A DNA stretch of 55,978 bases from contig WSYB01000037.1 in the NCBI GenBank assembly GCA_009773645.1, positions 1-55,978 on the forward strand, in the 5' to 3' direction. Shown here piece by piece: positions 1 through 55,978 of the stretch. Position numbers and translations under genes: made by a program. Under the pieces are notes generated by a model. The model was not told the origin of the DNA, ran no database searches, and saw only the letters and a list, made by a program, of their open reading frames with translations. The first letter of the stretch is position 1; every line of letters starts with the position of its first letter. The stretch comes from Geobacteraceae bacterium. Lineage in GTDB: Bacteria > Desulfobacterota > Desulfuromonadia > Geobacterales > Geobacteraceae.

Positions 1-1
1 T

Positions 2-2119
2 CTTTCCTGCCACAGCGACCAGAACAATGACACCACTCCGTTCGGCGACTGCAAGACACCCCGCCAGTACGCCTGGGACCTGCAGAGCATCGGCGCCCGC
101 TACTCCCAGACCGGCACCACCAACTGGGGCAAATACGGGAGCACGCCCAATGCCGCACAGAAAAACATCACCAAGGCGTTCTCGGCCCACGGCAACGGTG
201 TGGCGAACGGGGGAGGGTGGAACCCGGTCACCGGCGTCGACGGAGTCATCACGGATAGCAGGGGGGGAGTAAACAACAAAAACGTGCAGTGCTTCGACTG
301 CCACAACTCCCACGGCTCCAAGGTCGTTGGGGTCTCCTCCAGCTATGTCACCTTCAACGGCTCCAACAACGGCGCAAACCTCAAGGAGACCAAGAAGGAC
401 ATGGGTGGCTACGCCAACGACTACAAGGCCTCCGCAAATACGACAGGAGTGAACCCATACGGCGCCGGCGCCGGGCAGTGCTTTGATTGCCACAACACCG
501 CCGCCGCCGGCGAAGTTGTCCCGAACGGCAAGACCCCATGGGGTTACAACTCAACGTTCGGCGCAACAGCGCCGATCATGGGATACAAGGACACTCCGAA
601 GTTCGGGCAGGGGATCAAGGCTTCCACCGCCCGCTTCAGCGAGCGCGACAGCAAGAAGACGATTCTCGGCGGCCACCTCAAAGCGTCGGAACCCGCCGGC
701 TCTCTCCCCAATCTGGCCAAGGATTCGGGCAGCGCGACCAGCGGCACCACCACCACCCTGACCGACAGCGGGAAAAACTGGGGCGGCTCCGGCACCGTTT
801 CGACCGGCGGAGTGCTCAACAATCCATACACGCAAACCTACCAGGACAGCAGAAGACCTTCGAGCGGAGTCTGGACTCCGGCAAGCGGCGCGAGCATCAC
901 GAGGATACATGTAACCAATGCGTCGCAAGCCAACTATGACTTCTTTACTGTCTACGATGCTGCAGGTACGCAATTATGGCGCGGAAGCGGCACGTTTGAC
1001 GGCTGGGTCGACATACCTGCTACTTCGGGGATCTACACCCTCTTCACCAGCAACGGCAGCACCCAGTCGGGCGTTGGCGGCAATGTCCCGGAGGTTTTCG
1101 CCACCGGCGTTTCAACCATAAACGACAAATGGATAAATCTCTATCTCCTCATGGAAAGCGGCAGCAACAGCGGTCAGCTCCGGAAGATTACCGGCAACAC
1201 GGCCACAACCCTGACGGTAGAGCCGTTCAACACTGCCGTGGTTGCGGGCGACTCCTACAAGATCGTCCCCTATTCGACGACGGTAAAAGGTTTGTGCACT
1301 CCCTGTCATGATCCCCACGGCGTCAGCCCGACGCTGGGGAACAACCAGGCGTATGCCGTCCCGCTCCTGAAAGGGACCTGGATGACCTCGCCCTACAAGG
1401 AGGATGCCCCGCCGCCTAATCCGTACGGTACCGAGGCGACTGCCAACTCGTGGTCGCAATATACCATTGGATATAAATATGGGATGTACAGCCGTTCGAA
1501 CTTTGCAACATTTGGGAACGTGCAGCCGGTCACCAAGCATACTCTTGACCGCAATACCTTCGGCACCGTTGACGGCACTGCGAACGGGGCGCCAAAGAGG
1601 GTCAGCGAGAATGACACGAAGTTCGCCGGGTTGTGCCTGACCTGTCATAAAAAAGAGGCCCTTACTGACGGCATCAACAGGAATAGCGGCGCCTATGGTT
1701 TCAAAACCATCGACCGTATCCATGAATCGGTCAAGGGGTGGGGCGTAAATAACGAACACTCCTTTACCTGCTCCAAGTGCCATCAGCCGCACAATTCCGG
1801 TCTGCCGCGGCTGATGAAGACCAACTGTCTTGATTACAAACACCGTGGCGGCGTACCTTCCGGCGGAACGGCCTGGGGGGTCGATAAACAGCGGTATGGC
1901 CAGACGAGGTATACCTATACGCAAGGAAGTTATGGCAACGAGCACCGCGGATATCCGATAGGAAGCATCCTCGGCGTGCGGGACGCCAGCAATATCACCG
2001 TGCCCGAGGCGACCACGGCATGTCATGTGGGCAGGTTCAATCCGACGTACAGTACTAACCCTGCGACGATGACTAACTGGCCGGACGGCAACCTGTGGAA
2101 CAACGTAACACCGTGGTAA
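2..2119 (+). CDS. Multiheme c-type cytochrome, 5' truncated by window
   Basis: The reading frame is open from base 2, so the start lies upstream; the GTG at 200 is internal. The first visible codons read L-S-C-H, the tail of a CxxCH motif cut by the window edge. Five complete heme c motifs follow: CFDCH (290), CFDCH (479), CTPCH (1295), CLTCH (1634) and CSKCH (1769). A long non-heme stretch rich in Thr, Ser and Gly lies at about 740-1280. Near the C-terminus CLDYKH and ACH look like heme motifs that have lost a cysteine. Hemes are attached in the periplasm, so the protein is exported, probably to the outer surface as in Geobacter Omc-type proteins; that location is inferred. The giant FN3 gene follows directly, suggesting joint expression. 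The family is clear, the precise role unknown. Confidence 0.85.
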   Translation, partial: LSCHSDQNNDTTPFGDCKTPRQYAWDLQSIGARYSQTGTTNWGKYGSTPNAAQKNITKAFSAHGNGVANGGGWNPVTGVDGVITDSRGGVNNKNVQCFDCHNSHGSKVVGVSSSYVTFNGSNNGANLKETKKDMGGYANDYKASANTTGVNPYGAGAGQCFDCHNTAAAGEVVPNGKTPWGYNSTFGATAPIMGYKDTPKFGQGIKASTARFSERDSKKTILGGHLKASEPAGSLPNLAKDSGSATSGTTTTLTDSGKNWGGSGTVSTGGVLNNPYTQTYQDSRRPSSGVWTPASGASITRIHVTNASQANYDFFTVYDAAGTQLWRGSGTFDGWVDIPATSGIYTLFTSNGSTQSGVGGNVPEVFATGVSTINDKWINLYLLMESGSNSGQLRKITGNTATTLTVEPFNTAVVAGDSYKIVPYSTTVKGLCTPCHDPHGVSPTLGNNQAYAVPLLKGTWMTSPYKEDAPPPNPYGTEATANSWSQYTIGYKYGMYSRSNFATFGNVQPVTKHTLDRNTFGTVDGTANGAPKRVSENDTKFAGLCLTCHKKEALTDGINRNSGAYGFKTIDRIHESVKGWGVNNEHSFTCSKCHQPHNSGLPRLMKTNCLDYKHRGGVPSGGTAWGVDKQRYGQTRYTYTQGSYGNEHRGYPIGSILGVRDASNITVPEATTACHVGRFNPTYSTNPATMTNWPDGNLWNNVTPW

Positions 2120-2178
2120 GCCATACCTGTTCGCAAGAGGCAGAGACAATGAGTTTTCGTATAAGCGGAGGCAATTCG

Positions 2179-5100
2179 ATGAGCCAGGATTGTAAAATGG
2201 ATATGAGTGGCACGGGATTCAAACGGCGTGGCTCCACTCCTTGTATAACAATGATGCGGCCCCTGCTGTTGCTTCTAGCGGCATTGATGAGTGGTTTCGT
2301 TGTCAGCGCAGCGGCCTATGCCAAAGGGAGCGACCCATTCATCCCGTTTCCGACTGTCGACACGCGGGCCGGAGAGCAGTACGCCAAGGCCATGGCCGTT
2401 GATTCCGAAGGAAATATCATCGTTGTCGGCTCCACGAACACCGGTGGCGGAAGTGATTACCAGGTGGCGAAGTTCAAAGCCGACGGGACCGGATTGGCAT
2501 GGACGCCGGTTGTGTTCGGAGCCGCTGGCAATGATGTGGCGACAGCGGTGGTCGCGGACTCGCTCAAGAACATCATCGTGACCGGCTACACCTGGAACGG
2601 CACCAATTACGATATTCACACCATCAAGTACAGCGGCGCGACCGGCGCGGTCATGTGGGAGCATACCTTCGATGACGGCGCAGCAAATGGGGACGACTGG
2701 GCAACGGCAATTGCCGTGGATGGATCCGACGACATCTATGTAGCCGGTTACTCTGCCAATGGAATCCAGAATGACGACTTCCTGATCGTCAAATACCCCT
2801 CAGGGAGCGCCACTCCTGCATGGGTGGAACTCACCGACGACACGGCGTATCCTAACAACAACAATCGGCTGATGGCGATCTCGGCGGGTGTGGGGGGCAT
2901 TGCCGTTACCGGACATTCCTCCAAGGGAGGGTCCGATTTCGACGTTATTACCCGTAAATACGGCTTCGACAAGACGCTCATCAGGGAATGGCGCTATTCT
3001 TCCACGGGAAGCCGGGACGACCGCGGGTTAGCGGTAAAGATGGATTCAGCAGGGTACGTGATCGCCACCGGCTACGTCACGAACGGATCGAGCAATAAAG
3101 ACATGTTTACCGCAAAGTACGATCCTTCCAGCAGTACCCCCGTCTGGCAGAAGATGTATGACAACAACGGCAGCAGCGGCGATGACGAGCCGAGGGGGCT
3201 GTGGGTTGATGGTGCAGGCGATGTCTATGTCACCGGCTCAACTACAACACTGGACGGGAACGCGGATATCTATACCGCGCGTTACCCCAGTGCCGGCGGC
3301 GCTGCGGTATGGGAGACGGTTTTCAACGTGGGCGACGGCTCTGCCGACATTCCCGTCGGCATTGTGGTGGATGATGCCGTGGATGGCGGGGTCTTTGTCA
3401 CCGGCTATACTACCGTCTCATCGAACGAAGATTTCCTCACTCTCAAATACCGGAAGGATAATGGTTTGGTTCTCTGGCAAAAGAGCTTGAACGGCAGCGG
3501 CAGCAGAAATGACCGGCCGATCGGCATTGCCCTTGAACCTGCCGCCGGCACTTTCAGCCCCCGGAGTGTCTGTGTGGCCGGCTGGTCCGACTCCGCCGCC
3601 ACCGGCAACGATTTTACAGCGGTGAAGTATGATTTCGGGGCGCTCAACGCCCCAACCAAATTGACTGCAACGGTAGCCTCCAACACCTCCATTACCCTCA
3701 CATGGTCCGACAATTCCATAAACGAGGAGAGATTCGTCATTCAGAGAAAACTGGGACAAGACGGGACATGGGGGGACATCGCTACCGTCAACTCACCTGC
3801 CCCTCCGAACAGTACCGGCACTGTTACCTATACGGATGATTCCCCCCCGCTTACACCCAACAAGTACTATTACTACCAGGTACGCGCCAACAACACTGCA
3901 AACGGTGATACATACTACAGCAAAGATGCCCATGCCCTGACCAAGGTCGTCTCGTACGAAACTCCCGCGTGGAGTTACACCTATGACGGCGCGGACCATC
4001 TGGAAGACATAGCCACCGCCATTACGTTCGGGTCCGACAACCATCCGGTGGTGACCGGCCAGAGCGACCTGACGGAAGAAGGTCTGGAACCGGGCCCCAA
4101 CACGCATACCTTCGATTACATGACCTTCAAGCTAGATCGGGACAGTAAAGCCGTCAAATGGAAGGCGCGCTACGATAGCGAAGACGGCGGCACCGACATG
4201 GCCGCCGGCGTGGCGCTGGACAGCAGCGGCAACGTTCTCGTCACCGGAACGGCGTACCTCGCCGGTGGAGGCGACAGGAGCGATGATCTCTATACAAGAA
4301 AAGTGCGAACCTCGACCATTACCGATCCTAATGCCGTCCCGGAATTCATGTGGGATTTCCAGTACGGCACCCTAAATGGTATCGATCAGGCAACTGCTAT
4401 CTCCATGATACGGGATGGCTCCGATAACAGTGTCGTCATCGGTTTTGGCAACAACACATCGGTCCCGCCCAATGACGATATCTTTATCATGAAGCTCGGG
4501 GATGACGGAACGAGACCGTGGACACCCATCGTCTACAACAGCGGGCGCAGCGAGCAACCCTCTGCGGTTGCCTTCGACTCCGCGGGGAATATTTTCGTTG
4601 CCGGCTACATTTTCGACCAGCAGACACCGCCGCTGCCCGCCATCAACTTCGACTGGTTCACTGCAAAGTATGACGGCGCTACAGGCGCGCTTATCTGGTC
4701 GGAAATCTATAACGTCAGCCAAAGCGTCTACGGCGTTGCAAGCGGCGACGACCAGGCGTTCTCGATTGATGTGGATGCCGCGGGCAATGCCTACGTGACA
4801 GGCTTTGCCACGAACGCCGCCGGGGAAAGGGTTTTCTATACCGTCAAGTATGACGGCGCGACGGTTCCGGCGGGAAACCGCAGAATCTGGGAAAAACCGT
4901 TCAACTACACCGGATTCGATGCAGAAGCCGCGGCAATCAGGGTAGACCCGATCGGCGGAGCGGTGGTAGTGGCCGGCACTGCCTATGTGAGCGCAACCGA
5001 CAGCGATTTTCATCTGATCAGGTATAACCCTGATGACGGATCGCTGGTGTCGTCCGACCCCGACATCAAGTACTGGGATCTGAACTTCGACAGGCCGGAG

Positions 5101-8100
5101 TCATATGAATACGTCACGGCGATGACGGTGGACTCGTCAGGCTACATCTATGTGACCGGCAATACCCGCAGCGGGCCGGACACCGATCCAGCCTTTGACG
5201 GTACCTCGAATATCATGTCACTTATATACGACCACGAAGGGACCTTCCTCGGCGCGATGACGTATGACGGGACCGGCCGGCGGGACGAGGCAACTGCGAT
5301 TACCGCCAACTATGTGGGTGAGGCTTTCATCGCCGGTTTTACCAACAATGCGGCTAATAATCCGGATTATGCCGTCCTGAAGCAGACAAACGGCTACCTC
5401 CTGGTACCTGCACCTTTTATTGCAATGTCACAGGCAGATGCCGGTAAGGTTGACCTGAGCTGGCAACACAACAACCCGAGTGCGACGTTCATCATCGAGC
5501 GGACACCCGGACCGGCAACGCCGGTCAGCACCTGGACCGAGATCAACAGACCGGCTGCAAGCGCCACCTCCTTCACGGATACATCCCTGACGCCCGATAC
5601 CAGCTATTGTTACAGGATCAACGCCATACTCGACTCGCTCCCGTCCCGCAAGGTCGTAAGGTGTGTCACCACCAGGCTCCTGCCGCCGGTGCTGGCTGCC
5701 ACGATCGTGGACCCGGACCTCGTGAATCAGAAAATCACCCTTAACTGGAGTCAGGTTACCGACAACGCCGGGTACAAGATCGAGAGGAAAACCGGACCGG
5801 GAGGGACATGGGGCGATCTGGTCACCAAAGGGACCAATGTGACTTCCCATGAGGACACATCGTCGCTTACCCGCGGCACAGTCTACTATTACCGGGTCAG
5901 CGCCAACGGCCCCGGCGGATATTCGCTGCCCAGCAACGAGAAAAGCGGCATAACCGCCCCGACGCTGAATGCCCCTGCCAGCATCACCAATAACCAGATG
6001 ACGTTGACGTGGGCCGGTGTCGCCGGAGCAGCTTCCTATACAGTGGAAAAGAAACTGTCGGGGGAAAGCTTCGGTCCTGTCGCCGGATGCACCGCCATTA
6101 CCGGCGCCACCTGCACCGCCACCGGGCTGACCCCACTGGGGCAGTACGTCTTTCATGTCAAGGCAACCGACGCCTCCGGAGACTCCCCCTGGAGCAACGA
6201 AACCAGCGCGCAGGCCGTTCTGGGAGTACCGACACTCAATGCGCCCTCGTCCATAACCAAAAACTCGATGTATCTGAGCTGGAGCGCCGTCAGCGGAGCA
6301 GGAGTGACTTCCTATCCGTTGGAATACAAGGAGGAGGTGGGGGGCACCTGGACCGACTCGGGCTGCCCGGCCAATACCAACCTCTATTGCACGGTAAGCC
6401 TCCCCAATCCCGACAAAACCTACTATTTCCACGTCAAGGCCCGTAATGCCTCGGGAGATTCCAGCTGGAGCACTCCTGACAGGAGCGCGAAGACCCTTCT
6501 TCCCGAACCGGTTCTAACCAGCGTTACCGGCACCACGACCACGAATATCGATCTCGTCTGGACGGACAACGCGACCACGGAAAATAACTATGTGATTGAA
6601 CGGAACCCGTGCAGCGATCCGAACAACTATTCGGCAAGCTGTGCAGCCGGGACAAACTATACAGGCAGCTGGAGCGTGATAACTTCAGGGACCCGCCCTG
6701 CCGATTCGACCACCTGGTCGGACAACAGCGCTGCGGCCGGCATCTTCTACAGGTACAGGGTCAAGGCGACCACCTCGGCAGGAAACGTTTCCGTGTACAG
6801 CAACGAATTGTACGCTTCGACCCGGCTTGCGCAGCCGACGATGAGTTCGGTAGTGCCGGCGTCAACCACATCGCTTACCGCCACCTGGACCGATGTAACG
6901 GGAGAAACAACGTACACCCTTGAGCGGAAACAGGGTACGGGCGGCACCTATGCTCCGGTGCCCGGCGCGACCAATCTCACGAAAAACACTCTCACATACA
7001 CGGACTCCGACCTGAGTTTATCAACCGAATACTGCTACCGGATCCAGGCATCGACCTCCTTCGGGGTCCCTTCCGTGTACAGCAGCAACGAACTATGCAG
7101 GACTACACCTCTTTCAGCTCCGACCCAGGCGACTCCCACCGTATTGTCCTCCACCCAAATACAGCTGGACTGGAGTCAGGTTCCCAGCAATACCGGCTAC
7201 GAGGTGGAAAGGTGTGTAACGACGGATAACAACCAGCCCATAACCCATCCTCTGGGCGCCTGCACAAACCTGACGCCCAAATTGGGAACAGATGTCATAA
7301 CCTATACCAACACGGTAACTGCCGGCTATACGTACAGGTACAGGGTGAGGGCCTGGTTCAACGCATCGCAGGAGTACACCGCCTGGAGCAACGAGTACTG
7401 GGCTACCGCCAAACCTCCGGCTCCGACCCTGGGTACCCCGACGGCGGCATCAGCAACCCAGCTGAACCTCTCCTGGAATAATGTCTACGGAGATAACGGT
7501 TACAGCCTTTACTGGAAGCAGCGCTCGGGGGCGACATGTACCGACGACACCTGGAGCGGTCCGATTGCCCTGGGCCTTAACGCAACCAGCTACAGCCATA
7601 CCGGCCGCACCGCCGGGACCTTTTACTGCTATAAGATCAAGGCCAACGGCCCTGCCGGTCCTCCGGTTACCCCCGATTCAGATTTCAGCGCCATCGTGAC
7701 GCAGACGACTCTCATATCCGCGCCGACCCTCAATCCGCCGAGCGGGATTACCGCTTCAAATGTCTGCCTGTCGTGGACCAACGTCATGCCCAATACCGCC
7801 TATAAAGTCGAGCGCAAAACCGGCTCGAGCGGTACCTGGGCTCAGGTGGGGAGCGATCTGCCCGCCAACAACATCGATCCGACGGTCACCTGGTGCAACA
7901 GCAGCGGTTTATCCTCGGGCACGCTCTATTATTACCGGTTCTACATCAAGAACGCCGGTGGCTATTCTCCCGTCAGCAACGAACAGTCCGTCACTACAAC
8001 CCCGGCCATTCCCTCGATTACCGCAACTGCCATTTCCGAGGACGAAATCGACATATGCTGGCCACTGGCCTACGGCGCCACCAACTACAAGGTGGACCGC

Positions 8101-8652
8101 AAAACCGGAAGCGAAGGGACGTACGGCCAGATCGCCAACCCGAGCGTGAGCTATACCACGTCATACTGCGGCGAACCCTACCCAACCGTTGCCTGTCCGA
8201 CCGCATCTGCGGTAGTTTACTGTTACCCTGATGCGGGGCTTACCAAGGAGACGACATATTATTACCGTGTGCGCTCAGGGAACGGCACCGACTCGCCGGA
8301 CAGCACCGAACAAAGCGCGACTACCCTGAGCATCCCCAATCAGAATCTGACCGCCACTTCTCTGGACGGCGGCTTCAAGATTCAGCTTGCCTGGAGCCCC
8401 ATTGTCTGCAGCCCGGATCCCTGCGACAATCCTGACTTTTTCGAGATCCAGCGGCAGGTGCGGGACGCAGAGTGGGTGGCTCTCACGACCGTCGATGGTG
8501 CAACGTTCACATATATCGACACCCTCGCCATAGACCCGACGAAGAAATACCGCTATCGGATACGGGCCCTGAAGGGAGCGCTGCAATCGCCTTTCAGCGA
8601 AGCCACCGCGTTTGCGAATCCATACGCGACCGGGGCGAATGTTTGCCGCTGA
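2179..8652 (+). CDS. Giant exported beta-propeller and fibronectin type III protein
   Basis: About 2,157 residues. ATG 2179 is preferred because GGAGG lies 7 bases upstream; ATG 2149 is an alternative. A hydrophobic stretch (RPLLLLLAALMSGFVVSAAA) followed by AYAKG looks like a signal peptide. The first 450 residues hold SBBP-like propeller repeats (DIYVAGYSANG, DVYVTGSTT type) and a second propeller lies at about 3955-5390. One FN3 domain sits between the propellers and eleven follow, each starting with a P-x-L/I...L-x-W pattern and containing YYYRV or YCYRI strands, giving twelve in all. There is no catalytic motif and no CxxCH. The size, repeats and cytochrome neighbour suggest an extracellular adhesin or scaffold near surface cytochromes; that role is inference. 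The 19-codon gene at 8753 follows. Confidence 0.85.
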   Translation: MSQDCKMDMSGTGFKRRGSTPCITMMRPLLLLLAALMSGFVVSAAAYAKGSDPFIPFPTVDTRAGEQYAKAMAVDSEGNIIVVGSTNTGGGSDYQVAKFKADGTGLAWTPVVFGAAGNDVATAVVADSLKNIIVTGYTWNGTNYDIHTIKYSGATGAVMWEHTFDDGAANGDDWATAIAVDGSDDIYVAGYSANGIQNDDFLIVKYPSGSATPAWVELTDDTAYPNNNNRLMAISAGVGGIAVTGHSSKGGSDFDVITRKYGFDKTLIREWRYSSTGSRDDRGLAVKMDSAGYVIATGYVTNGSSNKDMFTAKYDPSSSTPVWQKMYDNNGSSGDDEPRGLWVDGAGDVYVTGSTTTLDGNADIYTARYPSAGGAAVWETVFNVGDGSADIPVGIVVDDAVDGGVFVTGYTTVSSNEDFLTLKYRKDNGLVLWQKSLNGSGSRNDRPIGIALEPAAGTFSPRSVCVAGWSDSAATGNDFTAVKYDFGALNAPTKLTATVASNTSITLTWSDNSINEERFVIQRKLGQDGTWGDIATVNSPAPPNSTGTVTYTDDSPPLTPNKYYYYQVRANNTANGDTYYSKDAHALTKVVSYETPAWSYTYDGADHLEDIATAITFGSDNHPVVTGQSDLTEEGLEPGPNTHTFDYMTFKLDRDSKAVKWKARYDSEDGGTDMAAGVALDSSGNVLVTGTAYLAGGGDRSDDLYTRKVRTSTITDPNAVPEFMWDFQYGTLNGIDQATAISMIRDGSDNSVVIGFGNNTSVPPNDDIFIMKLGDDGTRPWTPIVYNSGRSEQPSAVAFDSAGNIFVAGYIFDQQTPPLPAINFDWFTAKYDGATGALIWSEIYNVSQSVYGVASGDDQAFSIDVDAAGNAYVTGFATNAAGERVFYTVKYDGATVPAGNRRIWEKPFNYTGFDAEAAAIRVDPIGGAVVVAGTAYVSATDSDFHLIRYNPDDGSLVSSDPDIKYWDLNFDRPESYEYVTAMTVDSSGYIYVTGNTRSGPDTDPAFDGTSNIMSLIYDHEGTFLGAMTYDGTGRRDEATAITANYVGEAFIAGFTNNAANNPDYAVLKQTNGYLLVPAPFIAMSQADAGKVDLSWQHNNPSATFIIERTPGPATPVSTWTEINRPAASATSFTDTSLTPDTSYCYRINAILDSLPSRKVVRCVTTRLLPPVLAATIVDPDLVNQKITLNWSQVTDNAGYKIERKTGPGGTWGDLVTKGTNVTSHEDTSSLTRGTVYYYRVSANGPGGYSLPSNEKSGITAPTLNAPASITNNQMTLTWAGVAGAASYTVEKKLSGESFGPVAGCTAITGATCTATGLTPLGQYVFHVKATDASGDSPWSNETSAQAVLGVPTLNAPSSITKNSMYLSWSAVSGAGVTSYPLEYKEEVGGTWTDSGCPANTNLYCTVSLPNPDKTYYFHVKARNASGDSSWSTPDRSAKTLLPEPVLTSVTGTTTTNIDLVWTDNATTENNYVIERNPCSDPNNYSASCAAGTNYTGSWSVITSGTRPADSTTWSDNSAAAGIFYRYRVKATTSAGNVSVYSNELYASTRLAQPTMSSVVPASTTSLTATWTDVTGETTYTLERKQGTGGTYAPVPGATNLTKNTLTYTDSDLSLSTEYCYRIQASTSFGVPSVYSSNELCRTTPLSAPTQATPTVLSSTQIQLDWSQVPSNTGYEVERCVTTDNNQPITHPLGACTNLTPKLGTDVITYTNTVTAGYTYRYRVRAWFNASQEYTAWSNEYWATAKPPAPTLGTPTAASATQLNLSWNNVYGDNGYSLYWKQRSGATCTDDTWSGPIALGLNATSYSHTGRTAGTFYCYKIKANGPAGPPVTPDSDFSAIVTQTTLISAPTLNPPSGITASNVCLSWTNVMPNTAYKVERKTGSSGTWAQVGSDLPANNIDPTVTWCNSSGLSSGTLYYYRFYIKNAGGYSPVSNEQSVTTTPAIPSITATAISEDEIDICWPLAYGATNYKVDRKTGSEGTYGQIANPSVSYTTSYCGEPYPTVACPTASAVVYCYPDAGLTKETTYYYRVRSGNGTDSPDSTEQSATTLSIPNQNLTATSLDGGFKIQLAWSPIVCSPDPCDNPDFFEIQRQVRDAEWVALTTVDGATFTYIDTLAIDPTKKYRYRIRALKGALQSPFSEATAFANPYATGANVCR

Positions 8653-8752
8653 TTTACATCGCCACCCTTCGCCGAAGTCGACAATAAATGTCCGAAACGA
8701 GAAGTGAGCGGAAAGTTTCTGGCAGACAACCCAAGAAAGGAGGTGCCACATT

Positions 8753-8812
8753 ATGAGAAAAAGATATATACCGCCAAAGGTTGTGGGGAGCGCTGCTGTG
8801 CATCCATGCTGA
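8753..8812 (+). CDS. 19-residue peptide ending in VHPC
   Basis: ATG at 8753 is preceded by AAGGAGGT with an 8-base spacer, an ideal ribosome binding site. The 20 codons end in TGA at 8810-8812. The peptide is basic at its start (MRKRYIPPK), then VVGSAAVHPC, with one C-terminal cysteine. It follows the FN3 gene by 100 bases and precedes a strong terminator. The Y-x-P-P-x-V-x-G pattern resembles leader segments recognised by RiPP maturases, but no maturase is adjacent. A regulatory leader peptide or a chance reading frame cannot be excluded. The ribosome binding site and position are direct observations; function is unknown. Confidence 0.5.
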   Translation: MRKRYIPPKVVGSAAVHPC

Positions 8813-8853
8813 ACATCATTGTGTGAGAGTTATAGTTTCCGGTTGGCGATATA

Positions 8854-8891
8854 AAAGGGTCCGCGATTTTTTCGCGGACCCTTTGTTTTTT
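8854..8891 (+). terminator. Rho-independent terminator
   Basis: A perfect 13-bp stem (AAAGGGTCCGCGA pairing with TCGCGGACCCTTT), a short T loop and a following GTTTTTT tract. It closes the cytochrome / FN3 / small-peptide transcription unit. Confidence 0.93.
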
Positions 8892-9014
8892 GCGCGCTAA
8901 AGAGTAATGGACGCAATCATCGTGGTGCGATAATAAATAAGAGTCTTGAGTATGCTTGACTTAACCGTAACCGACTATATGCTTGGATCAAAATTACCTC
9001 TATGGAGGGTAACT

Positions 9015-10190
9015 ATGAGCGACGTTTTTGTGATTGAGGCGTTACGCACCCCATTTGGTTCATTTGGTGGGATGCTGTCAGATATGGAAGCGCCGGAATT
9101 GGCGGCGACAGTGATGTGCGAGATCCTGGAGCAGACCGGTATCGCCGCCGAAGTGGTGGACGAGGTGATTGTCGGCCAGGTGTTGTCGGGCGGGTGCGGT
9201 CAGGCCCCGGCACGGCAGGCGATGCGGGCGGCCGGCATTCCCGATTCGACCCACGCCATGACCATCAACAAGGTCTGCGGCAGCGGCCTCAAGGCGATCA
9301 TGCTCGGGGCCGGCTCCATCATGCTTGGTGATTCACAAATTGTCATTGCAGGCGGAATGGAAAGCATGTCGACGGCGCCCTACTTCCTGAAGAAGGCCAG
9401 ATGGGGCTACAGGATGGGTCACGGCGAGATATATGATCTCATGATTTACGATGGTCTCCAGGACCCCTATACCGGTCGGCAAATGGGCGAGATCGGAGAG
9501 GCGAGCGTGGCACGAAACGGCCTGACTCGCAAAGAGCTGGATGAATATGCCCTCCGTTCCTACCGTCTGGCTCAGGCGGCGGTTACGGGCGGCGTGTTCT
9601 GCGACGAAACCGTAGTGGTGGTCGTGAAGGGTAAGGGGGGCGAAACAAAGCTCATTGCCGATGAGGAACCGTTCAAGGTGGATTTTGACAAACTTCCCCG
9701 ACTCAGTCCCGCCTTCAAGAAGGACGGCACCATTACTGCGGGCAACGCTTCCACAATAACTGATGGGGCTGCTCTAGCCCTGCTGACGAACGAAGCGGGC
9801 CTGAAGAAGCACAATCTCGCTCCCAAGGCACGAATCGTGGCCATGTCCACTGAGAGTCGTCACCCCGACCACTTCCCCGAGGCGCCGGTGGGGGCCATCA
9901 CAAAGGTGTGTGCCCGTGCCGGGCTCTCCACAAACGACATCGACCTGTTCGAGATCAACGAGGCCTTCGCTTCAGTGCCCCTCATCGCGATCAAGTCACT
10001 CGGTCTCGATCTTGACAAGGTCAACGTCAACGGCGGCGCATGTGCCTTAGGCCACCCCATCGGCGCCAGCGGAGGCCGCCTGGCAGCCACGGTGATCCGG
10101 GAACTGCACAAGCGTAAGGCGCGCTACGGTCTGGCGACCCTCTGCATCGGCGGAGGCGAGGCTGTGGCAGTGATATTCGAAAGAATGTAA
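9015..10190 (+). CDS. Acetyl-CoA C-acetyltransferase (thiolase)
   Basis: 391 residues. It catalyses reversible condensation of two acetyl-CoA to acetoacetyl-CoA, or thiolysis of 3-ketoacyl-CoA, in the cytoplasm. The catalytic set is present: nucleophile Cys88 in NKVCGSG, His347 in GHPIGASGG and Cys377 in CIGGGEA, at the usual spacing. ATG 9015 is chosen because GGAGG lies just upstream; an in-frame extension to 8946 lacks a ribosome binding site and makes the protein longer than the family. The gene stands alone after a terminator and is followed by a minus-strand gene. A TTGACT / TATGCT pair near 8957-8984 could be its promoter. Biosynthetic and degradative thiolases cannot be told apart by context here. 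Confidence 0.92.
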   Translation: MSDVFVIEALRTPFGSFGGMLSDMEAPELAATVMCEILEQTGIAAEVVDEVIVGQVLSGGCGQAPARQAMRAAGIPDSTHAMTINKVCGSGLKAIMLGAGSIMLGDSQIVIAGGMESMSTAPYFLKKARWGYRMGHGEIYDLMIYDGLQDPYTGRQMGEIGEASVARNGLTRKELDEYALRSYRLAQAAVTGGVFCDETVVVVVKGKGGETKLIADEEPFKVDFDKLPRLSPAFKKDGTITAGNASTITDGAALALLTNEAGLKKHNLAPKARIVAMSTESRHPDHFPEAPVGAITKVCARAGLSTNDIDLFEINEAFASVPLIAIKSLGLDLDKVNVNGGACALGHPIGASGGRLAATVIRELHKRKARYGLATLCIGGGEAVAVIFERM

Positions 10191-10344
10191 TTCAAAGAGC
10201 CTAAATACTGCCCTGTCCGCTGCTGCTAAAGCCGGTGAATGCCGGCTGCCTGGGAAAAAGTCTGGCCGCGGTTTTTATGCTTATTGAATTTTTTGTTGGC
10301 AGAATGTGAGGGGGAATGGTCAAGGATGTGAAATTTGCGGTTTA

Positions 10345-11076
10345 TTACTGATTGACTGCTTTACATGCAGTTGCAGAGCCGAGTGGGTCAGTCATATTTC
10401 CGAACCAGATCACAGCGACATTTTTATAGATACCGATACCAAAGGCAAGCCAGTTGCTCCTTTGCCACATTCCGGTTTCAAGAATGAGGGCGTTATGCGA
10501 AGGGCTTCTCTTCCAACCATCCAGCACCCGGCTTACCGTAACTTCGCTTTCTGAGGTCCAATAAGCGTTCTCATATCCATCACCGGTGTAAACATGATTG
10601 GTGATTTCCCGCGGTTTGTCCCACATCTTCTCAGCATACCGATGGTCACTTGTATAACAAACCGGTGTCCAAAATCCTCGATCTGACCAACTGTGCAGGC
10701 TGCAATTCTCCCCCCTGCTATCTTGACCTTCAGCCGGTCTGTTCTCGTGAAGATCGATTGCATGGAATCGAGCAACTTTGGTGAGAGACTTCGAAATTGC
10801 AATGGGCGGGAGTCCATTGCTTTCTCTGTATTCATTTACTCGCCTGACCAGTTCAGCTTCTTTTGGGGAAAGACATTTTTCAACTTCTGCTACCGCCTCT
10901 TTGCTTAGCTTCATTTCACCTGTTGACGCGATGCATGTTGTGCTGGCTGAAATCACAATATATGAAAAGATGGCAGCAATAAAGCATCCCACTATGTTTA
11001 TTCCATCGCGTATTTGGAATAACATAGTTTTTTGAACCTTTTTATTCCATTTTTGTAACCCATTGGATGTAAACAT
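10345..11076 (-). CDS. Exported CAP/SCP-superfamily protein
   Basis: About 243 residues if started at ATG 11076; GTG 11094 and ATG 11025 are also possible. A hydrophobic segment (INIVGCFIAAIFSYIVISAS) near the N-terminus indicates export or membrane anchoring. The body matches the CAP (SCP/PR-1) fold: NEYRESNGLPPIAISKSLTKVARFHAIDL, shown here as the segment NEYRESNGLPP then FHAIDLH, followed by CSLHSW, SPSHNALIL and a C-terminal IGIYKNVAVIWFG strand, with His and Glu residues in the usual cavity positions. Several cysteines may form disulfides. Bacterial CAP proteins are secreted, mostly with unknown substrates. Upstream lie a 15-base motif and a structured element shared with the triheme cytochrome gene at 27346. 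Confidence 0.75.
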   Translation of the reverse strand: MFTSNGLQKWNKKVQKTMLFQIRDGINIVGCFIAAIFSYIVISASTTCIASTGEMKLSKEAVAEVEKCLSPKEAELVRRVNEYRESNGLPPIAISKSLTKVARFHAIDLHENRPAEGQDSRGENCSLHSWSDRGFWTPVCYTSDHRYAEKMWDKPREITNHVYTGDGYENAYWTSESEVTVSRVLDGWKRSPSHNALILETGMWQRSNWLAFGIGIYKNVAVIWFGNMTDPLGSATACKAVNQ

Positions 11077-11124
11077 GTTTTTTGATCCGTGCACTGAACC
11101 TTATTGACGCTGCCATAGACTGTT

Positions 11125-11139
11125 CAATACCGATACCAA
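11125..11139 (-). promoter_or_regulatory. Shared 15-base promoter-like motif, copy 1
   Basis: Read on the minus strand the motif is TTGGTATCGGTATTG, about 50 bases before the CAP-domain gene. An identical 15-mer sits 42 bases before the triheme cytochrome gene (27990-28004). GG, ten bases, then G gives the -24/-12 geometry of a sigma-54 promoter, although the usual C after each G is missing. The identity is observed; the promoter reading is inferred. Confidence 0.45.
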
Positions 11140-11200
11140 AGGGGAAGGTGTGCATGCGATCTCTTAATGTATTGATAATATTGAATAAACAGGCTGCAAA

Positions 11201-11244
11201 GGCAGGAAGCGGAGCCGGTCCCCTATGGTAAAACTTTGAACATC
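11201..11244 (-). promoter_or_regulatory. Conserved intergenic element, copy 1
   Basis: Shares with 28076-28120 an exact CGGAGCCGG and, 18-19 bases further on, a 16-base TAAAACTxTGxACATC block (plus-strand reading). It lies about 70 bases upstream of the 15-base motif and 135 bases from the CAP-domain gene. It could be an upstream activator site for the minus-strand gene or a structured leader of the plus-strand NamZ-like gene. Orientation is not settled. It accounts for most of the 404-base gap between the two genes; I see no gene in it. Confidence 0.45.
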
Positions 11245-11480
11245 ACGAGAGGCTGGATGAAAATAATTGCGATAATTCAAGGAGATGCAAGGAAGAGATA
11301 AAAGTGGGAATGGTCAATGTTTGAACAGTGGTGCCGTGTTACGTAACGCGGGGAATTTAAGCTTAAGGAATCGGTGTTTTTGCCGAAACACAAAAACAGG
11401 TTGCATCGGGCGCGTTACAGATTTCAAGCCTTTCTTCGCGTCTGGCGGCTGGCGTGAAAAATTGCCATTGTCAGGTTCAC

Positions 11481-12734
11481 ATGAACATGAGCAAGTGCAC
11501 AGTGCTGTTGTTATTACTGGCTGTTGCCGTGTGGCATCCGGCCGCACTTGCCGCCCCCCTTGTCAAGACCGGTGCGCAGGTGTTGCATGACGGCGGCTAC
11601 GTGGAACTGGGCTGCAAACGGGTAGGATTGATAACGAACCACACGGCCCTCGTGGAGGGGACACACCTGATCGACCTGATGCACAGGAGCGGCAAGGTGC
11701 GCCTTGCCGCCATCTTCGCGCCGGAGCACGGCCTGCGCGGCCTGGAAGAGGATGGTGTGCAGATCGGGGAAGGTGTGGATGAGCGGACCGGCGTACAGGT
11801 GTACAGCCTGTACGGAAAGACGAAGAAACCCGCCCCGGAAATGCTGCGCGACCTGGACCTCCTTGTGTTCGACATTCAGGACATAGGCTCCCGCTTTTAT
11901 ACCTACATCTCGACCATGGGGCTTGCGATGCAGGCGGCCGCGGAGGCGCATATCCCGTTCGTGGTCCTCGACCGTCCCAACCCGCTCGGGGGGGACTACG
12001 TTTCCGGTTTTGCGGTGCAGGAGGGGTTTGGCTCGTTTGTGGGTCAGTATCCAATCCCCGTTGCCCATGGCCTTACGATTGGTGAGCTGGCGCTGATGAT
12101 CAAGGGGGAGCGGATGCTGCCGGGGTTGGAGGGGCTCGATCTGCGGGTGATCAGGCAGTCAGGGTGGCACCGGGGAATGCGGTGGCCGGAGAACGGCCTT
12201 ACGTGGATAAGGACCAGCCCAAATATCCCAGATTATGAGACGGCGCTTATTTATCCCGGTCTCTGTTTCCTGGAGGCCACCACCGCCAGTGAAGGGCGCG
12301 GCACCCTGGAGCCGTTCAGGGTCGCCGGCATGACAGACGTCACTACCGTTGAACTCATCGCCAAGCTCAACGGGTGGAATCTGCCGGGGGTGAAATTTGA
12401 GTCTGCCGTATTTACTCCCAGGAGTATTCCCGGTATGTGCAGCAGGCCCAAGTACCGCGGCCGGGTGGTTTCCGGTGTGCGGCTGGTCATCACCAACCCC
12501 GCTGCATATCGTCCGGTGGAAACGGGTGTATTCCTCCTTAGCGCCTTTTACAGCTCTCTGGACAAGGGGAAGCGGGAAGAGTTCTTCAAGAGGGAAGGTT
12601 TTGACCGACTGGCCGGGACGGACATCCTGCGCAGAGCGATTCAGGAAGGGATGGCGCCGGAGGAGATCGTCGCCGCATGGGGTGCCGACGTACAGCGCTT
12701 TGAGGAAAAGCGAAGAAGGTATTTCCTCTACTAA
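11481..12734 (+). CDS. Exo-beta-N-acetylmuramidase NamZ-like (DUF1343) protein
   Basis: About 417 residues. The N-terminus (CTVLLLLLAVAVWHPAALAA) is a signal peptide, so the protein acts in the periplasm or outside. Hallmarks of the DUF1343/NamZ family are GLITNHTA, FAPEHGLRG, VQVYSLYG, DLLVFDIQDIGSRFYTYIS, VLDRPNPLGG and a C-terminal segment ending RRRYFLY. Characterised NamZ enzymes remove N-acetylmuramic acid from non-reducing ends of peptidoglycan fragments; this job is assigned by family. ATG 11481 or 11487 is preferred over the GTG at 11454 because the hydrophobic core then sits at the normal distance. The next gene starts 52 bases downstream on the same strand. Confidence 0.85.
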   Translation: MNMSKCTVLLLLLAVAVWHPAALAAPLVKTGAQVLHDGGYVELGCKRVGLITNHTALVEGTHLIDLMHRSGKVRLAAIFAPEHGLRGLEEDGVQIGEGVDERTGVQVYSLYGKTKKPAPEMLRDLDLLVFDIQDIGSRFYTYISTMGLAMQAAAEAHIPFVVLDRPNPLGGDYVSGFAVQEGFGSFVGQYPIPVAHGLTIGELALMIKGERMLPGLEGLDLRVIRQSGWHRGMRWPENGLTWIRTSPNIPDYETALIYPGLCFLEATTASEGRGTLEPFRVAGMTDVTTVELIAKLNGWNLPGVKFESAVFTPRSIPGMCSRPKYRGRVVSGVRLVITNPAAYRPVETGVFLLSAFYSSLDKGKREEFFKREGFDRLAGTDILRRAIQEGMAPEEIVAAWGADVQRFEEKRRRYFLY

Positions 12735-12786
12735 GATATCCTTCGAAGCGTCCCTGAAAGATTACGAAGAGGGAGCGTTAAACTCC

Positions 12787-13707
12787 ATGAATATCCAATG
12801 CCCCAACTGTAAAATCACCGGTCAGATCAGTGATGCCAAGATTCCGCCCGAAGGGCTCTTCATGAATTGTCCGAAGTGCAAAACCGGCTTTGAGGTAAGA
12901 AAAACCGCTGCAAGTAACTGGCAGGAGACCATGAGTGACTGCCCTGTCTGCCAATACTCCACGTTCAGTGACGAACGATTCGATATCTGCCCAAACTGCG
13001 GCCTGGTGATCAAAGACTATATGCAGCAGCAACGGGAGAAAAGGGGACGGGGCGAAAAACCCTTGGCGGAACGTAAAGCACCGCCTGAGGAGAGGAAAGT
13101 TGACCAGGCCAGGGAACGCCTGCGGCTGGAAGAAGAGTTGCGCCGGTTTGAAGAGGAGCAGCGAGCCCGGCGCACCTACACCATCCAGGATACCATGAAC
13201 GCCGCCGCCGAAGAGGTTCCTGCTGTCGCGGCGGAAATTCCCCTCCCGGTTAAGGTCCTTGGCTGGCTTTCCATAACTGTTGCGGCCTTATTGATTATTC
13301 TCGGCGGGAAAGGGCTTGATGCATATAGCGCCTGGACGCCGCCGGAAGATGTTTACTTGGAGGAACCCCCATCAAAGTTGGCGGTTTTCTTCACCTACGG
13401 GCTCCTCCCCGGGGTGCAGCTTTGTTTGGGCCTTTTCGCACTGGTTTTTGCCGGTCAGTACTTGAAGCTCCGGTCATGGGCCAGGGACTGCCTGGAAAAG
13501 ACATTCTGGGCCGGGCTGGCGGTAGCGTTCATATACGAAATAACAATGCTGGTGATCTTCGTGCGAAAGTCATCCAGTGGCGCCGGCTTCGGCTATTACG
13601 CCGTCGGGGTTATGGATATGCTCCTGATGCTGGTGCTCTGGTCTGCGCCTGTTTTGGTGGCCATAAGGTTCCTGCGGGAGCAGAAAGGAAGCGATATTTT
13701 CTTCTGA
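12787..13707 (+). CDS. Zinc-ribbon membrane protein of unknown function
   Basis: 306 residues starting at ATG 12787. The N-terminus holds an MJ0042-type zinc ribbon (CPNCK...CPKCK) and a second one (CPVC...CPNC). A charged, probably helical stretch rich in Glu, Arg and Lys follows at about residues 75-130 (ERLRLEEELRRFEEEQRARR). Then come about four membrane segments, around GWLSITVAALLIILGG, GLLPGVQLCLGLFALVFAG, FWAGLAVAFIYEITMLVIF and MDMLLMLVLWSAPVLVAI. The arrangement predicts cytoplasmic zinc ribbons joined to a membrane domain. It follows the NamZ-like gene and may share its transcript. The function is unknown; I recognise the ribbon only. Confidence 0.75.
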   Translation: MNIQCPNCKITGQISDAKIPPEGLFMNCPKCKTGFEVRKTAASNWQETMSDCPVCQYSTFSDERFDICPNCGLVIKDYMQQQREKRGRGEKPLAERKAPPEERKVDQARERLRLEEELRRFEEEQRARRTYTIQDTMNAAAEEVPAVAAEIPLPVKVLGWLSITVAALLIILGGKGLDAYSAWTPPEDVYLEEPPSKLAVFFTYGLLPGVQLCLGLFALVFAGQYLKLRSWARDCLEKTFWAGLAVAFIYEITMLVIFVRKSSSGAGFGYYAVGVMDMLLMLVLWSAPVLVAIRFLREQKGSDIFF

Positions 13708-13803
13708 GTCCTGTGCGTGCCGCACCCATGCCGCGAAGTTGCCCCGCCGCCGATCACAATCGCCCCGATGATTTTCCGCGTCCGCTCTTCCGCTCTTTCT
13801 ACC

Positions 13804-14874
13804 TTACTGCCTTCCTGTCTTTCTATCTTCCGCCTTCCCCCCAACCTCCGGCAGCAGCCGCTCCCGGCTCTGCACTGCGAGCAGCCAGACCGCCAGCAGC
13901 AGGGCGTTCTCTGCAAGGAGCACCCCGAAGCGCACCGGCACTGCCGGTAGGACGAAGACCAGCTTTTCAGCAAGCATTCCGAGGAGGACGGCGAGCGACA
14001 CGGCGCCGAGAATGCCGGCGTTGCGCTTCGCCCGGGCGGAAAGGAGAATCAGGAACGGGACGGCAAAGCAGGCGGCGAGGAAGAAGGCGCAAAGCTCCCG
14101 GCTGGGGGAGGCAGAGACCCGTTCGACGACGAACTGCACCTCCTCCGGAATGTTGCCGTACCAGAGGAGCAGAAACTGGGCAAAGAAGAGCCCGCCCCAG
14201 AGGATGCTGAAGCCGAACAGCAGCATTCCGAGGTCGCGCCGGGCAGCCGGCCAGTCCGCCTCCGCCTCTCTCCGCTGCCGGTCGAGCAGGAAGGCGAGCA
14301 TTCCCGCCAGCGCCAGCCCGGCGTAGAGCGCCTCAACAAAGAAATAGGCGCCGAGCATGCTGCTCACCCAGGGATAGGCGAGGGACATGACCCAGTCGAA
14401 GGCGACCAGGCTCTGGCAGGCGACGAAGAGGAAGAGGTAGGCGACCGCAAAGCGGACCCGGGCCGGGTCCTGCCGCAGGGAGCGGCAGGCGAAGAGGCAG
14501 GCCGCGGTTGCAGCGGCTGCGAGCAGCGCCAGGTTGCGGGTGAGGAAGAATGGGCGGTTCAGCCAGGCGGTTGGGGCCGCTGCCCAGGAGTAGAGGTCGA
14601 GGCTCGGCCAGAGCAGCAGCAGGAACAGGGCGGCAAGCAGCGGCAGCATGGTGACGGCTGCCAGGAGCTCGCTCCGCAGGGGGCCGGTCCAGCTGGCGCC
14701 GGTCAGATCGGTGACCGCCACCACGGCCACGCTCCCCTGGGCCAGGGCGGTCCAGAAGACCAGGGACACCAGGAGCGCTCCCCGCCCCCCCGTCAGGCCG
14801 AGCAGGGCGAGTGCCGCCGCAACTGCCAGCTGCAGCAGAAAGAATTTGCCACGGCTCAGGCTGACGGCTGTCAT
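13804..14874 (-). CDS. ActF-like membrane subunit of quinol oxidoreductase
   Basis: 356 residues starting at ATG 14874, overlapping the end of the ActD-like gene by 4 bases (ATGA). About ten hydrophobic segments (LLQLAVAAALALLGLTGG, LLAAVTMLPLLAALFLLLLW, VAYLFLFVACQSLVAFDWVM, FGFSILWGGLFFAQFLLLWY) match the size and SLAYPWVSSMLGAYFF-type motifs of alternative complex III subunit ActF. ActF packs beside ActC in the inner membrane and is thought to support quinol oxidation or ion movement; that is family knowledge. It is the last gene of the nine-gene operon. A longer frame reaching 15078 would enter the upstream gene out of frame and is rejected. Confidence 0.8.
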   Translation of the reverse strand: MTAVSLSRGKFFLLQLAVAAALALLGLTGGRGALLVSLVFWTALAQGSVAVVAVTDLTGASWTGPLRSELLAAVTMLPLLAALFLLLLWPSLDLYSWAAAPTAWLNRPFFLTRNLALLAAAATAACLFACRSLRQDPARVRFAVAYLFLFVACQSLVAFDWVMSLAYPWVSSMLGAYFFVEALYAGLALAGMLAFLLDRQRREAEADWPAARRDLGMLLFGFSILWGGLFFAQFLLLWYGNIPEEVQFVVERVSASPSRELCAFFLAACFAVPFLILLSARAKRNAGILGAVSLAVLLGMLAEKLVFVLPAVPVRFGVLLAENALLLAVWLLAVQSRERLLPEVGGKAEDRKTGRQ

Positions 14875-15308
14875 GGCTCCTCCTCCTCGCCGACGACGAT
14901 GACGAACCGCTCCGGGAACTGCGCCCCCTCGGCCAAGCCCCGCCCGCTCGGCAGGCGCGCCAACAGCAGGAAGCCGAAAAAGGCCCCCAGCGAGCCGCAG
15001 AGGATAGTCAGCAGGTAGCCGATGAGCAGAAACGGCGGGAGCGAGATGATCGGCTTGCCGCCGACGATGAGCGGCCAACTCAGGACCGAGTAAATGGTGA
15101 GGGCCAAGCCGCTGCCGAACCCGGTCAGGGCGCCGAAAAGGGCGAAGAAGCGCAGCCGGTCGGGGCGCTCGCCGAGTATCTCCATCACTTCGGGGACCTG
15201 GTAGGGCATCCGGATGCGGATGCTCTGCGGGTCGGTTCCCTCATCGATCAGTGCCCGCAGCCGCTCCAGGAACTCCTCCCGACTCTCGAAAACGAAGCGT
15301 TCTGTCAT
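14871..15308 (-). CDS. ActD-like (DUF3341) subunit
   Basis: 145 residues. The start overlaps the ActC stop by one base (TGATG), so translation is coupled. A soluble N-terminal part (ESREEFLERLRALIDEGTD, then MPYQVPEVMEILGER) is followed by two membrane segments (LTGFGSGLALTIYSVL and PPFLLIGYLLTILCGSLGAFFGFLLLA), as in ActD, which anchors at the periphery of alternative complex III. The length is slightly short of typical ActD. The C-terminal PERFVIVVG strand is retained. The call rests on order, topology and the DUF3341 pattern. Confidence 0.8.
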   Translation of the reverse strand: MTERFVFESREEFLERLRALIDEGTDPQSIRIRMPYQVPEVMEILGERPDRLRFFALFGALTGFGSGLALTIYSVLSWPLIVGGKPIISLPPFLLIGYLLTILCGSLGAFFGFLLLARLPSGRGLAEGAQFPERFVIVVGEEEEP

Positions 15309-16618
15309 CACTGATGCTCCTTGATCTCGGTCATGGAGAGGACCGGCAGCAGCCTGACGAAGAGAAGGAAGAAGAGGAAGAAGAGGCCGAAGGAGCCGAC
15401 GGTGATGCCGAACTCCACCAGGGAGAAGTTGTAGGTCCCCCAGGCGTACGGATCGTAGTCGTGGGAGAGGGAGGCAACGATAATGACGAAGCGCTCCAGC
15501 CACATACCGATATTCACCAGGATGCCGAGGATAAACAGCCAGGCGAGGTTGCGTCGCAGCCGCCGCACAAACATGGTCAGGGGGAGGAGGGAGTTACAGA
15601 CGATCATGATGGCGAACAGCACCCGGTAGTCACCGAGAGCGCGGTAGAGGTACTGGTCTCGCTCGAAGGGGCTGTTGCCGTAAAGGGACAGGCCATGTTC
15701 GACCAGGTAGGTATAGGTGATGATCAGGGAGGTGAAGAGAAGGATCTTGGCTATTGCCTCGAAGTGGTCGACGGTGATGTACGGCTCCAGGCGAAGCCAT
15801 CGGCGCATCGGGATGGTCAGAGTGATAACCATGGCGGTACCGGAGAAGATCGCCCCGGCGACGAAATAGGGGGCGAAGATGGTAGTGTGCCACCCCGGGA
15901 CAATGCTGACGGCGAAGTCCCAGGAGACGATGGAGTGGACCGAGGCGACCAGCGGCGTGGCGAAGGCGGCCAGGAAGAGGTAGAGGCGGCCGTAGTGGCG
16001 CCACTGGAGCACTGTTCCCTGCCAGCCGAGGGAGAGGAGACCGTAGGTGCGGCCGCGCAGGCCCGGAAGGCGGCGGCGGGCGATGGCCAGGTCGGGAATC
16101 ATCCCGACGTAGAAGAAGACCAGGCTGACAATCAGGTAGGTGGTGACGGCGAACACGTCCCAGACCAGGGGGGAGCGGAAGTTGGGCCAGATCAGCCGTT
16201 CACTCGGGTAGGGGAGGAGATAGTAGAAGACCCAGACCCGGCCGAGATGGATCAGGGGGAAGAGGGACGCCACCAGCAGGGCGAAGACGGTCATCGCCTC
16301 GGCGCTGCGGTTGAAGCTGGTGCGAAAGCGGGCGCGGAAGAGGTAGAGGACGGCGGAGATGAGGGTGCCGGAGTGGGCGATTCCGACCCAGAAGACGAAG
16401 TTGGTGATCAGCATCGCCCACCCCACCGGGTGGTTCTTGCCGGAGAGCCCCAATCCCCGCAAGGCCAGCCCGCCCCACAGGATGAAGAGCATCAGTGCGA
16501 GCAGGGCGCACAGCCCCACCCCAGCCAGGTAGCGCAGGCCGGGCCGCCCTAAGGCCGCCAGGACGTCTTTCTCGACCCGCCCGGTAGCAGTCGTTATGTT
16601 TTGCTCCTCACCCCTCAC
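15308..16618 (-). CDS. ActC-like NrfD-family quinol-oxidising membrane subunit
   Basis: 436 residues with ten predicted membrane helices (LCALLALMLFILWGGLALRG, TYLIVSLVFFYVGMIPDLAIA and others). NrfD/PsrC features are visible, including GWAMLITNFVFWVGIAHSGT and SIVPGWHTTIFAPYFVAGAI (the latter is ActC-like). ActC carries the proposed menaquinol site and passes electrons to the Fe-S clusters of ActB. The start is a GTG at 16618 that overlaps the ActB stop as GTGA. This junction lies inside four 7-bp tandem repeats, so the first residues (MRGEEQN) are repeat-encoded. A further in-frame start is not obvious until well inside the first helix. Confidence 0.88.
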   Translation of the reverse strand: MRGEEQNITTATGRVEKDVLAALGRPGLRYLAGVGLCALLALMLFILWGGLALRGLGLSGKNHPVGWAMLITNFVFWVGIAHSGTLISAVLYLFRARFRTSFNRSAEAMTVFALLVASLFPLIHLGRVWVFYYLLPYPSERLIWPNFRSPLVWDVFAVTTYLIVSLVFFYVGMIPDLAIARRRLPGLRGRTYGLLSLGWQGTVLQWRHYGRLYLFLAAFATPLVASVHSIVSWDFAVSIVPGWHTTIFAPYFVAGAIFSGTAMVITLTIPMRRWLRLEPYITVDHFEAIAKILLFTSLIITYTYLVEHGLSLYGNSPFERDQYLYRALGDYRVLFAIMIVCNSLLPLTMFVRRLRRNLAWLFILGILVNIGMWLERFVIIVASLSHDYDPYAWGTYNFSLVEFGITVGSFGLFFLFFLLFVRLLPVLSMTEIKEHQ

Positions 16619-16633
16619 CCCTCACCCCTCACC
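16606..16633 (-). repeat. Four perfect 7-bp tandem repeats at the ActB/ActC junction
   Basis: The unit CCTCACC (GGTGAGG on the coding strand) occurs four times without a mismatch. Each unit carries a GTGA start/stop overlap and a GAGG ribosome-binding core. The ActB stop and ActC start lie in the third unit read along the minus strand. A change of one unit (7 bp) would alter the ActB C-terminus and its reading frame relative to ActC. Confidence 0.95.
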
Positions 16634-19398
16634 TTTTTCATCAGATACCAGACCGACGGCTCGGTCCCCAACTGCGCAAAGACCTGGTAAGCCCGCTCCG
16701 ACCGAACCAGGCGAGCGACCCTTGAGGAGCTGTCGTTCAGGTCGCCGAAGATGATGGCACCGGTCGGGCAGCTCTGGGCGCAGGCGGTCACCACCTCTCC
16801 GTCCCGAACCGGCCGCCCGTGATCCTTTGCCTTGTCCTTGGCGGCGCGGATACGCTGGATGCAGAAGGTGCACTTCTCCATCATCCCCCTGGTGCGCGTC
16901 GACAGATCGGGATTGCGCATCCTGTCCAGCGGTTTTTCCCACCGGTGCGACCACCAGTTGAAGCGCCTCACCTTGTACGGGCAGTTGTGGGAGCAGTAGC
17001 GTGTGCCGATGCAACGGTTGTAGACCTGGACGTTCAGCCCCTCGGGGTTGTGGTAGGCGGCGTAGACCGGACAGACCGGTTCGCATGGGGCGTAGTGGCA
17101 GTGCTGGCAGAGCATGGGGATGAATTCGACACCGCCGGGCACATCATAAAAGGGTTCGATGCGCAGCCATGACATCTCCCGGCCGCGCAGGTGATCCTTC
17201 GCACCGGTCACCGGCACGTTGTTCTCCACGTAGCAGGCTGCGGCGCAGGCGCCGCAACCGATGCAAAGGGCGAGATCGATGGCCATGGCCCAGCGGTGCT
17301 CGGGGTGGGTGTGCTCCGGGTAGAGGCTGGCACGCTTGTACTCTTCCTTGCGGTGCGCCGGGTCGGGGATGATCCCCCGGCCGTGCTGGGAGGAGGAGCC
17401 GGCAAGAACCGGCAGATCCACACGCTTGCCGGTCTTCTCCAGGCGCAGGCCGTCCAGGTGGCATAGCGCCTCGCCGGTGCGCGGGTCGGCGCCGCCGGGG
17501 TTTGCTTCGAGCAGGTCGCGCTGGACGACGCAGACTCCGGCGGGAAGTCCAGGCTGAACCTTCACCGGCAGCACTGCCGACCAGTGACCGATGGAGAGGC
17601 GCAGTTCGTCGCTCTCGGCCAGGCGTAGCAGTGCGGCGTCCGTAGCGGAAATAGAAACCCATGCACCGTAGGAGACGGTGGTCAGCGGATCAGGGATATC
17701 CTCCAGCAGCTGTAAGGGACGGCTGCGGCCGTCAAAGCGGCGGATCGAGGGAGCAACGACCAGCATCGGCGGCTCGGAGGGGGGCGAAAGCCTGAGACCG
17801 CGCAGAAAGGCGGTTGCGCCCCGTGCATTGAGAACCACCGGCGGCGCCGTCACCGGTTCCTCCACGAACCCCCGGTCGACGAAAGACCGGAGGGTATGCG
17901 TGTCGTAGCGGCGGCGCCATTCTCCGAAGAGGTGCTCCTGGTAGTTGCCGGGGACGGCGGCCCCTGACCGCCGTCGCAGCTCCAGCAGGATATCCCCCTC
18001 GCTGCGCGTATCGTGCAGAGGAAGGACCGCCGGCCTGATGAGGCCCCGCACCCCCCGGCGCGGCTCGACGTCACCCCATGACTCAAGGGAATGAGAGAGG
18101 GGGAGAACCAGATCCATCTCCCGCAGCGTCTCGTCGAAAAAATCGCCGAGCCCCACCCGCAGCGTTGCCCCCCGCAGTCTCCCGGCGAAGTTCCAGGCAA
18201 CGGGGGCGTGGAAGACCGGATTGGCGCGGGCGACGAACAGGACGCCGGCCTCCCCGCGCTCCAGTTGCCCGGCAAGCCGCTCCAGGTCGAGAAGGGAGCC
18301 GACACCGGCGTAGTTCTCCGTCCGGGTAAAGTCGACACTCTTCCCGGTCGCTCCCAGTGTCCACTGCAGCAGCCCAGCCAGCATCGCCGCGGCCAGCCCT
18401 CCCTCTCCGCCGGTGGCGCCGCCGCCGGTAAGCACCAGCGGCTCCTGCGCCCGGGAGAGCCCCGCGGCCAACTCCTCCAGCTCTCCCGGCGACAGCCCGG
18501 TGGCCGAAGCCGCCGCGGAGAGGGTTACGTCAGGCAGGGCGGCCACCGTCGCGGCCGGCAGGGACCGTCGGCCTCCGTCGGCCAGACGCCGCAGCAGCCA
18601 AGCGAGGAGGTGTGGTTCGCTCCCGGGCCGCAACGGCAGGCGGAGGTCGGCGTTGGCGCCGGTGAGGGAAAAGTGCGGCTCGGCGTGCCACCAGCGCCGG
18701 CCGGGGCGGCCGGCCCGGTTGGCGAACTGCCGGGCAAAGTCGACCGGAGTAACGAAGGTTTCCAGCAGGTCGGCGCCCAGGGTAAAGAGGGCATCTGCCT
18801 GATCGGTACGGTAGTGCGGCACCTCCCCCTGGCCGAACAGCAGGGCGTTGGCCTGCCGCAGAGCGGCGTGGCAGAAGAGCTCGAATTCAGGGAGGCGTTC
18901 CAACTCCAGGGCCGCGCAGCTCTCCCCGAGCAGGGCCGCCAGTGAGCCGGTGGTGCGGCCGGCCAGGTAGATGCTGCGCCGCCCGGTCCCGCGGGCCTCA
19001 TCCAGGGCAGCGAGGATACGCGCGTATGCCTCGTCCCAGGAGATGGCCCGGAACTCTCCTCCTTCCCGCAGCAGCGGTCCCTTCAATCGCTGCGGATGGT
19101 AAAGACGCCAGAGGGATGCCTGCCCGCGCACGCACAGGCCGCCGGCGCTGACCGGGTGGTCCGGAACCCCCTCCGCCTTCACCGGCCACCTGTCACGCAA
19201 CCGCACCTGCATGCCGCAGCCGGCCGGGCATTCGGTGCAGGTGCCGGGGTGCCAGAGGGCCTCGCCGGGGATTACTCCCTCCTCGGGGGGAACCAGGTAG
19301 GAAATCAGCCTGTTCTGCTCCTTCTCCGAGCTGCAGGCAGAGAGGGCAGCGGTTCCCGTAACGAGACCGAGCATATGCAGAAAGGTGCGGCGGTCCAT
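16615..19398 (-). CDS. ActB-like molybdopterin-fold / iron-sulfur subunit
   Basis: 927 residues. The N-terminus has a Tat-like motif and a lipobox (DRRTFLHMLG, then LSACSS), so it is exported and probably lipid-anchored. Residues ~50-670 have the molybdopterin oxidoreductase fold with an N-terminal cluster motif CTECPAGC...GGLC. The last ~250 residues form a four-cluster ferredoxin domain: CIGCGACAAAC, CQHCHYAPCEPVCP, CIGTRYCSHNCP, CTFC and CAQSCPTGAI. This fused order is that of ActB in alternative complex III, which carries electrons from the ActC quinol site to ActA hemes. Characterised ActB proteins hold no molybdenum cofactor; here the N-terminal cysteines survive, which is notable. Just upstream are a 7-bp tandem repeat and a palindrome. 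Confidence 0.9.
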   Translation of the reverse strand: MDRRTFLHMLGLVTGTAALSACSSEKEQNRLISYLVPPEEGVIPGEALWHPGTCTECPAGCGMQVRLRDRWPVKAEGVPDHPVSAGGLCVRGQASLWRLYHPQRLKGPLLREGGEFRAISWDEAYARILAALDEARGTGRRSIYLAGRTTGSLAALLGESCAALELERLPEFELFCHAALRQANALLFGQGEVPHYRTDQADALFTLGADLLETFVTPVDFARQFANRAGRPGRRWWHAEPHFSLTGANADLRLPLRPGSEPHLLAWLLRRLADGGRRSLPAATVAALPDVTLSAAASATGLSPGELEELAAGLSRAQEPLVLTGGGATGGEGGLAAAMLAGLLQWTLGATGKSVDFTRTENYAGVGSLLDLERLAGQLERGEAGVLFVARANPVFHAPVAWNFAGRLRGATLRVGLGDFFDETLREMDLVLPLSHSLESWGDVEPRRGVRGLIRPAVLPLHDTRSEGDILLELRRRSGAAVPGNYQEHLFGEWRRRYDTHTLRSFVDRGFVEEPVTAPPVVLNARGATAFLRGLRLSPPSEPPMLVVAPSIRRFDGRSRPLQLLEDIPDPLTTVSYGAWVSISATDAALLRLAESDELRLSIGHWSAVLPVKVQPGLPAGVCVVQRDLLEANPGGADPRTGEALCHLDGLRLEKTGKRVDLPVLAGSSSQHGRGIIPDPAHRKEEYKRASLYPEHTHPEHRWAMAIDLALCIGCGACAAACYVENNVPVTGAKDHLRGREMSWLRIEPFYDVPGGVEFIPMLCQHCHYAPCEPVCPVYAAYHNPEGLNVQVYNRCIGTRYCSHNCPYKVRRFNWWSHRWEKPLDRMRNPDLSTRTRGMMEKCTFCIQRIRAAKDKAKDHGRPVRDGEVVTACAQSCPTGAIIFGDLNDSSSRVARLVRSERAYQVFAQLGTEPSVWYLMKKVRGEG

Positions 19399-19403
19399 GA
19401 TTC

Positions 19404-19435
19404 AGGTCCGAGGTCCGAGGTCCGAGGTCCGAGGT
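19404..19435. repeat. 7-bp tandem repeat upstream of the ActB-like gene
   Basis: AGGTCCG is repeated four times with a partial fifth copy immediately before the ActB-like start. On the coding strand it reads CGGACCT repeats, so no normal Shine-Dalgarno is present in the usual place before ATG 19398. The gap it occupies (19399-19562) is the longest in the operon. Confidence 0.9.
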
Positions 19436-19538
19436 TTTGGGTTAAAGGCAAAATACACGTTATTCTCTCCTTTTACACGCACAACTGCTCCCATAATTAT
19501 TGAACCTACCTAGAGCCTCGTATCTCGTTCCTCGCGTC

Positions 19539-19568
19539 AGGTAGGGCACGGCACGCCGTGCCCTACCT
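19539..19568. repeat. Perfect palindrome inside the operon
   Basis: Fourteen-base arms (AGGTAGGGCACGGC and its complement) flank an AC centre. The palindrome overlaps the last codons of the ActA-like gene. It resembles short repetitive extragenic palindromes. It could act as an mRNA stabiliser or attenuator between ActA and ActB, but it lacks a T tract on the coding strand. Confidence 0.85.
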
Positions 19569-20093
19569 GTGACACGTGGCGCAGTCGGTCGGGGCGCCCC
19601 TTGCACGGTGACAGGTCACGCACCACCCCATCGTCAGCGGCCGCACCCGTTTCGTCCGCTCCATCTTCGCCACCGCCCCATGACAGGCGGAACAGTCGAC
19701 CCCGGCCCGCACATGGCGCTTGTGGGTGAAGTGGACATGGTCGGGGAGCCGGTGCACCCGCTGCCAGACGACCGGCTCCCGTCGCTCGACATGTCCCCGC
19801 AGCTTCCGTACCTCCGGCCGCTCAACGGCGATGCTCCGGTGGCAGGCCATGCACGTTGCCAGCGGCGGAACCCCTGCACGGGAGGAGCGATCCGCGAAGG
19901 TGTGGCAGAAGGTGCACGCAAGTTTAAGCCGGTCTGCGTGAACGGTATGGGGGAAGTCGATCGGCTGCACCGGCGCTACCGGGGCTTGCTCCCGATGACG
20001 GGCCAGAACCGCCAGGACCAGCAGGGCCAACCCAAACCAGCCGACCAGGGCGAGCCGGGCGAGCAGACGCATCCTCCATTTATCCCCCCTCAT
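19563..20093 (-). CDS. Pentaheme cytochrome c, ActA-like
   Basis: 176 residues. A basic start and hydrophobic segment (LLARLALVGWFGLALLVLAV) form an uncleaved anchor or signal. Five heme motifs follow: CTFCH, CMACH, CSACH, CVTCH and CATCH. Histidines such as FPHTVHAD and HFTHKRH fit bis-His ligation as in the cytochrome c7/c3 group. Alternative complex III ActA is a pentaheme cytochrome with one membrane anchor, and position next to ActB supports that role: receiving electrons from ActB and passing them to periplasmic carriers. The start overlaps the preceding stop (ATGA). The C-terminus ends right after the fifth motif (CATCHR) and lies within a palindrome. Confidence 0.88.
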   Translation of the reverse strand: MRGDKWRMRLLARLALVGWFGLALLVLAVLARHREQAPVAPVQPIDFPHTVHADRLKLACTFCHTFADRSSRAGVPPLATCMACHRSIAVERPEVRKLRGHVERREPVVWQRVHRLPDHVHFTHKRHVRAGVDCSACHGAVAKMERTKRVRPLTMGWCVTCHRARGAPTDCATCHR

Positions 20094-21337
20094 GGCGCCG
20101 CCTTTTCCAGCAGATAGGCCGCTACCGCCTCGATCTCCGCCTCGGTGAGGGGAAGCTTCGGCATCTCAGGGTAGGCGGGATCCCGCTTCACCGGGGTGCG
20201 GATAAAGGCCTTAAGCGCTTCGGGGTCTTCTCGGTACTTCGGCACCACGGCGTCCAAGGGGGGGCCGACCAGCCTGACTTCGAAGCGGTGGCAGACCGCG
20301 CATATCCGCTCAAACACCGCTTTCCCTTCGACCACCGCCGGCGCCATGCCCGCGGCCGGCTTCTTCTCCGAGGCTGGCGCAGATGTGAGCACGGCGTCAA
20401 GGCCGCCCCGGCTCGCCTCGTCGAGGGCGTTCTCCCGCGCCTGATGGTCGATCAGAACCCATAACGCGAAGAGCGCCAGAAAAAGGGCGAGTATTGGCAG
20501 GGCGCGACGCTTCTCCGTCTTTATCAAAGCACCGGCCAGTTGCAAGGCGAGGATGGCGGCCAGCACCAAAGCTGCGGCGGCGAGCAGCCATACCGCGCCG
20601 GAAAGGGCGATTGCCGGCAGATTGAACAGACCGAAGAGGAGCACCGGCGGCCAGGCGAGCATGAAGAGCAGGGCCATCCCCCCGCCGAGGCGGCGGGGAA
20701 ACCTCGCGTCTTCAGGCTCCGCCGTCCGCTCGCCGAGCAGAATAATGACGGCACCGGTGGCGGCAAAGGAGAGGCAGGTGAATTCCAGGTAGCGTGCTGT
20801 CCCGCTCCAGGAGAGAAGGAGCATCGGCACTGGCTCCAGCAGCGGCCACTTTTCCGGCATGACCAGCAGGCCCGATCCGCAGCAGAGAAGAAAGCTGGAA
20901 ACGAGGACGAGGGCTATGCCGGCAAGGCCGCAGCTGGCCCGCAGCGGCATGCCGCGTCCCTGCCGCAGGAGGCGCCTGTAAAGGGAGAGGAGAGCGAGAC
21001 CGGCCAGAAGCGGTGTCAGTGTCCCCGCCCAGAACGGGCCTGACGGTGCCAGGGGGGGGTAGCCGAACTGCACGCCGAGAAGGATGAGCACCGCGGTCAG
21101 GCCGAGCAGAGCCACCGTGCCGGGGCCGGGCGCCACCCGTTTAAGGATTGCGGCCGCCAGACCCCGGTGGCGGTCCGGGGTGCCGAAGATGTCGAGAGCG
21201 ACTGCCGCAGTCGCCCCGCCGGCCATCACGCCGAGCCGGGCAAAATGGATGCAGAGGACCAGCGGCAGAACTGACTTCAACAGGGTGAGATTCACAGGAG
21301 TACCCAGAGCATAAACCGACCTTCCGCCGGCCGTCAT
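20090..21337 (-). CDS. Polytopic membrane protein with C-terminal monoheme cytochrome c
   Basis: 415 residues. The first ~300 hold about eight membrane segments (VLPLVLCIHFARLGVMAGG, GTVALLGLTAVLILLGVQFG, CGLAGIALVLVSSFLLCCG, MALLFMLAWPPVLLFGLFN, ILALFLALFALWVLIDHQA). The C-terminal ~100 residues form a class I cytochrome c: CAVCHRF, then MPKLPLTEAEIEAVAAYLLEKA, where the Met is the likely sixth heme ligand. It may fill the place of ActE, the monoheme subunit of alternative complex III, which is not otherwise in the operon; that is inference. Both ends overlap neighbours by 4 bases. I do not recognise the membrane part as a named family. Confidence 0.75.
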   Translation of the reverse strand: MTAGGRSVYALGTPVNLTLLKSVLPLVLCIHFARLGVMAGGATAAVALDIFGTPDRHRGLAAAILKRVAPGPGTVALLGLTAVLILLGVQFGYPPLAPSGPFWAGTLTPLLAGLALLSLYRRLLRQGRGMPLRASCGLAGIALVLVSSFLLCCGSGLLVMPEKWPLLEPVPMLLLSWSGTARYLEFTCLSFAATGAVIILLGERTAEPEDARFPRRLGGGMALLFMLAWPPVLLFGLFNLPAIALSGAVWLLAAAALVLAAILALQLAGALIKTEKRRALPILALFLALFALWVLIDHQARENALDEASRGGLDAVLTSAPASEKKPAAGMAPAVVEGKAVFERICAVCHRFEVRLVGPPLDAVVPKYREDPEALKAFIRTPVKRDPAYPEMPKLPLTEAEIEAVAAYLLEKAAP

Positions 21338-22152
21338 CCGGCCTTTTTATCATCCATGTAGGAACGGTGCAGCAGCCAGGCGAGGATTCCCCATATCACC
21401 AGCAAGGCAACAACAGCACCTCCCCAGAGCTTGCGGCGCTTCAGTTCCTCCTCGATTGCGTCGACCCGGCCGCGGATAGTCCCCAATTCCGACTGGAAGG
21501 CGGCGGTCCGGCTGCGCACCTTCTCTACGTCAACGCTGTGGAAGAGGCGGTGGAACCGGTTGCGCAGGGCGAAGAGCTCCCCGCTCATCTCGCGGGTGGC
21601 GATACCGATCCGGTGCATGGCCGCCAGCGACTGCTCCAGCTCGGTGATCCTCCGGTCGGTTTCGCTCACTGCCGATTTAATCTCATTGGCCCGGCCGTAG
21701 TCGTGGCAGCGGGTGCAGTCCCGGTTGTTGATCAGGTCCGGGGTCGCCATCCGTACCGCGTGGCTGCCGTGACAGGTGACGCACTGCGGGCCGCCCCGGC
21801 CGAGCGCCCGGCCGTGGGCACTGGTGAGGTAGTCCTCCTTGACCCCGACGTGGCAGCGGCCGCAGAAACCGGGGATCGCCTCCTCCGCCGGTTTGCCGAG
21901 GAAGCCCCGCTCCGGGCTCATCGCCATAGCCATGTCGGCCGGGTCGCCGCCGTGGCAGCCGTGGCAGGAGATGCCGTTAGCGGCGTGGATGCTTCCTTTC
22001 CAGAGCCTTACCGGTTCGCCCAACCTGCCCGACTGCGCACCGTGGCACTGAATACAGACCGTCTCCGGCACCTGGGCTGGAGCGGGGGCGGAAAGGAGGA
22101 AAAGCAGCGGCCAAACGGCCAGGATCGGGAGGAACCTTAAAATCAGTTTCAT
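21334..22152 (-). CDS. Five-heme cytochrome c with C-terminal membrane anchor
   Basis: 272 residues. A signal peptide (LPILAVWPLLFLLSAPAPAQ) is followed by CIQCHG, CHGCHG, CGRCHV, CVTCHGSH and CTRCHD. A heme-free region (~150-235) is predicted helical or coiled-coil (ITELEQSLAAMHRIG, FQSELGTIRGRVDAIEEELK). One C-terminal membrane helix (LWGGAVVALLVIWGILAWLL) and a short charged tail close the protein. It therefore holds its hemes on the periplasmic face next to cytochrome b and Rieske. It overlaps both neighbours by 4 bases, so it is a stoichiometric partner of the complex, probably replacing cytochrome c1. Confidence 0.87.
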   Translation of the reverse strand: MKLILRFLPILAVWPLLFLLSAPAPAQVPETVCIQCHGAQSGRLGEPVRLWKGSIHAANGISCHGCHGGDPADMAMAMSPERGFLGKPAEEAIPGFCGRCHVGVKEDYLTSAHGRALGRGGPQCVTCHGSHAVRMATPDLINNRDCTRCHDYGRANEIKSAVSETDRRITELEQSLAAMHRIGIATREMSGELFALRNRFHRLFHSVDVEKVRSRTAAFQSELGTIRGRVDAIEEELKRRKLWGGAVVALLVIWGILAWLLHRSYMDDKKAG

Positions 22153-23249
22153 GAGTAGTGCCCCCAGACGGAAAGGGCTACGAAGAGAGCGACCCCGAGC
22201 ACGTAGGCGGATACGAAGAGGGGACGTCGGGACGGGCGCCGTTCGGGGGAGCGGTCAAGAAAGGGGAGGAGCAGGAGCAGGGTCACTGCCACTCCCTGCA
22301 CCGCCAGACCGAGGAACTCGCTGGGGAGCAGCTTGAGCGTCTGGTAGGCCCAGAGGAAGTACCACTCCGGCTTGATCCCCGGCGGGGTGACAAAGGGGTC
22401 GGCCGGCTCGAAGGCGGCCGGCGGGAAGAAGAGTCCCGGAGCGAAGAAGACCACCCCCAGCAGGAGGGCGAGGAAGAAGGCGATGATCGCCGCGTCCTTG
22501 GCCACGTAATGGGGGAAGAAAGGAATCCCGCCGGGATGCTCTTCGTGGCGGAACGTTGTCGAGGGGGGGGGTGCCTGCCAGTCATGGCCGAAGGGGGGAC
22601 GGGAGATCCCCACTCGGCGCACGCAGAAGAGGTGGAATAGCACCAGCATACCGAAAAGGAGGGGGAAGCCCATGACGTGCAGGGCGAAGAACCGTCCCAA
22701 GGTCGGCTGGCCGACCATGGCGCCGCCGCGCAGGAAACGGACAGCGGCGTCGCCGATCATGGGTAGTTCTTGAGAGCTGTTGGTGGCCACAGTGGTTGCC
22801 CAGAAGGAAAGCTGACTCCAGGGGAGGAGGTAACCCGTCAAGCACATCCCCAGCGACAACAACAAGAGGAGGAATCCTGCCACCCAGGTCAGTTCGCGGG
22901 GGCGTTTGTAGCTTCCCATGAAGAGGACCGAGAGCATGTGTAACAGCAGCGCCAGGACGATGATGTTGGACCCCACTGCGTGTATAGTGCGGATCAGCCA
23001 GCCGAAAGGGACTTCGTTCATGATCCGCTGCACGCTGCGGAAGGCTTCATCGGTGTTGGGATTGTAATAGATGAGGAGCAGAATGCCGGTGGCGATTTGC
23101 ACGGTGAATAGGGTCAGCAGCACCGCTCCCAGAGTATACCAGGCATTGATGTTGCGGGGGAGGAGATATTTGGTGAGGTTCTGCTCCAGAATGTCGCGAA
23201 TCCCGAGCCGCGCGTCGATAAAGTCGGCCATTTTTTTACCCAAGCCCAT
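22149..23249 (-). CDS. Cytochrome b of a bc-type quinol oxidoreductase
   Basis: 366 residues, a fused cytochrome b with N- and C-terminal parts and eight or so helices. Heme b ligands are visible as two His pairs: RTIHAVGSN and LLLHMLSV in one helix pair, ALHVMGF and LFHLFCV in the other. The quinol-site PEWY motif is present (IKPEWYFLW). It oxidises menaquinol together with the Rieske protein at the outer face of the inner membrane. The start is 9 bases after the Rieske stop. The C-terminal half is shorter than in mitochondrial cytochrome b, closer to the b6/subunit IV type. Confidence 0.93.
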   Translation of the reverse strand: MGLGKKMADFIDARLGIRDILEQNLTKYLLPRNINAWYTLGAVLLTLFTVQIATGILLLIYYNPNTDEAFRSVQRIMNEVPFGWLIRTIHAVGSNIIVLALLLHMLSVLFMGSYKRPRELTWVAGFLLLLLSLGMCLTGYLLPWSQLSFWATTVATNSSQELPMIGDAAVRFLRGGAMVGQPTLGRFFALHVMGFPLLFGMLVLFHLFCVRRVGISRPPFGHDWQAPPPSTTFRHEEHPGGIPFFPHYVAKDAAIIAFFLALLLGVVFFAPGLFFPPAAFEPADPFVTPPGIKPEWYFLWAYQTLKLLPSEFLGLAVQGVAVTLLLLLPFLDRSPERRPSRRPLFVSAYVLGVALFVALSVWGHYS

Positions 23250-23258
23250 GTCTTCCTC

Positions 23259-23678
23259 CTATCCGACCAGCAGGTTGTCGCCCGAAAGGGCAACGGGAAT
23301 TGCCTGCAGGGGTTTGGGCGGAGGACCGCCGAGGACCTTGCCGTCGCCGGCGAAGCGGCCGGCATGACAGGGGCAGAGGAACTCTCCATTCTCCGGGAGC
23401 CACCTGATGATGCAGCCTAAGTGGGTGCAGATGGCCGAAAAGGCGGCGAAGACGCCGGGCGCACTCTGCAGCACCACGGCCGGATGCCCCCGAAACTGGA
23501 AGAAATGAGCCTGACCCGCCCCGACCTGGGCGCGGGGGATATTCACCCGCCCTTTCTCCCCGCCCGTTGGCTGGGGGGAGAGGTATCGGAAAAGGGGGTA
23601 TGCAGCAACCCCGGCGACCAAGGCGCCGAGGGTGCTGAGGGAGAGGACGAGGAATTTCCTTCTACTGCTCACTTCCAT
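23259..23678 (-). CDS. Rieske [2Fe-2S] protein
   Basis: 139 residues from ATG 23678, which has GGAGG 5 bases upstream; a TTG at 23696 is less likely. The N-terminus has an RRKFLVLSLSTLGALVAGVA stretch, a Tat-type signal and anchor. The cluster motifs are CTHLGC and CPCHAG, giving the two Cys and two His ligands, followed by GPPPKPL. It takes the first electron from menaquinol and hands it to the attached cytochrome. It is the first gene of the operon; the 183-base gap to the divergent fbp gene is AT-rich and should hold both promoters. Confidence 0.94.
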   Translation of the reverse strand: MEVSSRRKFLVLSLSTLGALVAGVAAYPLFRYLSPQPTGGEKGRVNIPRAQVGAGQAHFFQFRGHPAVVLQSAPGVFAAFSAICTHLGCIIRWLPENGEFLCPCHAGRFAGDGKVLGGPPPKPLQAIPVALSGDNLLVG

Positions 23679-23861
23679 GTACTCCTCCGGTTTCAAGCCT
23701 TATTGGGTGATTATAAAACATGGCCGCGGCTTTTCAAGTAACCATCCGACGCAATTGTATACGTTTTTCAGTTTTTTTCTTGCCATAATCGGACATTTTC
23801 TTTAACCTTATAGCAATATAACGTTTTGATCTGCACATTTAAATATGATCGGAGGGAATCA

Positions 23862-24806
23862 ATGCCGTACAGTGAACCGGGCAAGACAAAATTTCAAACA
23901 GACCTGCGACGTCACCTGCGCAGCCAGGATATTTGCGATAATCTTATTCACCTCATCTGCGAGATTGCCGAGGCGAGCAAGTATGTCATCAACGCCGTCC
24001 GGACCGGGGATCTGGGGGTAGCGGGTACGTCCAACCTGTACGGCGAGGAGCAGCTTGCCCTGGATGTCCTGTCCGACCGCATCATGAGAAAACGTCTCAT
24101 CCATTCCGGCGTTGTCTGCAACATCGCGTCGGAAGAGATGGAAGAGATATATGAAGTAAAGGCAAACGCGGACGGCCTTTACTCGGTGGCCTATGACCCT
24201 CTGGACGGCTCTTCGCTGGTGGATGTCAATCTGGCCGTCGGGACCATAGTTTCCATTTATTCAGGCTGTGACCTCCTCCAGGAGGGGCGCAAGCAGATTG
24301 CCGCCATGTACATTCTTTACGGGCCACGGGTTTCGATGGTTTATTCGGTGGGGAACGGAGTCCATGAGTTTACCATGAACCACCTCATGGAATTTACCCT
24401 CACCCGTGAAAATATCAGGATGCAACCGTCGGGCAATATATATTCTCCCGGCGGCCTGCGCAACAAGTATAACGATGGAGATGAGAATTTCATCCGCTAC
24501 CTGGAGGCAAAGGGTTGCAAGCTGCGCTATTCGGGAGGTTTTGTGCCGGACATCAATCAGGTGCTGATGAAAGGGAAGGGGATATTCATGTATCCCGCCC
24601 TGAACGGTTCACCCAACGGAAAGCTGCGCGTGTTATTTGAACTGAACCCCATGGCCTTTCTGATTGAGAACGCCGGTGGGGCCGCCAGTACCGGCAGCGC
24701 GCCAATCCTGGACATCAAGCCTGAAAGCCTGGACCAGCGCGCACCGATCTATATAGGATGTGTTGAGGATGTGAATAAGGCAGTGGAATACGTAAACGGC
24801 CGATAA
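23862..24806 (+). CDS. fbp: Class I fructose-1,6-bisphosphatase
   Basis: 314 residues. It hydrolyses fructose 1,6-bisphosphate to fructose 6-phosphate in gluconeogenesis. The class I metal and phosphate signature DPLDGSS lies at about residue 112, preceded by SEEMEEI, and followed by YSGGFVPDINQVL and the C-terminal ENAGGAASTG segment. ATG 23862 has GGAGGG 6 bases upstream; the frame extends to 23826 without a good site. The enzyme suits an acetate-oxidising bacterium that makes its sugars from acetate. It is divergent from the Rieske operon and followed by a small acidic protein gene. Confidence 0.95.
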   Translation: MPYSEPGKTKFQTDLRRHLRSQDICDNLIHLICEIAEASKYVINAVRTGDLGVAGTSNLYGEEQLALDVLSDRIMRKRLIHSGVVCNIASEEMEEIYEVKANADGLYSVAYDPLDGSSLVDVNLAVGTIVSIYSGCDLLQEGRKQIAAMYILYGPRVSMVYSVGNGVHEFTMNHLMEFTLTRENIRMQPSGNIYSPGGLRNKYNDGDENFIRYLEAKGCKLRYSGGFVPDINQVLMKGKGIFMYPALNGSPNGKLRVLFELNPMAFLIENAGGAASTGSAPILDIKPESLDQRAPIYIGCVEDVNKAVEYVNGR

Positions 24807-24861
24807 TTACAAGCCGCGGCTCCGTGCGGTCGCAGGGAGTGGAGACAGTTTAGAGGTTGTT

Positions 24862-25137
24862 ATGGACGATGGGAAAACCCCCCGCAGATTGTGCAGCGAG
24901 ATTCAGCTTTTTGACTTATGTTCCAAGGATGTCTGTGCCCATAAGGACGGCCGTTATTGCACCAAAGGCGATATCCTGGCAAAATTCGAGGCGATAAAGG
25001 ACGAAGAGGATGACCGTTCGCCGGAACAGTTCATGGCTGATGAACTGGATGATTTAGAAGGGGCCGGCGATATGGGATATGACGAAGCTTTTGGTGTTGA
25101 CGAATACGGCGAGGAAGAGGAAGAAGAGGAATTGTAA
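24862..25137 (+). CDS. Small acidic cysteine-containing protein
   Basis: 91 residues. The first third carries five cysteines (RRLCSE, DLCSKDVC, RYC) and could bind a metal; the last third is strongly acidic and ends in a run of Glu (YGEEEEEEEL). There is no signal peptide or membrane segment. It follows fbp by 55 bases on the same strand and precedes a terminator, so both probably share a transcript. I do not recognise a family; a role linked to fbp is only a guess from position. Confidence 0.65.
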   Translation: MDDGKTPRRLCSEIQLFDLCSKDVCAHKDGRYCTKGDILAKFEAIKDEEDDRSPEQFMADELDDLEGAGDMGYDEAFGVDEYGEEEEEEEL

Positions 25138-25203
25138 CACGTATAAGCTGACCAGCTGTGAAACGTGAGACATTCACGCTTCACGAATCGCGCTTATGAA
25201 TTG

Positions 25204-25235
25204 AAGGCCGCCCTGCAAAGGACGGCCTTTTTGTT
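25204..25235 (+). terminator. Rho-independent terminator after fbp unit
   Basis: An 11-bp stem with one mismatch (AAGGCCGCCCT with AGGACGGCCTT), a GCAA loop and a TTTTTG tail. Confidence 0.88.
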
Positions 25236-25322
25236 TGTGCGCCCAATTGATTTCTTATTGCTAAAGATACCCGCCCTTTTGCCGATACATTTATCTCAAC
25301 AACGATACGCACGAGGTGAAAC

Positions 25323-26777
25323 ATGATGAAACCGAAGCTCCTCATACTCGATGATGACCATGATATCCTGCAGATGCTTAAAACCGTTTTTGGAAAAGAA
25401 GAGCTCGAGCTTTTTCTGGAAAGCGACAGTGACTCTGCGCTGCGCCGCATCGTAACCGATCATCCCAATGTGGCGATTTTCGATATAAATCTCCCTAAGA
25501 AGTCAGGCCTGGAGGTGTTGCAGGAGGCGAAAAAAATCGATCCCGGGCTCTCCGTCATCATGACCACCGGCAATAAGACCACTCAAAACGCCATTGAGGC
25601 CATGAAAAACGGCGCCTATGACTATGTGACAAAGCCTTTCGATCTCAATAAACTGAAAGGCGTTGTCCACAAGGCTCTGGAGTGCAATACCCTGAACCGC
25701 AAAGTTCGGTATACCAAGGACCGGGAACAGCTGCCCGATCAGAACGGTGATGAAGACATCATGATCGGTTCTTCGCCGGAAATGCTGGAGATTTGGAAGA
25801 TGGTGGGGAAGGTGGCGGATTCCGACGCAACGGTGTTGATCCAGGGGGACAGCGGGACCGGCAAGGAGCTTTTGGCCAGGGCCATCTATAACAACTCCCG
25901 GCGCAGGAACCGCTCTTTTCTGGCGGTAAACTGCGCGGCAATGCCGGAAGCGCTTCTGGAGAGCGAGCTGTTCGGTCACGAAAAGGGGGCTTTTACCGAT
26001 GCCCATGCCCGCAGAATAGGCAAGTTTGAGCAGTGCAATGGCGGTACCATATTTCTGGATGAAATCGGCGAGATGAGTCAGGCGAACCAGGGCAAACTCC
26101 TGCGGGTGCTGGAAAACCAGGAATTTGAAAGGGTGGGCGGGAACGAGACCATTAAAGTGGATGTACGAGTCATAGCCGCCACCAACCGCACCCTTGTGAA
26201 CGCCGTGAAAGAAAAGACCTTCAGAATGGACCTCTTCTACCGTTTGCGGGTCGTCTCTTTTTATCTTCCCCCGCTCAGGGAGAGGGTTGAAGATATCCCC
26301 CTGCTGGTTGATCTGTTCATAAAGAAATTTTCACAGAAATACGGTAAGAAAATAAAGGGGATAGCGCCTGAGGCGCTTGACAATCTGACGGCGCATCCAT
26401 GGGAAGGGAATATTCGTGAATTAAAGAATGTCATCAATTCCGCAACGGTATTCTGTAAGAGCGATTTCCTGATGCCCGAAGACTTCGAGTCTTTTCTGGA
26501 GGCTAAGGCCGGGTTCAAGGAAATAGACCTGGAGGCTGCCGGCGATGATTACTACACCGTGTTCTGGAGCATGCTGGAGCCTGTTTTTGATGGGATCTGT
26601 CTGAAAAACAAGGGGTCCATCTACGAAAACATCAACATGGGGCTGGAAAAAGCGCTTATTCACATGGCGATGGAAAAGAGCCGCAATAACCAGGTTGTGG
26701 CTGCAAAGCTTCTCGGCATAAGCAGGAACACTCTGAGGGACCGATTGGAGCGTTACAAGATCGGCAATGCCGACTAG
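25323..26777 (+). CDS. NtrC-family sigma-54 response regulator with GAFTDA variant
   Basis: 484 residues. The receiver domain (1-120) has the acidic pocket (LDDD), phospho-acceptor Asp54 and the Lys of TKPF. The AAA+ domain has Walker A GDSGTGKE (~175-182), Walker B GGTIFLDEIGE (~240-250) and the arginine-finger region FRMDLFYRL. The sigma-54 contact loop, normally GAFTGA, reads GAFTDA (222-227). The C-terminus is a Fis-type helix-turn-helix (AAKLLGISRNTLRDRLERYK). It activates sigma-54 promoters in response to a histidine kinase that is not in the window. A GAGGT lies before ATG 25323. The downstream convergent gene shares a related HTH segment. Confidence 0.93.
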   Translation: MMKPKLLILDDDHDILQMLKTVFGKEELELFLESDSDSALRRIVTDHPNVAIFDINLPKKSGLEVLQEAKKIDPGLSVIMTTGNKTTQNAIEAMKNGAYDYVTKPFDLNKLKGVVHKALECNTLNRKVRYTKDREQLPDQNGDEDIMIGSSPEMLEIWKMVGKVADSDATVLIQGDSGTGKELLARAIYNNSRRRNRSFLAVNCAAMPEALLESELFGHEKGAFTDAHARRIGKFEQCNGGTIFLDEIGEMSQANQGKLLRVLENQEFERVGGNETIKVDVRVIAATNRTLVNAVKEKTFRMDLFYRLRVVSFYLPPLRERVEDIPLLVDLFIKKFSQKYGKKIKGIAPEALDNLTAHPWEGNIRELKNVINSATVFCKSDFLMPEDFESFLEAKAGFKEIDLEAAGDDYYTVFWSMLEPVFDGICLKNKGSIYENINMGLEKALIHMAMEKSRNNQVVAAKLLGISRNTLRDRLERYKIGNAD

Positions 26778-26803
26778 ATCGTGAATCGGGAGGATTTAGA
26801 CAC

Positions 26804-26838
26804 AAATCGGCGAGGGGATGTCCCCTCGCCGATTTAGT
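26804..26838. terminator. Bidirectional hairpin terminator between convergent genes
   Basis: A perfect 15-bp stem (AAATCGGCGAGGGGA and its complement) with a TG loop lies between the regulator stop and the minus-strand stop at 26840. The T tracts are short on both sides, so strength is uncertain. Confidence 0.75.
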
Positions 26839-26839
26839 T

Positions 26840-27313
26840 TTATGCAGCCTTCCTGTTTTGAACCAGTCCGCATAAGGTCATCTCTCTCTCCAGTTTGTCC
26901 TGGCTGATGCCAAGGGCTCTGCAGATTGATTCCTTATCACAATTGTAGCGGTCCATGGCCATCAGGATAAGGGCTTTTTTCAGCGAATTTGAAAGCTTGT
27001 CCAGTACATTCCTCTTCGCTGTCTCTGAAATCATGGAGAAAAGCGGCTGCAGGTTGTGTTCGAAGAGTTTCGCGTTATCTTCCACTTTCCTTCTGGTATT
27101 CGTCGTCATTTTCTTCACCCTGATAATATTGGATACGAAGTCGTTCATGTTTTCCTGCACAAATCTCAGGGTTTCCCAATGACCGTCTACGATCATCACC
27201 CGTGAGGTCGAGTCTTCTCTGCCACCAGCCTTGCTTTCCACCATCACCACTTCCATCATGCGGAATGTGAATTCATCGGCTTTTTCGCGTGGCACATCAT
27301 ACCTGTATCCCAT
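26840..27313 (-). CDS. Unknown protein with Fis-type C-terminal HTH
   Basis: 157 residues from ATG 27313, with AAAGGA upstream; the frame extends to 27370 and would then overlap the cytochrome gene. The first half (YRYDVPREKADEFTFRMMEV) has no recognised family. The C-terminal 45 residues (LKKALILMAMDRYNCDKES, then ICRALGISQDKLEREM) closely parallel the Fis-type HTH of the adjacent NtrC regulator. It has no receiver or AAA+ domain. It lies 32 bases after the triheme cytochrome gene, so both are probably one operon. It may be a DNA-binding regulator of it; this is inferred. Confidence 0.65.
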   Translation of the reverse strand: MGYRYDVPREKADEFTFRMMEVVMVESKAGGREDSTSRVMIVDGHWETLRFVQENMNDFVSNIIRVKKMTTNTRRKVEDNAKLFEHNLQPLFSMISETAKRNVLDKLSNSLKKALILMAMDRYNCDKESICRALGISQDKLEREMTLCGLVQNRKAA

Positions 27314-27345
27314 TGCTCTGTCCTTTCTGTTGAGTGAATGGTCAA

Positions 27346-27948
27346 TTATTTGTTGTGACAGCTGAAGCATAATTTGCTTTTATCATTGCTCATTACCAGA
27401 TGGCGTTTGTTTGGGTTCAGCGGGTTATGGCAGGTGAGGCAGCCGACTTTGCCATCTACAAATGCCATGCTTGTATCAAGTTCGTTGATGGCTTTGAGTC
27501 CACGGTTCGCATAGGCATGACTTCCGTAATGCATGCCTATGGGGTGACTGCCAAGGACGTTTTCCACCCCGGCAGCCTGGTTCTTGTTCATGTTTTTGTA
27601 GCGAATCTCGCGACCCGGCGCGGTTACCCCGTCATGGCAGCTCAGGCAGTCAAATGAAAAGGTGTCGATTTCCGCGCCTTCACCGTTTCCGTCAGTAAAT
27701 GTTACGGTATTTGCGAATACTTCCCCATACTTTGAGGCAGACGCCTTCTTTGCACGCTCTAAATTTACCTGGAACTGAATTCTGTCTTCGTAGTTTTCAA
27801 GCTGTCTGGAAAACGAGCAGGTTCCCCGCTCGTCCTGATCGTTCTGCAAAGCAAGGGATTCGCCAACTTGAAACAGGAAAGCGCATCCGACAAGTATTGC
27901 ACATGCAGTCAACTTCCCGGCGCTGTTCTTTGTGGTTGTGGTTAACAT
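27346..27948 (-). CDS. Exported triheme cytochrome c
   Basis: 200 residues. A signal peptide (LTACAILVGCAFLFQVGESLA) is followed by CLSCHDG, CLTCHNP and a C-terminal CFSCHNK, three heme c sites. Conserved pieces such as GSHPIGMHYG, and CHNPLNP, are typical of the doubled-CXXCH cytochromes of Geobacter and relatives. The large spacing between first and second hemes (~75 residues) suggests extended packing. It is periplasmic or outer-surface. Upstream lie the 15-base motif and structured element shared with the CAP-domain gene. Confidence 0.87.
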   Translation of the reverse strand: MLTTTTKNSAGKLTACAILVGCAFLFQVGESLALQNDQDERGTCSFSRQLENYEDRIQFQVNLERAKKASASKYGEVFANTVTFTDGNGEGAEIDTFSFDCLSCHDGVTAPGREIRYKNMNKNQAAGVENVLGSHPIGMHYGSHAYANRGLKAINELDTSMAFVDGKVGCLTCHNPLNPNKRHLVMSNDKSKLCFSCHNK

Positions 27949-27989
27949 GGCTCTCTCCCCGTTATCCGCAGTTTTGATGATAGTTAGTA

Positions 27990-28004
27990 CAATACCGATA
28001 CCAA
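27990..28004 (-). promoter_or_regulatory. Shared 15-base promoter-like motif, copy 2
   Basis: Minus-strand TTGGTATCGGTATTG, identical to 11125-11139, followed by TAC. It is 42 bases before the triheme cytochrome start, a suitable distance for a -24/-12 type promoter. Confidence 0.45.
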
Positions 28005-28075
28005 GAGAGTTGAAAACTAATTAAATTGTGTAACATAGCGATAATAAAGGGTAAAAAAATTGGCAGGCGCCGCTG

Positions 28076-28120
28076 ACCGGCAAACGGAGCCGGCTGCTCT
28101 CTGATAAAACTCTGCACATC
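28076..28120 (-). promoter_or_regulatory. Conserved intergenic element, copy 2
   Basis: Contains CGGAGCCGG (28085-28093) inside a CCGGCAAACGGAGCCGG hairpin and then TAAAACTCTGCACATC (28105-28120), matching 11201-11244. It is 80 bases upstream of the 15-base motif. The 366-base gap 27949-28314 otherwise contains no gene. If read as plus-strand RNA it would lie 195 bases before the gene at 28315. Confidence 0.45.
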
Positions 28121-28314
28121 TATGGGTACTAAATCATAAATAAGTCAGTCAATTTGGGGGGTTACGGCAAAGTGCCGCTGGCTGAACACAGGTATCCGTT
28201 TGAACAGCGGTTCCAGATGGGGTAAAGGAATCCTTTAAAAAGGAGAGAAGCTGTGCTATAAATTCGGCATTGGCGGAACATCGTTGCCGGGTAAACTGCC
28301 GCACGGGAGGAAGT

Positions 28315-29487
28315 ATGAAGGGAAATGGACTTATTGGACTGTTGACCGTTCTTTTGTTGCTGCATGCCGGTATTGTCATGGGGGCTCCGCAAAAGACCGG
28401 CGAAACTGACGATACCGTGAAACAGGGGGAATTTGCCGCCAAACTGGTGTCTGCTTTCCGGTGGGAAAAGGGACTCCCTAAGGAGCCTGCGGAAAAGGAT
28501 TATCTGGCAATACTCGGCGGGAAACGGACGTTTAAATTCGAAGCCGAAGATTACTACAGCGTCAAGACCGACGATGCTACGGTACTTAAATATCCATTAT
28601 ATGGTCCCTTCAGCGGGCGCGGATGGGTAAGCGGGGTTGCTGTCCCCACTACGGTCCACTTGAAGGTTTTTCTCCCCCTGGAAGGAGAATATACCCTTTC
28701 TGTGGCGGCGAAAGGCGACGGTCAGAGCTGGTCGGTCGGCGACAAGGCTTTCAAGGTAAGCACCGGCAAGAGCCTGCGCGAAGTCGTGGCCGGGTCGGTT
28801 TATCTGCCGGCAGGACCTCAGGAGATTACCATAGGGCTCCCCCCCGAAGGAGGGATCGATTACATGATCCTGGCAGCGCCGTCGCTGACTCCCATAGAGC
28901 CTTTGGGCGGCTGGCGCTCCACTTCCCCCTTGCGTCTTGGCGAGCTGGCGGAGGTTGCCGCAGTTCTTCTCGGATGGGAAAAAGAACTCGCCCCGGATAA
29001 AACCTACGGTCCTAAAATCATAGCCGTTTCCGAAGCCGCGGAGCTTCCTCCCACGGTGGCGGCAACCGATGTAAAGCTATATGGACAGTTCAGCGCCGAT
29101 AAATGGATACGGGCCGGATACGGAGGCGCAACGGTGGAAGTGCCTCTGACCTTGGATAAGGATGGGGTATACGACCTTAAAATCAGATTCATGGGGGATA
29201 AACTGGCGGCACGGCTGGATGGCGAAAAAATCATCAAAGCCGGCAAGCCCTCCCTGGACTGGGTTGAGCTGGGGCTGTACCGGCTGGAGCAGGGCTCGCA
29301 CAAACTGCAACTCGACATCCCTCCCGACGGTGGTGTTGACGTGGTCGTGGTGGAAAAGCGAAAATCATCGCCTGCCGATTACATGGAGCTTGTCGGTCTG
29401 CATGGCGACCCCGCTGCCGTTGTCAGCCGGGCTGAGGCGGAAAAGGTTCTGACTTCGCTGGTGGAGCGCTTCAAGGGGAGAAAATAA
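28315..29487 (+). CDS. Exported protein with two carbohydrate-binding-like beta domains
   Basis: 390 residues from ATG 28315, which has GGGAGGAAGT upstream. The signal peptide is around GLIGLLTVLLLLHAGIVMGA. Two related beta-sandwich-like units follow: one with FEAEDYYSVKT, LYGPFSGRGWVSG and GSVYLPAGPQEITIGLPPE; another with KLYGQFSADKWIRAG, GVYDLKIRFMGDKLA and SHKLQLDIPPDGGVDVVVV. The patterns resemble CBM6/35-type jelly rolls, but no ligand residues can be assigned. It lies 15 bases before comEC and is probably cotranscribed. No function is claimed. Confidence 0.65.
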   Translation: MKGNGLIGLLTVLLLLHAGIVMGAPQKTGETDDTVKQGEFAAKLVSAFRWEKGLPKEPAEKDYLAILGGKRTFKFEAEDYYSVKTDDATVLKYPLYGPFSGRGWVSGVAVPTTVHLKVFLPLEGEYTLSVAAKGDGQSWSVGDKAFKVSTGKSLREVVAGSVYLPAGPQEITIGLPPEGGIDYMILAAPSLTPIEPLGGWRSTSPLRLGELAEVAAVLLGWEKELAPDKTYGPKIIAVSEAAELPPTVAATDVKLYGQFSADKWIRAGYGGATVEVPLTLDKDGVYDLKIRFMGDKLAARLDGEKIIKAGKPSLDWVELGLYRLEQGSHKLQLDIPPDGGVDVVVVEKRKSSPADYMELVGLHGDPAAVVSRAEAEKVLTSLVERFKGRK

Positions 29488-29502
29488 AGGGGGGGCCAGG
29501 CT

Positions 29503-31911
29503 ATGGAGAGGCCGCTCTTCCTTCCTCTTTTCTCGATTGTATCGGGCCTCTCTCTCGCCGGTCTCTTCTTCCGCTTTTTCCCGGCACCGTATGTTTTCCC
29601 TCTTCTGGCCGTCGCCTTTTGTGCCATCTTCCTGAAAAACCGTTATCCTTTCCTTATTTCCGTATCGCTCCTCCTGTTCGTCTGGGGGAACCTTTCACTG
29701 CAACCCTTTCTCCAGCCCCACCATGGACCCGACCATATTGTAAATTTCGCTTCCGAGGAACCGGTAACCGTTGAAGGGATTATCGATGGCCGGCCGGAGG
29801 CGACGGAACAGGGGAGCAGGCTCTATCTGCGGGTGGAAAGGGTATACCGGAAGGGGAGCTCCGCCCCTGCCAGCGGCAGACTGCTGTTGTATATAGGAGA
29901 GGGGCGGGTAGAGCTATTGACCGGGGACAGGGTGCGGTTTGTCTCCCGTATCCATAAGCCGAGGAACTACGGTCTGCCCGGCGAATTTGACTATGGGCGC
30001 TATCTGGCTCTGAGAAACGTGTTTGCCACCGGTTTTGTCAAGGGGGCGGACGATGTGATCCTGATACGGGAGGGGGTGGGCAATCGCGCACAACGGCGGA
30101 TTGACGCCGTTGCCGTACAGATGGGGAAATTTATCGGTATGCACGTTCCCCCTGCCGAAGGGTCGATCCTGCGGGCTCTCCTGCTGGGGGACATGGGATA
30201 TGTCTCCAAGGCAACGAAGGATGCCTACACCCGGACCGGGGTCAACCACATTCTCTCCATCTCCGGATTCCATGTGGGGATCGTCGCCATCTTCATGTTT
30301 CATCTGCTGTTCTGCGTGGCAAAAACATCGGAATTTCTCCTGCTTCATCTCAATCTGCGCCGGTTTGCCCTTGTGCTTACGCTGCCGGCCGTAATCTTCT
30401 ACCTTTTCCTATCCGGTGCGGCACCTGCCACCACCCGTTCAGTGGTCATGATCGCGGCTTACATTGCGGCACTGCTGCTGGAGCGGGAAGTTGACCCGAT
30501 CAATTCCCTGATGCTGGCGGCCATGTTTATCCTTGCCCTCTCACCCCCTGCACTCTTCGAGATTTCTTTTCAGCTCTCCTTCCTTGCGCTCTGGGGGATA
30601 CTGGTTCTTACCCCCCTATTTATGACGCCGTTCCGGGCCGTGGAGAGCCCCATCCTGCGCAAGGTCATCCTTTTTTTCATGGCGTCCGCCGCCGCCACGG
30701 CTGCCACCATTTTCCCGGTTGCGTACTATTTCCACCGGGCCTCGATCACCGGCCTCATCAGCAACTTTTTCGTGGTGCCGCTCATGGGATACGGAGCGGT
30801 GGTGCTGGGCTTCACCGCTCTCCTGTTTGTTTTTCCCGCGCCTGTCATCGCCGTGCCGCTTTTTGCGGCCGCCGCATTCCTCGTTAAGCTCTCCAACGGG
30901 ATCATCATGTACCTGGCCAGGATTCCCATCCTCACGTTCCTTAATCCGACTCGGCTCGATCTCTTCCTCTTTTACATCTTTTTTGTGTCGCTCACCTTTA
31001 TCAGGGCCAAAGGCGCCAGGGTCCTATGCTGCGGTTCTATTGCGGCCGCACTCGCTGTTTCAGGGGCGATCCCCCACGACCGGGATGCAGGGAGCCTGAA
31101 GATAACGTTTTTCAGTGTCGGGCAAGGGGAAGCGACCCTTATCACCTTCCCGGACGGCACAAGAATGCTGATTGACGGTGGCGGAAGCGCACGGGTGGGG
31201 GGGGCTGACGTGGGGGAACGGCTGCTTGCCCCGGCACTGTGGAAGATGGGAGTGAGGAGCCTTGACTATATGGTACTGACCCATCCCCATCCCGACCACC
31301 TGCAGGGTCTCACGTTCATTGCTGCAAATTTCAGGGTGGGGGAATTCTGGGAGGGGGGAAGTTTCGTGGAGTCCGCGGATTACCGGGAACTTAAACGCAT
31401 ACTGGCGGAAAAGCAGGTGCCTGTTCGCCGGGTCGACGCATCTGCCGGGCCGATCAAGGTGGGGGGAGCGGTAATAGAGCCGCTGGCGCCCTTTGTGCAC
31501 CATTCCCATAAACTTTTCGATGAGTATGCCGATGTAAATGAAGAGTCTCTGGTTTTTCGCCTTGTCTTAGGCTCCTTTGCCGTTCTATTCACCGGAGATG
31601 CGGGGCGTGATACCGAAGAACTGCTGCTCGCCCGGCCGGAACTGCTCAAGTGCAACATTCTCAAGGTGCCGCACCACGGCAGCAGACATTCTAACTCAAT
31701 CCCCTTTCTCAGGGCGACCGCGCCCGAGATCGCCGTTATATCGGCGGGATACGGGAACAGTTTCCATCTGCCGGCGCAGGAGACCCTCGACAGTCTGCAC
31801 AGACTGGGGATAACGGTATACCGGACCGATTGCGACGGAACCGTTGAGGCGGTGCATGACGGTCGAGGGGGAAACGCCTCCATCCGGACTTTCCGGATGG
31901 AAACTGATTGA
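29503..31911 (+). CDS. comEC: ComEC/Rec2 DNA-uptake channel protein
   Basis: 802 residues. ComEC forms the inner-membrane channel for single-stranded DNA in natural transformation. The N-terminal DUF4131 region lies at ~30-190 (VTVEGIIDGRPEATEQGSRL, then GLPGEFDYGRYLALRN), the competence domain with several helices at ~215-490 (HILSISGFHVGIVA, ATTRSVVMIAAYIAALLLER), and a C-terminal metallo-beta-lactamase fold at ~530-790 with LTHPHPDHLQGL and PHHGSRHS. All parts are full length. Whether the strain is transformable is not known; comEA and pilus genes are not in the window. Confidence 0.93.
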   Translation: MERPLFLPLFSIVSGLSLAGLFFRFFPAPYVFPLLAVAFCAIFLKNRYPFLISVSLLLFVWGNLSLQPFLQPHHGPDHIVNFASEEPVTVEGIIDGRPEATEQGSRLYLRVERVYRKGSSAPASGRLLLYIGEGRVELLTGDRVRFVSRIHKPRNYGLPGEFDYGRYLALRNVFATGFVKGADDVILIREGVGNRAQRRIDAVAVQMGKFIGMHVPPAEGSILRALLLGDMGYVSKATKDAYTRTGVNHILSISGFHVGIVAIFMFHLLFCVAKTSEFLLLHLNLRRFALVLTLPAVIFYLFLSGAAPATTRSVVMIAAYIAALLLEREVDPINSLMLAAMFILALSPPALFEISFQLSFLALWGILVLTPLFMTPFRAVESPILRKVILFFMASAAATAATIFPVAYYFHRASITGLISNFFVVPLMGYGAVVLGFTALLFVFPAPVIAVPLFAAAAFLVKLSNGIIMYLARIPILTFLNPTRLDLFLFYIFFVSLTFIRAKGARVLCCGSIAAALAVSGAIPHDRDAGSLKITFFSVGQGEATLITFPDGTRMLIDGGGSARVGGADVGERLLAPALWKMGVRSLDYMVLTHPHPDHLQGLTFIAANFRVGEFWEGGSFVESADYRELKRILAEKQVPVRRVDASAGPIKVGGAVIEPLAPFVHHSHKLFDEYADVNEESLVFRLVLGSFAVLFTGDAGRDTEELLLARPELLKCNILKVPHHGSRHSNSIPFLRATAPEIAVISAGYGNSFHLPAQETLDSLHRLGITVYRTDCDGTVEAVHDGRGGNASIRTFRMETD

Positions 31912-32001
31912 CAGAATTCCGATTTTTCTGTTAGTTTCACTGTTTAATTTGCGTACGGAAGCTTTGCACTGTCACTACCACCGATTCAGGAGTTACGTTC
32001 C

Positions 32002-33399
32002 ATGGAAAGGATCCTAGTAGTTGAAGACGACAGCTTTTTCAGGGAAGTGTTTTCCGCCCTTCTGAAGGAAGAGGGATACGTGGTGGATGTGGCCGCTTCC
32101 GGCAAGGAAGCACTGAAGATGCTGAAAGGAGAGGAATATCATGTTGTGGTGACCGATCTGGTCCTCCAGGACATCAGCGGGCTTGACATCCTTTCCCGGG
32201 TCAAGCAGCTCGATCCCGCCATCGAAGTAATCATGGTGACCGGCCATGCCAACATGGAAACGGCCATTTACGCACTGAAAAACGGCGCCAGGGATTATCT
32301 GACCAAACCCGTCAACAATGATGAGTTCAAGCATACCGTGGCGCTCTGCATCGAGCAGCGGCGGCTTTTGGACGAAAACCAGGAATTGAAAGGGCTGGTG
32401 AATCTTTTCCAGGTGAGCCAGGCCATTGCCAACTGCCTGGAACTGGAACGGCTCACTACCCTGGTTGTCGATGCGCTCGCCAAAGAGGTCGGTGTCGGCA
32501 GGGGGCTCGGCTATTTCCTCGATGATGGAAATCTGGCATTGAAGGAGTTTAAGGGGATTGACGAAGTAGCGGGCAAGAAGGTGGGAGAAGCGGTAACGGC
32601 GCATGTCAACTGGCACGAGGAGCGGACCGACAGCTTTACCTTGCTCAGCAACGTTCTCCCTCCAGGCGACAGTTTCGGTCCCGGAACCGGTTGCGATGTG
32701 AAAGAAGCGCTGGTGCTCTTCATCCGCTCGAAGACTACGGTGCTGGGGGGCGTCATCCTGGTTAACGAGCCGGGAAAACCGTTCCCCGGCGCCGTAAATA
32801 ACAGGAACCTGACGTTCCTCCTGGATCAATCCGCTCTGGCCCTTGAAAACGCCTCCCGTTACACCACCGCGCGAAACCTTCTCAATATTGATGAACTGAC
32901 GGGGCTTTTCAACTACCGGTATCTGGAAGTGGCCATGGACCGCGAGATCAAGCGGGCTGAGCGCTACGGCTCCACCCTTTCCGTGATCTTTCTCGACCTC
33001 GACCAGTTCAAGAACGTGAATGATACCCACGGTCACCTGATCGGCAGCAAGGTCCTGAAGGAAGTGGGCATGCTGCTGAAAAAATCGGTACGGGAAGTTG
33101 ACACGGTGATCCGTTACGGAGGGGACGAGTACACCGTCATCCTGATCGAGACCGGGATGCCTGGAGCGGCCAGCGTGGCGGAGCGTATCCGCAGGTCCGT
33201 TGAAGCCCACACTTTCCTCTCCGGCGAAGGATTCAACATCAAACTGACCGCCAGCATCGGCTATGCCTGCTATCCCGACGACGCCAAGTCGAAGGCCGAG
33301 CTCCTGGAGCTTGCCGATCAGGCCATGTATCGCGGCAAGTACAGCGGGAAAAACGTGGTGTTTCACGCCGCGCAGAAAAAAGACGAACAAGGAGAATGA
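32002..33399 (+). CDS. REC-GAF-GGDEF diguanylate cyclase response regulator
   Basis: 465 residues. The receiver domain (1-125) carries VVEDD, phospho-acceptor Asp52 and LTKPV. A GAF-like middle region spans ~130-285 (FQVSQAIANCLELERLTTLV). The GGDEF domain (295-455) starts with DELTGLFNYRYLE and has an active-site GGDEY, an accepted variant, so it should make cyclic di-GMP. No clear RxxD inhibitory site is seen immediately before it. It lies between comEC and hisS on one strand; its partner kinase is not in the window. Confidence 0.9.
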   Translation: MERILVVEDDSFFREVFSALLKEEGYVVDVAASGKEALKMLKGEEYHVVVTDLVLQDISGLDILSRVKQLDPAIEVIMVTGHANMETAIYALKNGARDYLTKPVNNDEFKHTVALCIEQRRLLDENQELKGLVNLFQVSQAIANCLELERLTTLVVDALAKEVGVGRGLGYFLDDGNLALKEFKGIDEVAGKKVGEAVTAHVNWHEERTDSFTLLSNVLPPGDSFGPGTGCDVKEALVLFIRSKTTVLGGVILVNEPGKPFPGAVNNRNLTFLLDQSALALENASRYTTARNLLNIDELTGLFNYRYLEVAMDREIKRAERYGSTLSVIFLDLDQFKNVNDTHGHLIGSKVLKEVGMLLKKSVREVDTVIRYGGDEYTVILIETGMPGAASVAERIRRSVEAHTFLSGEGFNIKLTASIGYACYPDDAKSKAELLELADQAMYRGKYSGKNVVFHAAQKKDEQGE

Positions 33400-33405
33400 G
33401 TCACC

Positions 33406-34434
33406 GTGTCAATCACCGGCATTAAGGGTTTCAACGACATCCTCCCCGGCGAGGTGGAAAAATGGCAGCACATCGAGGCGACCGCCCGCCGGGTGTTCGA
33501 GCTGTACGGCTTTGCCGAGATCCGGGTGCCGGTCCTGGAAAAAACCGAGCTCTTCGCCCGTTCCATCGGAGATGCCACCGATATCGTGGAGAAGGAAATG
33601 TATTCCTTTACGGACAAGGGGGACAACCGCGTCACCATGCGCCCCGAGGGGACGGCCAGTGTCATGCGTGCCTTCATCGAGCACAAGCTCTATGCCGCCG
33701 ACCCGGTGGCGAAGCTCTACTACATGGGCCCCATGTTCCGTTACGAGCGGCCGCAGAAGGGACGCTACCGCCAGTTCCACCAGATCGGCGCCGAGGTGAC
33801 CGGCATCATGAGCCCCCTCATCGACGCCCAGGTCCTGACCATGCTCTGCCACTTCTTTGCGGAGTTGGGGCTTACCGAGCCGCGGCTCGAAATAAATTCC
33901 CTCGGCTGCCCCGACTGCCGGCCGGCATACCGTGAGGCGCTCAAGGCATTTCTCCGCGGGAAGCTGGAGCTGCTCTGCGACGACTGCAAGAGGCGATTCG
34001 AGACCAATCCGCTCCGCGCCCTGGACTGCAAGTCGGCCGGGTGCAAGGAGGCGACCGCCGGCGCGCCGTCGGTTCTGGACCACCTCTGCCAGGGGTGCGC
34101 CGATCATTTTGCCGCGACGAGGCGCCACCTGGAGGCGGTCGGCACCGCATACACCATCAATCCCCGCATGGTGCGGGGGCTCGACTATTATACCCGTACC
34201 ACCTTCGAGCTGGTCACCAGGCTCCTCGGCGCCCAGAGCGCGGTTGCGGCCGGCGGCCGTTACGACGGCCTGATCTCCGATCTGGGAGGGCCGCAGCTTC
34301 CCGGGATCGGCTTTGCCATGGGGGTAGAGAGGGTGGCTTTGCTCCTGGCCGAACGGGAGTTCAGGAAGCGCCCCGACCTCTTCATCGCCTCCATCGGTGA
34401 TGCCGCCCAGGATGAGGCGTTGCGTTCAGGCTGA
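33406..34434 (+). CDS. hisS: Histidyl-tRNA synthetase, catalytic part (gene split by frameshift)
   Basis: 342 residues from GTG 33406. The class II catalytic domain is complete: GFNDILPGE, MRPEGTASVMRAF (motif 2 region GPMFRYERPQKGRYRQFHQ), the HisRS motifs RGLDYYTRTTFE and AAGGRYDGL, and motif 3 GFAMGVERVALLL. The frame then ends early: GCGTT is present twice in tandem (34417-34426). Removing one copy gives a continuous 416-residue HisRS, the normal size, reading through AFRLMGLLQLRG. The stop TGA overlaps the ATG of the downstream fragment (TGATG). The enzyme is essential, so either two polypeptides assemble, another hisS exists, or the sequence has an error. Confidence 0.88.
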   Translation: MSITGIKGFNDILPGEVEKWQHIEATARRVFELYGFAEIRVPVLEKTELFARSIGDATDIVEKEMYSFTDKGDNRVTMRPEGTASVMRAFIEHKLYAADPVAKLYYMGPMFRYERPQKGRYRQFHQIGAEVTGIMSPLIDAQVLTMLCHFFAELGLTEPRLEINSLGCPDCRPAYREALKAFLRGKLELLCDDCKRRFETNPLRALDCKSAGCKEATAGAPSVLDHLCQGCADHFAATRRHLEAVGTAYTINPRMVRGLDYYTRTTFELVTRLLGAQSAVAAGGRYDGLISDLGGPQLPGIGFAMGVERVALLLAEREFRKRPDLFIASIGDAAQDEALRSG

Positions 34435-34661
34435 TGGGGCTTCTCCAGCTCCGGGGTGTTTCCGTGGAGATCGATTACGAAGGGAAGAGCCTGAAGAGCC
34501 AGATGCGCCGTTCCGACAAGTTTGGCAGCCGCTTTACCCTCATCATCGGCGAGGAGGAGCTCGCCAAGGGTAGGGCGGTTTTAAAGGAGATGGATGCAGG
34601 GGCGCAGGGGGAAGTCGCGCTCTTACCTGACGACATTGCCGGCAAGATAACGAGGAGGTAG
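34434..34661 (+). CDS. Histidyl-tRNA synthetase anticodon-binding part (downstream fragment)
   Basis: 75 residues from ATG 34434, overlapping the preceding stop by one base. It matches the end of HisRS: VSVEIDYEGKSLKSQMRRSD, KFGSRFTLIIGEEELAKG and LPDDIAGKITRR. The usual N-terminal part of the anticodon-binding domain lies in the other frame before the 5-bp duplication. Codon use and conservation look undisturbed, so the break is recent or an error. If translated by coupling, it could complement the catalytic part in trans; that is speculation. Confidence 0.75.
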   Translation: MGLLQLRGVSVEIDYEGKSLKSQMRRSDKFGSRFTLIIGEEELAKGRAVLKEMDAGAQGEVALLPDDIAGKITRR

Positions 34662-34688
34662 CGATTCTTTCTGTTCCGTGGTTAAACC

Positions 34689-34728
34689 AAGGCCGTTTCT
34701 CGCATGAGTGACGGCCTTGCGTTTTTTC
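34689..34728 (+). terminator. Terminator after hisS
   Basis: An AAGGCCGT/ACGGCCTT stem with a long loop is followed by GCGTTTTTTC. Confidence 0.75.
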
Positions 34729-34796
34729 AGGTTCAAAAACTGGTGCCCGGCCCTTGACGCTTCCACACATATTTTAGCACACCTTAATTTCTGCAA

Positions 34797-34825
34797 TTGA
34801 CAAAACTCCGCAAAAAATGTATACA
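34797..34825 (+). promoter_or_regulatory. Sigma-70 promoter of acnB with palindrome over the -10 box
   Basis: TTGACA (34797-34802), a 17-base spacer and TATACA (34820-34825) form a near-consensus promoter 108 bases before acnB. GTATACAGTATAC overlaps the -10 hexamer and is a symmetric sequence that a repressor could bind. The promoter is well supported by sequence; the operator is a suggestion. Confidence 0.7.
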
Positions 34826-34932
34826 GTATACGCTTTGCATATCCCCGCGTTACTAACGATGTTGACACGTTACCGCGTTTTTGGCTGTTGTAGACGCTTG
34901 TAAACTCCACACAAAAAACAGGAGGGTAGAGA

Positions 34933-37470
34933 ATGATTGATGCTTATCTGAAACACGAGGCCGAAAGGAAGGCCCAGGGGATTCCGGCGCTGCCGCTGAA
35001 CCCGGAGCAGACCGCAGAACTGTGCAAGCTGCTGCAGAAACCGCCCAAGGGGAAAGAACAGTTCCTGCTCGGTCTTCTTAAAGATCGCGTCTCCCCGGGC
35101 GTCGATCCGGCCGCCAAGGTGAAGGCGGAGTTTCTTGCCGAGATCGTCACCGGCAAGGCGAAGTCGCCGCTCATCACCCCCAAGGATGCCGTCAAGATTC
35201 TCGGCACCATGCTCGGCGGCTACAACGTGGCCCCGCTGGTCGGTGCCCTGAAGGACAAGGCCCTGGCCGAAGACGCAGCCAAGGCCCTTTGCGGCATGAC
35301 CCTCGTGTATGACGGTTTTGACGAAGTGGCAACCCTGGCCAAGGCCAAGAACGCCGCCGCCGCCAAGGTGATGAAATCCTGGGCCGAGGCCGAGTGGTTC
35401 ACCTCCAGGCCGGCCCTCCCCGCCACCATCAAGGTAAAAGTCTTCAAAGTTGACGGCGAGATCAACACCGACGACTTCTCCCCGGCCGGCGACGCCTGGA
35501 GCCGCCCCGACATCCCGCTGCACGCCCTGGCCATGGGCAGAACCCGCTTCAAGGGTGGCCTCGACACCATCGCCAAGTTCCGCAAGGACGGATTCCAGGT
35601 GGCCTTCGTCGGCGACGTCGTCGGCACCGGTTCCTCCCGTAAATCGGCCTGCAACAGCGTTCTCTGGCACATTGGCCAGGAGATCCCCTGCGTCCCCAAC
35701 AAGAAGACTGCCGGCGTCATCATCGGCGGCGTCATCGCCCCGATCTTCTTCAACACCGCCCAGGACTCCGGCGCGCTGCCGCTCAAGGCGGACGTGACCG
35801 GCATGAAGACCGGCGACGTCATCGTCGTCGACACCAAGAAGGGTCAGATCACCGACGAGAAGGGCGCCAAGGTCCTCTCCAAGTTCTCCATCGCCCCCAA
35901 CACCCTGGCGGACGAGTTCCGCGCCGGCGGCCGCATTCCGCTCATCATCGGCCGTGCCCTGACTGAAAAGGCGAGGAAGGCCCTGGGCATGGGTCCGGCC
36001 ACCATCTTCACCCTGCCGGACAACCCCAAGCCGAAGGCGAAGCAGGCGTTCTCCCTGGCCCAGAAGATGGTCGGCAAGGCATGCGGCGTAGCGGGCATCC
36101 TCCCCGGCACCGCCTGCGAGCCGCGGATGACCACCGTGGGCAGCCAGGACACCACCGGCCCCATGACCGCCGACGAGCTGAAAGAGCTGGCATGTCTCAA
36201 GTTCCTGGCGCCGATGTTCATGCAGTCCTTCTGCCACACGGCCGCTTATCCGAAGCCGGCTGACGTCAAGATGCACAAGACCCTGCCGAGCTTCATCATC
36301 GAGCGGAGCGGCGTGCCCTTGAAGCCCGGTGACGGCGTCATCCACTCCTGGCTGAACCGCCTCCTCCTCCCCGACACCGTCGGGACCGGCGGCGACTCCC
36401 ACACCCGCTTCCCCATCGGCATCTCCTTCCCGGCAGGCTCGGGCCTGGTTGCCTTCGCAGGCGCCATGGGCTTCATGCCGCTGGACATGCCGGAATCGGT
36501 CCTCGTTCGCTTCAAGGGGAAGTTCAACCCCGGCATCACCCTGCGTGACGCGGTGAACGCCATCCCCTACTACGCCATCAAGCAGGGGCTTCTGACCGTC
36601 CCGAAGAAGAACAAGAAGAACATCTTCAACGGCCGCATCCTGGAGATGGAAGGGCTTCCCGAACTTTCCGTCGAGCAGGCCTTTGAGCTCACCGACGCAG
36701 CTGCCGAGCGTTCTGCGGCCGCCGGCTGCATCCAGCTCTCCGAGAAGTCGGTGGCCACCTACCTCCGCTCCAACGTGGCCCTCATGAAGAAGATGATTGC
36801 CGAAGGCTACCAGGACAAGAAGACCCTGCAGAACCGGATCAAGGCCGTGGAGAAGTGGCTCGCCAAGCCGGAGCTCCTCAAGGCCGACAAGGGCGCCGAG
36901 TACGCCGCGGTCATCGAGATCGACCTCAAGGACATCAAAGAGCCGATCCTCGCCTGCCCCAACGACCCGGACGACGTGAAGCTCATCTCCGAGGTGGCCG
37001 GGACCAAGATCCAGGACGTCTTCCTCGGCTCCTGCATGACCAACATCGGCCACTTCCGCGCCGCCGCCGAGATCTGGCGCGGCCAGAAGTTCAACCCCAA
37101 CGTCCGCACCTGGATCTGCCCGCCGACCCGCATGGATCAGGCGAAGCTGAAGGACGAGGCGCTCTTCTCCGTTTACAGCGCCATGGGCGCCCGGGTCGAG
37201 ATCGCCGGCTGCTCCCTGTGCATGGGGAACCAGGCCCGCGTGCCCGACGGTGTGAACATGTTCTCCACCTCCACCCGTAACTTCGACGACAGGATCGGGG
37301 ACGGCGCCAAGGTGTTCCTCGGCTCCGCCGAGATCGGCGCGGTCATCAGCAACATCGGCAAGATTCCGACGGCGAAGGAGTACCTGGCGGTGTACAAGGA
37401 GAAGATCGAGCCGAAGAAGGATACGGTCTATAAGTATCTGCAGTTCGACGAGATGGCGGAGTACAAATAG
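34933..37470 (+). CDS. acnB: Aconitate hydratase B
   Basis: 845 residues. It isomerises citrate and isocitrate in the TCA cycle with a [4Fe-4S] cluster. AcnB architecture is clear: an N-terminal HEAT-like domain, then the swivel domain (KVDGEINTDDFSPAGDAWSR) placed before the catalytic domains, unlike AcnA. Cluster cysteines lie in GSCMTNIGHF (Cys701) and GCSLCMGNQ (Cys760, Cys763). AGGAGGG precedes ATG 34933. A near-consensus promoter lies upstream and a palindromic repeat plus terminator downstream, so it is transcribed alone. Base composition here is more GC-rich and strongly codon-biased, as expected for a highly expressed gene. Confidence 0.97.
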   Translation: MIDAYLKHEAERKAQGIPALPLNPEQTAELCKLLQKPPKGKEQFLLGLLKDRVSPGVDPAAKVKAEFLAEIVTGKAKSPLITPKDAVKILGTMLGGYNVAPLVGALKDKALAEDAAKALCGMTLVYDGFDEVATLAKAKNAAAAKVMKSWAEAEWFTSRPALPATIKVKVFKVDGEINTDDFSPAGDAWSRPDIPLHALAMGRTRFKGGLDTIAKFRKDGFQVAFVGDVVGTGSSRKSACNSVLWHIGQEIPCVPNKKTAGVIIGGVIAPIFFNTAQDSGALPLKADVTGMKTGDVIVVDTKKGQITDEKGAKVLSKFSIAPNTLADEFRAGGRIPLIIGRALTEKARKALGMGPATIFTLPDNPKPKAKQAFSLAQKMVGKACGVAGILPGTACEPRMTTVGSQDTTGPMTADELKELACLKFLAPMFMQSFCHTAAYPKPADVKMHKTLPSFIIERSGVPLKPGDGVIHSWLNRLLLPDTVGTGGDSHTRFPIGISFPAGSGLVAFAGAMGFMPLDMPESVLVRFKGKFNPGITLRDAVNAIPYYAIKQGLLTVPKKNKKNIFNGRILEMEGLPELSVEQAFELTDAAAERSAAAGCIQLSEKSVATYLRSNVALMKKMIAEGYQDKKTLQNRIKAVEKWLAKPELLKADKGAEYAAVIEIDLKDIKEPILACPNDPDDVKLISEVAGTKIQDVFLGSCMTNIGHFRAAAEIWRGQKFNPNVRTWICPPTRMDQAKLKDEALFSVYSAMGARVEIAGCSLCMGNQARVPDGVNMFSTSTRNFDDRIGDGAKVFLGSAEIGAVISNIGKIPTAKEYLAVYKEKIEPKKDTVYKYLQFDEMAEYK

Positions 37471-37482
37471 GGAAAGCGGTTC

Positions 37483-37579
37483 TTTTCCGCCCTGGCTGCG
37501 TAAGTCTTCAGTCTTGCTTGTGCGGCGTAGCGCTGCTACGCCTCCGCGCAATCCTTCGACAGCCTTGCCAGGACGAAAA
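37483..37579. repeat. Long imperfect palindrome (REP-like) downstream of acnB
   Basis: The outer arms are TTTTCC-CCTGGC and GCCAGGACGAAAA; the inner arms GCGGCGTAGC and GCTACGCCTCCGC close on a small loop. The whole 97-base unit folds on itself with interruptions. Such long intergenic palindromes are common repeats in Geobacter-type genomes. Confidence 0.75.
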
Positions 37580-37632
37580 ACTCCTCGCTTTCCGAGCGGC
37601 TGCGCATTGCTGTGCCGTTAGTTGATCAAACG

Positions 37633-37670
37633 AAAACCCCCGTTCCGGCTTGTCCGGGCGGGGGTTTTTG
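37633..37670 (+). terminator. Terminator after acnB
   Basis: AAAACCCCCG...CCGG pairs with CCGGGCGGGGG, followed by TTTTTG. A second GGGGGTTTTTG copy follows directly. Confidence 0.85.
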
Positions 37671-37733
37671 CTGTCGGGGGTTTTTGCTTGACCGCGGGAG
37701 AATTCCTAGTAAAATGGGCGCAGATTGGTTCCT

Positions 37734-37833
37734 GAACCTGAAGATCGATGCCGTTGCCGCCGACCATGCCGCCCACCGGGCGGACACCGAAGCGCATGGG
37801 ACGGTGTACCGGGTGAAGGAGAGCGGGGAATGG
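37734..37833 (+). pseudogene. Decayed 3' fragment of the downstream coiled-coil gene
   Basis: The stretch aligns with 38058-38153, the last third of the gene at 37899: both encode AAHRADTEAHGTVYRVKESG at high identity. The fragment has no start of its own, and its stop codon is changed (GGGGAATGG instead of GGGGAGTAG). It is a leftover of a tandem duplication. Confidence 0.8.
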
Positions 37834-37898
37834 GTTTTTTGTGAAAGAACGGTGGTCTTTTTTTACTGGACAGTTTGGTAGTGATTCGGGAGGTGGGG

Positions 37899-38153
37899 AT
37901 GGACGCTGAAGAGAAGAAAGAGATCGAGGAAATGTTCAAGCACCATGTCGGGGTGTTGGCCGAGTCCTTTCAGCACAAGCTGGATATTGTTGTTGAAGGT
38001 CATCAGATGCTCAGTGAAAAGATCGACCGGCTTGATGGCAGAATGGACAGGCTTGAGAATACAGTCGATAAAATTGCCACCGACCTTGCCGCCCACCGGG
38101 CGGACACCGAGGCACATGGGACGGTTTATAGGGTGAAGGAGAGCGGGGAGTAG
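37899..38153 (+). CDS. Small coiled-coil protein of unknown function
   Basis: 84 residues from ATG 37899 with GGGAGGTGGGG upstream. Heptad patterns (LSEKIDRLDGRMDRLENTVD) predict a coiled coil, and the end reads AAHRADTEAHGTVYRVKESG. There is no signal peptide or membrane helix. A truncated copy of its 3' part lies immediately upstream, so the locus has been duplicated. I know no function. Confidence 0.65.
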   Translation: MDAEEKKEIEEMFKHHVGVLAESFQHKLDIVVEGHQMLSEKIDRLDGRMDRLENTVDKIATDLAAHRADTEAHGTVYRVKESGE

Positions 38154-38181
38154 GGGGTCCATTTGTCCCGTGTCAAGGGTT

Positions 38182-38215
38182 GACCCCTCTGTTTCTTTGA
38201 CCCCTCTGTTTCTTT
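38182..38215. repeat. 17-bp direct repeat, two copies
   Basis: GACCCCTCTGTTTCTTT occurs twice in perfect tandem in the gap between the coiled-coil gene and the L,D-transpeptidase. No gene is seen in 38154-38368; a CCTCGCATCATCC...GATTGCGAGG hairpin lies at about 38290-38318 and could terminate the minus-strand operon. Confidence 0.85.
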
Positions 38216-38368
38216 CTGTCTGAGTCAGAATCCCGGGGACACCACACTCAACTCACAAGGCGGCCAAACGATTGGATATCGGGAAAGCCCCCTCGCATCA
38301 TCCTGATGATTGCGAGGTAGCCAGAAGAAGTGTTAGCGATCCGATGAAGCGATACGTTATACGGCCTT

Positions 38369-39385
38369 CTATGGCCTTATCTCAACAATCGCACCATTTG
38401 GCGCTACCTTTTCAATTTCCTCTATTTCTTCGTCTGTAACGGCAATACACCCTTTCGTCCAGTCAACCTCTGTGTGCAAATCACCAGCCCATGAGAATCC
38501 ATTCTTAATGCCGTGGATCATGATGTCTCCGCCCGGAGAAACACCAAGTTCCTTTGCGCGCTTTTTGTCTTTCTCATTTGGATAGGAAATATGAAGAGAC
38601 AGGTGATAACGGCTGTCCTTGTTTCTTGCATCGATAACGTAGGTTCCCTCCGGGGTTTTGTTATCGCCTTGCCTTTCTTTTGGCCCAATTGGGTTTCCCC
38701 CCAAGGCTATTTGGTAGGATTTGAGCACCTTGCCCTTTGAAATCAACGTCAATCGTCGGTCTTTCTTTTCTATCAGAATCTTGTCTGCCGGTCCCTTCGG
38801 GATTACAAAAACCTCTTCGGGCAGTTTAACAATCTCATTCTCCTTGCTCTTAACCTCTTGTTCAAGTGCCTCGATCTTTTTTTGCAGTGTAATGATTTCA
38901 TTCCCCCTGCTTTGAACCTCTTGTCGGAGCGCCTCAATCTGTGTTTGCTGCGCAGCAATCGTCTTATCTTTGACAATGACATTATTGATATTAAATATCA
39001 TCATCTCACTGTCCTTCCTGTAACCACTCCCAGGGTAATCATTTATGAGTTTCTGGAAACATTCCAGAGATTTCTGATAATCTTTTTGCTCATTCCCAGG
39101 ATACGCATAAATAATACCCATCTCAAAAAGAACCCTGTCTCCCGCCGTGGGATATTTTTCAATAATCTGTTGATATTTGCCCAGAGAGGCATTGTAGTTT
39201 CCCTGGCGGAAAAAATCATTCGCTTCTATAAAGGTTGACTTGGCCTGAAATCCCTCATTAAAGTGACTGCAGCCGCAGATGAGCATTGGCGCTATTATGA
39301 TGCAGACAAAGAACAAGTTCGGATGCTTGCCCATCCTGCTTTGCTTTTTACCCATATTCGTCTGGAAGCTACTCAACTCCCTCAT
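38369..39385 (-). CDS. Lipoprotein L,D-transpeptidase (YkuD) with TPR-like and coiled-coil parts
   Basis: 338 residues from ATG 39385 (AAAGGA upstream); longer frames to 39520 lack a site. A lipobox (APMLICGC) predicts a lipoprotein. Residues ~50-130 are TPR-like (FFRQGNYNASLGKYQQIIEK), then a coiled coil (ALRQEVQSRGNEIITLQKK). The C-terminal YkuD domain carries IMIHG and WTKGCIAV, with the catalytic Cys in KGCI. Such enzymes form 3-3 crosslinks or attach proteins to peptidoglycan. The last gene of the riboswitch-led operon. Confidence 0.85.
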   Translation of the reverse strand: MRELSSFQTNMGKKQSRMGKHPNLFFVCIIIAPMLICGCSHFNEGFQAKSTFIEANDFFRQGNYNASLGKYQQIIEKYPTAGDRVLFEMGIIYAYPGNEQKDYQKSLECFQKLINDYPGSGYRKDSEMMIFNINNVIVKDKTIAAQQTQIEALRQEVQSRGNEIITLQKKIEALEQEVKSKENEIVKLPEEVFVIPKGPADKILIEKKDRRLTLISKGKVLKSYQIALGGNPIGPKERQGDNKTPEGTYVIDARNKDSRYHLSLHISYPNEKDKKRAKELGVSPGGDIMIHGIKNGFSWAGDLHTEVDWTKGCIAVTDEEIEEIEKVAPNGAIVEIRP

Positions 39386-39580
39386 CTCCTCATCCTTTGA
39401 CGGAAGCATCAGGAACAGATTGGGCTGAGAGCCCCTGATGCCCTGTTTTTGACCGATTAAATGCTTGAAAGGTCCTGACAGACTTGAACGGTGAAATATA
39501 AGGAAGTGGCAGAGTATCAAACCCTGCCACTTCCTTTCCGGAGCACTAACGGCAAAGCTAACAGTTCCCCATAAAACGGC

Positions 39581-39943
39581 TTACTTCTTCATTGATCTGC
39601 GGAAAATGTCGTCAGCCTTCTTCGCCTTTTCATCTGCGATCATCGCCTTATCATCTGCGATCTTCGCCTTTTCATCCGCGATCTTCGCCCTTTCATCTGC
39701 GATCTTCGCCCTTTCGTCTGCCATCTTTAGAGCATTTTCTGCTCGCGCTGCGGCAGCCTCGGCCTTTAACGTGGCCGCATCAGATGCCGCCTTGGCAGCC
39801 TGCGCATCCTTCGCTGCCTGATCAGCTTTCGCATCAGTCATCATTTGCTGCGATTGAACTTTCTCAAGTTCACGTGTTGATGCACACCCCCCCATAGTAA
39901 TAGCAGAAACAAGCATCATTGAAATCACCAAAAGACTCTTCAT
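39581..39943 (-). CDS. Lpp-like alanine-zipper lipoprotein ending in lysine
   Basis: 120 residues. The signal ends in a lipobox (ITMGGCAS). The mature part is nearly all helical with Ala-rich heptads, including direct repeats of ADERAKI/ADEKAKI, and ends in RRSMKK. Braun lipoprotein (Lpp) of enterics has the same plan: lipid anchor, alanine zipper, and a C-terminal Lys that L,D-transpeptidases couple to peptidoglycan. It lies between two L,D-transpeptidase genes, which makes an outer-membrane tether the natural guess. The longer rod (Lpp is ~58 residues mature) may set a wider periplasm. The DNA has ~21-bp imperfect repeats at 39640-39725. Confidence 0.8.
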   Translation of the reverse strand: MKSLLVISMMLVSAITMGGCASTRELEKVQSQQMMTDAKADQAAKDAQAAKAASDAATLKAEAAAARAENALKMADERAKIADERAKIADEKAKIADDKAMIADEKAKKADDIFRRSMKK

Positions 39944-39967
39944 TGTTTATCACCTCCTTTCTCTCGC

Positions 39968-41275
39968 TTATTTCTTCCTGACAGGTTCAATCAAGCTGCC
40001 GTCTATTTCCAAATCAATTTTCAGGCGCTTGATGGTGTCTTTGGCCTCTTTGATATCGTTGAATGGGCCGGCGATGACTTGGTAGCCAGCGTTCATTGCT
40101 ATCACCCGTGCCGGGATTTGCGGGCCCTGGTGGTTGATAATGGCGGCAAGCCTCACCGCATCAGTCTCGTCACGCAGGTCCGCAGCCAAAACAGACCACG
40201 CATCTGCTTTCAGCTCCGGTATCTTGGGTCTGCCATTTAATTCGCCTGGGTGCTTGACCTCTATGGGTTCCGCAACCCCTTTGCCACTTCCTTGACTGAT
40301 TTCGCATATGGGGACAGGAATGCCGCGAGCCTCGGCCAATACTTTCTTAACGTTACTCCAGTCAAGCGTGCGCCCTGATTCCTTTTCAATCGTTCGTAAT
40401 TTTTTATATATCTTATCAAGCTCGGCAGCATCCAACTCTTCCATGGACCCATGAACTTCCATGTACACGACGCCATTGCTTTGACCGACGAGATATGGCT
40501 GGTTAACGATGCTTACAGTTGTTTTAACCGGGGTGTTCTCATAGAGTTTTTTCACGTCTTCCGGATAGAGTCTTATGCAGCCGTTGGTTGCCCTAAGACC
40601 TATGCTGGCCGGTTTATTAGTGCCATGGATCAAATAACTCTGCGCACTTAAATAGAGCGCGTATTCTCCTAAGGGATTTTCAGGTCCCGGCGGAACTTTA
40701 GCGGGCAGAATATCTCCTTTTTTTCGATGATCCTTAGCAATTGAGACAGGCACATGCCAGGTCGGCCGGCTTACCTTGCGCTCCACACGCATGAGGCCTC
40801 TGGGCGAGGGTCGCTCTTCGGTACCGACACCGACCGGGTAGGTCAACACGGTCAATGACTCACTATTTCCTATAAATTGAAAGAGCCTCATTGCGGCCAA
40901 GTTGATCACGATCCCTTTTCTCGGAGCGTCCGGCAGAATAAAATTCAGCGGCAAGATGATACGTTCTCCGGCCTCAGGCACCCATATATCTACCCCTGGA
41001 TTAGCTGCGCTGACTCCATTGAGTCCCAGGCTGAAGTGCCTTGCAATATCCGGCAGCGTATCCCCCTTTTCAAGACGGGTGAATCTCAACCGACCAATGA
41101 CGTCATCTCCTCTTGCAACCGAAAACTCATTTCGTTCGATCTCCTTTTCAGGATGGCTTGGGAAAAGCCATGCACTTTTCGTAACAGCACATCCATTGAG
41201 AGATAAGATGAACATACATAGAGCTATAAGACGAAGCCAATTGGGTAAGAGTGACAGGTCAACGATTCGGCGCAT
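39968..41275 (-). CDS. ErfK/YbiS-type L,D-transpeptidase with LysM and SPOR-like parts
   Basis: 435 residues. A signal/lipobox (IALCMFILSLNGCAV) is followed by a LysM-like segment (LEKGDTLPDIARHFSLGLNG), then the YkuD catalytic domain with SYLIHGTNKPASIGLRATNG and GCIRLYPEDV (the catalytic Cys follows N-G where most family members have S-x-G). The C-terminal ~80 residues resemble a SPOR domain (VLAADLRDETDAVRLAAIIN, GYQVIAGPFNDIKEAKDTIK). YbiS-type enzymes in enterics link Lpp to peptidoglycan. First gene of the operon, 130 bases after the riboswitch. Confidence 0.88.
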   Translation of the reverse strand: MRRIVDLSLLPNWLRLIALCMFILSLNGCAVTKSAWLFPSHPEKEIERNEFSVARGDDVIGRLRFTRLEKGDTLPDIARHFSLGLNGVSAANPGVDIWVPEAGERIILPLNFILPDAPRKGIVINLAAMRLFQFIGNSESLTVLTYPVGVGTEERPSPRGLMRVERKVSRPTWHVPVSIAKDHRKKGDILPAKVPPGPENPLGEYALYLSAQSYLIHGTNKPASIGLRATNGCIRLYPEDVKKLYENTPVKTTVSIVNQPYLVGQSNGVVYMEVHGSMEELDAAELDKIYKKLRTIEKESGRTLDWSNVKKVLAEARGIPVPICEISQGSGKGVAEPIEVKHPGELNGRPKIPELKADAWSVLAADLRDETDAVRLAAIINHQGPQIPARVIAMNAGYQVIAGPFNDIKEAKDTIKRLKIDLEIDGSLIEPVRKK

Positions 41276-41323
41276 GGGTTAAATAAGGTACCTTTCTCAA
41301 TAATGAAAATTAATACAAATACA

Positions 41324-41366
41324 AAGCCGGGACCGATGATAAGGTGACATTTCGGTACCCCGGCTG
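41324..41366 (-). terminator. Second hairpin downstream of the riboswitch
   Basis: On the minus strand AGCCGGGGTACCGAAATG pairs with CATCGGTCCCGGCT, followed by a broken T tract (TTTGTATTTG). It is a near copy of the first terminator and lies between that terminator and the gene. Confidence 0.65.
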
Positions 41367-41378
41367 TGTTTTGACAAC

Positions 41379-41423
41379 AAAAAAGCCGGGACCGAATATC
41401 GCGTGATATTTCGGCAACCCGGC
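41379..41423 (-). terminator. Riboswitch expression-platform terminator
   Basis: On the minus strand GCCGGGTTGCCGAAATATC, the 3' side of the aptamer, pairs with GATATTCGGTCCCGGC and is followed by six T. The aptamer and terminator therefore compete for the same strand. Confidence 0.85.
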
Positions 41424-41485
41424 TGTCTCAGTGAGACCCTGTAGGCTTTCCGCCCCATTCTTGCGAATGGTTGAGTATTATCGTC
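41405..41485 (-). promoter_or_regulatory. GEMM-I riboswitch, cGAMP/c-di-GMP type
   Basis: The minus strand reads ACTCAACCATTCGCAAGAAT then GGGGCGGAAAGCCTACAGGG, TCTCACTGAGACAGCCGGGT and TGCCGAAATATC. This matches the GEMM-I layout: P1b hairpin with a GNRA-like loop, the GCGGAAAGCC core, and the CAGCCGGGTTGCC 3' segment. The form with GGGGCGGAAAGCC is the one described in Geobacter (GEMM-Ib) as responding to 3',3'-cGAMP. The aptamer's 3' strand is shared with a terminator, so ligand binding should change read-through into the L,D-transpeptidase operon. The ligand is inferred from similarity. Confidence 0.9.
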
Positions 41486-41709
41486 TATCTCTTAAAAAAT
41501 TTTTTACATCCTTACATTTCCATGAGGATAAGTCAATATTTTTCTAAAGCCCAGTTGAGGGACCAACCGATTCGGGCAAAAGAGGGCAGGTCAGAATTCA
41601 GGGGACATCTATACTTATCTCACCCTGAATTAAATATGATGTCCACGGAATTCGGCGCTGGAAAAGGGATGGCGGTCAGTATCTGCCAGTACTGCCTCAC
41701 TTTCCATGG
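41486..41709. other. Gap without a gene
   Basis: AT-rich upstream of the riboswitch, where its promoter should lie. An AATTCAGGG...CCCTGAATT inverted pair at about 41594-41630 next to GGGACAT resembles palindromes associated with REP transposases, but no transposase is present. Confidence 0.4.
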
Positions 41710-42003
41710 CTACCTGGCTTTGAACGTTGAGCAGTCGGCATGGCCGTGGTGCAACCCCACCTTGATTCCGGGTGCCCCACATTCGAATGAGCTGTTGAAT
41801 GAACAAGATTCCACTTTGCACGCCCCTACGCCACCGGTAATCTCGGGAACTCCACCCTTTTTGTCGGCGTGCAGATAGGTGTCGCAGCATGCGCACACCT
41901 CCGGCCCACCTACCGTGATGGCCAAGGCATGACACTGCTTCTTCTGGTTGTAAGAACAATCCGTTACGTCACATGCGGTTATCTTCGACATCTTCATCGC
42001 CAT
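41710..42003 (-). CDS. Protein with two DUF1540 cysteine-rich motifs
   Basis: 97 residues from ATG 42003 with AAAGGAGA 6 bases upstream. Two DUF1540-like units follow each other: ITACDVTDCSYNQKKQCHA...CACCDTYL and CKVESCSFNSSFECGAPG...HADCSTF. Each has four cysteines in a CxxxxC-x7-C pattern suited to metal binding. No signal peptide is seen, so it should be cytoplasmic. It is divergent from the Sec-peroxiredoxin gene. DUF1540 proteins have no established function; a redox or metal role is a guess. Confidence 0.8.
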   Translation of the reverse strand: MAMKMSKITACDVTDCSYNQKKQCHALAITVGGPEVCACCDTYLHADKKGGVPEITGGVGACKVESCSFNSSFECGAPGIKVGLHHGHADCSTFKAR

Positions 42004-42236
42004 AAAGTGTCTCCTTTTTTGCCGCCATCCCTTTCCGTTCTTATTTGTATCACTGCCCGGTCGGTTGTCAAGGAGTCTCTCAAAACCTGTTCTGGCGCCA
42101 TGGGAAGAAAACAGGGGGAAGTATGGGGGTCTTGAAATAGGAAATATGCGAGAAGGGAGGGGCAGGTGGGATGACTCCTGCCCGCAATCGGGTATACTTC
42201 TCTCGTTGTCTCTCAATACTCTCTCAGGAGGTCCCC

Positions 42237-42701
42237 ATGACGCTGGAAAGAACAAAGGCTCCCGATTTCACCCTCGACGGCAGTGACGGGAAGAAGCACT
42301 CCCTTGCCGACTGCGCGGGGAAGACGTGCGTCATCTATTTCTACCCGAAGGACAGCACCCCCGGCTGAACGAAGGAGGCCACCGGCTTCCGTGATCTGAA
42401 GCCTGAATTCGACGCCCTCGGGGTCTCACTCCTCGGGGTGAGCAAAGACAGCCTCAAAGCCCATGAGAAGTTCGGCCGGGAGCAGGGGATAAACTTCCCG
42501 CTCCTTTCCGACCCTGAGGCCTCCATGATGAAGGCCTATGGTGCCTTCGGCGAGAAGGTAATGTATGGCATGAAAACCACCGGGGCGATCCGCTCCACTG
42601 TGGTGATCGGTCCCGATGGCACCGTCGTGAAGCACTGGCCCAAGGTGGCCAAAGCTGAGACGCACCCGGCGGAGGTGCTGGAGTTTTTAAAGAAGCGGTA
42701 A
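42237..42701 (+). CDS. Selenocysteine-containing peroxiredoxin (PrxQ/BCP type)
   Basis: 154 residues when TGA 42366-42368 is read as selenocysteine (Sec44). The frame before the TGA (RTKAPDFTLDG, VIYFYPKDSTPG) and after it (TKEATGFRDL, GVSKDSLKAHEKFG, FPLLSDPEASMMKAYG) are in one phase and together make a normal-length BCP/PrxQ peroxiredoxin. The TGA stands exactly at the peroxidatic Cys of the motif YPxxxTPGC. The usual resolving Cys five residues later is Thr; Cys26 and Cys31 remain. A SECIS-like hairpin follows the TGA. AGGAGGT precedes ATG 42237. It reduces peroxides, using thioredoxin-like donors in related enzymes. Automated callers would wrongly split it. Confidence 0.92.
42366..42403 (+). 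promoter_or_regulatory. SECIS-like hairpin after the in-frame TGA
   Basis: GGCTTC (42384-42389) pairs with GAAGCC (42398-42403) around the loop CGTGATCT, which has the GU typical of bacterial SECIS loops. The loop is 22 bases after the TGA, within the usual window. A competing GGAGGCC/GGCTTCC stem is also possible. Confidence 0.7.
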
Positions 42702-42720
42702 GGGGAAGGCGCCAGCCAGC

Positions 42721-42862
42721 GGAAGCAATTGTCTCCTATTTCAATGGCTTGGAGAAGACATAGTCGGAATCCTTTGCGGATTCGTGACCGCTACCGTGAC
42801 ACTCCCCACGGAGCAAGGTAGAATAAACCATGGCGGCCCAAAAACCCGAAGAGATCGTGAGT
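42721..42862 (+). pseudogene. Deletion scar of a duplicated heme protein / SnoaL locus
   Basis: Bases 42721-42788 match 43736-43803 (3' end of the minus-strand heme protein gene), and 42789-42862 match 44427-44495 (start of the SnoaL-like gene, including its ribosome binding site and the first ten codons). The two parts are ~630 bases apart in the intact copy but joined here. This is what remains of a second copy after an internal deletion. Identity is about 90 percent by eye. No functional product is expected. Confidence 0.88.
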
Positions 42863-42951
42863 AAAGCTCTGTTTTGACATAAGCTTGGCTATATGGTAGG
42901 GTAATACCTTCCGCCAGACAGCTCAATGTTGCGCCCTTCAGGAGAGGTACG

Positions 42952-43266
42952 ATGGTACGCGATGCAATGCTCAAACGGGTGAAAACTGCACTGAGTGAAA
43001 TCGACTCTTCTGCGGAGGTGGTCCTCTATGGCTCCAGAGCGAGAGGCACAGCTTCGACCGAGGCCGACTGGGATTTCCTGATCCTCACGGATAAAGGCGC
43101 GGACCGCGGGATCAAACAGGCCATCCGCACGAAGCTCTATGAAATTGAATGGGCGACCGGCGAGGTCGTCAGCGTTGTAATCAAAAGCCGCGAGGAATGG
43201 AACCGGCCGATCCTGCAAGATTCTCCGTTTCACAGGAATGTGGAGCGGGAAGGGATACACCTGTGA
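42952..43266 (+). CDS. MNT-type nucleotidyltransferase (antitoxin-like)
   Basis: 104 residues. The minimal nucleotidyltransferase signature is GSRARG followed by the DWDFLIL acidic pair, with a third acidic residue possible in GEVVSVVI. Such proteins pair with HEPN toxins; characterised MntA antitoxins AMPylate or otherwise neutralise the HEPN partner. GAGAGGT precedes ATG 42952. The HEPN gene starts within its stop codon (GTGA overlap). The partner is frameshifted here, so this antitoxin may be an orphan. Confidence 0.88.
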   Translation: MVRDAMLKRVKTALSEIDSSAEVVLYGSRARGTASTEADWDFLILTDKGADRGIKQAIRTKLYEIEWATGEVVSVVIKSREEWNRPILQDSPFHRNVEREGIHL

Positions 43267-43659
43267 CGCAGTCCGTTGCTGAGCTTGTTACTTTCCGGTT
43301 GCAGCGGGCCGAAGAGACCCTTTCGGAAGCTAGGGTCATGGCAGCTTCCGGTTATTGGAATGGCTGCGTCAATCGTCTTTATTATGCATGTTTTCATGCT
43401 GTCACTGCCCTGCTTTTGACAAAAAGGACTTTCCTCCTCGAAACATTCGGGAGTAAGGGGCCTCTTCAGCCTCCATTTCGTAAAAACCGGCATCGTTCCA
43501 AAAGATTTGGCCGCCTTCTTCAACACCCTTTTTGACGCCCGCCAGGAAAGCGACTACGAAGATTTCTTTTCCATCGATCCCGACGAAGCAGCCCCTTGGC
43601 TGGACCAGGCCGAAACATTCATCCTATTCATCAGGGAAATCTGCGGAAAGCCCGAATAG
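43263..43659 (+). pseudogene. HEPN-domain protein gene with a +1 frameshift
   Basis: Starts at GTG 43263. The first ~54 codons (ELVTFRLQRAEETLSEAR, NGCVNRLYYACFHAVTALLL) are HEPN N-terminal helices. At the A5 run 43421-43425 the frame breaks; reading on after removing one A gives KGLSSSKHSGVRGLFSLHFV, then KTGIVPKDLAAFFNTLFDAR and a stop at 43657-43659, a full HEPN protein of about 131 residues. The continuing original frame instead ends at 43535. The shift removes the C-terminal helices. It may be inactivation, phase variation at the A run, or a sequencing error. Confidence 0.85.
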
Positions 43660-43749
43660 CGGCAACAAGCCAGATACTCTCTGGTGCTGATCGGACTCGA
43701 TTTTTATCTCCAAGCCCCGAAGCCCGGGCGACTCGGAAGCTATTGTCTC

Positions 43750-44226
43750 TTATTTCAACGGCTTGGAGAAGACATAGTCGGAATCCTTCACGGATTCGTG
43801 ACAGGAAAGGCAGTCCCTCTTCGGGTCCTTGTCGAGCAGTTTTCCGTCAGGGCTGAAGGCGTACCATTCCCAACCGCCCGTGTCTGTCATCCTGGAATTC
43901 TTCTTCATTACGGGGAAGAAGGCGCGCTTCCCCTCGTTCAAGATCCCGCCGTCCTCCTTGATCTCGTAAACCGAGTCGACGATGACGGTTCCGTCAGGGT
44001 ATTTCCCGCCTTTCTCGAAGGTTTTAAGTCCTTTCTTATTCATGTAAAAGTGGTGGACGCCGTGAAGCGCATGGTTCTTGTCCGTGATGATCAGGGAACC
44101 GATATGTTTGTAAGACTCCCAATCCTTGGGAAAAACCAGGCCCTTATTCGTCTCGGCAGAGACTGGGAAGGAGAACAGGGCTATAACAAAAAGTGTTGCA
44201 GCCATGACCGGCAGCGATTTCTTCAT
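43750..44226 (-). CDS. Exported monoheme cytochrome P460-like protein
   Basis: 158 residues from ATG 44226 with AAGGAGGT 5 bases upstream. Signal peptide: SLPVMAATLFVIALFSFPVS, then AETNKG. The body (FPKDWESYKHIGSLIITDKN, HHFYMNKKG, GKYPDGTVIVDSVYEI, TGGWEWYAFSPDGK) matches the cytochrome P460 family fold. The single heme motif CLSCHES lies near the C-terminus, followed by DSDYVFSKPLK. True P460 enzymes carry a Lys-crosslinked heme and oxidise hydroxylamine; whether this one does cannot be told. Part of its 3' end is duplicated at 42721. Confidence 0.85.
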   Translation of the reverse strand: MKKSLPVMAATLFVIALFSFPVSAETNKGLVFPKDWESYKHIGSLIITDKNHALHGVHHFYMNKKGLKTFEKGGKYPDGTVIVDSVYEIKEDGGILNEGKRAFFPVMKKNSRMTDTGGWEWYAFSPDGKLLDKDPKRDCLSCHESVKDSDYVFSKPLK

Positions 44227-44466
44227 AAAGCACCTCCTTGAGGATAGAGCGGCTGATACGATGGTATCAGATAGCATTGACGCCGGATTTGCGAATAATA
44301 TAACCTTAGCAACCAAATCCCACCTGTCAAGCCGGTGTCGTCTTCAGATCGCCGGCTTCGGTAGATTTGCATTGTCATGCCGGTTCGGTAGAATGAAGAT
44401 GTATAAAAAATTCGTCCCGTACTGTTGCTGCCGTGACACCCCCCACGGAGCAAGGAGGAATAAACC

Positions 44467-44841
44467 ATGGCGGCCCGAAAACCCGAAGAGATCGACAAGT
44501 TGTTTGTCCAGGCATTTTCCGCCGGGGATCTGGAGGCCCTGGTGGCGCTCTACGAGCCCGACGCGGTGCTGGTGCCGCAGCCGGACCAGACCGTAACGGG
44601 GAGGGATGCCATCCGCGAGGCGCTCAAAGGCTTTCTCACCCTTTGCGGCGAATTCCGTGCAGAGGTAAAGAGCGTCGTTCAGACCGGCGATCTTGCACTG
44701 GTCAGATCGGACTGGAGCCTGACGGGTGCGGCGCCGGGCGGCTGCCTGATCGATCTCTCCGGCCATAGCGTCGAGGTCGTCCGCCGCCAGCCGGACGGCA
44801 GCTGGCTGTTCGTCATCGACAACCCCTTCGGCGGCAACTGA
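44467..44841 (+). CDS. SnoaL-like / DUF4440 family protein
   Basis: 124 residues from ATG 44467 with AAGGAGG upstream. A cone-shaped NTF2-like fold is indicated by FSAGDLEALVALYEPDAVLV, GRDAIREALKGFL, and QPDGSWLFVIDNPFG. Members are small cytoplasmic proteins, some enzymes and some ligand binders; no catalytic set can be assigned. The OYE gene follows by 21 bases, so they are likely one unit. Its start region is duplicated at 42789-42862. Confidence 0.8.
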   Translation: MAARKPEEIDKLFVQAFSAGDLEALVALYEPDAVLVPQPDQTVTGRDAIREALKGFLTLCGEFRAEVKSVVQTGDLALVRSDWSLTGAAPGGCLIDLSGHSVEVVRRQPDGSWLFVIDNPFGGN

Positions 44842-44861
44842 AACGGGGAAAGGGAGTGGAC

Positions 44862-45935
44862 ATGAAACTTTTCTCTACTTACAGATTGGGCGACCTGGAA
44901 CTTGCCAATCGCATGGTGATGGCGCCGATGACCCGCAGCCGGGCACTGGACGGTAATGTCCCGAATCCAATGGCCGCCACCTATTACGTGCAGAGGAGCT
45001 CGGCGGGTTTGATCATTACCGAGGCGGCGCAGGTGAGCCCGCAGGGGGTCGGCTACATCCGTACCCCGGGCATTCATTTGCCCGAGCAGATTGCAGGGTG
45101 GAAGCGGATTACCGATGCCGTTCATCGGGCAGGCGGGAAGATCTTCGCGCAACTCTGGCACGTGGGACGGGTGTCGCATCCCGATTTCCATGACGGGGAG
45201 CTCCCTGTGGCCCCTTCTGCACTTCCGGTCGCGGGGGAAGTATTCACCCCGCAGGGGAATAAGAGGATCGTGACACCACGGGCTCTGGAACTGGACGAGA
45301 TACCGGGCATCGTCGAGCAGTTTTGCAACGGGGCCGAGAACGCAAAGACGGCGGGGTTCGATGGCGTAGAGATCCACGGCGCCAATGGCTATCTCCTCGA
45401 TCAGTTCCTGCGGGACGGCTCCAACCGGCGCAGCGACGCCTACGGCGGGAGTATCCGCAACCGTGCCCGTCTGCCGCTCGAAGTCACCGAAGCGGTGGTC
45501 GGCGTCTGGGGACCGCAGAGAGTGGGTTACCGGATAGCTCCCTTTTTCCCGGCATATTCCATGTCCGATTCAAATCCGATCGAAACTTACTCGTACCTGG
45601 CGACTGAGCTGGACAGGCAGAAGCTCGGGTACCTCCATATCTTCGAGGGGCTTTCCGGCTCCACGGCCCCGCCCGACGGAAAATCGCGGATGACCCCGAT
45701 TCTGCGCAACCTATTCAAGGGGACGTACATCGTGAACGGCGGCTACGACGCCGACACCGGCAGCGCGGTGATCGAACGGGGGGAGGCGGACCTCGTCGCC
45801 TACGGCGTGCTTTATCTGGCCAACCCGGACCTTCCCGAGCGGTTCAGGAGAAAGGCACTGCTCAACACACCTGATTTTACGACCTTTTACACCGGGGAGG
45901 AGAGGGGCTACATCGACTACCCGCCACTGACCTGA
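44862..45935 (+). CDS. Old Yellow Enzyme family NADH:flavin oxidoreductase
   Basis: 357 residues from ATG 44862 (GGGAG upstream); a GTG two codons earlier is possible. FMN-binding ene-reductase of the NemA/OYE group. Motifs: NRMVMAPMTRSRA, AQLWHVGRVSHP, VEIHGANGYLLDQFLRDGSN and the C-terminal GEADLVAYGVLYLANPDLPE. The His/Asn substrate pair appears as His-x-x-Asn (IHGAN). It reduces activated C=C bonds with NAD(P)H; the natural substrate is unknown. It ends before a strong terminator. Confidence 0.93.
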   Translation: MKLFSTYRLGDLELANRMVMAPMTRSRALDGNVPNPMAATYYVQRSSAGLIITEAAQVSPQGVGYIRTPGIHLPEQIAGWKRITDAVHRAGGKIFAQLWHVGRVSHPDFHDGELPVAPSALPVAGEVFTPQGNKRIVTPRALELDEIPGIVEQFCNGAENAKTAGFDGVEIHGANGYLLDQFLRDGSNRRSDAYGGSIRNRARLPLEVTEAVVGVWGPQRVGYRIAPFFPAYSMSDSNPIETYSYLATELDRQKLGYLHIFEGLSGSTAPPDGKSRMTPILRNLFKGTYIVNGGYDADTGSAVIERGEADLVAYGVLYLANPDLPERFRRKALLNTPDFTTFYTGEERGYIDYPPLT

Positions 45936-45956
45936 ATCTTGGGGGTGTGCCGCTTG

Positions 45957-45992
45957 AAAACGCCCGTCGGGATTTCCCGGCGGGCGTTTTTT
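45957..45992 (+). terminator. Terminator after the OYE gene
   Basis: AACGCCCGTCGGGA pairs with TCCCGGCGGGCGTT and is followed by TTTTTA. Confidence 0.92.
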
Positions 45993-46267
45993 ATATTGCG
46001 GATTTTTGGTGTTACGACGTTGTGTTTTGCCGAAAAGTAACTAAAATTGACCTGGTATTGAAAAGTATTAATGGAGTTTGGCTGGTTACTGAGCGGATAT
46101 CGGTCAATCATGAGATTTGGGCGCTTTCTGCCAAGAGTGAAAACTTCGGTCATTAAGGGTAAAGTTTTATGAAAAAATTTCCGATGAGAATTTGAAGGTT
46201 CTGCTTATACGGCCCAATGTCGAAATTCAGGAAATTATAGTCATCCGATGAAAGAGATGCGCTCCTT
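45993..46267. other. Gap without a gene
   Basis: AT-rich 275 bases between the terminator and the GGDEF-EAL gene. Short frames are present but lack ribosome binding sites and codon structure. The promoter of the next operon should lie here; I cannot place it firmly. Confidence 0.5.
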
Positions 46268-48775
46268 ATGAGAAAGAAGATTATTTCCTTACTTTTTGTC
46301 CTGTTTCTGCTTTTTACGTTTGGGGCACTGATTGCGGCGCTGCATATAGAGGATACCACCAATCTTTTCAATAACCTCATTAAACTTCATCAGATAGAAG
46401 GTCTTCGGCATGATTTAGTGGAAAAAGTTTTAAAAGTTCAATCGGACCTCTATACGGTTAATACGCCGTTGAGTCGTGGGCTGGAGGATATTGTAATAAC
46501 CGTTGAAGGCCTGGATAAGTCGGCCAAAAAATGCATCTCCTGTCACCATGAACCTGCAATATCCCAAAAGTTAGAGAAGAGTATTTTACTCATTGATGAC
46601 TTACAGGAGGCCTTGAGTTACTATATAACGGCATCCGCCAACAGACAAAGAATAGATAAATTAAAAACTGATGCGGCATTGATCGGGAATGAACTTCTTA
46701 ACCATACTGAGATAATGGCTTTTGATGCTGCCAAGAATATCGATAAATCAACAAAACACGCTTTGGGTAAAGTAAAAAAAACAAAGATAGCACTTAGCAT
46801 CTTATTTATAGTGACCTTTTTTTTCGGCGTGCTGGTTGCATTGAATCTGACGACGTCAATCACACGTCCTACGCATCAACTGGTGCTTGCATCACGAAAG
46901 ATCGCAGCAGGAGAGCTTGGATACACAATATCCGAAGAATACAAGGCTGAGTTTGGAGAACTAGCCAGCAATTTCAACTTGATGAGTGTCTCGCTGAAAA
47001 ACGGATACACAAAACTGCAACAAGAAATCACCGAGCGAAGACAAACCGAAGAGGCTCTTAGCAAAAGCGAAGAGCGCTATGCCCTGGCAGCCCTTGGCGC
47101 CAACGATGGCTTATGGGATTGGGATCTGAAGAGCAATGTCATATACTTTTCCCCCCGTTGGAAAACCATGCTCGGCTACGATGAAAAAGAGATCGGAAGC
47201 AGCCCGGCGGAATGGCTCAATATGGTGCATACCGATGACCGCATGCTGCTGGAGGCTAAACTAAATGCCCATATCGACGGACACACTTCACACTTTGAAA
47301 ACGAACATCGCATGCGACATAGGGAGGGAACATATCGTTGGATGCGCAATAGAGGCATTGCCTTGCGGGATTCGTCAGGAGTGGCTTACCGCATGGCCGG
47401 ATCACAGACGGACATTACTGAACACAAGAAAACAGAAGAACAATTGGTTCACGATGCCTTTCACGATACCCTGACGGACCTGCCGAACCGTGCCTTGTTG
47501 ATGAATCGCCTGCAGCATGTGATCGATGCTGCACAGCGGCGCAACGATTATTTGTTTGCCGTACTTTTCATCGACCTCGATCGATTCAAGTATATCAATG
47601 ACAGCCTTGGCCACGTCGTGGGGGATCAACTGCTGATTGCGGTCGGCAAAAGACTTTCGGGATTTGTCCGGCCCAGTGACACCGTTGCCCGTCTCGGAGG
47701 AGATGAGTTTGCGATTCTCCTCGAAGATATCAAGGATCGCAGTGACGCAATAAAGATTGCCCAACGGATTGAAAAGGACCTGCCGTTGCCTTTCGATATA
47801 TGCGGTCATGATGTATCTACCACCGCAAGCGTTGGGATTGTGATGCATTCCGAAGGGGATGCACGACCAGAACACCTGTTACGCGATGCCGACCTTGCGA
47901 TGTATCAGGCAAAGGCCAATGGCAAGGCGCGCTATGAAATTTTCGATGCGGCCATGCACGCAAGATTGATGAAGTATTTGATGCTGGAAACCGACCTTAG
48001 GCACGCGATCGAGCGCAATGAATTCCGGCTTCATTATCAACCCATCCTGTCACTTGCCACTAACAGGATCACCGGTTTTGAAGCTCTCATACGATGGCAG
48101 CACCCGTTTCATGGACTCATCTACCCCACGGAATTCATTTCGATAGCGGAAGAAACCGGACTGATCACATCAATCGGACAATGGGTCCTCCGTGAGGCAT
48201 GCCGCAAGACCAGCCTATGGCAGAAGCAGTTTTTCACAACCCCTCCTTTAACAATCAATGTCAATCTTTCCTGTAAAGAGTTCACTCCTCTTCTCATCGA
48301 AAACATAGAGCAAATTCTCCACGAAATAGACATTGACGCATCCACGTTGATGCTCGAGATCACAGAAAGCACGATCATGAAGAATCCTGAATCTACGGCA
48401 CCCTTGCTCTTAGAGTTGAAAAACCTCGGGGTTGGATTGCAAATAGACGATTTCGGCACAGGATATTCATCGTTAAGCTATCTGCATAATTTACCGGTAA
48501 GCGTATTAAAGATAGACCAATCCTTCATCAGAATGGTTAACGCCGACAGAGAAAATCTGGAGATCGTCAAAACGATAGTTGCACTGGCACACAACCTGGA
48601 CATGGATGTGATTGCCGAGGGAGTGGAAACAGCAGACGAATTGGAAACATTGAGAGAACTTGGATGTGAATATGTCCAGGGACACTTGATTTCCAGGCCG
48701 ATAGAATCTGAGACTGCGGAAGACTTGATTGCCGCAGACACCCATCGCATAAATTATTCACTGCGCCAGATTTGA
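46268..48775 (+). CDS. GGDEF-EAL protein with periplasmic heme c sensor, HAMP and PAS
   Basis: 835 residues. Two membrane helices (~5-25 and ~177-197) bracket a helical periplasmic domain that holds CISCHHE (Cys89, Cys92, His93), a heme c site. HAMP follows at ~198-260 (TSITRPTHQLVLASRKIAAG), a PAS/PAC pair at ~275-395 (YALAALGANDGLWDWDLKSN), GGDEF at ~400-560 with intact GGDEF, and EAL at ~570-830 with FEALIRW, LEITEST, DDFGTGYSS. Both cyclase and phosphodiesterase motifs are intact. The heme suggests redox, gas or ligand sensing; that is inference. A PhnD-like binding protein follows and may be its ligand partner. Confidence 0.92.
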   Translation: MRKKIISLLFVLFLLFTFGALIAALHIEDTTNLFNNLIKLHQIEGLRHDLVEKVLKVQSDLYTVNTPLSRGLEDIVITVEGLDKSAKKCISCHHEPAISQKLEKSILLIDDLQEALSYYITASANRQRIDKLKTDAALIGNELLNHTEIMAFDAAKNIDKSTKHALGKVKKTKIALSILFIVTFFFGVLVALNLTTSITRPTHQLVLASRKIAAGELGYTISEEYKAEFGELASNFNLMSVSLKNGYTKLQQEITERRQTEEALSKSEERYALAALGANDGLWDWDLKSNVIYFSPRWKTMLGYDEKEIGSSPAEWLNMVHTDDRMLLEAKLNAHIDGHTSHFENEHRMRHREGTYRWMRNRGIALRDSSGVAYRMAGSQTDITEHKKTEEQLVHDAFHDTLTDLPNRALLMNRLQHVIDAAQRRNDYLFAVLFIDLDRFKYINDSLGHVVGDQLLIAVGKRLSGFVRPSDTVARLGGDEFAILLEDIKDRSDAIKIAQRIEKDLPLPFDICGHDVSTTASVGIVMHSEGDARPEHLLRDADLAMYQAKANGKARYEIFDAAMHARLMKYLMLETDLRHAIERNEFRLHYQPILSLATNRITGFEALIRWQHPFHGLIYPTEFISIAEETGLITSIGQWVLREACRKTSLWQKQFFTTPPLTINVNLSCKEFTPLLIENIEQILHEIDIDASTLMLEITESTIMKNPESTAPLLLELKNLGVGLQIDDFGTGYSSLSYLHNLPVSVLKIDQSFIRMVNADRENLEIVKTIVALAHNLDMDVIAEGVETADELETLRELGCEYVQGHLISRPIESETAEDLIAADTHRINYSLRQI

Positions 48776-48803
48776 GGTGCAACAACTATTAAAGGAGGCT
48801 GTG

Positions 48804-49697
48804 ATGAAATCCGTATCCGGCAAAATTTGCTCAATCCTCGTTTTCTTATTGATTCCCCTCTCGACTTTTGCACAATCCCCACAACAGCAGATTGTTATAG
48901 GCCTCATTCCGGAACTGAATGTCTTCAAACAGATGGAGAGATTTAGTCCGCTGGCCGCGTACCTTACAGACAAGACCGGTATCAAAGTAAAGTTCACGAT
49001 TCTCAGTAGATATGGAAACATGGTTGAAAGATTTTCCAAAGAACGGCTGGACGCCGCCTTTTTCGGTTCATTCACGGGAGCCCTGGCGATAAGAAAACTT
49101 GGCGTTGTTCCCCTTGCACGGCCGGTTAATCTGGATGGCGAATCAACATACCACGCGCATCTGTATACGAGAAAAGACAGCGGAATAAAAAGCATAGCAG
49201 ACATGAAGGGCAAGAAAATCGCCTTCGTTGACAAAGCGACTACGGCAGGATACGTATTTCCCGTGGCCTATTTTAAGGAACACGGCATTACGAATATTGA
49301 TAAGTTCTTCGGTGAAACTTTTTATGCGGGAAGCCACGATGCTTCCTTATACGCGGTTTTGAACAGGGAAGCCGATATCGGTGCTTCCAAAAATTCGGTT
49401 TACGACATAATAAGAAGTTCTGACCCGAGGATCGATGAAGAAATTGTCATTGTTGCTGAATCATCCAAGGTTCCGTCCAATGGACTCTGCGTGAGAAAAG
49501 GATTACATCCCCAAATTGCAAACAAGCTGAAAGAGGCTCTGTTGAATTTGGACAAAAACCCCGAATACAAATCGGTCCTTGAGAAACTGAAGTTTATAAA
49601 ATTCATTCCAACAACGGTCGATGATTACAAACCGGTTTTTGAAATGACGCATAAGGCGGGAATAGATCTGAGAAAATATGACTACAGGAATGAGTAA
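48804..49697 (+). CDS. PhnD-like periplasmic substrate-binding protein
   Basis: 297 residues from ATG 48804, with AAAGGAGG 5 bases upstream. Signal peptide: ICSILVFLLIPLSTFAQS. The body is the PhnD/phosphonate-binding type: IVIGLIPELNVFKQMERFSP, ERLDAAFFGSFTGALAIR, KKIAFVDKATTAGYVFPVAY, FYAGSHDASLYAVLNREADI. No ABC permease or ATPase is near. It lies 28 bases after the heme GGDEF-EAL gene, so it is more likely a sensor partner than a transporter part. Confidence 0.88.
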   Translation: MKSVSGKICSILVFLLIPLSTFAQSPQQQIVIGLIPELNVFKQMERFSPLAAYLTDKTGIKVKFTILSRYGNMVERFSKERLDAAFFGSFTGALAIRKLGVVPLARPVNLDGESTYHAHLYTRKDSGIKSIADMKGKKIAFVDKATTAGYVFPVAYFKEHGITNIDKFFGETFYAGSHDASLYAVLNREADIGASKNSVYDIIRSSDPRIDEEIVIVAESSKVPSNGLCVRKGLHPQIANKLKEALLNLDKNPEYKSVLEKLKFIKFIPTTVDDYKPVFEMTHKAGIDLRKYDYRNE

Positions 49698-49750
49698 TAT
49701 CCCCCCATCCGGCAAAGGGCCAATCCCCGTTTCGCACTTACGATGTTCCG

Positions 49751-51079
49751 TCAGCCAAGGCACTGAAACACCCCCATGCACCAGAGGCAGGCGCCGCAGG
49801 GGACGTTTCTGATGTGGCAGTCCTGTTCGAAGTAGTCGGTCTGGACATAATCGCATGGCGCAAGGCTGCAACTGGCGCACGTCGGGTAGTCATACTTGAT
49901 GACACTTTCCCTGAATGATCGAAAAGCGGCATCATTCCAGATATCCAGAATGGGTTGCGTATTCAGGTTGCCGAATACTTTAGGCTCGACCTGCTGGTGC
50001 CAGCCACTGGCAAAGCAGTTGTAGCGGTGCCAGAGAAAATAACAGGGCGAAACATCGCCATCCCAGGTGATGAATGCGCCCCCATCCTCGACAAAACCGC
50101 AATGCCGTTTACCCCTTAACGCTGCTTCCGGCAGCCGCAGCTCAATCCCGCATTCCATGGCGACGGTTTTCGCTTTTTCTAGCATCTCGGCAACTTCCTC
50201 GATGCGGGCATGATCGAGTTGCAGCAGCTTCTTCATGTCGAGAAAAATATTTTGTCGGTCGGCTTCAATCTTCATCTCTTCCACGAGGTCAACGAGCTGC
50301 TGTTCGCTGACGGTGCGTTTGTACTTCCACTTGGCGGCCAGATATCCGTACATATCAAGCCCCTGGGCGTGAGCCTTCTCCTTGTACCGGTCAAACAGCG
50401 CGAGGGCTTCGGTTGCGCATGCGCTATATGCTGCCTCTTCGGCATGCGTCTCGTTATAGGGGAGCAGGTGGGTCGCAATGGCAAACGATGCGCCGCAATC
50501 GGCAGCCCAACGAATCACCAGGGGGAGTTCAGCTAAGTTGCTCTGCGTAACGACGAATTCAACCCCGACAGCCACCTCCGGACGGTTGCAGCGCCCTTTT
50601 GCAGACGCAAGCGCGGCAAAGGCGTGCTTAATGTCTTCAACTTCACTCCCTTCCCGCATTTTACGAAAGATTTCCGGCGATGTTGCATCGACGGAAAGGC
50701 ATATTTTGTCAAGCCCGGCTTCGATCAGAGAAAGGGCGCGCAGGTTCGTCAGCAGTCGGCCGTTGGATTGGAAGCCGATCCAACTGCCTGCAGGCATGGT
50801 CATTTTTGCCCGCCTGATGAAGTTTTCCAGATGGGGATTCAGGAGCGGTTCACCAACACCATTGAGAATCAGGGCTTCCAGGTTTGCAAGTGCAGGGTCG
50901 AGGCGAGAGAAGAGCTCCGGAGACAGGTCACCGTCACACTGAGTTCCGGCACCGCTTTGTTTCACACACATGAAGCAGTTCAGGTTACAGCGGGTGGTTA
51001 CTTCCACAAACAGCTTTGACGGTGTATTCCTGAGCGGCGGGGCAACGGCGTCCGGCAATGGGGGGATAACGGTGCTCAT
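49751..51079 (-). CDS. Radical SAM/SPASM protein, putative metalloenzyme maturase
   Basis: 442 residues from ATG 51079, 17 bases after the FlxA-like stop, with GGAGG 12 bases upstream; a longer frame would overlap that gene. The radical SAM cluster motif is CNLNCFMC (Cys31, Cys35, Cys38); NGVGEPLLNP is the SAM-binding GxGEP motif. The C-terminal third is a Cys-rich SPASM-type region: CGFVEDG, CYFLWHRYNCF, CASCSLAPCDY, DYFEQDC, VPCGACLWCMG. This layout resembles a Geobacter group proposed to mature a metalloenzyme; I recall that assignment, it is not shown here. Cotranscription with the Flx/Hdr genes points to a substrate in that complex or an enzyme it serves. Confidence 0.85.
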   Translation of the reverse strand: MSTVIPPLPDAVAPPLRNTPSKLFVEVTTRCNLNCFMCVKQSGAGTQCDGDLSPELFSRLDPALANLEALILNGVGEPLLNPHLENFIRRAKMTMPAGSWIGFQSNGRLLTNLRALSLIEAGLDKICLSVDATSPEIFRKMREGSEVEDIKHAFAALASAKGRCNRPEVAVGVEFVVTQSNLAELPLVIRWAADCGASFAIATHLLPYNETHAEEAAYSACATEALALFDRYKEKAHAQGLDMYGYLAAKWKYKRTVSEQQLVDLVEEMKIEADRQNIFLDMKKLLQLDHARIEEVAEMLEKAKTVAMECGIELRLPEAALRGKRHCGFVEDGGAFITWDGDVSPCYFLWHRYNCFASGWHQQVEPKVFGNLNTQPILDIWNDAAFRSFRESVIKYDYPTCASCSLAPCDYVQTDYFEQDCHIRNVPCGACLWCMGVFQCLG

Positions 51080-51096
51080 CGAGCTTCGACAGCCTC

Positions 51097-51942
51097 CTAG
51101 AACTCCTGCGGCATGGCCTTGACCTGACCGGCGGTGAAGACGGGGCCGTCCTTGCAGACATAGACGTTGCCGACGTTGCAGCGGCCGCACTTGCCCAGGC
51201 CGCATTTCATCCGGTTTTCCAGGGTGGTGTAGATCTGCTCGTCCGTAAAGCCGAGCTTCTCCAGCACCGGCAGGGTGAACTTGATCATGATCGGGGGCCC
51301 GCAGACCAGGGCGATGGTGTTGTCGCTCGCGGGCGCCGCCGCTTCCAGGATGCTCGGCACGAACCCCACCTTGCCGTCCCACTCCGGACCGTCGCCGCCC
51401 GGATCGACGGTCTTCACCAGGTTGACGTCGCTGCGCTCCTGCCATTCCTTCAGTTCGTGCTTGTAGACCAGGTCGGCTTCGGTGCGGGCACCGTAGACGA
51501 TGGTGATGTCGTTGAACTTCTCCCGCTGGTCGAGGCAGTTCCAGATCAGTGTTCTCAGGGGCGGCAGGGCAATGCCGCCGGCCACGAACACCAGGTTCTT
51601 GCCGTAGAACTGTTCGATCGGAAACGAGTTGCCGTAGGGGCCCCTGACCCCGATGGTGTCCCCCACTTCCAGCCTTCGCAAGGCCTCGGTGACCCGGCCG
51701 ACGGCGCGGAAGCAGCACTCGATTTGACCCTGCCTGGTCGGTGACGAGGCGATGCAGAAGGTGGCCTCGCCGGCACCGAAGGCCGAGTATTCGGCGAACT
51801 GACCGGAGCGGAAGCTGAAGCTCTCCCTGACCGCCTCGTCCTGGAACACCAGGCGGAAGGTGCGGATGTCGTGGGTCTCGTCGATGATCTGCTCAATGGT
51901 GGCGAGATGGGGCTTGTAGATGTTTTTCGAATGATCACACAT
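51097..51942 (-). CDS. FlxA-like FAD/NAD(P)-binding oxidoreductase
   Basis: 281 residues. Ferredoxin-reductase fold: an N-terminal FAD domain (FRSGQFAEYSAFGAGEATFC), an NAD(P) domain (GKNLVFVAGGIALPPLRTLI, IALVCGPPIMIKF), and a C-terminal [2Fe-2S] motif with CGLGKCGRCNVGNVYVC. Homologues serve as NADH-oxidising subunit of Flx (Flox) complexes or the beta subunit of sulfhydrogenases. Here the partners are the two Fe-S proteins, the MvhD-like protein and HdrA upstream. The gap before it (51943-51984) holds a palindromic repeat. Confidence 0.88.
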   Translation of the reverse strand: MCDHSKNIYKPHLATIEQIIDETHDIRTFRLVFQDEAVRESFSFRSGQFAEYSAFGAGEATFCIASSPTRQGQIECCFRAVGRVTEALRRLEVGDTIGVRGPYGNSFPIEQFYGKNLVFVAGGIALPPLRTLIWNCLDQREKFNDITIVYGARTEADLVYKHELKEWQERSDVNLVKTVDPGGDGPEWDGKVGFVPSILEAAAPASDNTIALVCGPPIMIKFTLPVLEKLGFTDEQIYTTLENRMKCGLGKCGRCNVGNVYVCKDGPVFTAGQVKAMPQEF

Positions 51943-51952
51943 GGAGAACCTC

Positions 51953-52013
51953 AGGTTAAGGTTAAGGTCGAGGTTAAGGGAGTTTCACTCAACCTCAACC
52001 TTAGCCTCAACCT
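51953..52013. repeat. Inverted repeat at the FlxB-like/FlxA-like junction
   Basis: The 24-base arms (AGGTTAAGGTTAAGGTCGAG... at 51953 and its near complement ending 52013) differ at four places, most G-U compatible. The right arm encodes the last residues of the upstream protein (VEAKVEVE). Confidence 0.85.
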
Positions 52014-53001
52014 GCTGTAAAATTGCCGCGATGTCGATTCCCACCGGACACCACCGTATGCACCTGCCGCAGCCGGTGCACAGCGTCCGGCCGAACTTGT
52101 CGTCGTAGTACTTGAACTTGTGCATGATCCGGTTCCGGTAGCGCTGGGGCTGCACGTCCCGGGGGTTGTGGCCCGAGGCGTGGTTGGTGAACTTGCCGAA
52201 ACCGCAGGCGTCCCAGTGCTTGCGCCGGCATCCCTTTGCTTCGGTCCCCTCGTCGCTGATATCGAAGCAGTGGCAGGCCGGGCAGAGGAAGGCGCAGGCA
52301 CCGCAGCCGACGCACAGATCGGCGATCTTCGTCCAGAGCGGGTTCTCGAAGTTGCCGTCGAGCCAGCTCTTTATTTTTCCCAGGTCGAGCGGTTCTCCCG
52401 CCGGTTCGGCCGGCGCCAGCGGCTTTTCCGAACCTGCGTCGCTGAAGAACTGCGCCTGTTTCTCCATCAGCTCTTTCCCCTTGTCGGTGACGGCCTGGCA
52501 AGCGTAACCGCCACCCTCCAGCGGGGTGAGGAACAGGTCTGAGCCCCTGGTATCTGCCGGGGAAAGACCGACCGCAGTGCAGAAACAGGCGTCATCGGCA
52601 GTCGTGCAGGCCAGGCCAATGATGGTCGTCTTCCTGCGCCTTTCCAGGTAAAACTCGTCGTTGTAATCCCAGGAGAAGACCGCATCGAGTATCGACGGGG
52701 CAGCGGCATCGCAAGGGCGGGCTCCCAGCAGCACGGTTTCGGGGAAGGAGGCCGGATCCACGTCCCCCACCCTAACCCCCGCCTCGTCCCGTTCAAAGGT
52801 GAGGATGGTCTCGCAGAGGGGGAAGAAGGTCTCCTTGCTTGATCTGCGCGGGAGTTTCGTCAGGTCGAGCTCCTGCCCGGTTGCCAGCGGCTCATAGAGG
52901 GTCATGGTTTCCGCCAGTTTCGGGGCGACCACTCTTCCCCCCTCTTTCAGGAGGGCATCGACGAGGAGGCGGAGGTTCTGTTCGGTTATGGTTTTCGACA
53001 T
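51985..53001 (-). CDS. FlxB-like 4Fe-4S protein (anaerobic sulfite reductase A-like)
   Basis: 338 residues from ATG 53001; a start at 53034 would be encoded by repeat DNA. The N-terminal part resembles the AsrA/hydrogenase-associated family (LLGARPCDAAAPSILDAVF, YLERRRKTTIIGLACTTADD). The C-terminus has two ferredoxin motifs, CVGCGACAFLCPACHC and CTGCGRCIRWCP. It should carry electrons between FlxA flavin and FlxC/HdrA. The final residues derive from an inverted repeat, so the C-terminus may vary among strains. Confidence 0.85.
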   Translation of the reverse strand: MSKTITEQNLRLLVDALLKEGGRVVAPKLAETMTLYEPLATGQELDLTKLPRRSSKETFFPLCETILTFERDEAGVRVGDVDPASFPETVLLGARPCDAAAPSILDAVFSWDYNDEFYLERRRKTTIIGLACTTADDACFCTAVGLSPADTRGSDLFLTPLEGGGYACQAVTDKGKELMEKQAQFFSDAGSEKPLAPAEPAGEPLDLGKIKSWLDGNFENPLWTKIADLCVGCGACAFLCPACHCFDISDEGTEAKGCRRKHWDACGFGKFTNHASGHNPRDVQPQRYRNRIMHKFKYYDDKFGRTLCTGCGRCIRWCPVGIDIAAILQQVEAKVEVE

Positions 53002-53019
53002 ACGATCTCGCTTGGATTT

Positions 53020-53228
53020 TTGCCACAGAGCCACGGAGACTCAGAGAAAATGTAAATCCCGAATGGGACGCGGATCAAATCTGAAAAGGCGGATTTAAAG
53101 GCTTTACAACAAAAACAGGTTTTCGAATTTGCTTGATCCGACTTGATCCGATTTTTCCGTCTTTTCCGCGTACCATTGCTTTTCAGCTTTTCTCTGTGAA
53201 TCTCTGTGTCTCCGTGCCTATGTGGCAG
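53020..53228. repeat. MITE-like element between FlxC-like and FlxB-like genes
   Basis: The ends are TTGCCACAGAG-CACGGAGAC-CAGAGAAAA and its near complement TTTTCTCTGTG...GTGTCTCCGTG...TGTGGCAGA. This terminal inverted repeat (about 31 and 41 bases) encloses AT-rich DNA with two GATCCGA copies. The CTCTGTGTCTCCGTG wording is a known kind of short bacterial intergenic repeat. Confidence 0.8.
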
Positions 53229-53236
53229 AATTGCTG

Positions 53237-54184
53237 TTATTTGATGAACGACTGATCGTCGTCTTCCCTGTACTCCGCCAAAGGCCCCTTTTCCTTAGGT
53301 TTCAGCCCCGCCTCATGGCCGTACAGCTCCTTGAGCTCCTGGGCCATCTTCCTGTTCAGGAGGTTAAGCGGGATATCCATCGGGCAGGCCCGCTCGCATT
53401 CGGCGCACGATGCGCAGCGGCCAGAAAGGTGCATGGCACGGACGATGTGCCACGCCATGTTTCCCGCCGGACGCGGGGTGGTCTCCACCGCCTGGGGGCG
53501 GTTGCGGTCGCACATGCACTGCTCGCAGTAGCAGAAGGGGCAGACCTGACGGCAGGCCAGACAGCGCACGCAGCGGGAGAAATGCTTCTTCCAGAACGAC
53601 CAGCGCTCAGCCGGTGTCAGCGCCTCCAGCCGGGCCAGCTCCTCAGCTTCCAGCGGCGCCAGCTCAGGCAGGGTCGATAGGCTACCGGCGACAGAATCGG
53701 CACCCTGCGGGGTGTGGACCGTGCACTCCCGGCATTTACGGGCAATGTTGGCGGTGGTCAGCGGTTCGCCGGTTGCGGCGCCGCTCCCCTTCACCCCGGC
53801 GCAGGCCACCGCGAGGATGACCACTTCCTCCCGCTTCAGTTGCGATTCCCCCATCAGACCGGCCAGGGCCTTTATATCGCACCCCTTGGCGACGATCGCC
53901 ACCTTTCCCGTCTTGCGGATATCCTTTTTTGCCTTGGTCAGATAAAGGGCCAGGTTGTTGACGCAAGACGGGGAGAAGATCAACTCCGCTGCTTTCTCCG
54001 GGGAAGTGACTATGGCCGGCATGGCCGTGCCCGCTCTCTTGCCGGACCGGTAGCCGATCACCGCTGTGACGCTGCCCTCGGTGAGAAGCCTTGCGGCCTC
54101 TGCCCGGATCGCCTCGGTGGCGCTGGCGTAGGAGCTGGTGTCGATGGGGGTGGTTGCTTCGATTTTCTGTGCCATGTTGTTCAT
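53237..54184 (-). CDS. FlxC-like 4Fe-4S dicluster protein
   Basis: 315 residues from ATG 54184; the longer frame to 54232 is repeat-encoded. Residues ~30-190 resemble the FrhB/F420 hydrogenase beta-like fold (FSPSCVNNLALYLTK, KVAIVAKGCDIKALAGL, VVILAVACAG), and later CRECTVHTPQGAD. The Fe-S region carries CVRCLACRQVCPFCYCEQC and CASCAECERACPMD. A role as link between the FlxB and MvhD/HdrA parts is expected from order. It is flanked on both sides by palindromic elements. Confidence 0.83.
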   Translation of the reverse strand: MNNMAQKIEATTPIDTSSYASATEAIRAEAARLLTEGSVTAVIGYRSGKRAGTAMPAIVTSPEKAAELIFSPSCVNNLALYLTKAKKDIRKTGKVAIVAKGCDIKALAGLMGESQLKREEVVILAVACAGVKGSGAATGEPLTTANIARKCRECTVHTPQGADSVAGSLSTLPELAPLEAEELARLEALTPAERWSFWKKHFSRCVRCLACRQVCPFCYCEQCMCDRNRPQAVETTPRPAGNMAWHIVRAMHLSGRCASCAECERACPMDIPLNLLNRKMAQELKELYGHEAGLKPKEKGPLAEYREDDDQSFIK

Positions 54185-54200
54185 GCAGAAACGCCTTTTG

Positions 54201-54264
54201 TAGGGGCGCTGCTTGCTGCGCCCTTTTTTCACCCTACGGTTGGGCGCAGCAAGCGGCGCCCCTA
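54201..54264. repeat. Inverted repeat between MvhD-like and FlxC-like genes
   Basis: Arms of 23 bases (TAGGGGCGCTGCTTGCTGCG at 54201 and its complement to 54264) differ by one base and flank an 18-base loop. The outer right end is the stop codon of the MvhD-like gene. Confidence 0.92.
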
Positions 54265-54765
54265 AGGGATGGAATCGTACGCCTCTTTCAGCTCCGCCGT
54301 CTCCAGCTGGCCGGACCAGTGCTCCTCAGTTTTCAGCTCCTTGAACTCGGTCATCGGCCCCATGGCCCGGATACTTTCGGTCAGACCGGTCACCACCTCG
54401 ACCCATTTACCCCCTTCGGCAGCCGAGACCCAGGAGAACTCGAGCCTTGCCAGGTCGACGCCGACGAACTCCAGAAGCTTGCGGAAGGCGGCGAAACGGC
54501 GGCGGGCGTGGAAGTTGCCTGCCATGTAGTGACAGTCCCCAGGATGGCAGCCGGAGACCAGCACCCCGTCGGCCCCCTTCTGGAAAGCCTTGAGGATGAA
54601 GACCGGGTCGATGCGGCCGGTGCAGGGGAACTTGATGACCCGGACGTTGGCCGGGTACTGCATCCGGCTCGTTCCGGCCAGGTCCGCCCCGGCGTAGGTG
54701 CACCAGGTGCAGACGAAGGAGACGATCTTCGGTTCGAAGTCGTGTTGTTGTTTTGTTGCGTGCAT
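54262..54765 (-). CDS. FlxD/MvhD-like [2Fe-2S] protein
   Basis: 167 residues. The MvhD family motif set is present: FVCTWCTYAGADLAGTSR, KFPCTGRIDP, and GCHPGDCHY with the cluster cysteines. MvhD passes electrons between a hydrogenase or Flx module and HdrA. It starts 60 bases after the HdrA stop, the gap being a GATCGG palindrome. The stop codon lies in an inverted repeat. The residues after ~130 (MTEFKELKTEEHWSGQ) are less conserved. No selenocysteine TGA is seen. Confidence 0.92.
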   Translation of the reverse strand: MHATKQQHDFEPKIVSFVCTWCTYAGADLAGTSRMQYPANVRVIKFPCTGRIDPVFILKAFQKGADGVLVSGCHPGDCHYMAGNFHARRRFAAFRKLLEFVGVDLARLEFSWVSAAEGGKWVEVVTGLTESIRAMGPMTEFKELKTEEHWSGQLETAELKEAYDSIP

Positions 54766-54777
54766 GGTAATTTCCTT

Positions 54778-54817
54778 GATCGGACCGATCCGTCGGATCC
54801 GACCGATCGGTCCAATC
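54778..54817. repeat. Palindrome between HdrA and MvhD-like genes
   Basis: GGACCGATCCGTCGGA is followed at once by TCCGACCGATCGGTCC; the arms pair with a single mismatch and no loop. It fills almost all of the 59-base gap. Confidence 0.88.
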
Positions 54818-54824
54818 TGATATT

Positions 54825-55978
54825 TTACAGTGCCTCTATCTGGGCCATGATCTGTTCATCGGTATAGCCGTCCAGCTCGACCGATTTCGATGGGCAGGTG
54901 GCCTGGCAGGTGCCGCAGCCGCCGCAGACGCCGGGGTTGACGTAGGCCACCACCTTGATCAGGTTCCCCTGGCGGTCGCGGATCTCTTTCTCTTCGACGG
55001 CGCCGTAGGGGCAGACCTTCTTGCAGTAAAGGCAGCCGACGCAGAATCGCTCGTTGACCTTGGCGACGATCGGCTCCCGCTCCAGTTCGTCCTTGGCAAA
55101 GAGGGTCATCACCTTGGCCGCCGCGGCAGAGGCCTGTGCTACGGTGTCCGGGATGTCCTTCGGTCCCTGGCAGGCACCGGCGAGATATATCCCGGCGGTG
55201 GCGCACTCGACGGGCCGCAGCTTCGCGTGGGCCTCGGAGTAGAAGTTGTATTTGTCGTAGGAGATGCCGAGCTTCTGGGCGAGAGTATCAGCCTCCTCCC
55301 TCGGCTGCACCGCGGTGGCCAGCACCACCAGGTCTGCCTCGATCTCGACCTGGATGCCGACGGAGATGTCGCTTCCCATGACCACGATCTTGTCCCCCTT
55401 CTGGTAGAGCCGGGAGACCATGCCGCGAATGTAGACCGCTTCTTCTTCTTCGATGGAGCGGCGCCAGAATTCGTCGTACCCCTTGCCGGGGGTCCGGGCG
55501 TCCATGAAGAAGACGTAGGCCTGGCCGTCGTGCACCTTGTGCTTGTAGAGCATGGTATGCTTGGCGGTGTACATGCAGCAGATCTTGGAGCAGTAGGATA
55601 TCCCCTTTTCCCGGGCCCGGGAACCGACGCACTGGACGAAGACGACCTGTTTCGGCTCCTTGCCGTCGGAGGGCCTCATGATCTTGCCGCCGGTGGGGCC
55701 CGAAGCGGAGGCCAATCGCTCGAAGGTCATGCCGTCGATGACGTCGGGGATCTTGCCGTGGCCGAATTCGCCGTACCCCTTGATGGGTGAACCCTTGGGC
55801 TTTTCGGTGATGTCGTAGAGCTTGAAGCCGGTGGTGACGACGATGGCCCCCACCGGTTCGACGACGATTTCGTCTTCCTGGGTGTAGTCGACGGCACCGG
55901 GGCCGCAGACCTTGCGGCAGACCCCGCACTTGCCGGTCTTGAAGTACGTGCAGTTTTCCCGGTCGATGACCGGGGTGT
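54825..55978 (-). CDS. hdrA: HdrA-type heterodisulfide reductase subunit, 5' truncated
   Basis: The frame is open to the window end; its start and N-terminal FAD region lie outside. Visible: the internal cluster motif C-x8-C-x2-C-x3-C near the edge (KCGVCRKVC), FVQCVGSRAREKG and YCSKICCMYTAKH, AGIYLAGACQGPKDIPDTVA, and two C-terminal ferredoxin motifs CVGCLYCKKVCP and CGGCGTCQATCP. HdrA is the bifurcating flavin subunit of Hdr complexes. HdrB and HdrC are not in the window and may lie upstream. First of the genes shown in this operon. Confidence 0.92.
   Translation of the reverse strand, partial: TPVIDRENCTYFKTGKCGVCRKVCGPGAVDYTQEDEIVVEPVGAIVVTTGFKLYDITEKPKGSPIKGYGEFGHGKIPDVIDGMTFERLASASGPTGGKIMRPSDGKEPKQVVFVQCVGSRAREKGISYCSKICCMYTAKHTMLYKHKVHDGQAYVFFMDARTPGKGYDEFWRRSIEEEEAVYIRGMVSRLYQKGDKIVVMGSDISVGIQVEIEADLVVLATAVQPREEADTLAQKLGISYDKYNFYSEAHAKLRPVECATAGIYLAGACQGPKDIPDTVAQASAAAAKVMTLFAKDELEREPIVAKVNERFCVGCLYCKKVCPYGAVEEKEIRDRQGNLIKVVAYVNPGVCGGCGTCQATCPSKSVELDGYTDEQIMAQIEAL

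Follow-up and report, generated by a model that had tools for sequence, protein, structure and literature searches.

In Geobacter, the GEMM-Ib cGAMP riboswitches of pgcA and omcAHG carry A at the specificity base on a terminator-type platform and often occur in tandem; ON behaviour has been reported for GEMM-Ib switches. The G. sulfurreducens operon GSU0181-0183 also lies behind a GEMM-Ib element, and a 16-fold drop in the absence of the cGAMP synthase GacA was published for it in 2019 (PMC6456294). The passages of that account on these genes term them uncharacterized lipoprotein transpeptidases and offer no tether, length or detacher reading, unlike our interpretation of the operon described here. 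GSU0182 is tabulated as 'Murein lipoprotein', is down in IHF mutants and shares a short list there with pgcA (GSU1761) and GSU1945 (PMC7962754). It is called murein lipoprotein also in a study where a csrA mutant had less of it under one condition and more under the other (PMC11934962). As for the tether itself, the unusual length of Geobacter Lpp has already been remarked upon, and in E. coli a longer Lpp gave no simple widening of the periplasm (PMC8824477).

We analysed a 55,978-nucleotide stretch of DNA from a Geobacteraceae bacterium (the window). Its relevant features are:

32002-33399 (+): GacA orthologue, a REC...GGDEF protein whose Hypr position is Ser (PDB match, Pfam REC and GGDEF)
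38369-~39352 (-): LDT2, lipoprotein carrying TPR, a coiled coil and a YkuD domain that sides with DpaA and the LD-carboxypeptidases (Pfam, NCBIfam, PDB, blastp); start codon inferred from orthologues
39500-39536 (-): conserved, covarying hairpin 3' of the lipoprotein gene (alignment)
39581-39943 (-): Lpp-like alanine-zipper lipoprotein, 101 residues when mature, C-terminal Lys (PF11839, NF040598)
39619-39727 (-): 21-bp tandem repeats, 5.2 copies, 89%, coding for the lipoprotein heptads (Tandem Repeats Finder)
39968-41275 (-): LDT1, lipoprotein-type signal (judged by eye), YkuD L,D-transpeptidase domain and C-terminal SPOR (Pfam, NCBIfam, blastp)
41316-41365 (-): remnant of a second riboswitch once in tandem, with the terminator hairpin retained and the aptamer gone (likeness to relatives, folding)
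41379-41424 (-): intrinsic terminator that uses the aptamer 3' strand as its 5' arm (read from sequence, folding)
41410-41486 (-): GEMM-I aptamer of the cGAMP (GEMM-Ib) type (cmscan RF01051, A at model position 11)

Judging from these features, we consider it somewhat probable that the operon is a cGAMP-induced outer-membrane tether module. The attaching part of this explanation is the surer one and quite likely; the detaching part is weaker. Window operon and GSU0181-0183 share a GEMM-Ib riboswitch and lipoprotein/transpeptidase genes; we equate the two on gene number, annotation and riboswitch alone, G. sulfurreducens sequence lying outside our locus set. The first-pass annotation of this DNA had presented envelope tethering as a new use of the signal, a claim overtaken, as far as regulation goes, by the gacA dependence already published. 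What is new here are tether lengths in coiled-coil steps, a covarying hairpin past the lipoprotein gene and a GacA orthologue in the window.

The riboswitch, its leader and GacA

A GEMM-I riboswitch had been proposed to head the operon, and this was borne out: RF01051 matches at 41486-41410 (-) with 45.0 bits against a gathering score of 35 (covariance model, E 1.2e-5), followed on the same strand by LDT1, the lipoprotein and the second YkuD gene. It is the sole Rfam family to reach its gathering score in the whole window, and one of at least 19 GEMM-I matches in the genome, where scoring covered 150 of 387 first-look candidates. A chance match can be rejected, the aptamer lying upstream of LDT1 in 17/17 orthologues from relatives (64-79% identity), all with the same gene order. 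In the alignment the specificity base, model position 11, is A; we take this position to be the equivalent of Vc2 G20, and A there marks the cGAMP type. The same base is A in 30 of the 31 aptamers upstream of those orthologues and in 37 of the 38 strong aptamers upstream of LDT1 within the best 80 of 587 stretches. One genome is the exception: its proximal aptamer, at L033 2905-2982 (minus; L114 4833 is this same site), has G. The window aptamer is thus GEMM-Ib by its specificity base, with predicted selectivity for cGAMP, and we put c-di-GMP aside as its main ligand. Because this position is a selectivity factor more than a hard filter (PMC9262584), c-di-GMP may be a ligand as well. The earlier suggestion of cyclic-dinucleotide control, by cGAMP or c-di-GMP, is thereby supported and narrowed to the cGAMP type.

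The riboswitch terminator hairpin (-23.6 kcal/mol) is part of the minimum-free-energy fold of the 116-nt leader. Its sharing of the aptamer 3' strand predicts an ON switch: the cGAMP-bound aptamer would hold its own 3' strand, no terminator would form and RNA polymerase would read through. A promoter/terminator consensus scanner, whose terminator yield was no higher than in shuffles, listed neither this terminator nor the hairpin after the lipoprotein gene. In place of the frequent tandem arrangement of the Geobacter switches, with which it has both the A and the ON platform in common, the window has one aptamer and a relic of a second. The relic resembles the 3' half of the relatives' second copy and retains a hairpin of -18.4 kcal/mol. 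In our judgement the presence of such copy-2-type sequence after a complete copy 1 rejects an assembly collapse as the source of the single aptamer. An aptamer-less terminator could also mean that cGAMP has poor or no control over the window copy, the second riboswitch having decayed to a ligand-free terminator; we regard this as unlikely, given that the first aptamer and its terminator are intact and the T-tract of the relic terminator is broken (TTTGTATTTG).

In the proposed mechanism, cGAMP would be made by GacA. The product of 32002-33399 has as its best PDB match 6d9m, the GacA of G. metallireducens (6.5e-80; runner-up 1.5e-45), and S349 in its GHLIGS motif aligns with GHLVGS of 6d9m, the Hypr Ser replacing Asp at 347/348; it is presumed to be a cGAMP maker. 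We put aside a functional link drawn from the proximity of gacA, as this neighbourhood is not repeated at the other LDT1 loci searched. There, flanks of up to 5 kb, shorter than the distance to gacA in the window, gave one weak gacA match (L151), and neither hisS nor acnB, the latter within reach of these flanks, adjoined LDT1.

LDT1 and the long lipoprotein

LDT1 contains a YkuD domain (PF03734, 2.7e-22, 80 bits) and a SPOR domain (9.5e-8). In blastp against seven E. coli proteins it ranked LdtA first (1e-54, 326 columns), followed by LdtB (4e-50), LdtC (8e-49) and LdtE (1e-44, 280 columns), with DpaA at 0.16. Lpp-attaching L,D-transpeptidases have the motif HG...GC[IV]R, and LDT1 reads IHG...TNGCIRL, its homology to LdtA being collinear. 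Among NCBIfam equivalogs the best score was 180 bits, under the 517 cut-off of that model, so that LDT1 would be a relative of the Ldt equivalogs and not a named equivalog itself. It is likely an enzyme of the LdtA/B/C/E type that attaches the lipoprotein to the wall, differing from E. coli LdtA/B/C by its added SPOR domain. In contrast to the E. coli system of Lpp and LdtA/B/C, attacher and tether stand here in one riboswitch-led operon.

The gene between the two YkuD genes does code for an alanine-zipper lipoprotein ending in Lys, as had been read from the sequence (PF11839, 3.9e-7, 30.7 against a cut-off of 23.1; NCBIfam NF040598 Lpp/OprI, 63.7 bits against 43). It ends in ...SMKK and shares with the E. 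coli Braun lipoprotein Lpp the alanine zipper and a C-terminus of a basic residue plus Lys. Its 101 mature residues compare with 58 in E. coli Lpp, giving a coiled coil of ~15 nm, if fully helical, against ~8.6 nm. Coiled-coil periodicity at 3.5 residues is modest in the window protein: 116 of 10000 shuffles were equally high and the value at 3.6 was slightly higher. The pattern F..SM.K, Lys last, closes all 58 distinct mature forms (identical forms counted once; L107 and L126, missed by the lipobox pattern, and L153, at 36 bits, left out). The mature lengths, from 69 to 101 residues, are 3 mod 7 in 53 of these forms and 6 mod 7 in the remaining five, suggesting that tethers change length by coiled-coil units.

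We infer a covalent link between lipoprotein and peptidoglycan, in which LDT1 would couple the C-terminal Lys to meso-DAP of the wall and the coiled coil would span from wall to outer membrane. Alternatively, LDT1 may form 3-3 cross-links or attach other proteins, leaving the lipoprotein as a non-covalent spacer. LdtE makes 3-3 cross-links and not Lpp bonds (PMC10653827), and it aligns with LDT1 over 280 columns, its NCBIfam model scoring practically the same as the best (179 against 180 bits). The blastp order, the invariant terminal Lys and the steady adjacency of lipoprotein and LDT1 speak against this alternative, which we find quite improbable.

LDT2 and the hairpin before it

LDT2 has a YkuD domain (2.3e-16) and, of the characterised YkuD enzymes compared, is nearest to E. 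coli DpaA (YafK/LdtF), its best sequence match (PDB 8IKR, 2.8e-10; blastp, 8e-16; NCBIfam NF040599, 1.7e-12). The NF040599 score of 47 bits lies below the cut-off of 365, and we suggest that LDT2 works like DpaA while claiming no membership. It keeps the DpaA residues K83, Q86, R108, Y109 and C143, and RQ where Pgp2 has IE; the cleft residues K130 and Y131 are changed. In contrast to DpaA it is a lipoprotein and carries TPR and coiled coil; it also has a longer HG...C catalytic loop and a Cys motif (TKGCIAV) closer to TRGCIAL of Pgp2 than to SIGCYAM of DpaA. LDT2 is thus probably a hydrolase and the detacher of the tether; lipoprotein-anchored, it would sever the bond between Lys and wall. The description of both YkuD proteins as L,D-transpeptidases holds for the fold and fails for the likely activity of LDT2. 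With LDT1 on the LdtA/B/C/E side and LDT2 on that of DpaA and the LD-carboxypeptidases, the operon therefore reads as attacher, tether and probable detacher.

It is quite conceivable, if short of probable, that LDT2 is instead an L,D-carboxypeptidase of the Csd6/Pgp2/Bd1075 type that trims tetrapeptides, with the operon serving both to attach the lipoprotein and to remodel the wall. Pgp2, Bd1075 and Csd6 follow DpaA among the PDB matches, and the 8IKR match ends short of the catalytic Cys, a residue that the Pgp2 match, though weaker, includes. This strengthens the alternative and weakens the detacher reading; the longer loop and the loss of K130 and Y131 point the same way. Against it, DpaA leads by at least six orders of magnitude (2.8e-10 vs 1.8e-4), Q86, R108 and Y109 are retained with RQ for the IE of Pgp2, and LDT2 is constantly paired with an Lpp gene, whereas we know of no Lpp partner for Pgp2, Bd1075 or Csd6. 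Structure comparison of the LDT2 model (pLDDT 75.8, weak loops) left the VIA rows tied at Z ~13-14, with 8IKR absent from the 50 entries listed.

The hairpin past the lipoprotein gene, whose core pattern is unique in the genome, shows changes on both sides in 11 of 15 pairs, and 95.3% of its cells are paired in the window plus 33 of 46 loci, a percentage biased upward by picking rows where the scan found the hairpin. The 13 loci dropped (L088, L094, L098, L108, L118, L120, L121, L123, L125, L129, L131, L132, L133) gave a different hairpin as the best one, a variant, or no hairpin at all. It would probably end or protect most transcripts, yielding abundant tether and little LDT2.

Proposed role and distribution of the module

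The same genome has a second LDT/Lpp-like pair with no detectable GEMM-I element, and cGAMP would therefore add a type of tether, not switch tethering itself; the first-pass annotation overstated the case in this respect. With this in mind, one may speculate, though we think it unlikely as a whole, that cGAMP brings in a second set of tethers, longer ones and reversible, made up of attacher, ruler and detacher, which resets the distance from wall to outer membrane to suit electron conduits during metal-oxide growth, with the ruler evolving in heptad steps by 21-bp slippage. If the operon is indeed a cGAMP-induced tether module, the long Lpp of Geobacter and the cGAMP regulon that serves its metal-oxide respiration, two facts published separately, would join into one testable mechanism, and a second messenger would alter envelope construction and not just the choice of cytochromes. 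Tethers of 69 to 101 residues differing by coiled-coil steps would form a natural experiment on periplasm width, in an operon that has both a likely attacher and a possible detacher. A search of the main texts of open-licence PMC papers found no description of such a kit.

The module is patchy: of 38 genomes, those of relatives together with the window's own, 18 have a close LDT1 and about half are without, and LDT2 occurs at E 1e-60 in 25 of 48 family genomes. In the best 80 of 587 confirmed stretches, a sample whose counts are not counts over bacteria, the lipoprotein adjoins LDT1 at 47 loci; outside Pseudomonadota it does so at 47 of 49, the other two ending at a contig edge. This supports a tether kit of the Lpp type with components that stay together in several phyla, and to that extent the claim of a full kit for tying outer membrane to wall stands, with the correction that one enzyme is probably a hydrolase. 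Replacement of the riboswitch by a different Rfam element was rejected, with no matches at the 12 loci lacking a strong riboswitch match (a weak 47-bit R1 match at L103 was not counted).

The LDT1 tree, built by a quick method, has 77 rows and many weak forks; L150-L165 (16 loci) and five loci duplicating genomes already in the set were omitted. In it, the window clade of 12 riboswitch loci falls inside a supported set of 19 with riboswitch-less Nitrospirota loci. The fewest changes of riboswitch state are three when L115, which has too little upstream sequence, and L103 are left out, and four with both. This grouping and the three or more changes make transfer between phyla likely, with gain or loss of the riboswitch in either direction. 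One genome (G018, C13) contains a second, partial LDT1-like match of 68%.

Architecture of the operon and probable roles of its enzymes

On the minus strand of contig C73, one of 78 contigs in this 4.74 Mb draft genome, a GEMM-I aptamer is followed by a terminator, LDT1, a lipoprotein gene and LDT2.

Features of the operon and of the nearby cyclase
41486-41410, minus: GEMM-I aptamer (45.0 bits; gathering threshold 35)
41275-39968, minus: LDT1, with YkuD and SPOR domains
39943-39581, minus: lipoprotein with C-terminal Lys, scoring past the alanine-zipper Lpp/OprI thresholds of both Pfam and NCBIfam
about 39352-38369, minus: LDT2, with TPR, coiled coil and YkuD
32002-33399, plus: GacA orthologue (Hypr GGDEF; 6d9m 6.5e-80, next 1.5e-45) with Ser at the Hypr position

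The aptamer score, together with the domain and family matches, bears out the riboswitch and YkuD/lipoprotein/YkuD operon proposed in the first-pass annotation. A lipobox-like Cys is visible by eye in both LDT1 and LDT2. The reading of the operon as an Lpp-like tether kit is well supported by sequence, with covalent tethering itself being a prediction.

Both enzymes had been described as L,D-transpeptidases, and both are indeed YkuD proteins, but LDT2 is nearest to hydrolases. In a blastp comparison with seven E. coli proteins, LDT1 was closest to LdtA (1e-54), then LdtB, LdtC and LdtE, with DpaA at 0.16; LDT2 was closest to DpaA (8e-16), with LdtC at 0.012. Among PDB structures, the LDT2 domain matched DpaA (8IKR, 2.8e-10), followed by Pgp2 (1.8e-4), Bd1075 and Csd6. 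DpaA is described as an amidase and the other three as LD-carboxypeptidases (PMC10653827); all four are hydrolases. The window's LDT2 shares K83, Q86, R108, Y109 and C143 with DpaA, but lacks K130 and Y131 and carries a longer loop; in a set of 61 LDT2 sequences the K is invariant, with Q and RY variable. Against a DpaA identity, the 8IKR alignment ends short of the catalytic Cys, the TKGCIAV motif of LDT2 is nearer to TRGCIAL of Pgp2 than to SIGCYAM of DpaA, and the score falls far under the DpaA equivalog cut-off; LDT2 is therefore named here a probable detacher and not a DpaA. In a structure comparison with a model of LDT2 (pLDDT 75.8, weak loops), the matches tied at about Z 13-14, and 8IKR was absent from the 50 entries listed. 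A separate DpaA-like protein is encoded on contig C63.

Probable control by cGAMP and a second pair

At the position equivalent to Vc2 G20 the window aptamer has A, which we take to be the mark of the cGAMP class. In an alignment of the genome's 19 aptamers, A occurs in 13 and G in 6. Upstream of LDT1, A was found in 30 of 31 aptamers in the close orthologues of 17 relatives, and in 37 of 38 strong aptamers from 22 of the best 80 of 587 confirmed loci, a strong match being 86 bits or more against an aptamer model built in this analysis; the two sets share the genomes of L095, L106, L108, L109 and L114, and their single G aptamer is one and the same. PMC9262584 describes the specificity position as one that contributes to selectivity without being a hard filter. 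A mixed tandem, whose distal copy has A and whose proximal copy has G, occurs at L033 (2905-2982, minus; the same place as L114 4833-4910), where two signals could be sensed.

The 3' strand of the aptamer doubles as the 5' arm of the window terminator (-23.6 kcal/mol, present in the MFE structure of the leader), and a bound ligand would be expected to keep the terminator from forming and let transcription continue. LDT1 is preceded by two aptamers in tandem in 14 of the 17 relatives' orthologues and in 16 of the 22 riboswitch loci of the best-80 set; in the window leader a single aptamer is left, along with a remnant of the terminator that belonged to the second copy. At L023 (1387-1462) the gene leader begins almost directly after the aptamer and the terminator is missing, and expression there may be cGAMP-independent.

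The same genome encodes, on contig C47, a 292-residue LdtE/A/B-type enzyme facing a lipoprotein with an RK end (37.9 bits to NF040598, short of its cut-off of 43; 23.3 to PF11839, for which the cut-off is 23.1). At 26 such loci, this genome included, a simple motif search found an adjoining lipoprotein of the same kind in 17 and none in 9, and no GEMM-I was detectable at any of the 26 (best match 13.2 bits, E 0.32, L225). Tethering would thus not hang on cGAMP alone, which counts against the proposal that the signal switches tethering itself. The second LDT/Lpp-like pair noted at L080 (2181-3486), from the same genome, is convergent and has no riboswitch.

The proposed novelty of this use of the signal is not borne out at the level of regulation. 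Regulation of a matching operon, GSU0181-0183, is already published: these 'uncharacterized lipoprotein transpeptidases' lie behind a GEMM-Ib riboswitch and drop 16-fold in delta-gacA (PMC6456294), the two operons being equated by annotation, operon size and riboswitch, not by G. sulfurreducens sequence. Both PMC11934962 and PMC7962754 tabulate GSU0182 under the name 'Murein lipoprotein', the latter placing it among a few genes, including pgcA and GSU1945, that are down in IHF mutants. The natural Geobacter Lpp has 99 or more residues according to PMC8824477, which brings up Geobacter electron conduits alongside. Among open-licence PMC papers, none was found uniting the cGAMP-regulated operon, the murein lipoprotein and the long Geobacter Lpp. 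What this analysis adds is the division of the two enzymes into attacher and hydrolase, tether lengths that change in steps, and a covarying hairpin.

Distribution of the module and its switch

The module is patchily distributed. LDT1 at 64% identity or more occurs in 18 of 38 relatives' genomes (own included), and LDT2 at E 1e-60 in 25 of 48 family genomes. The order LDT1-lipoprotein-LDT2 is the same in all 17 close orthologues. A lipoprotein adjoins LDT1 in 47 of the best 80 of 587 loci; of the 33 with none adjoining, 2 are cut by contig ends and 31 are Pseudomonadota, mostly methanotrophs. LDT2 accompanies 46 of the 47 (3 partial at contig ends; 9 upstream of LDT1, not downstream), the remaining one, L119, ending 744 bases past LDT1. 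All 22 riboswitch loci are titled Geobacterales/Desulfuromonadales or 'Deltaproteobacteria'; no match was seen in the Nitrospirota, Desulfobacterales or Syntrophales loci among the best 80, the upstream sequence of L115 being too short to judge. An Rfam search of 12 loci lacking a strong match gave no hit of any kind. The module is therefore wider than its switch. The LDT1 homologues L134-L165 except L142, mostly methanotroph, have neither this lipoprotein nor LDT2 found adjoining, with a weak lipoprotein match (36 bits) at L153.

Tether length, the hairpin and neighbouring features

The C-terminal pattern F..SM.K is shared by all 58 distinct mature lipoproteins, which fall into length classes of 69, 73, 76, 80, 87, 90, 94 and 101 residues. 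These lengths are 3 mod 7 in 53 of the 58, related proteins and not 53 independent events, and 6 mod 7 in 5; they look as if spaced by whole heptads or 11-residue steps. The window's form belongs to the longest class (6 of 58) and would span a computed ~15 nm if fully helical, versus 8.6 nm for 58 residues. Within its gene a 21-bp unit is repeated 5.2 times in tandem, so slippage may be a route of length change.

A hairpin follows the lipoprotein gene. In an alignment of the window with 33 of 46 loci, rows chosen for having the hairpin, 11 of 15 pairs show changes on both sides somewhere and 95.3% of cells are paired; across 500 shuffles, no value as high was seen for even one of the five hairpin measures. 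A genome-wide search found a single instance of its core pattern. At L107, L117, L122, L126 and L142, where LDT2 lies upstream of LDT1, the hairpin still trails the lipoprotein gene and hence belongs to its 3' end. We infer a partial terminator or stabiliser, which would yield more tether than LDT2.

The GacA ORF, the presumed source of the signal, sits about 8 kb from the cGAMP-type riboswitch operon and is followed by what we take to be hisS and acnB. This closeness looks like chance, since no other LDT1 locus showed the same arrangement, judged by acnB, which the fetched flanks are long enough to reveal. Two copies of a stretch coding for AAHRADTEAHGTVYRVKESGE (37750-37830 and 38080-38153) lie within some 400 bases of sequence. 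At 42171-42701 (plus), a peroxiredoxin-like ORF with an AhpC-TSA match in its second part has an in-frame TGA at 42366-42368 (readthrough TPGUTKEA), presumably the usual Cys place, and is likely a selenoprotein.
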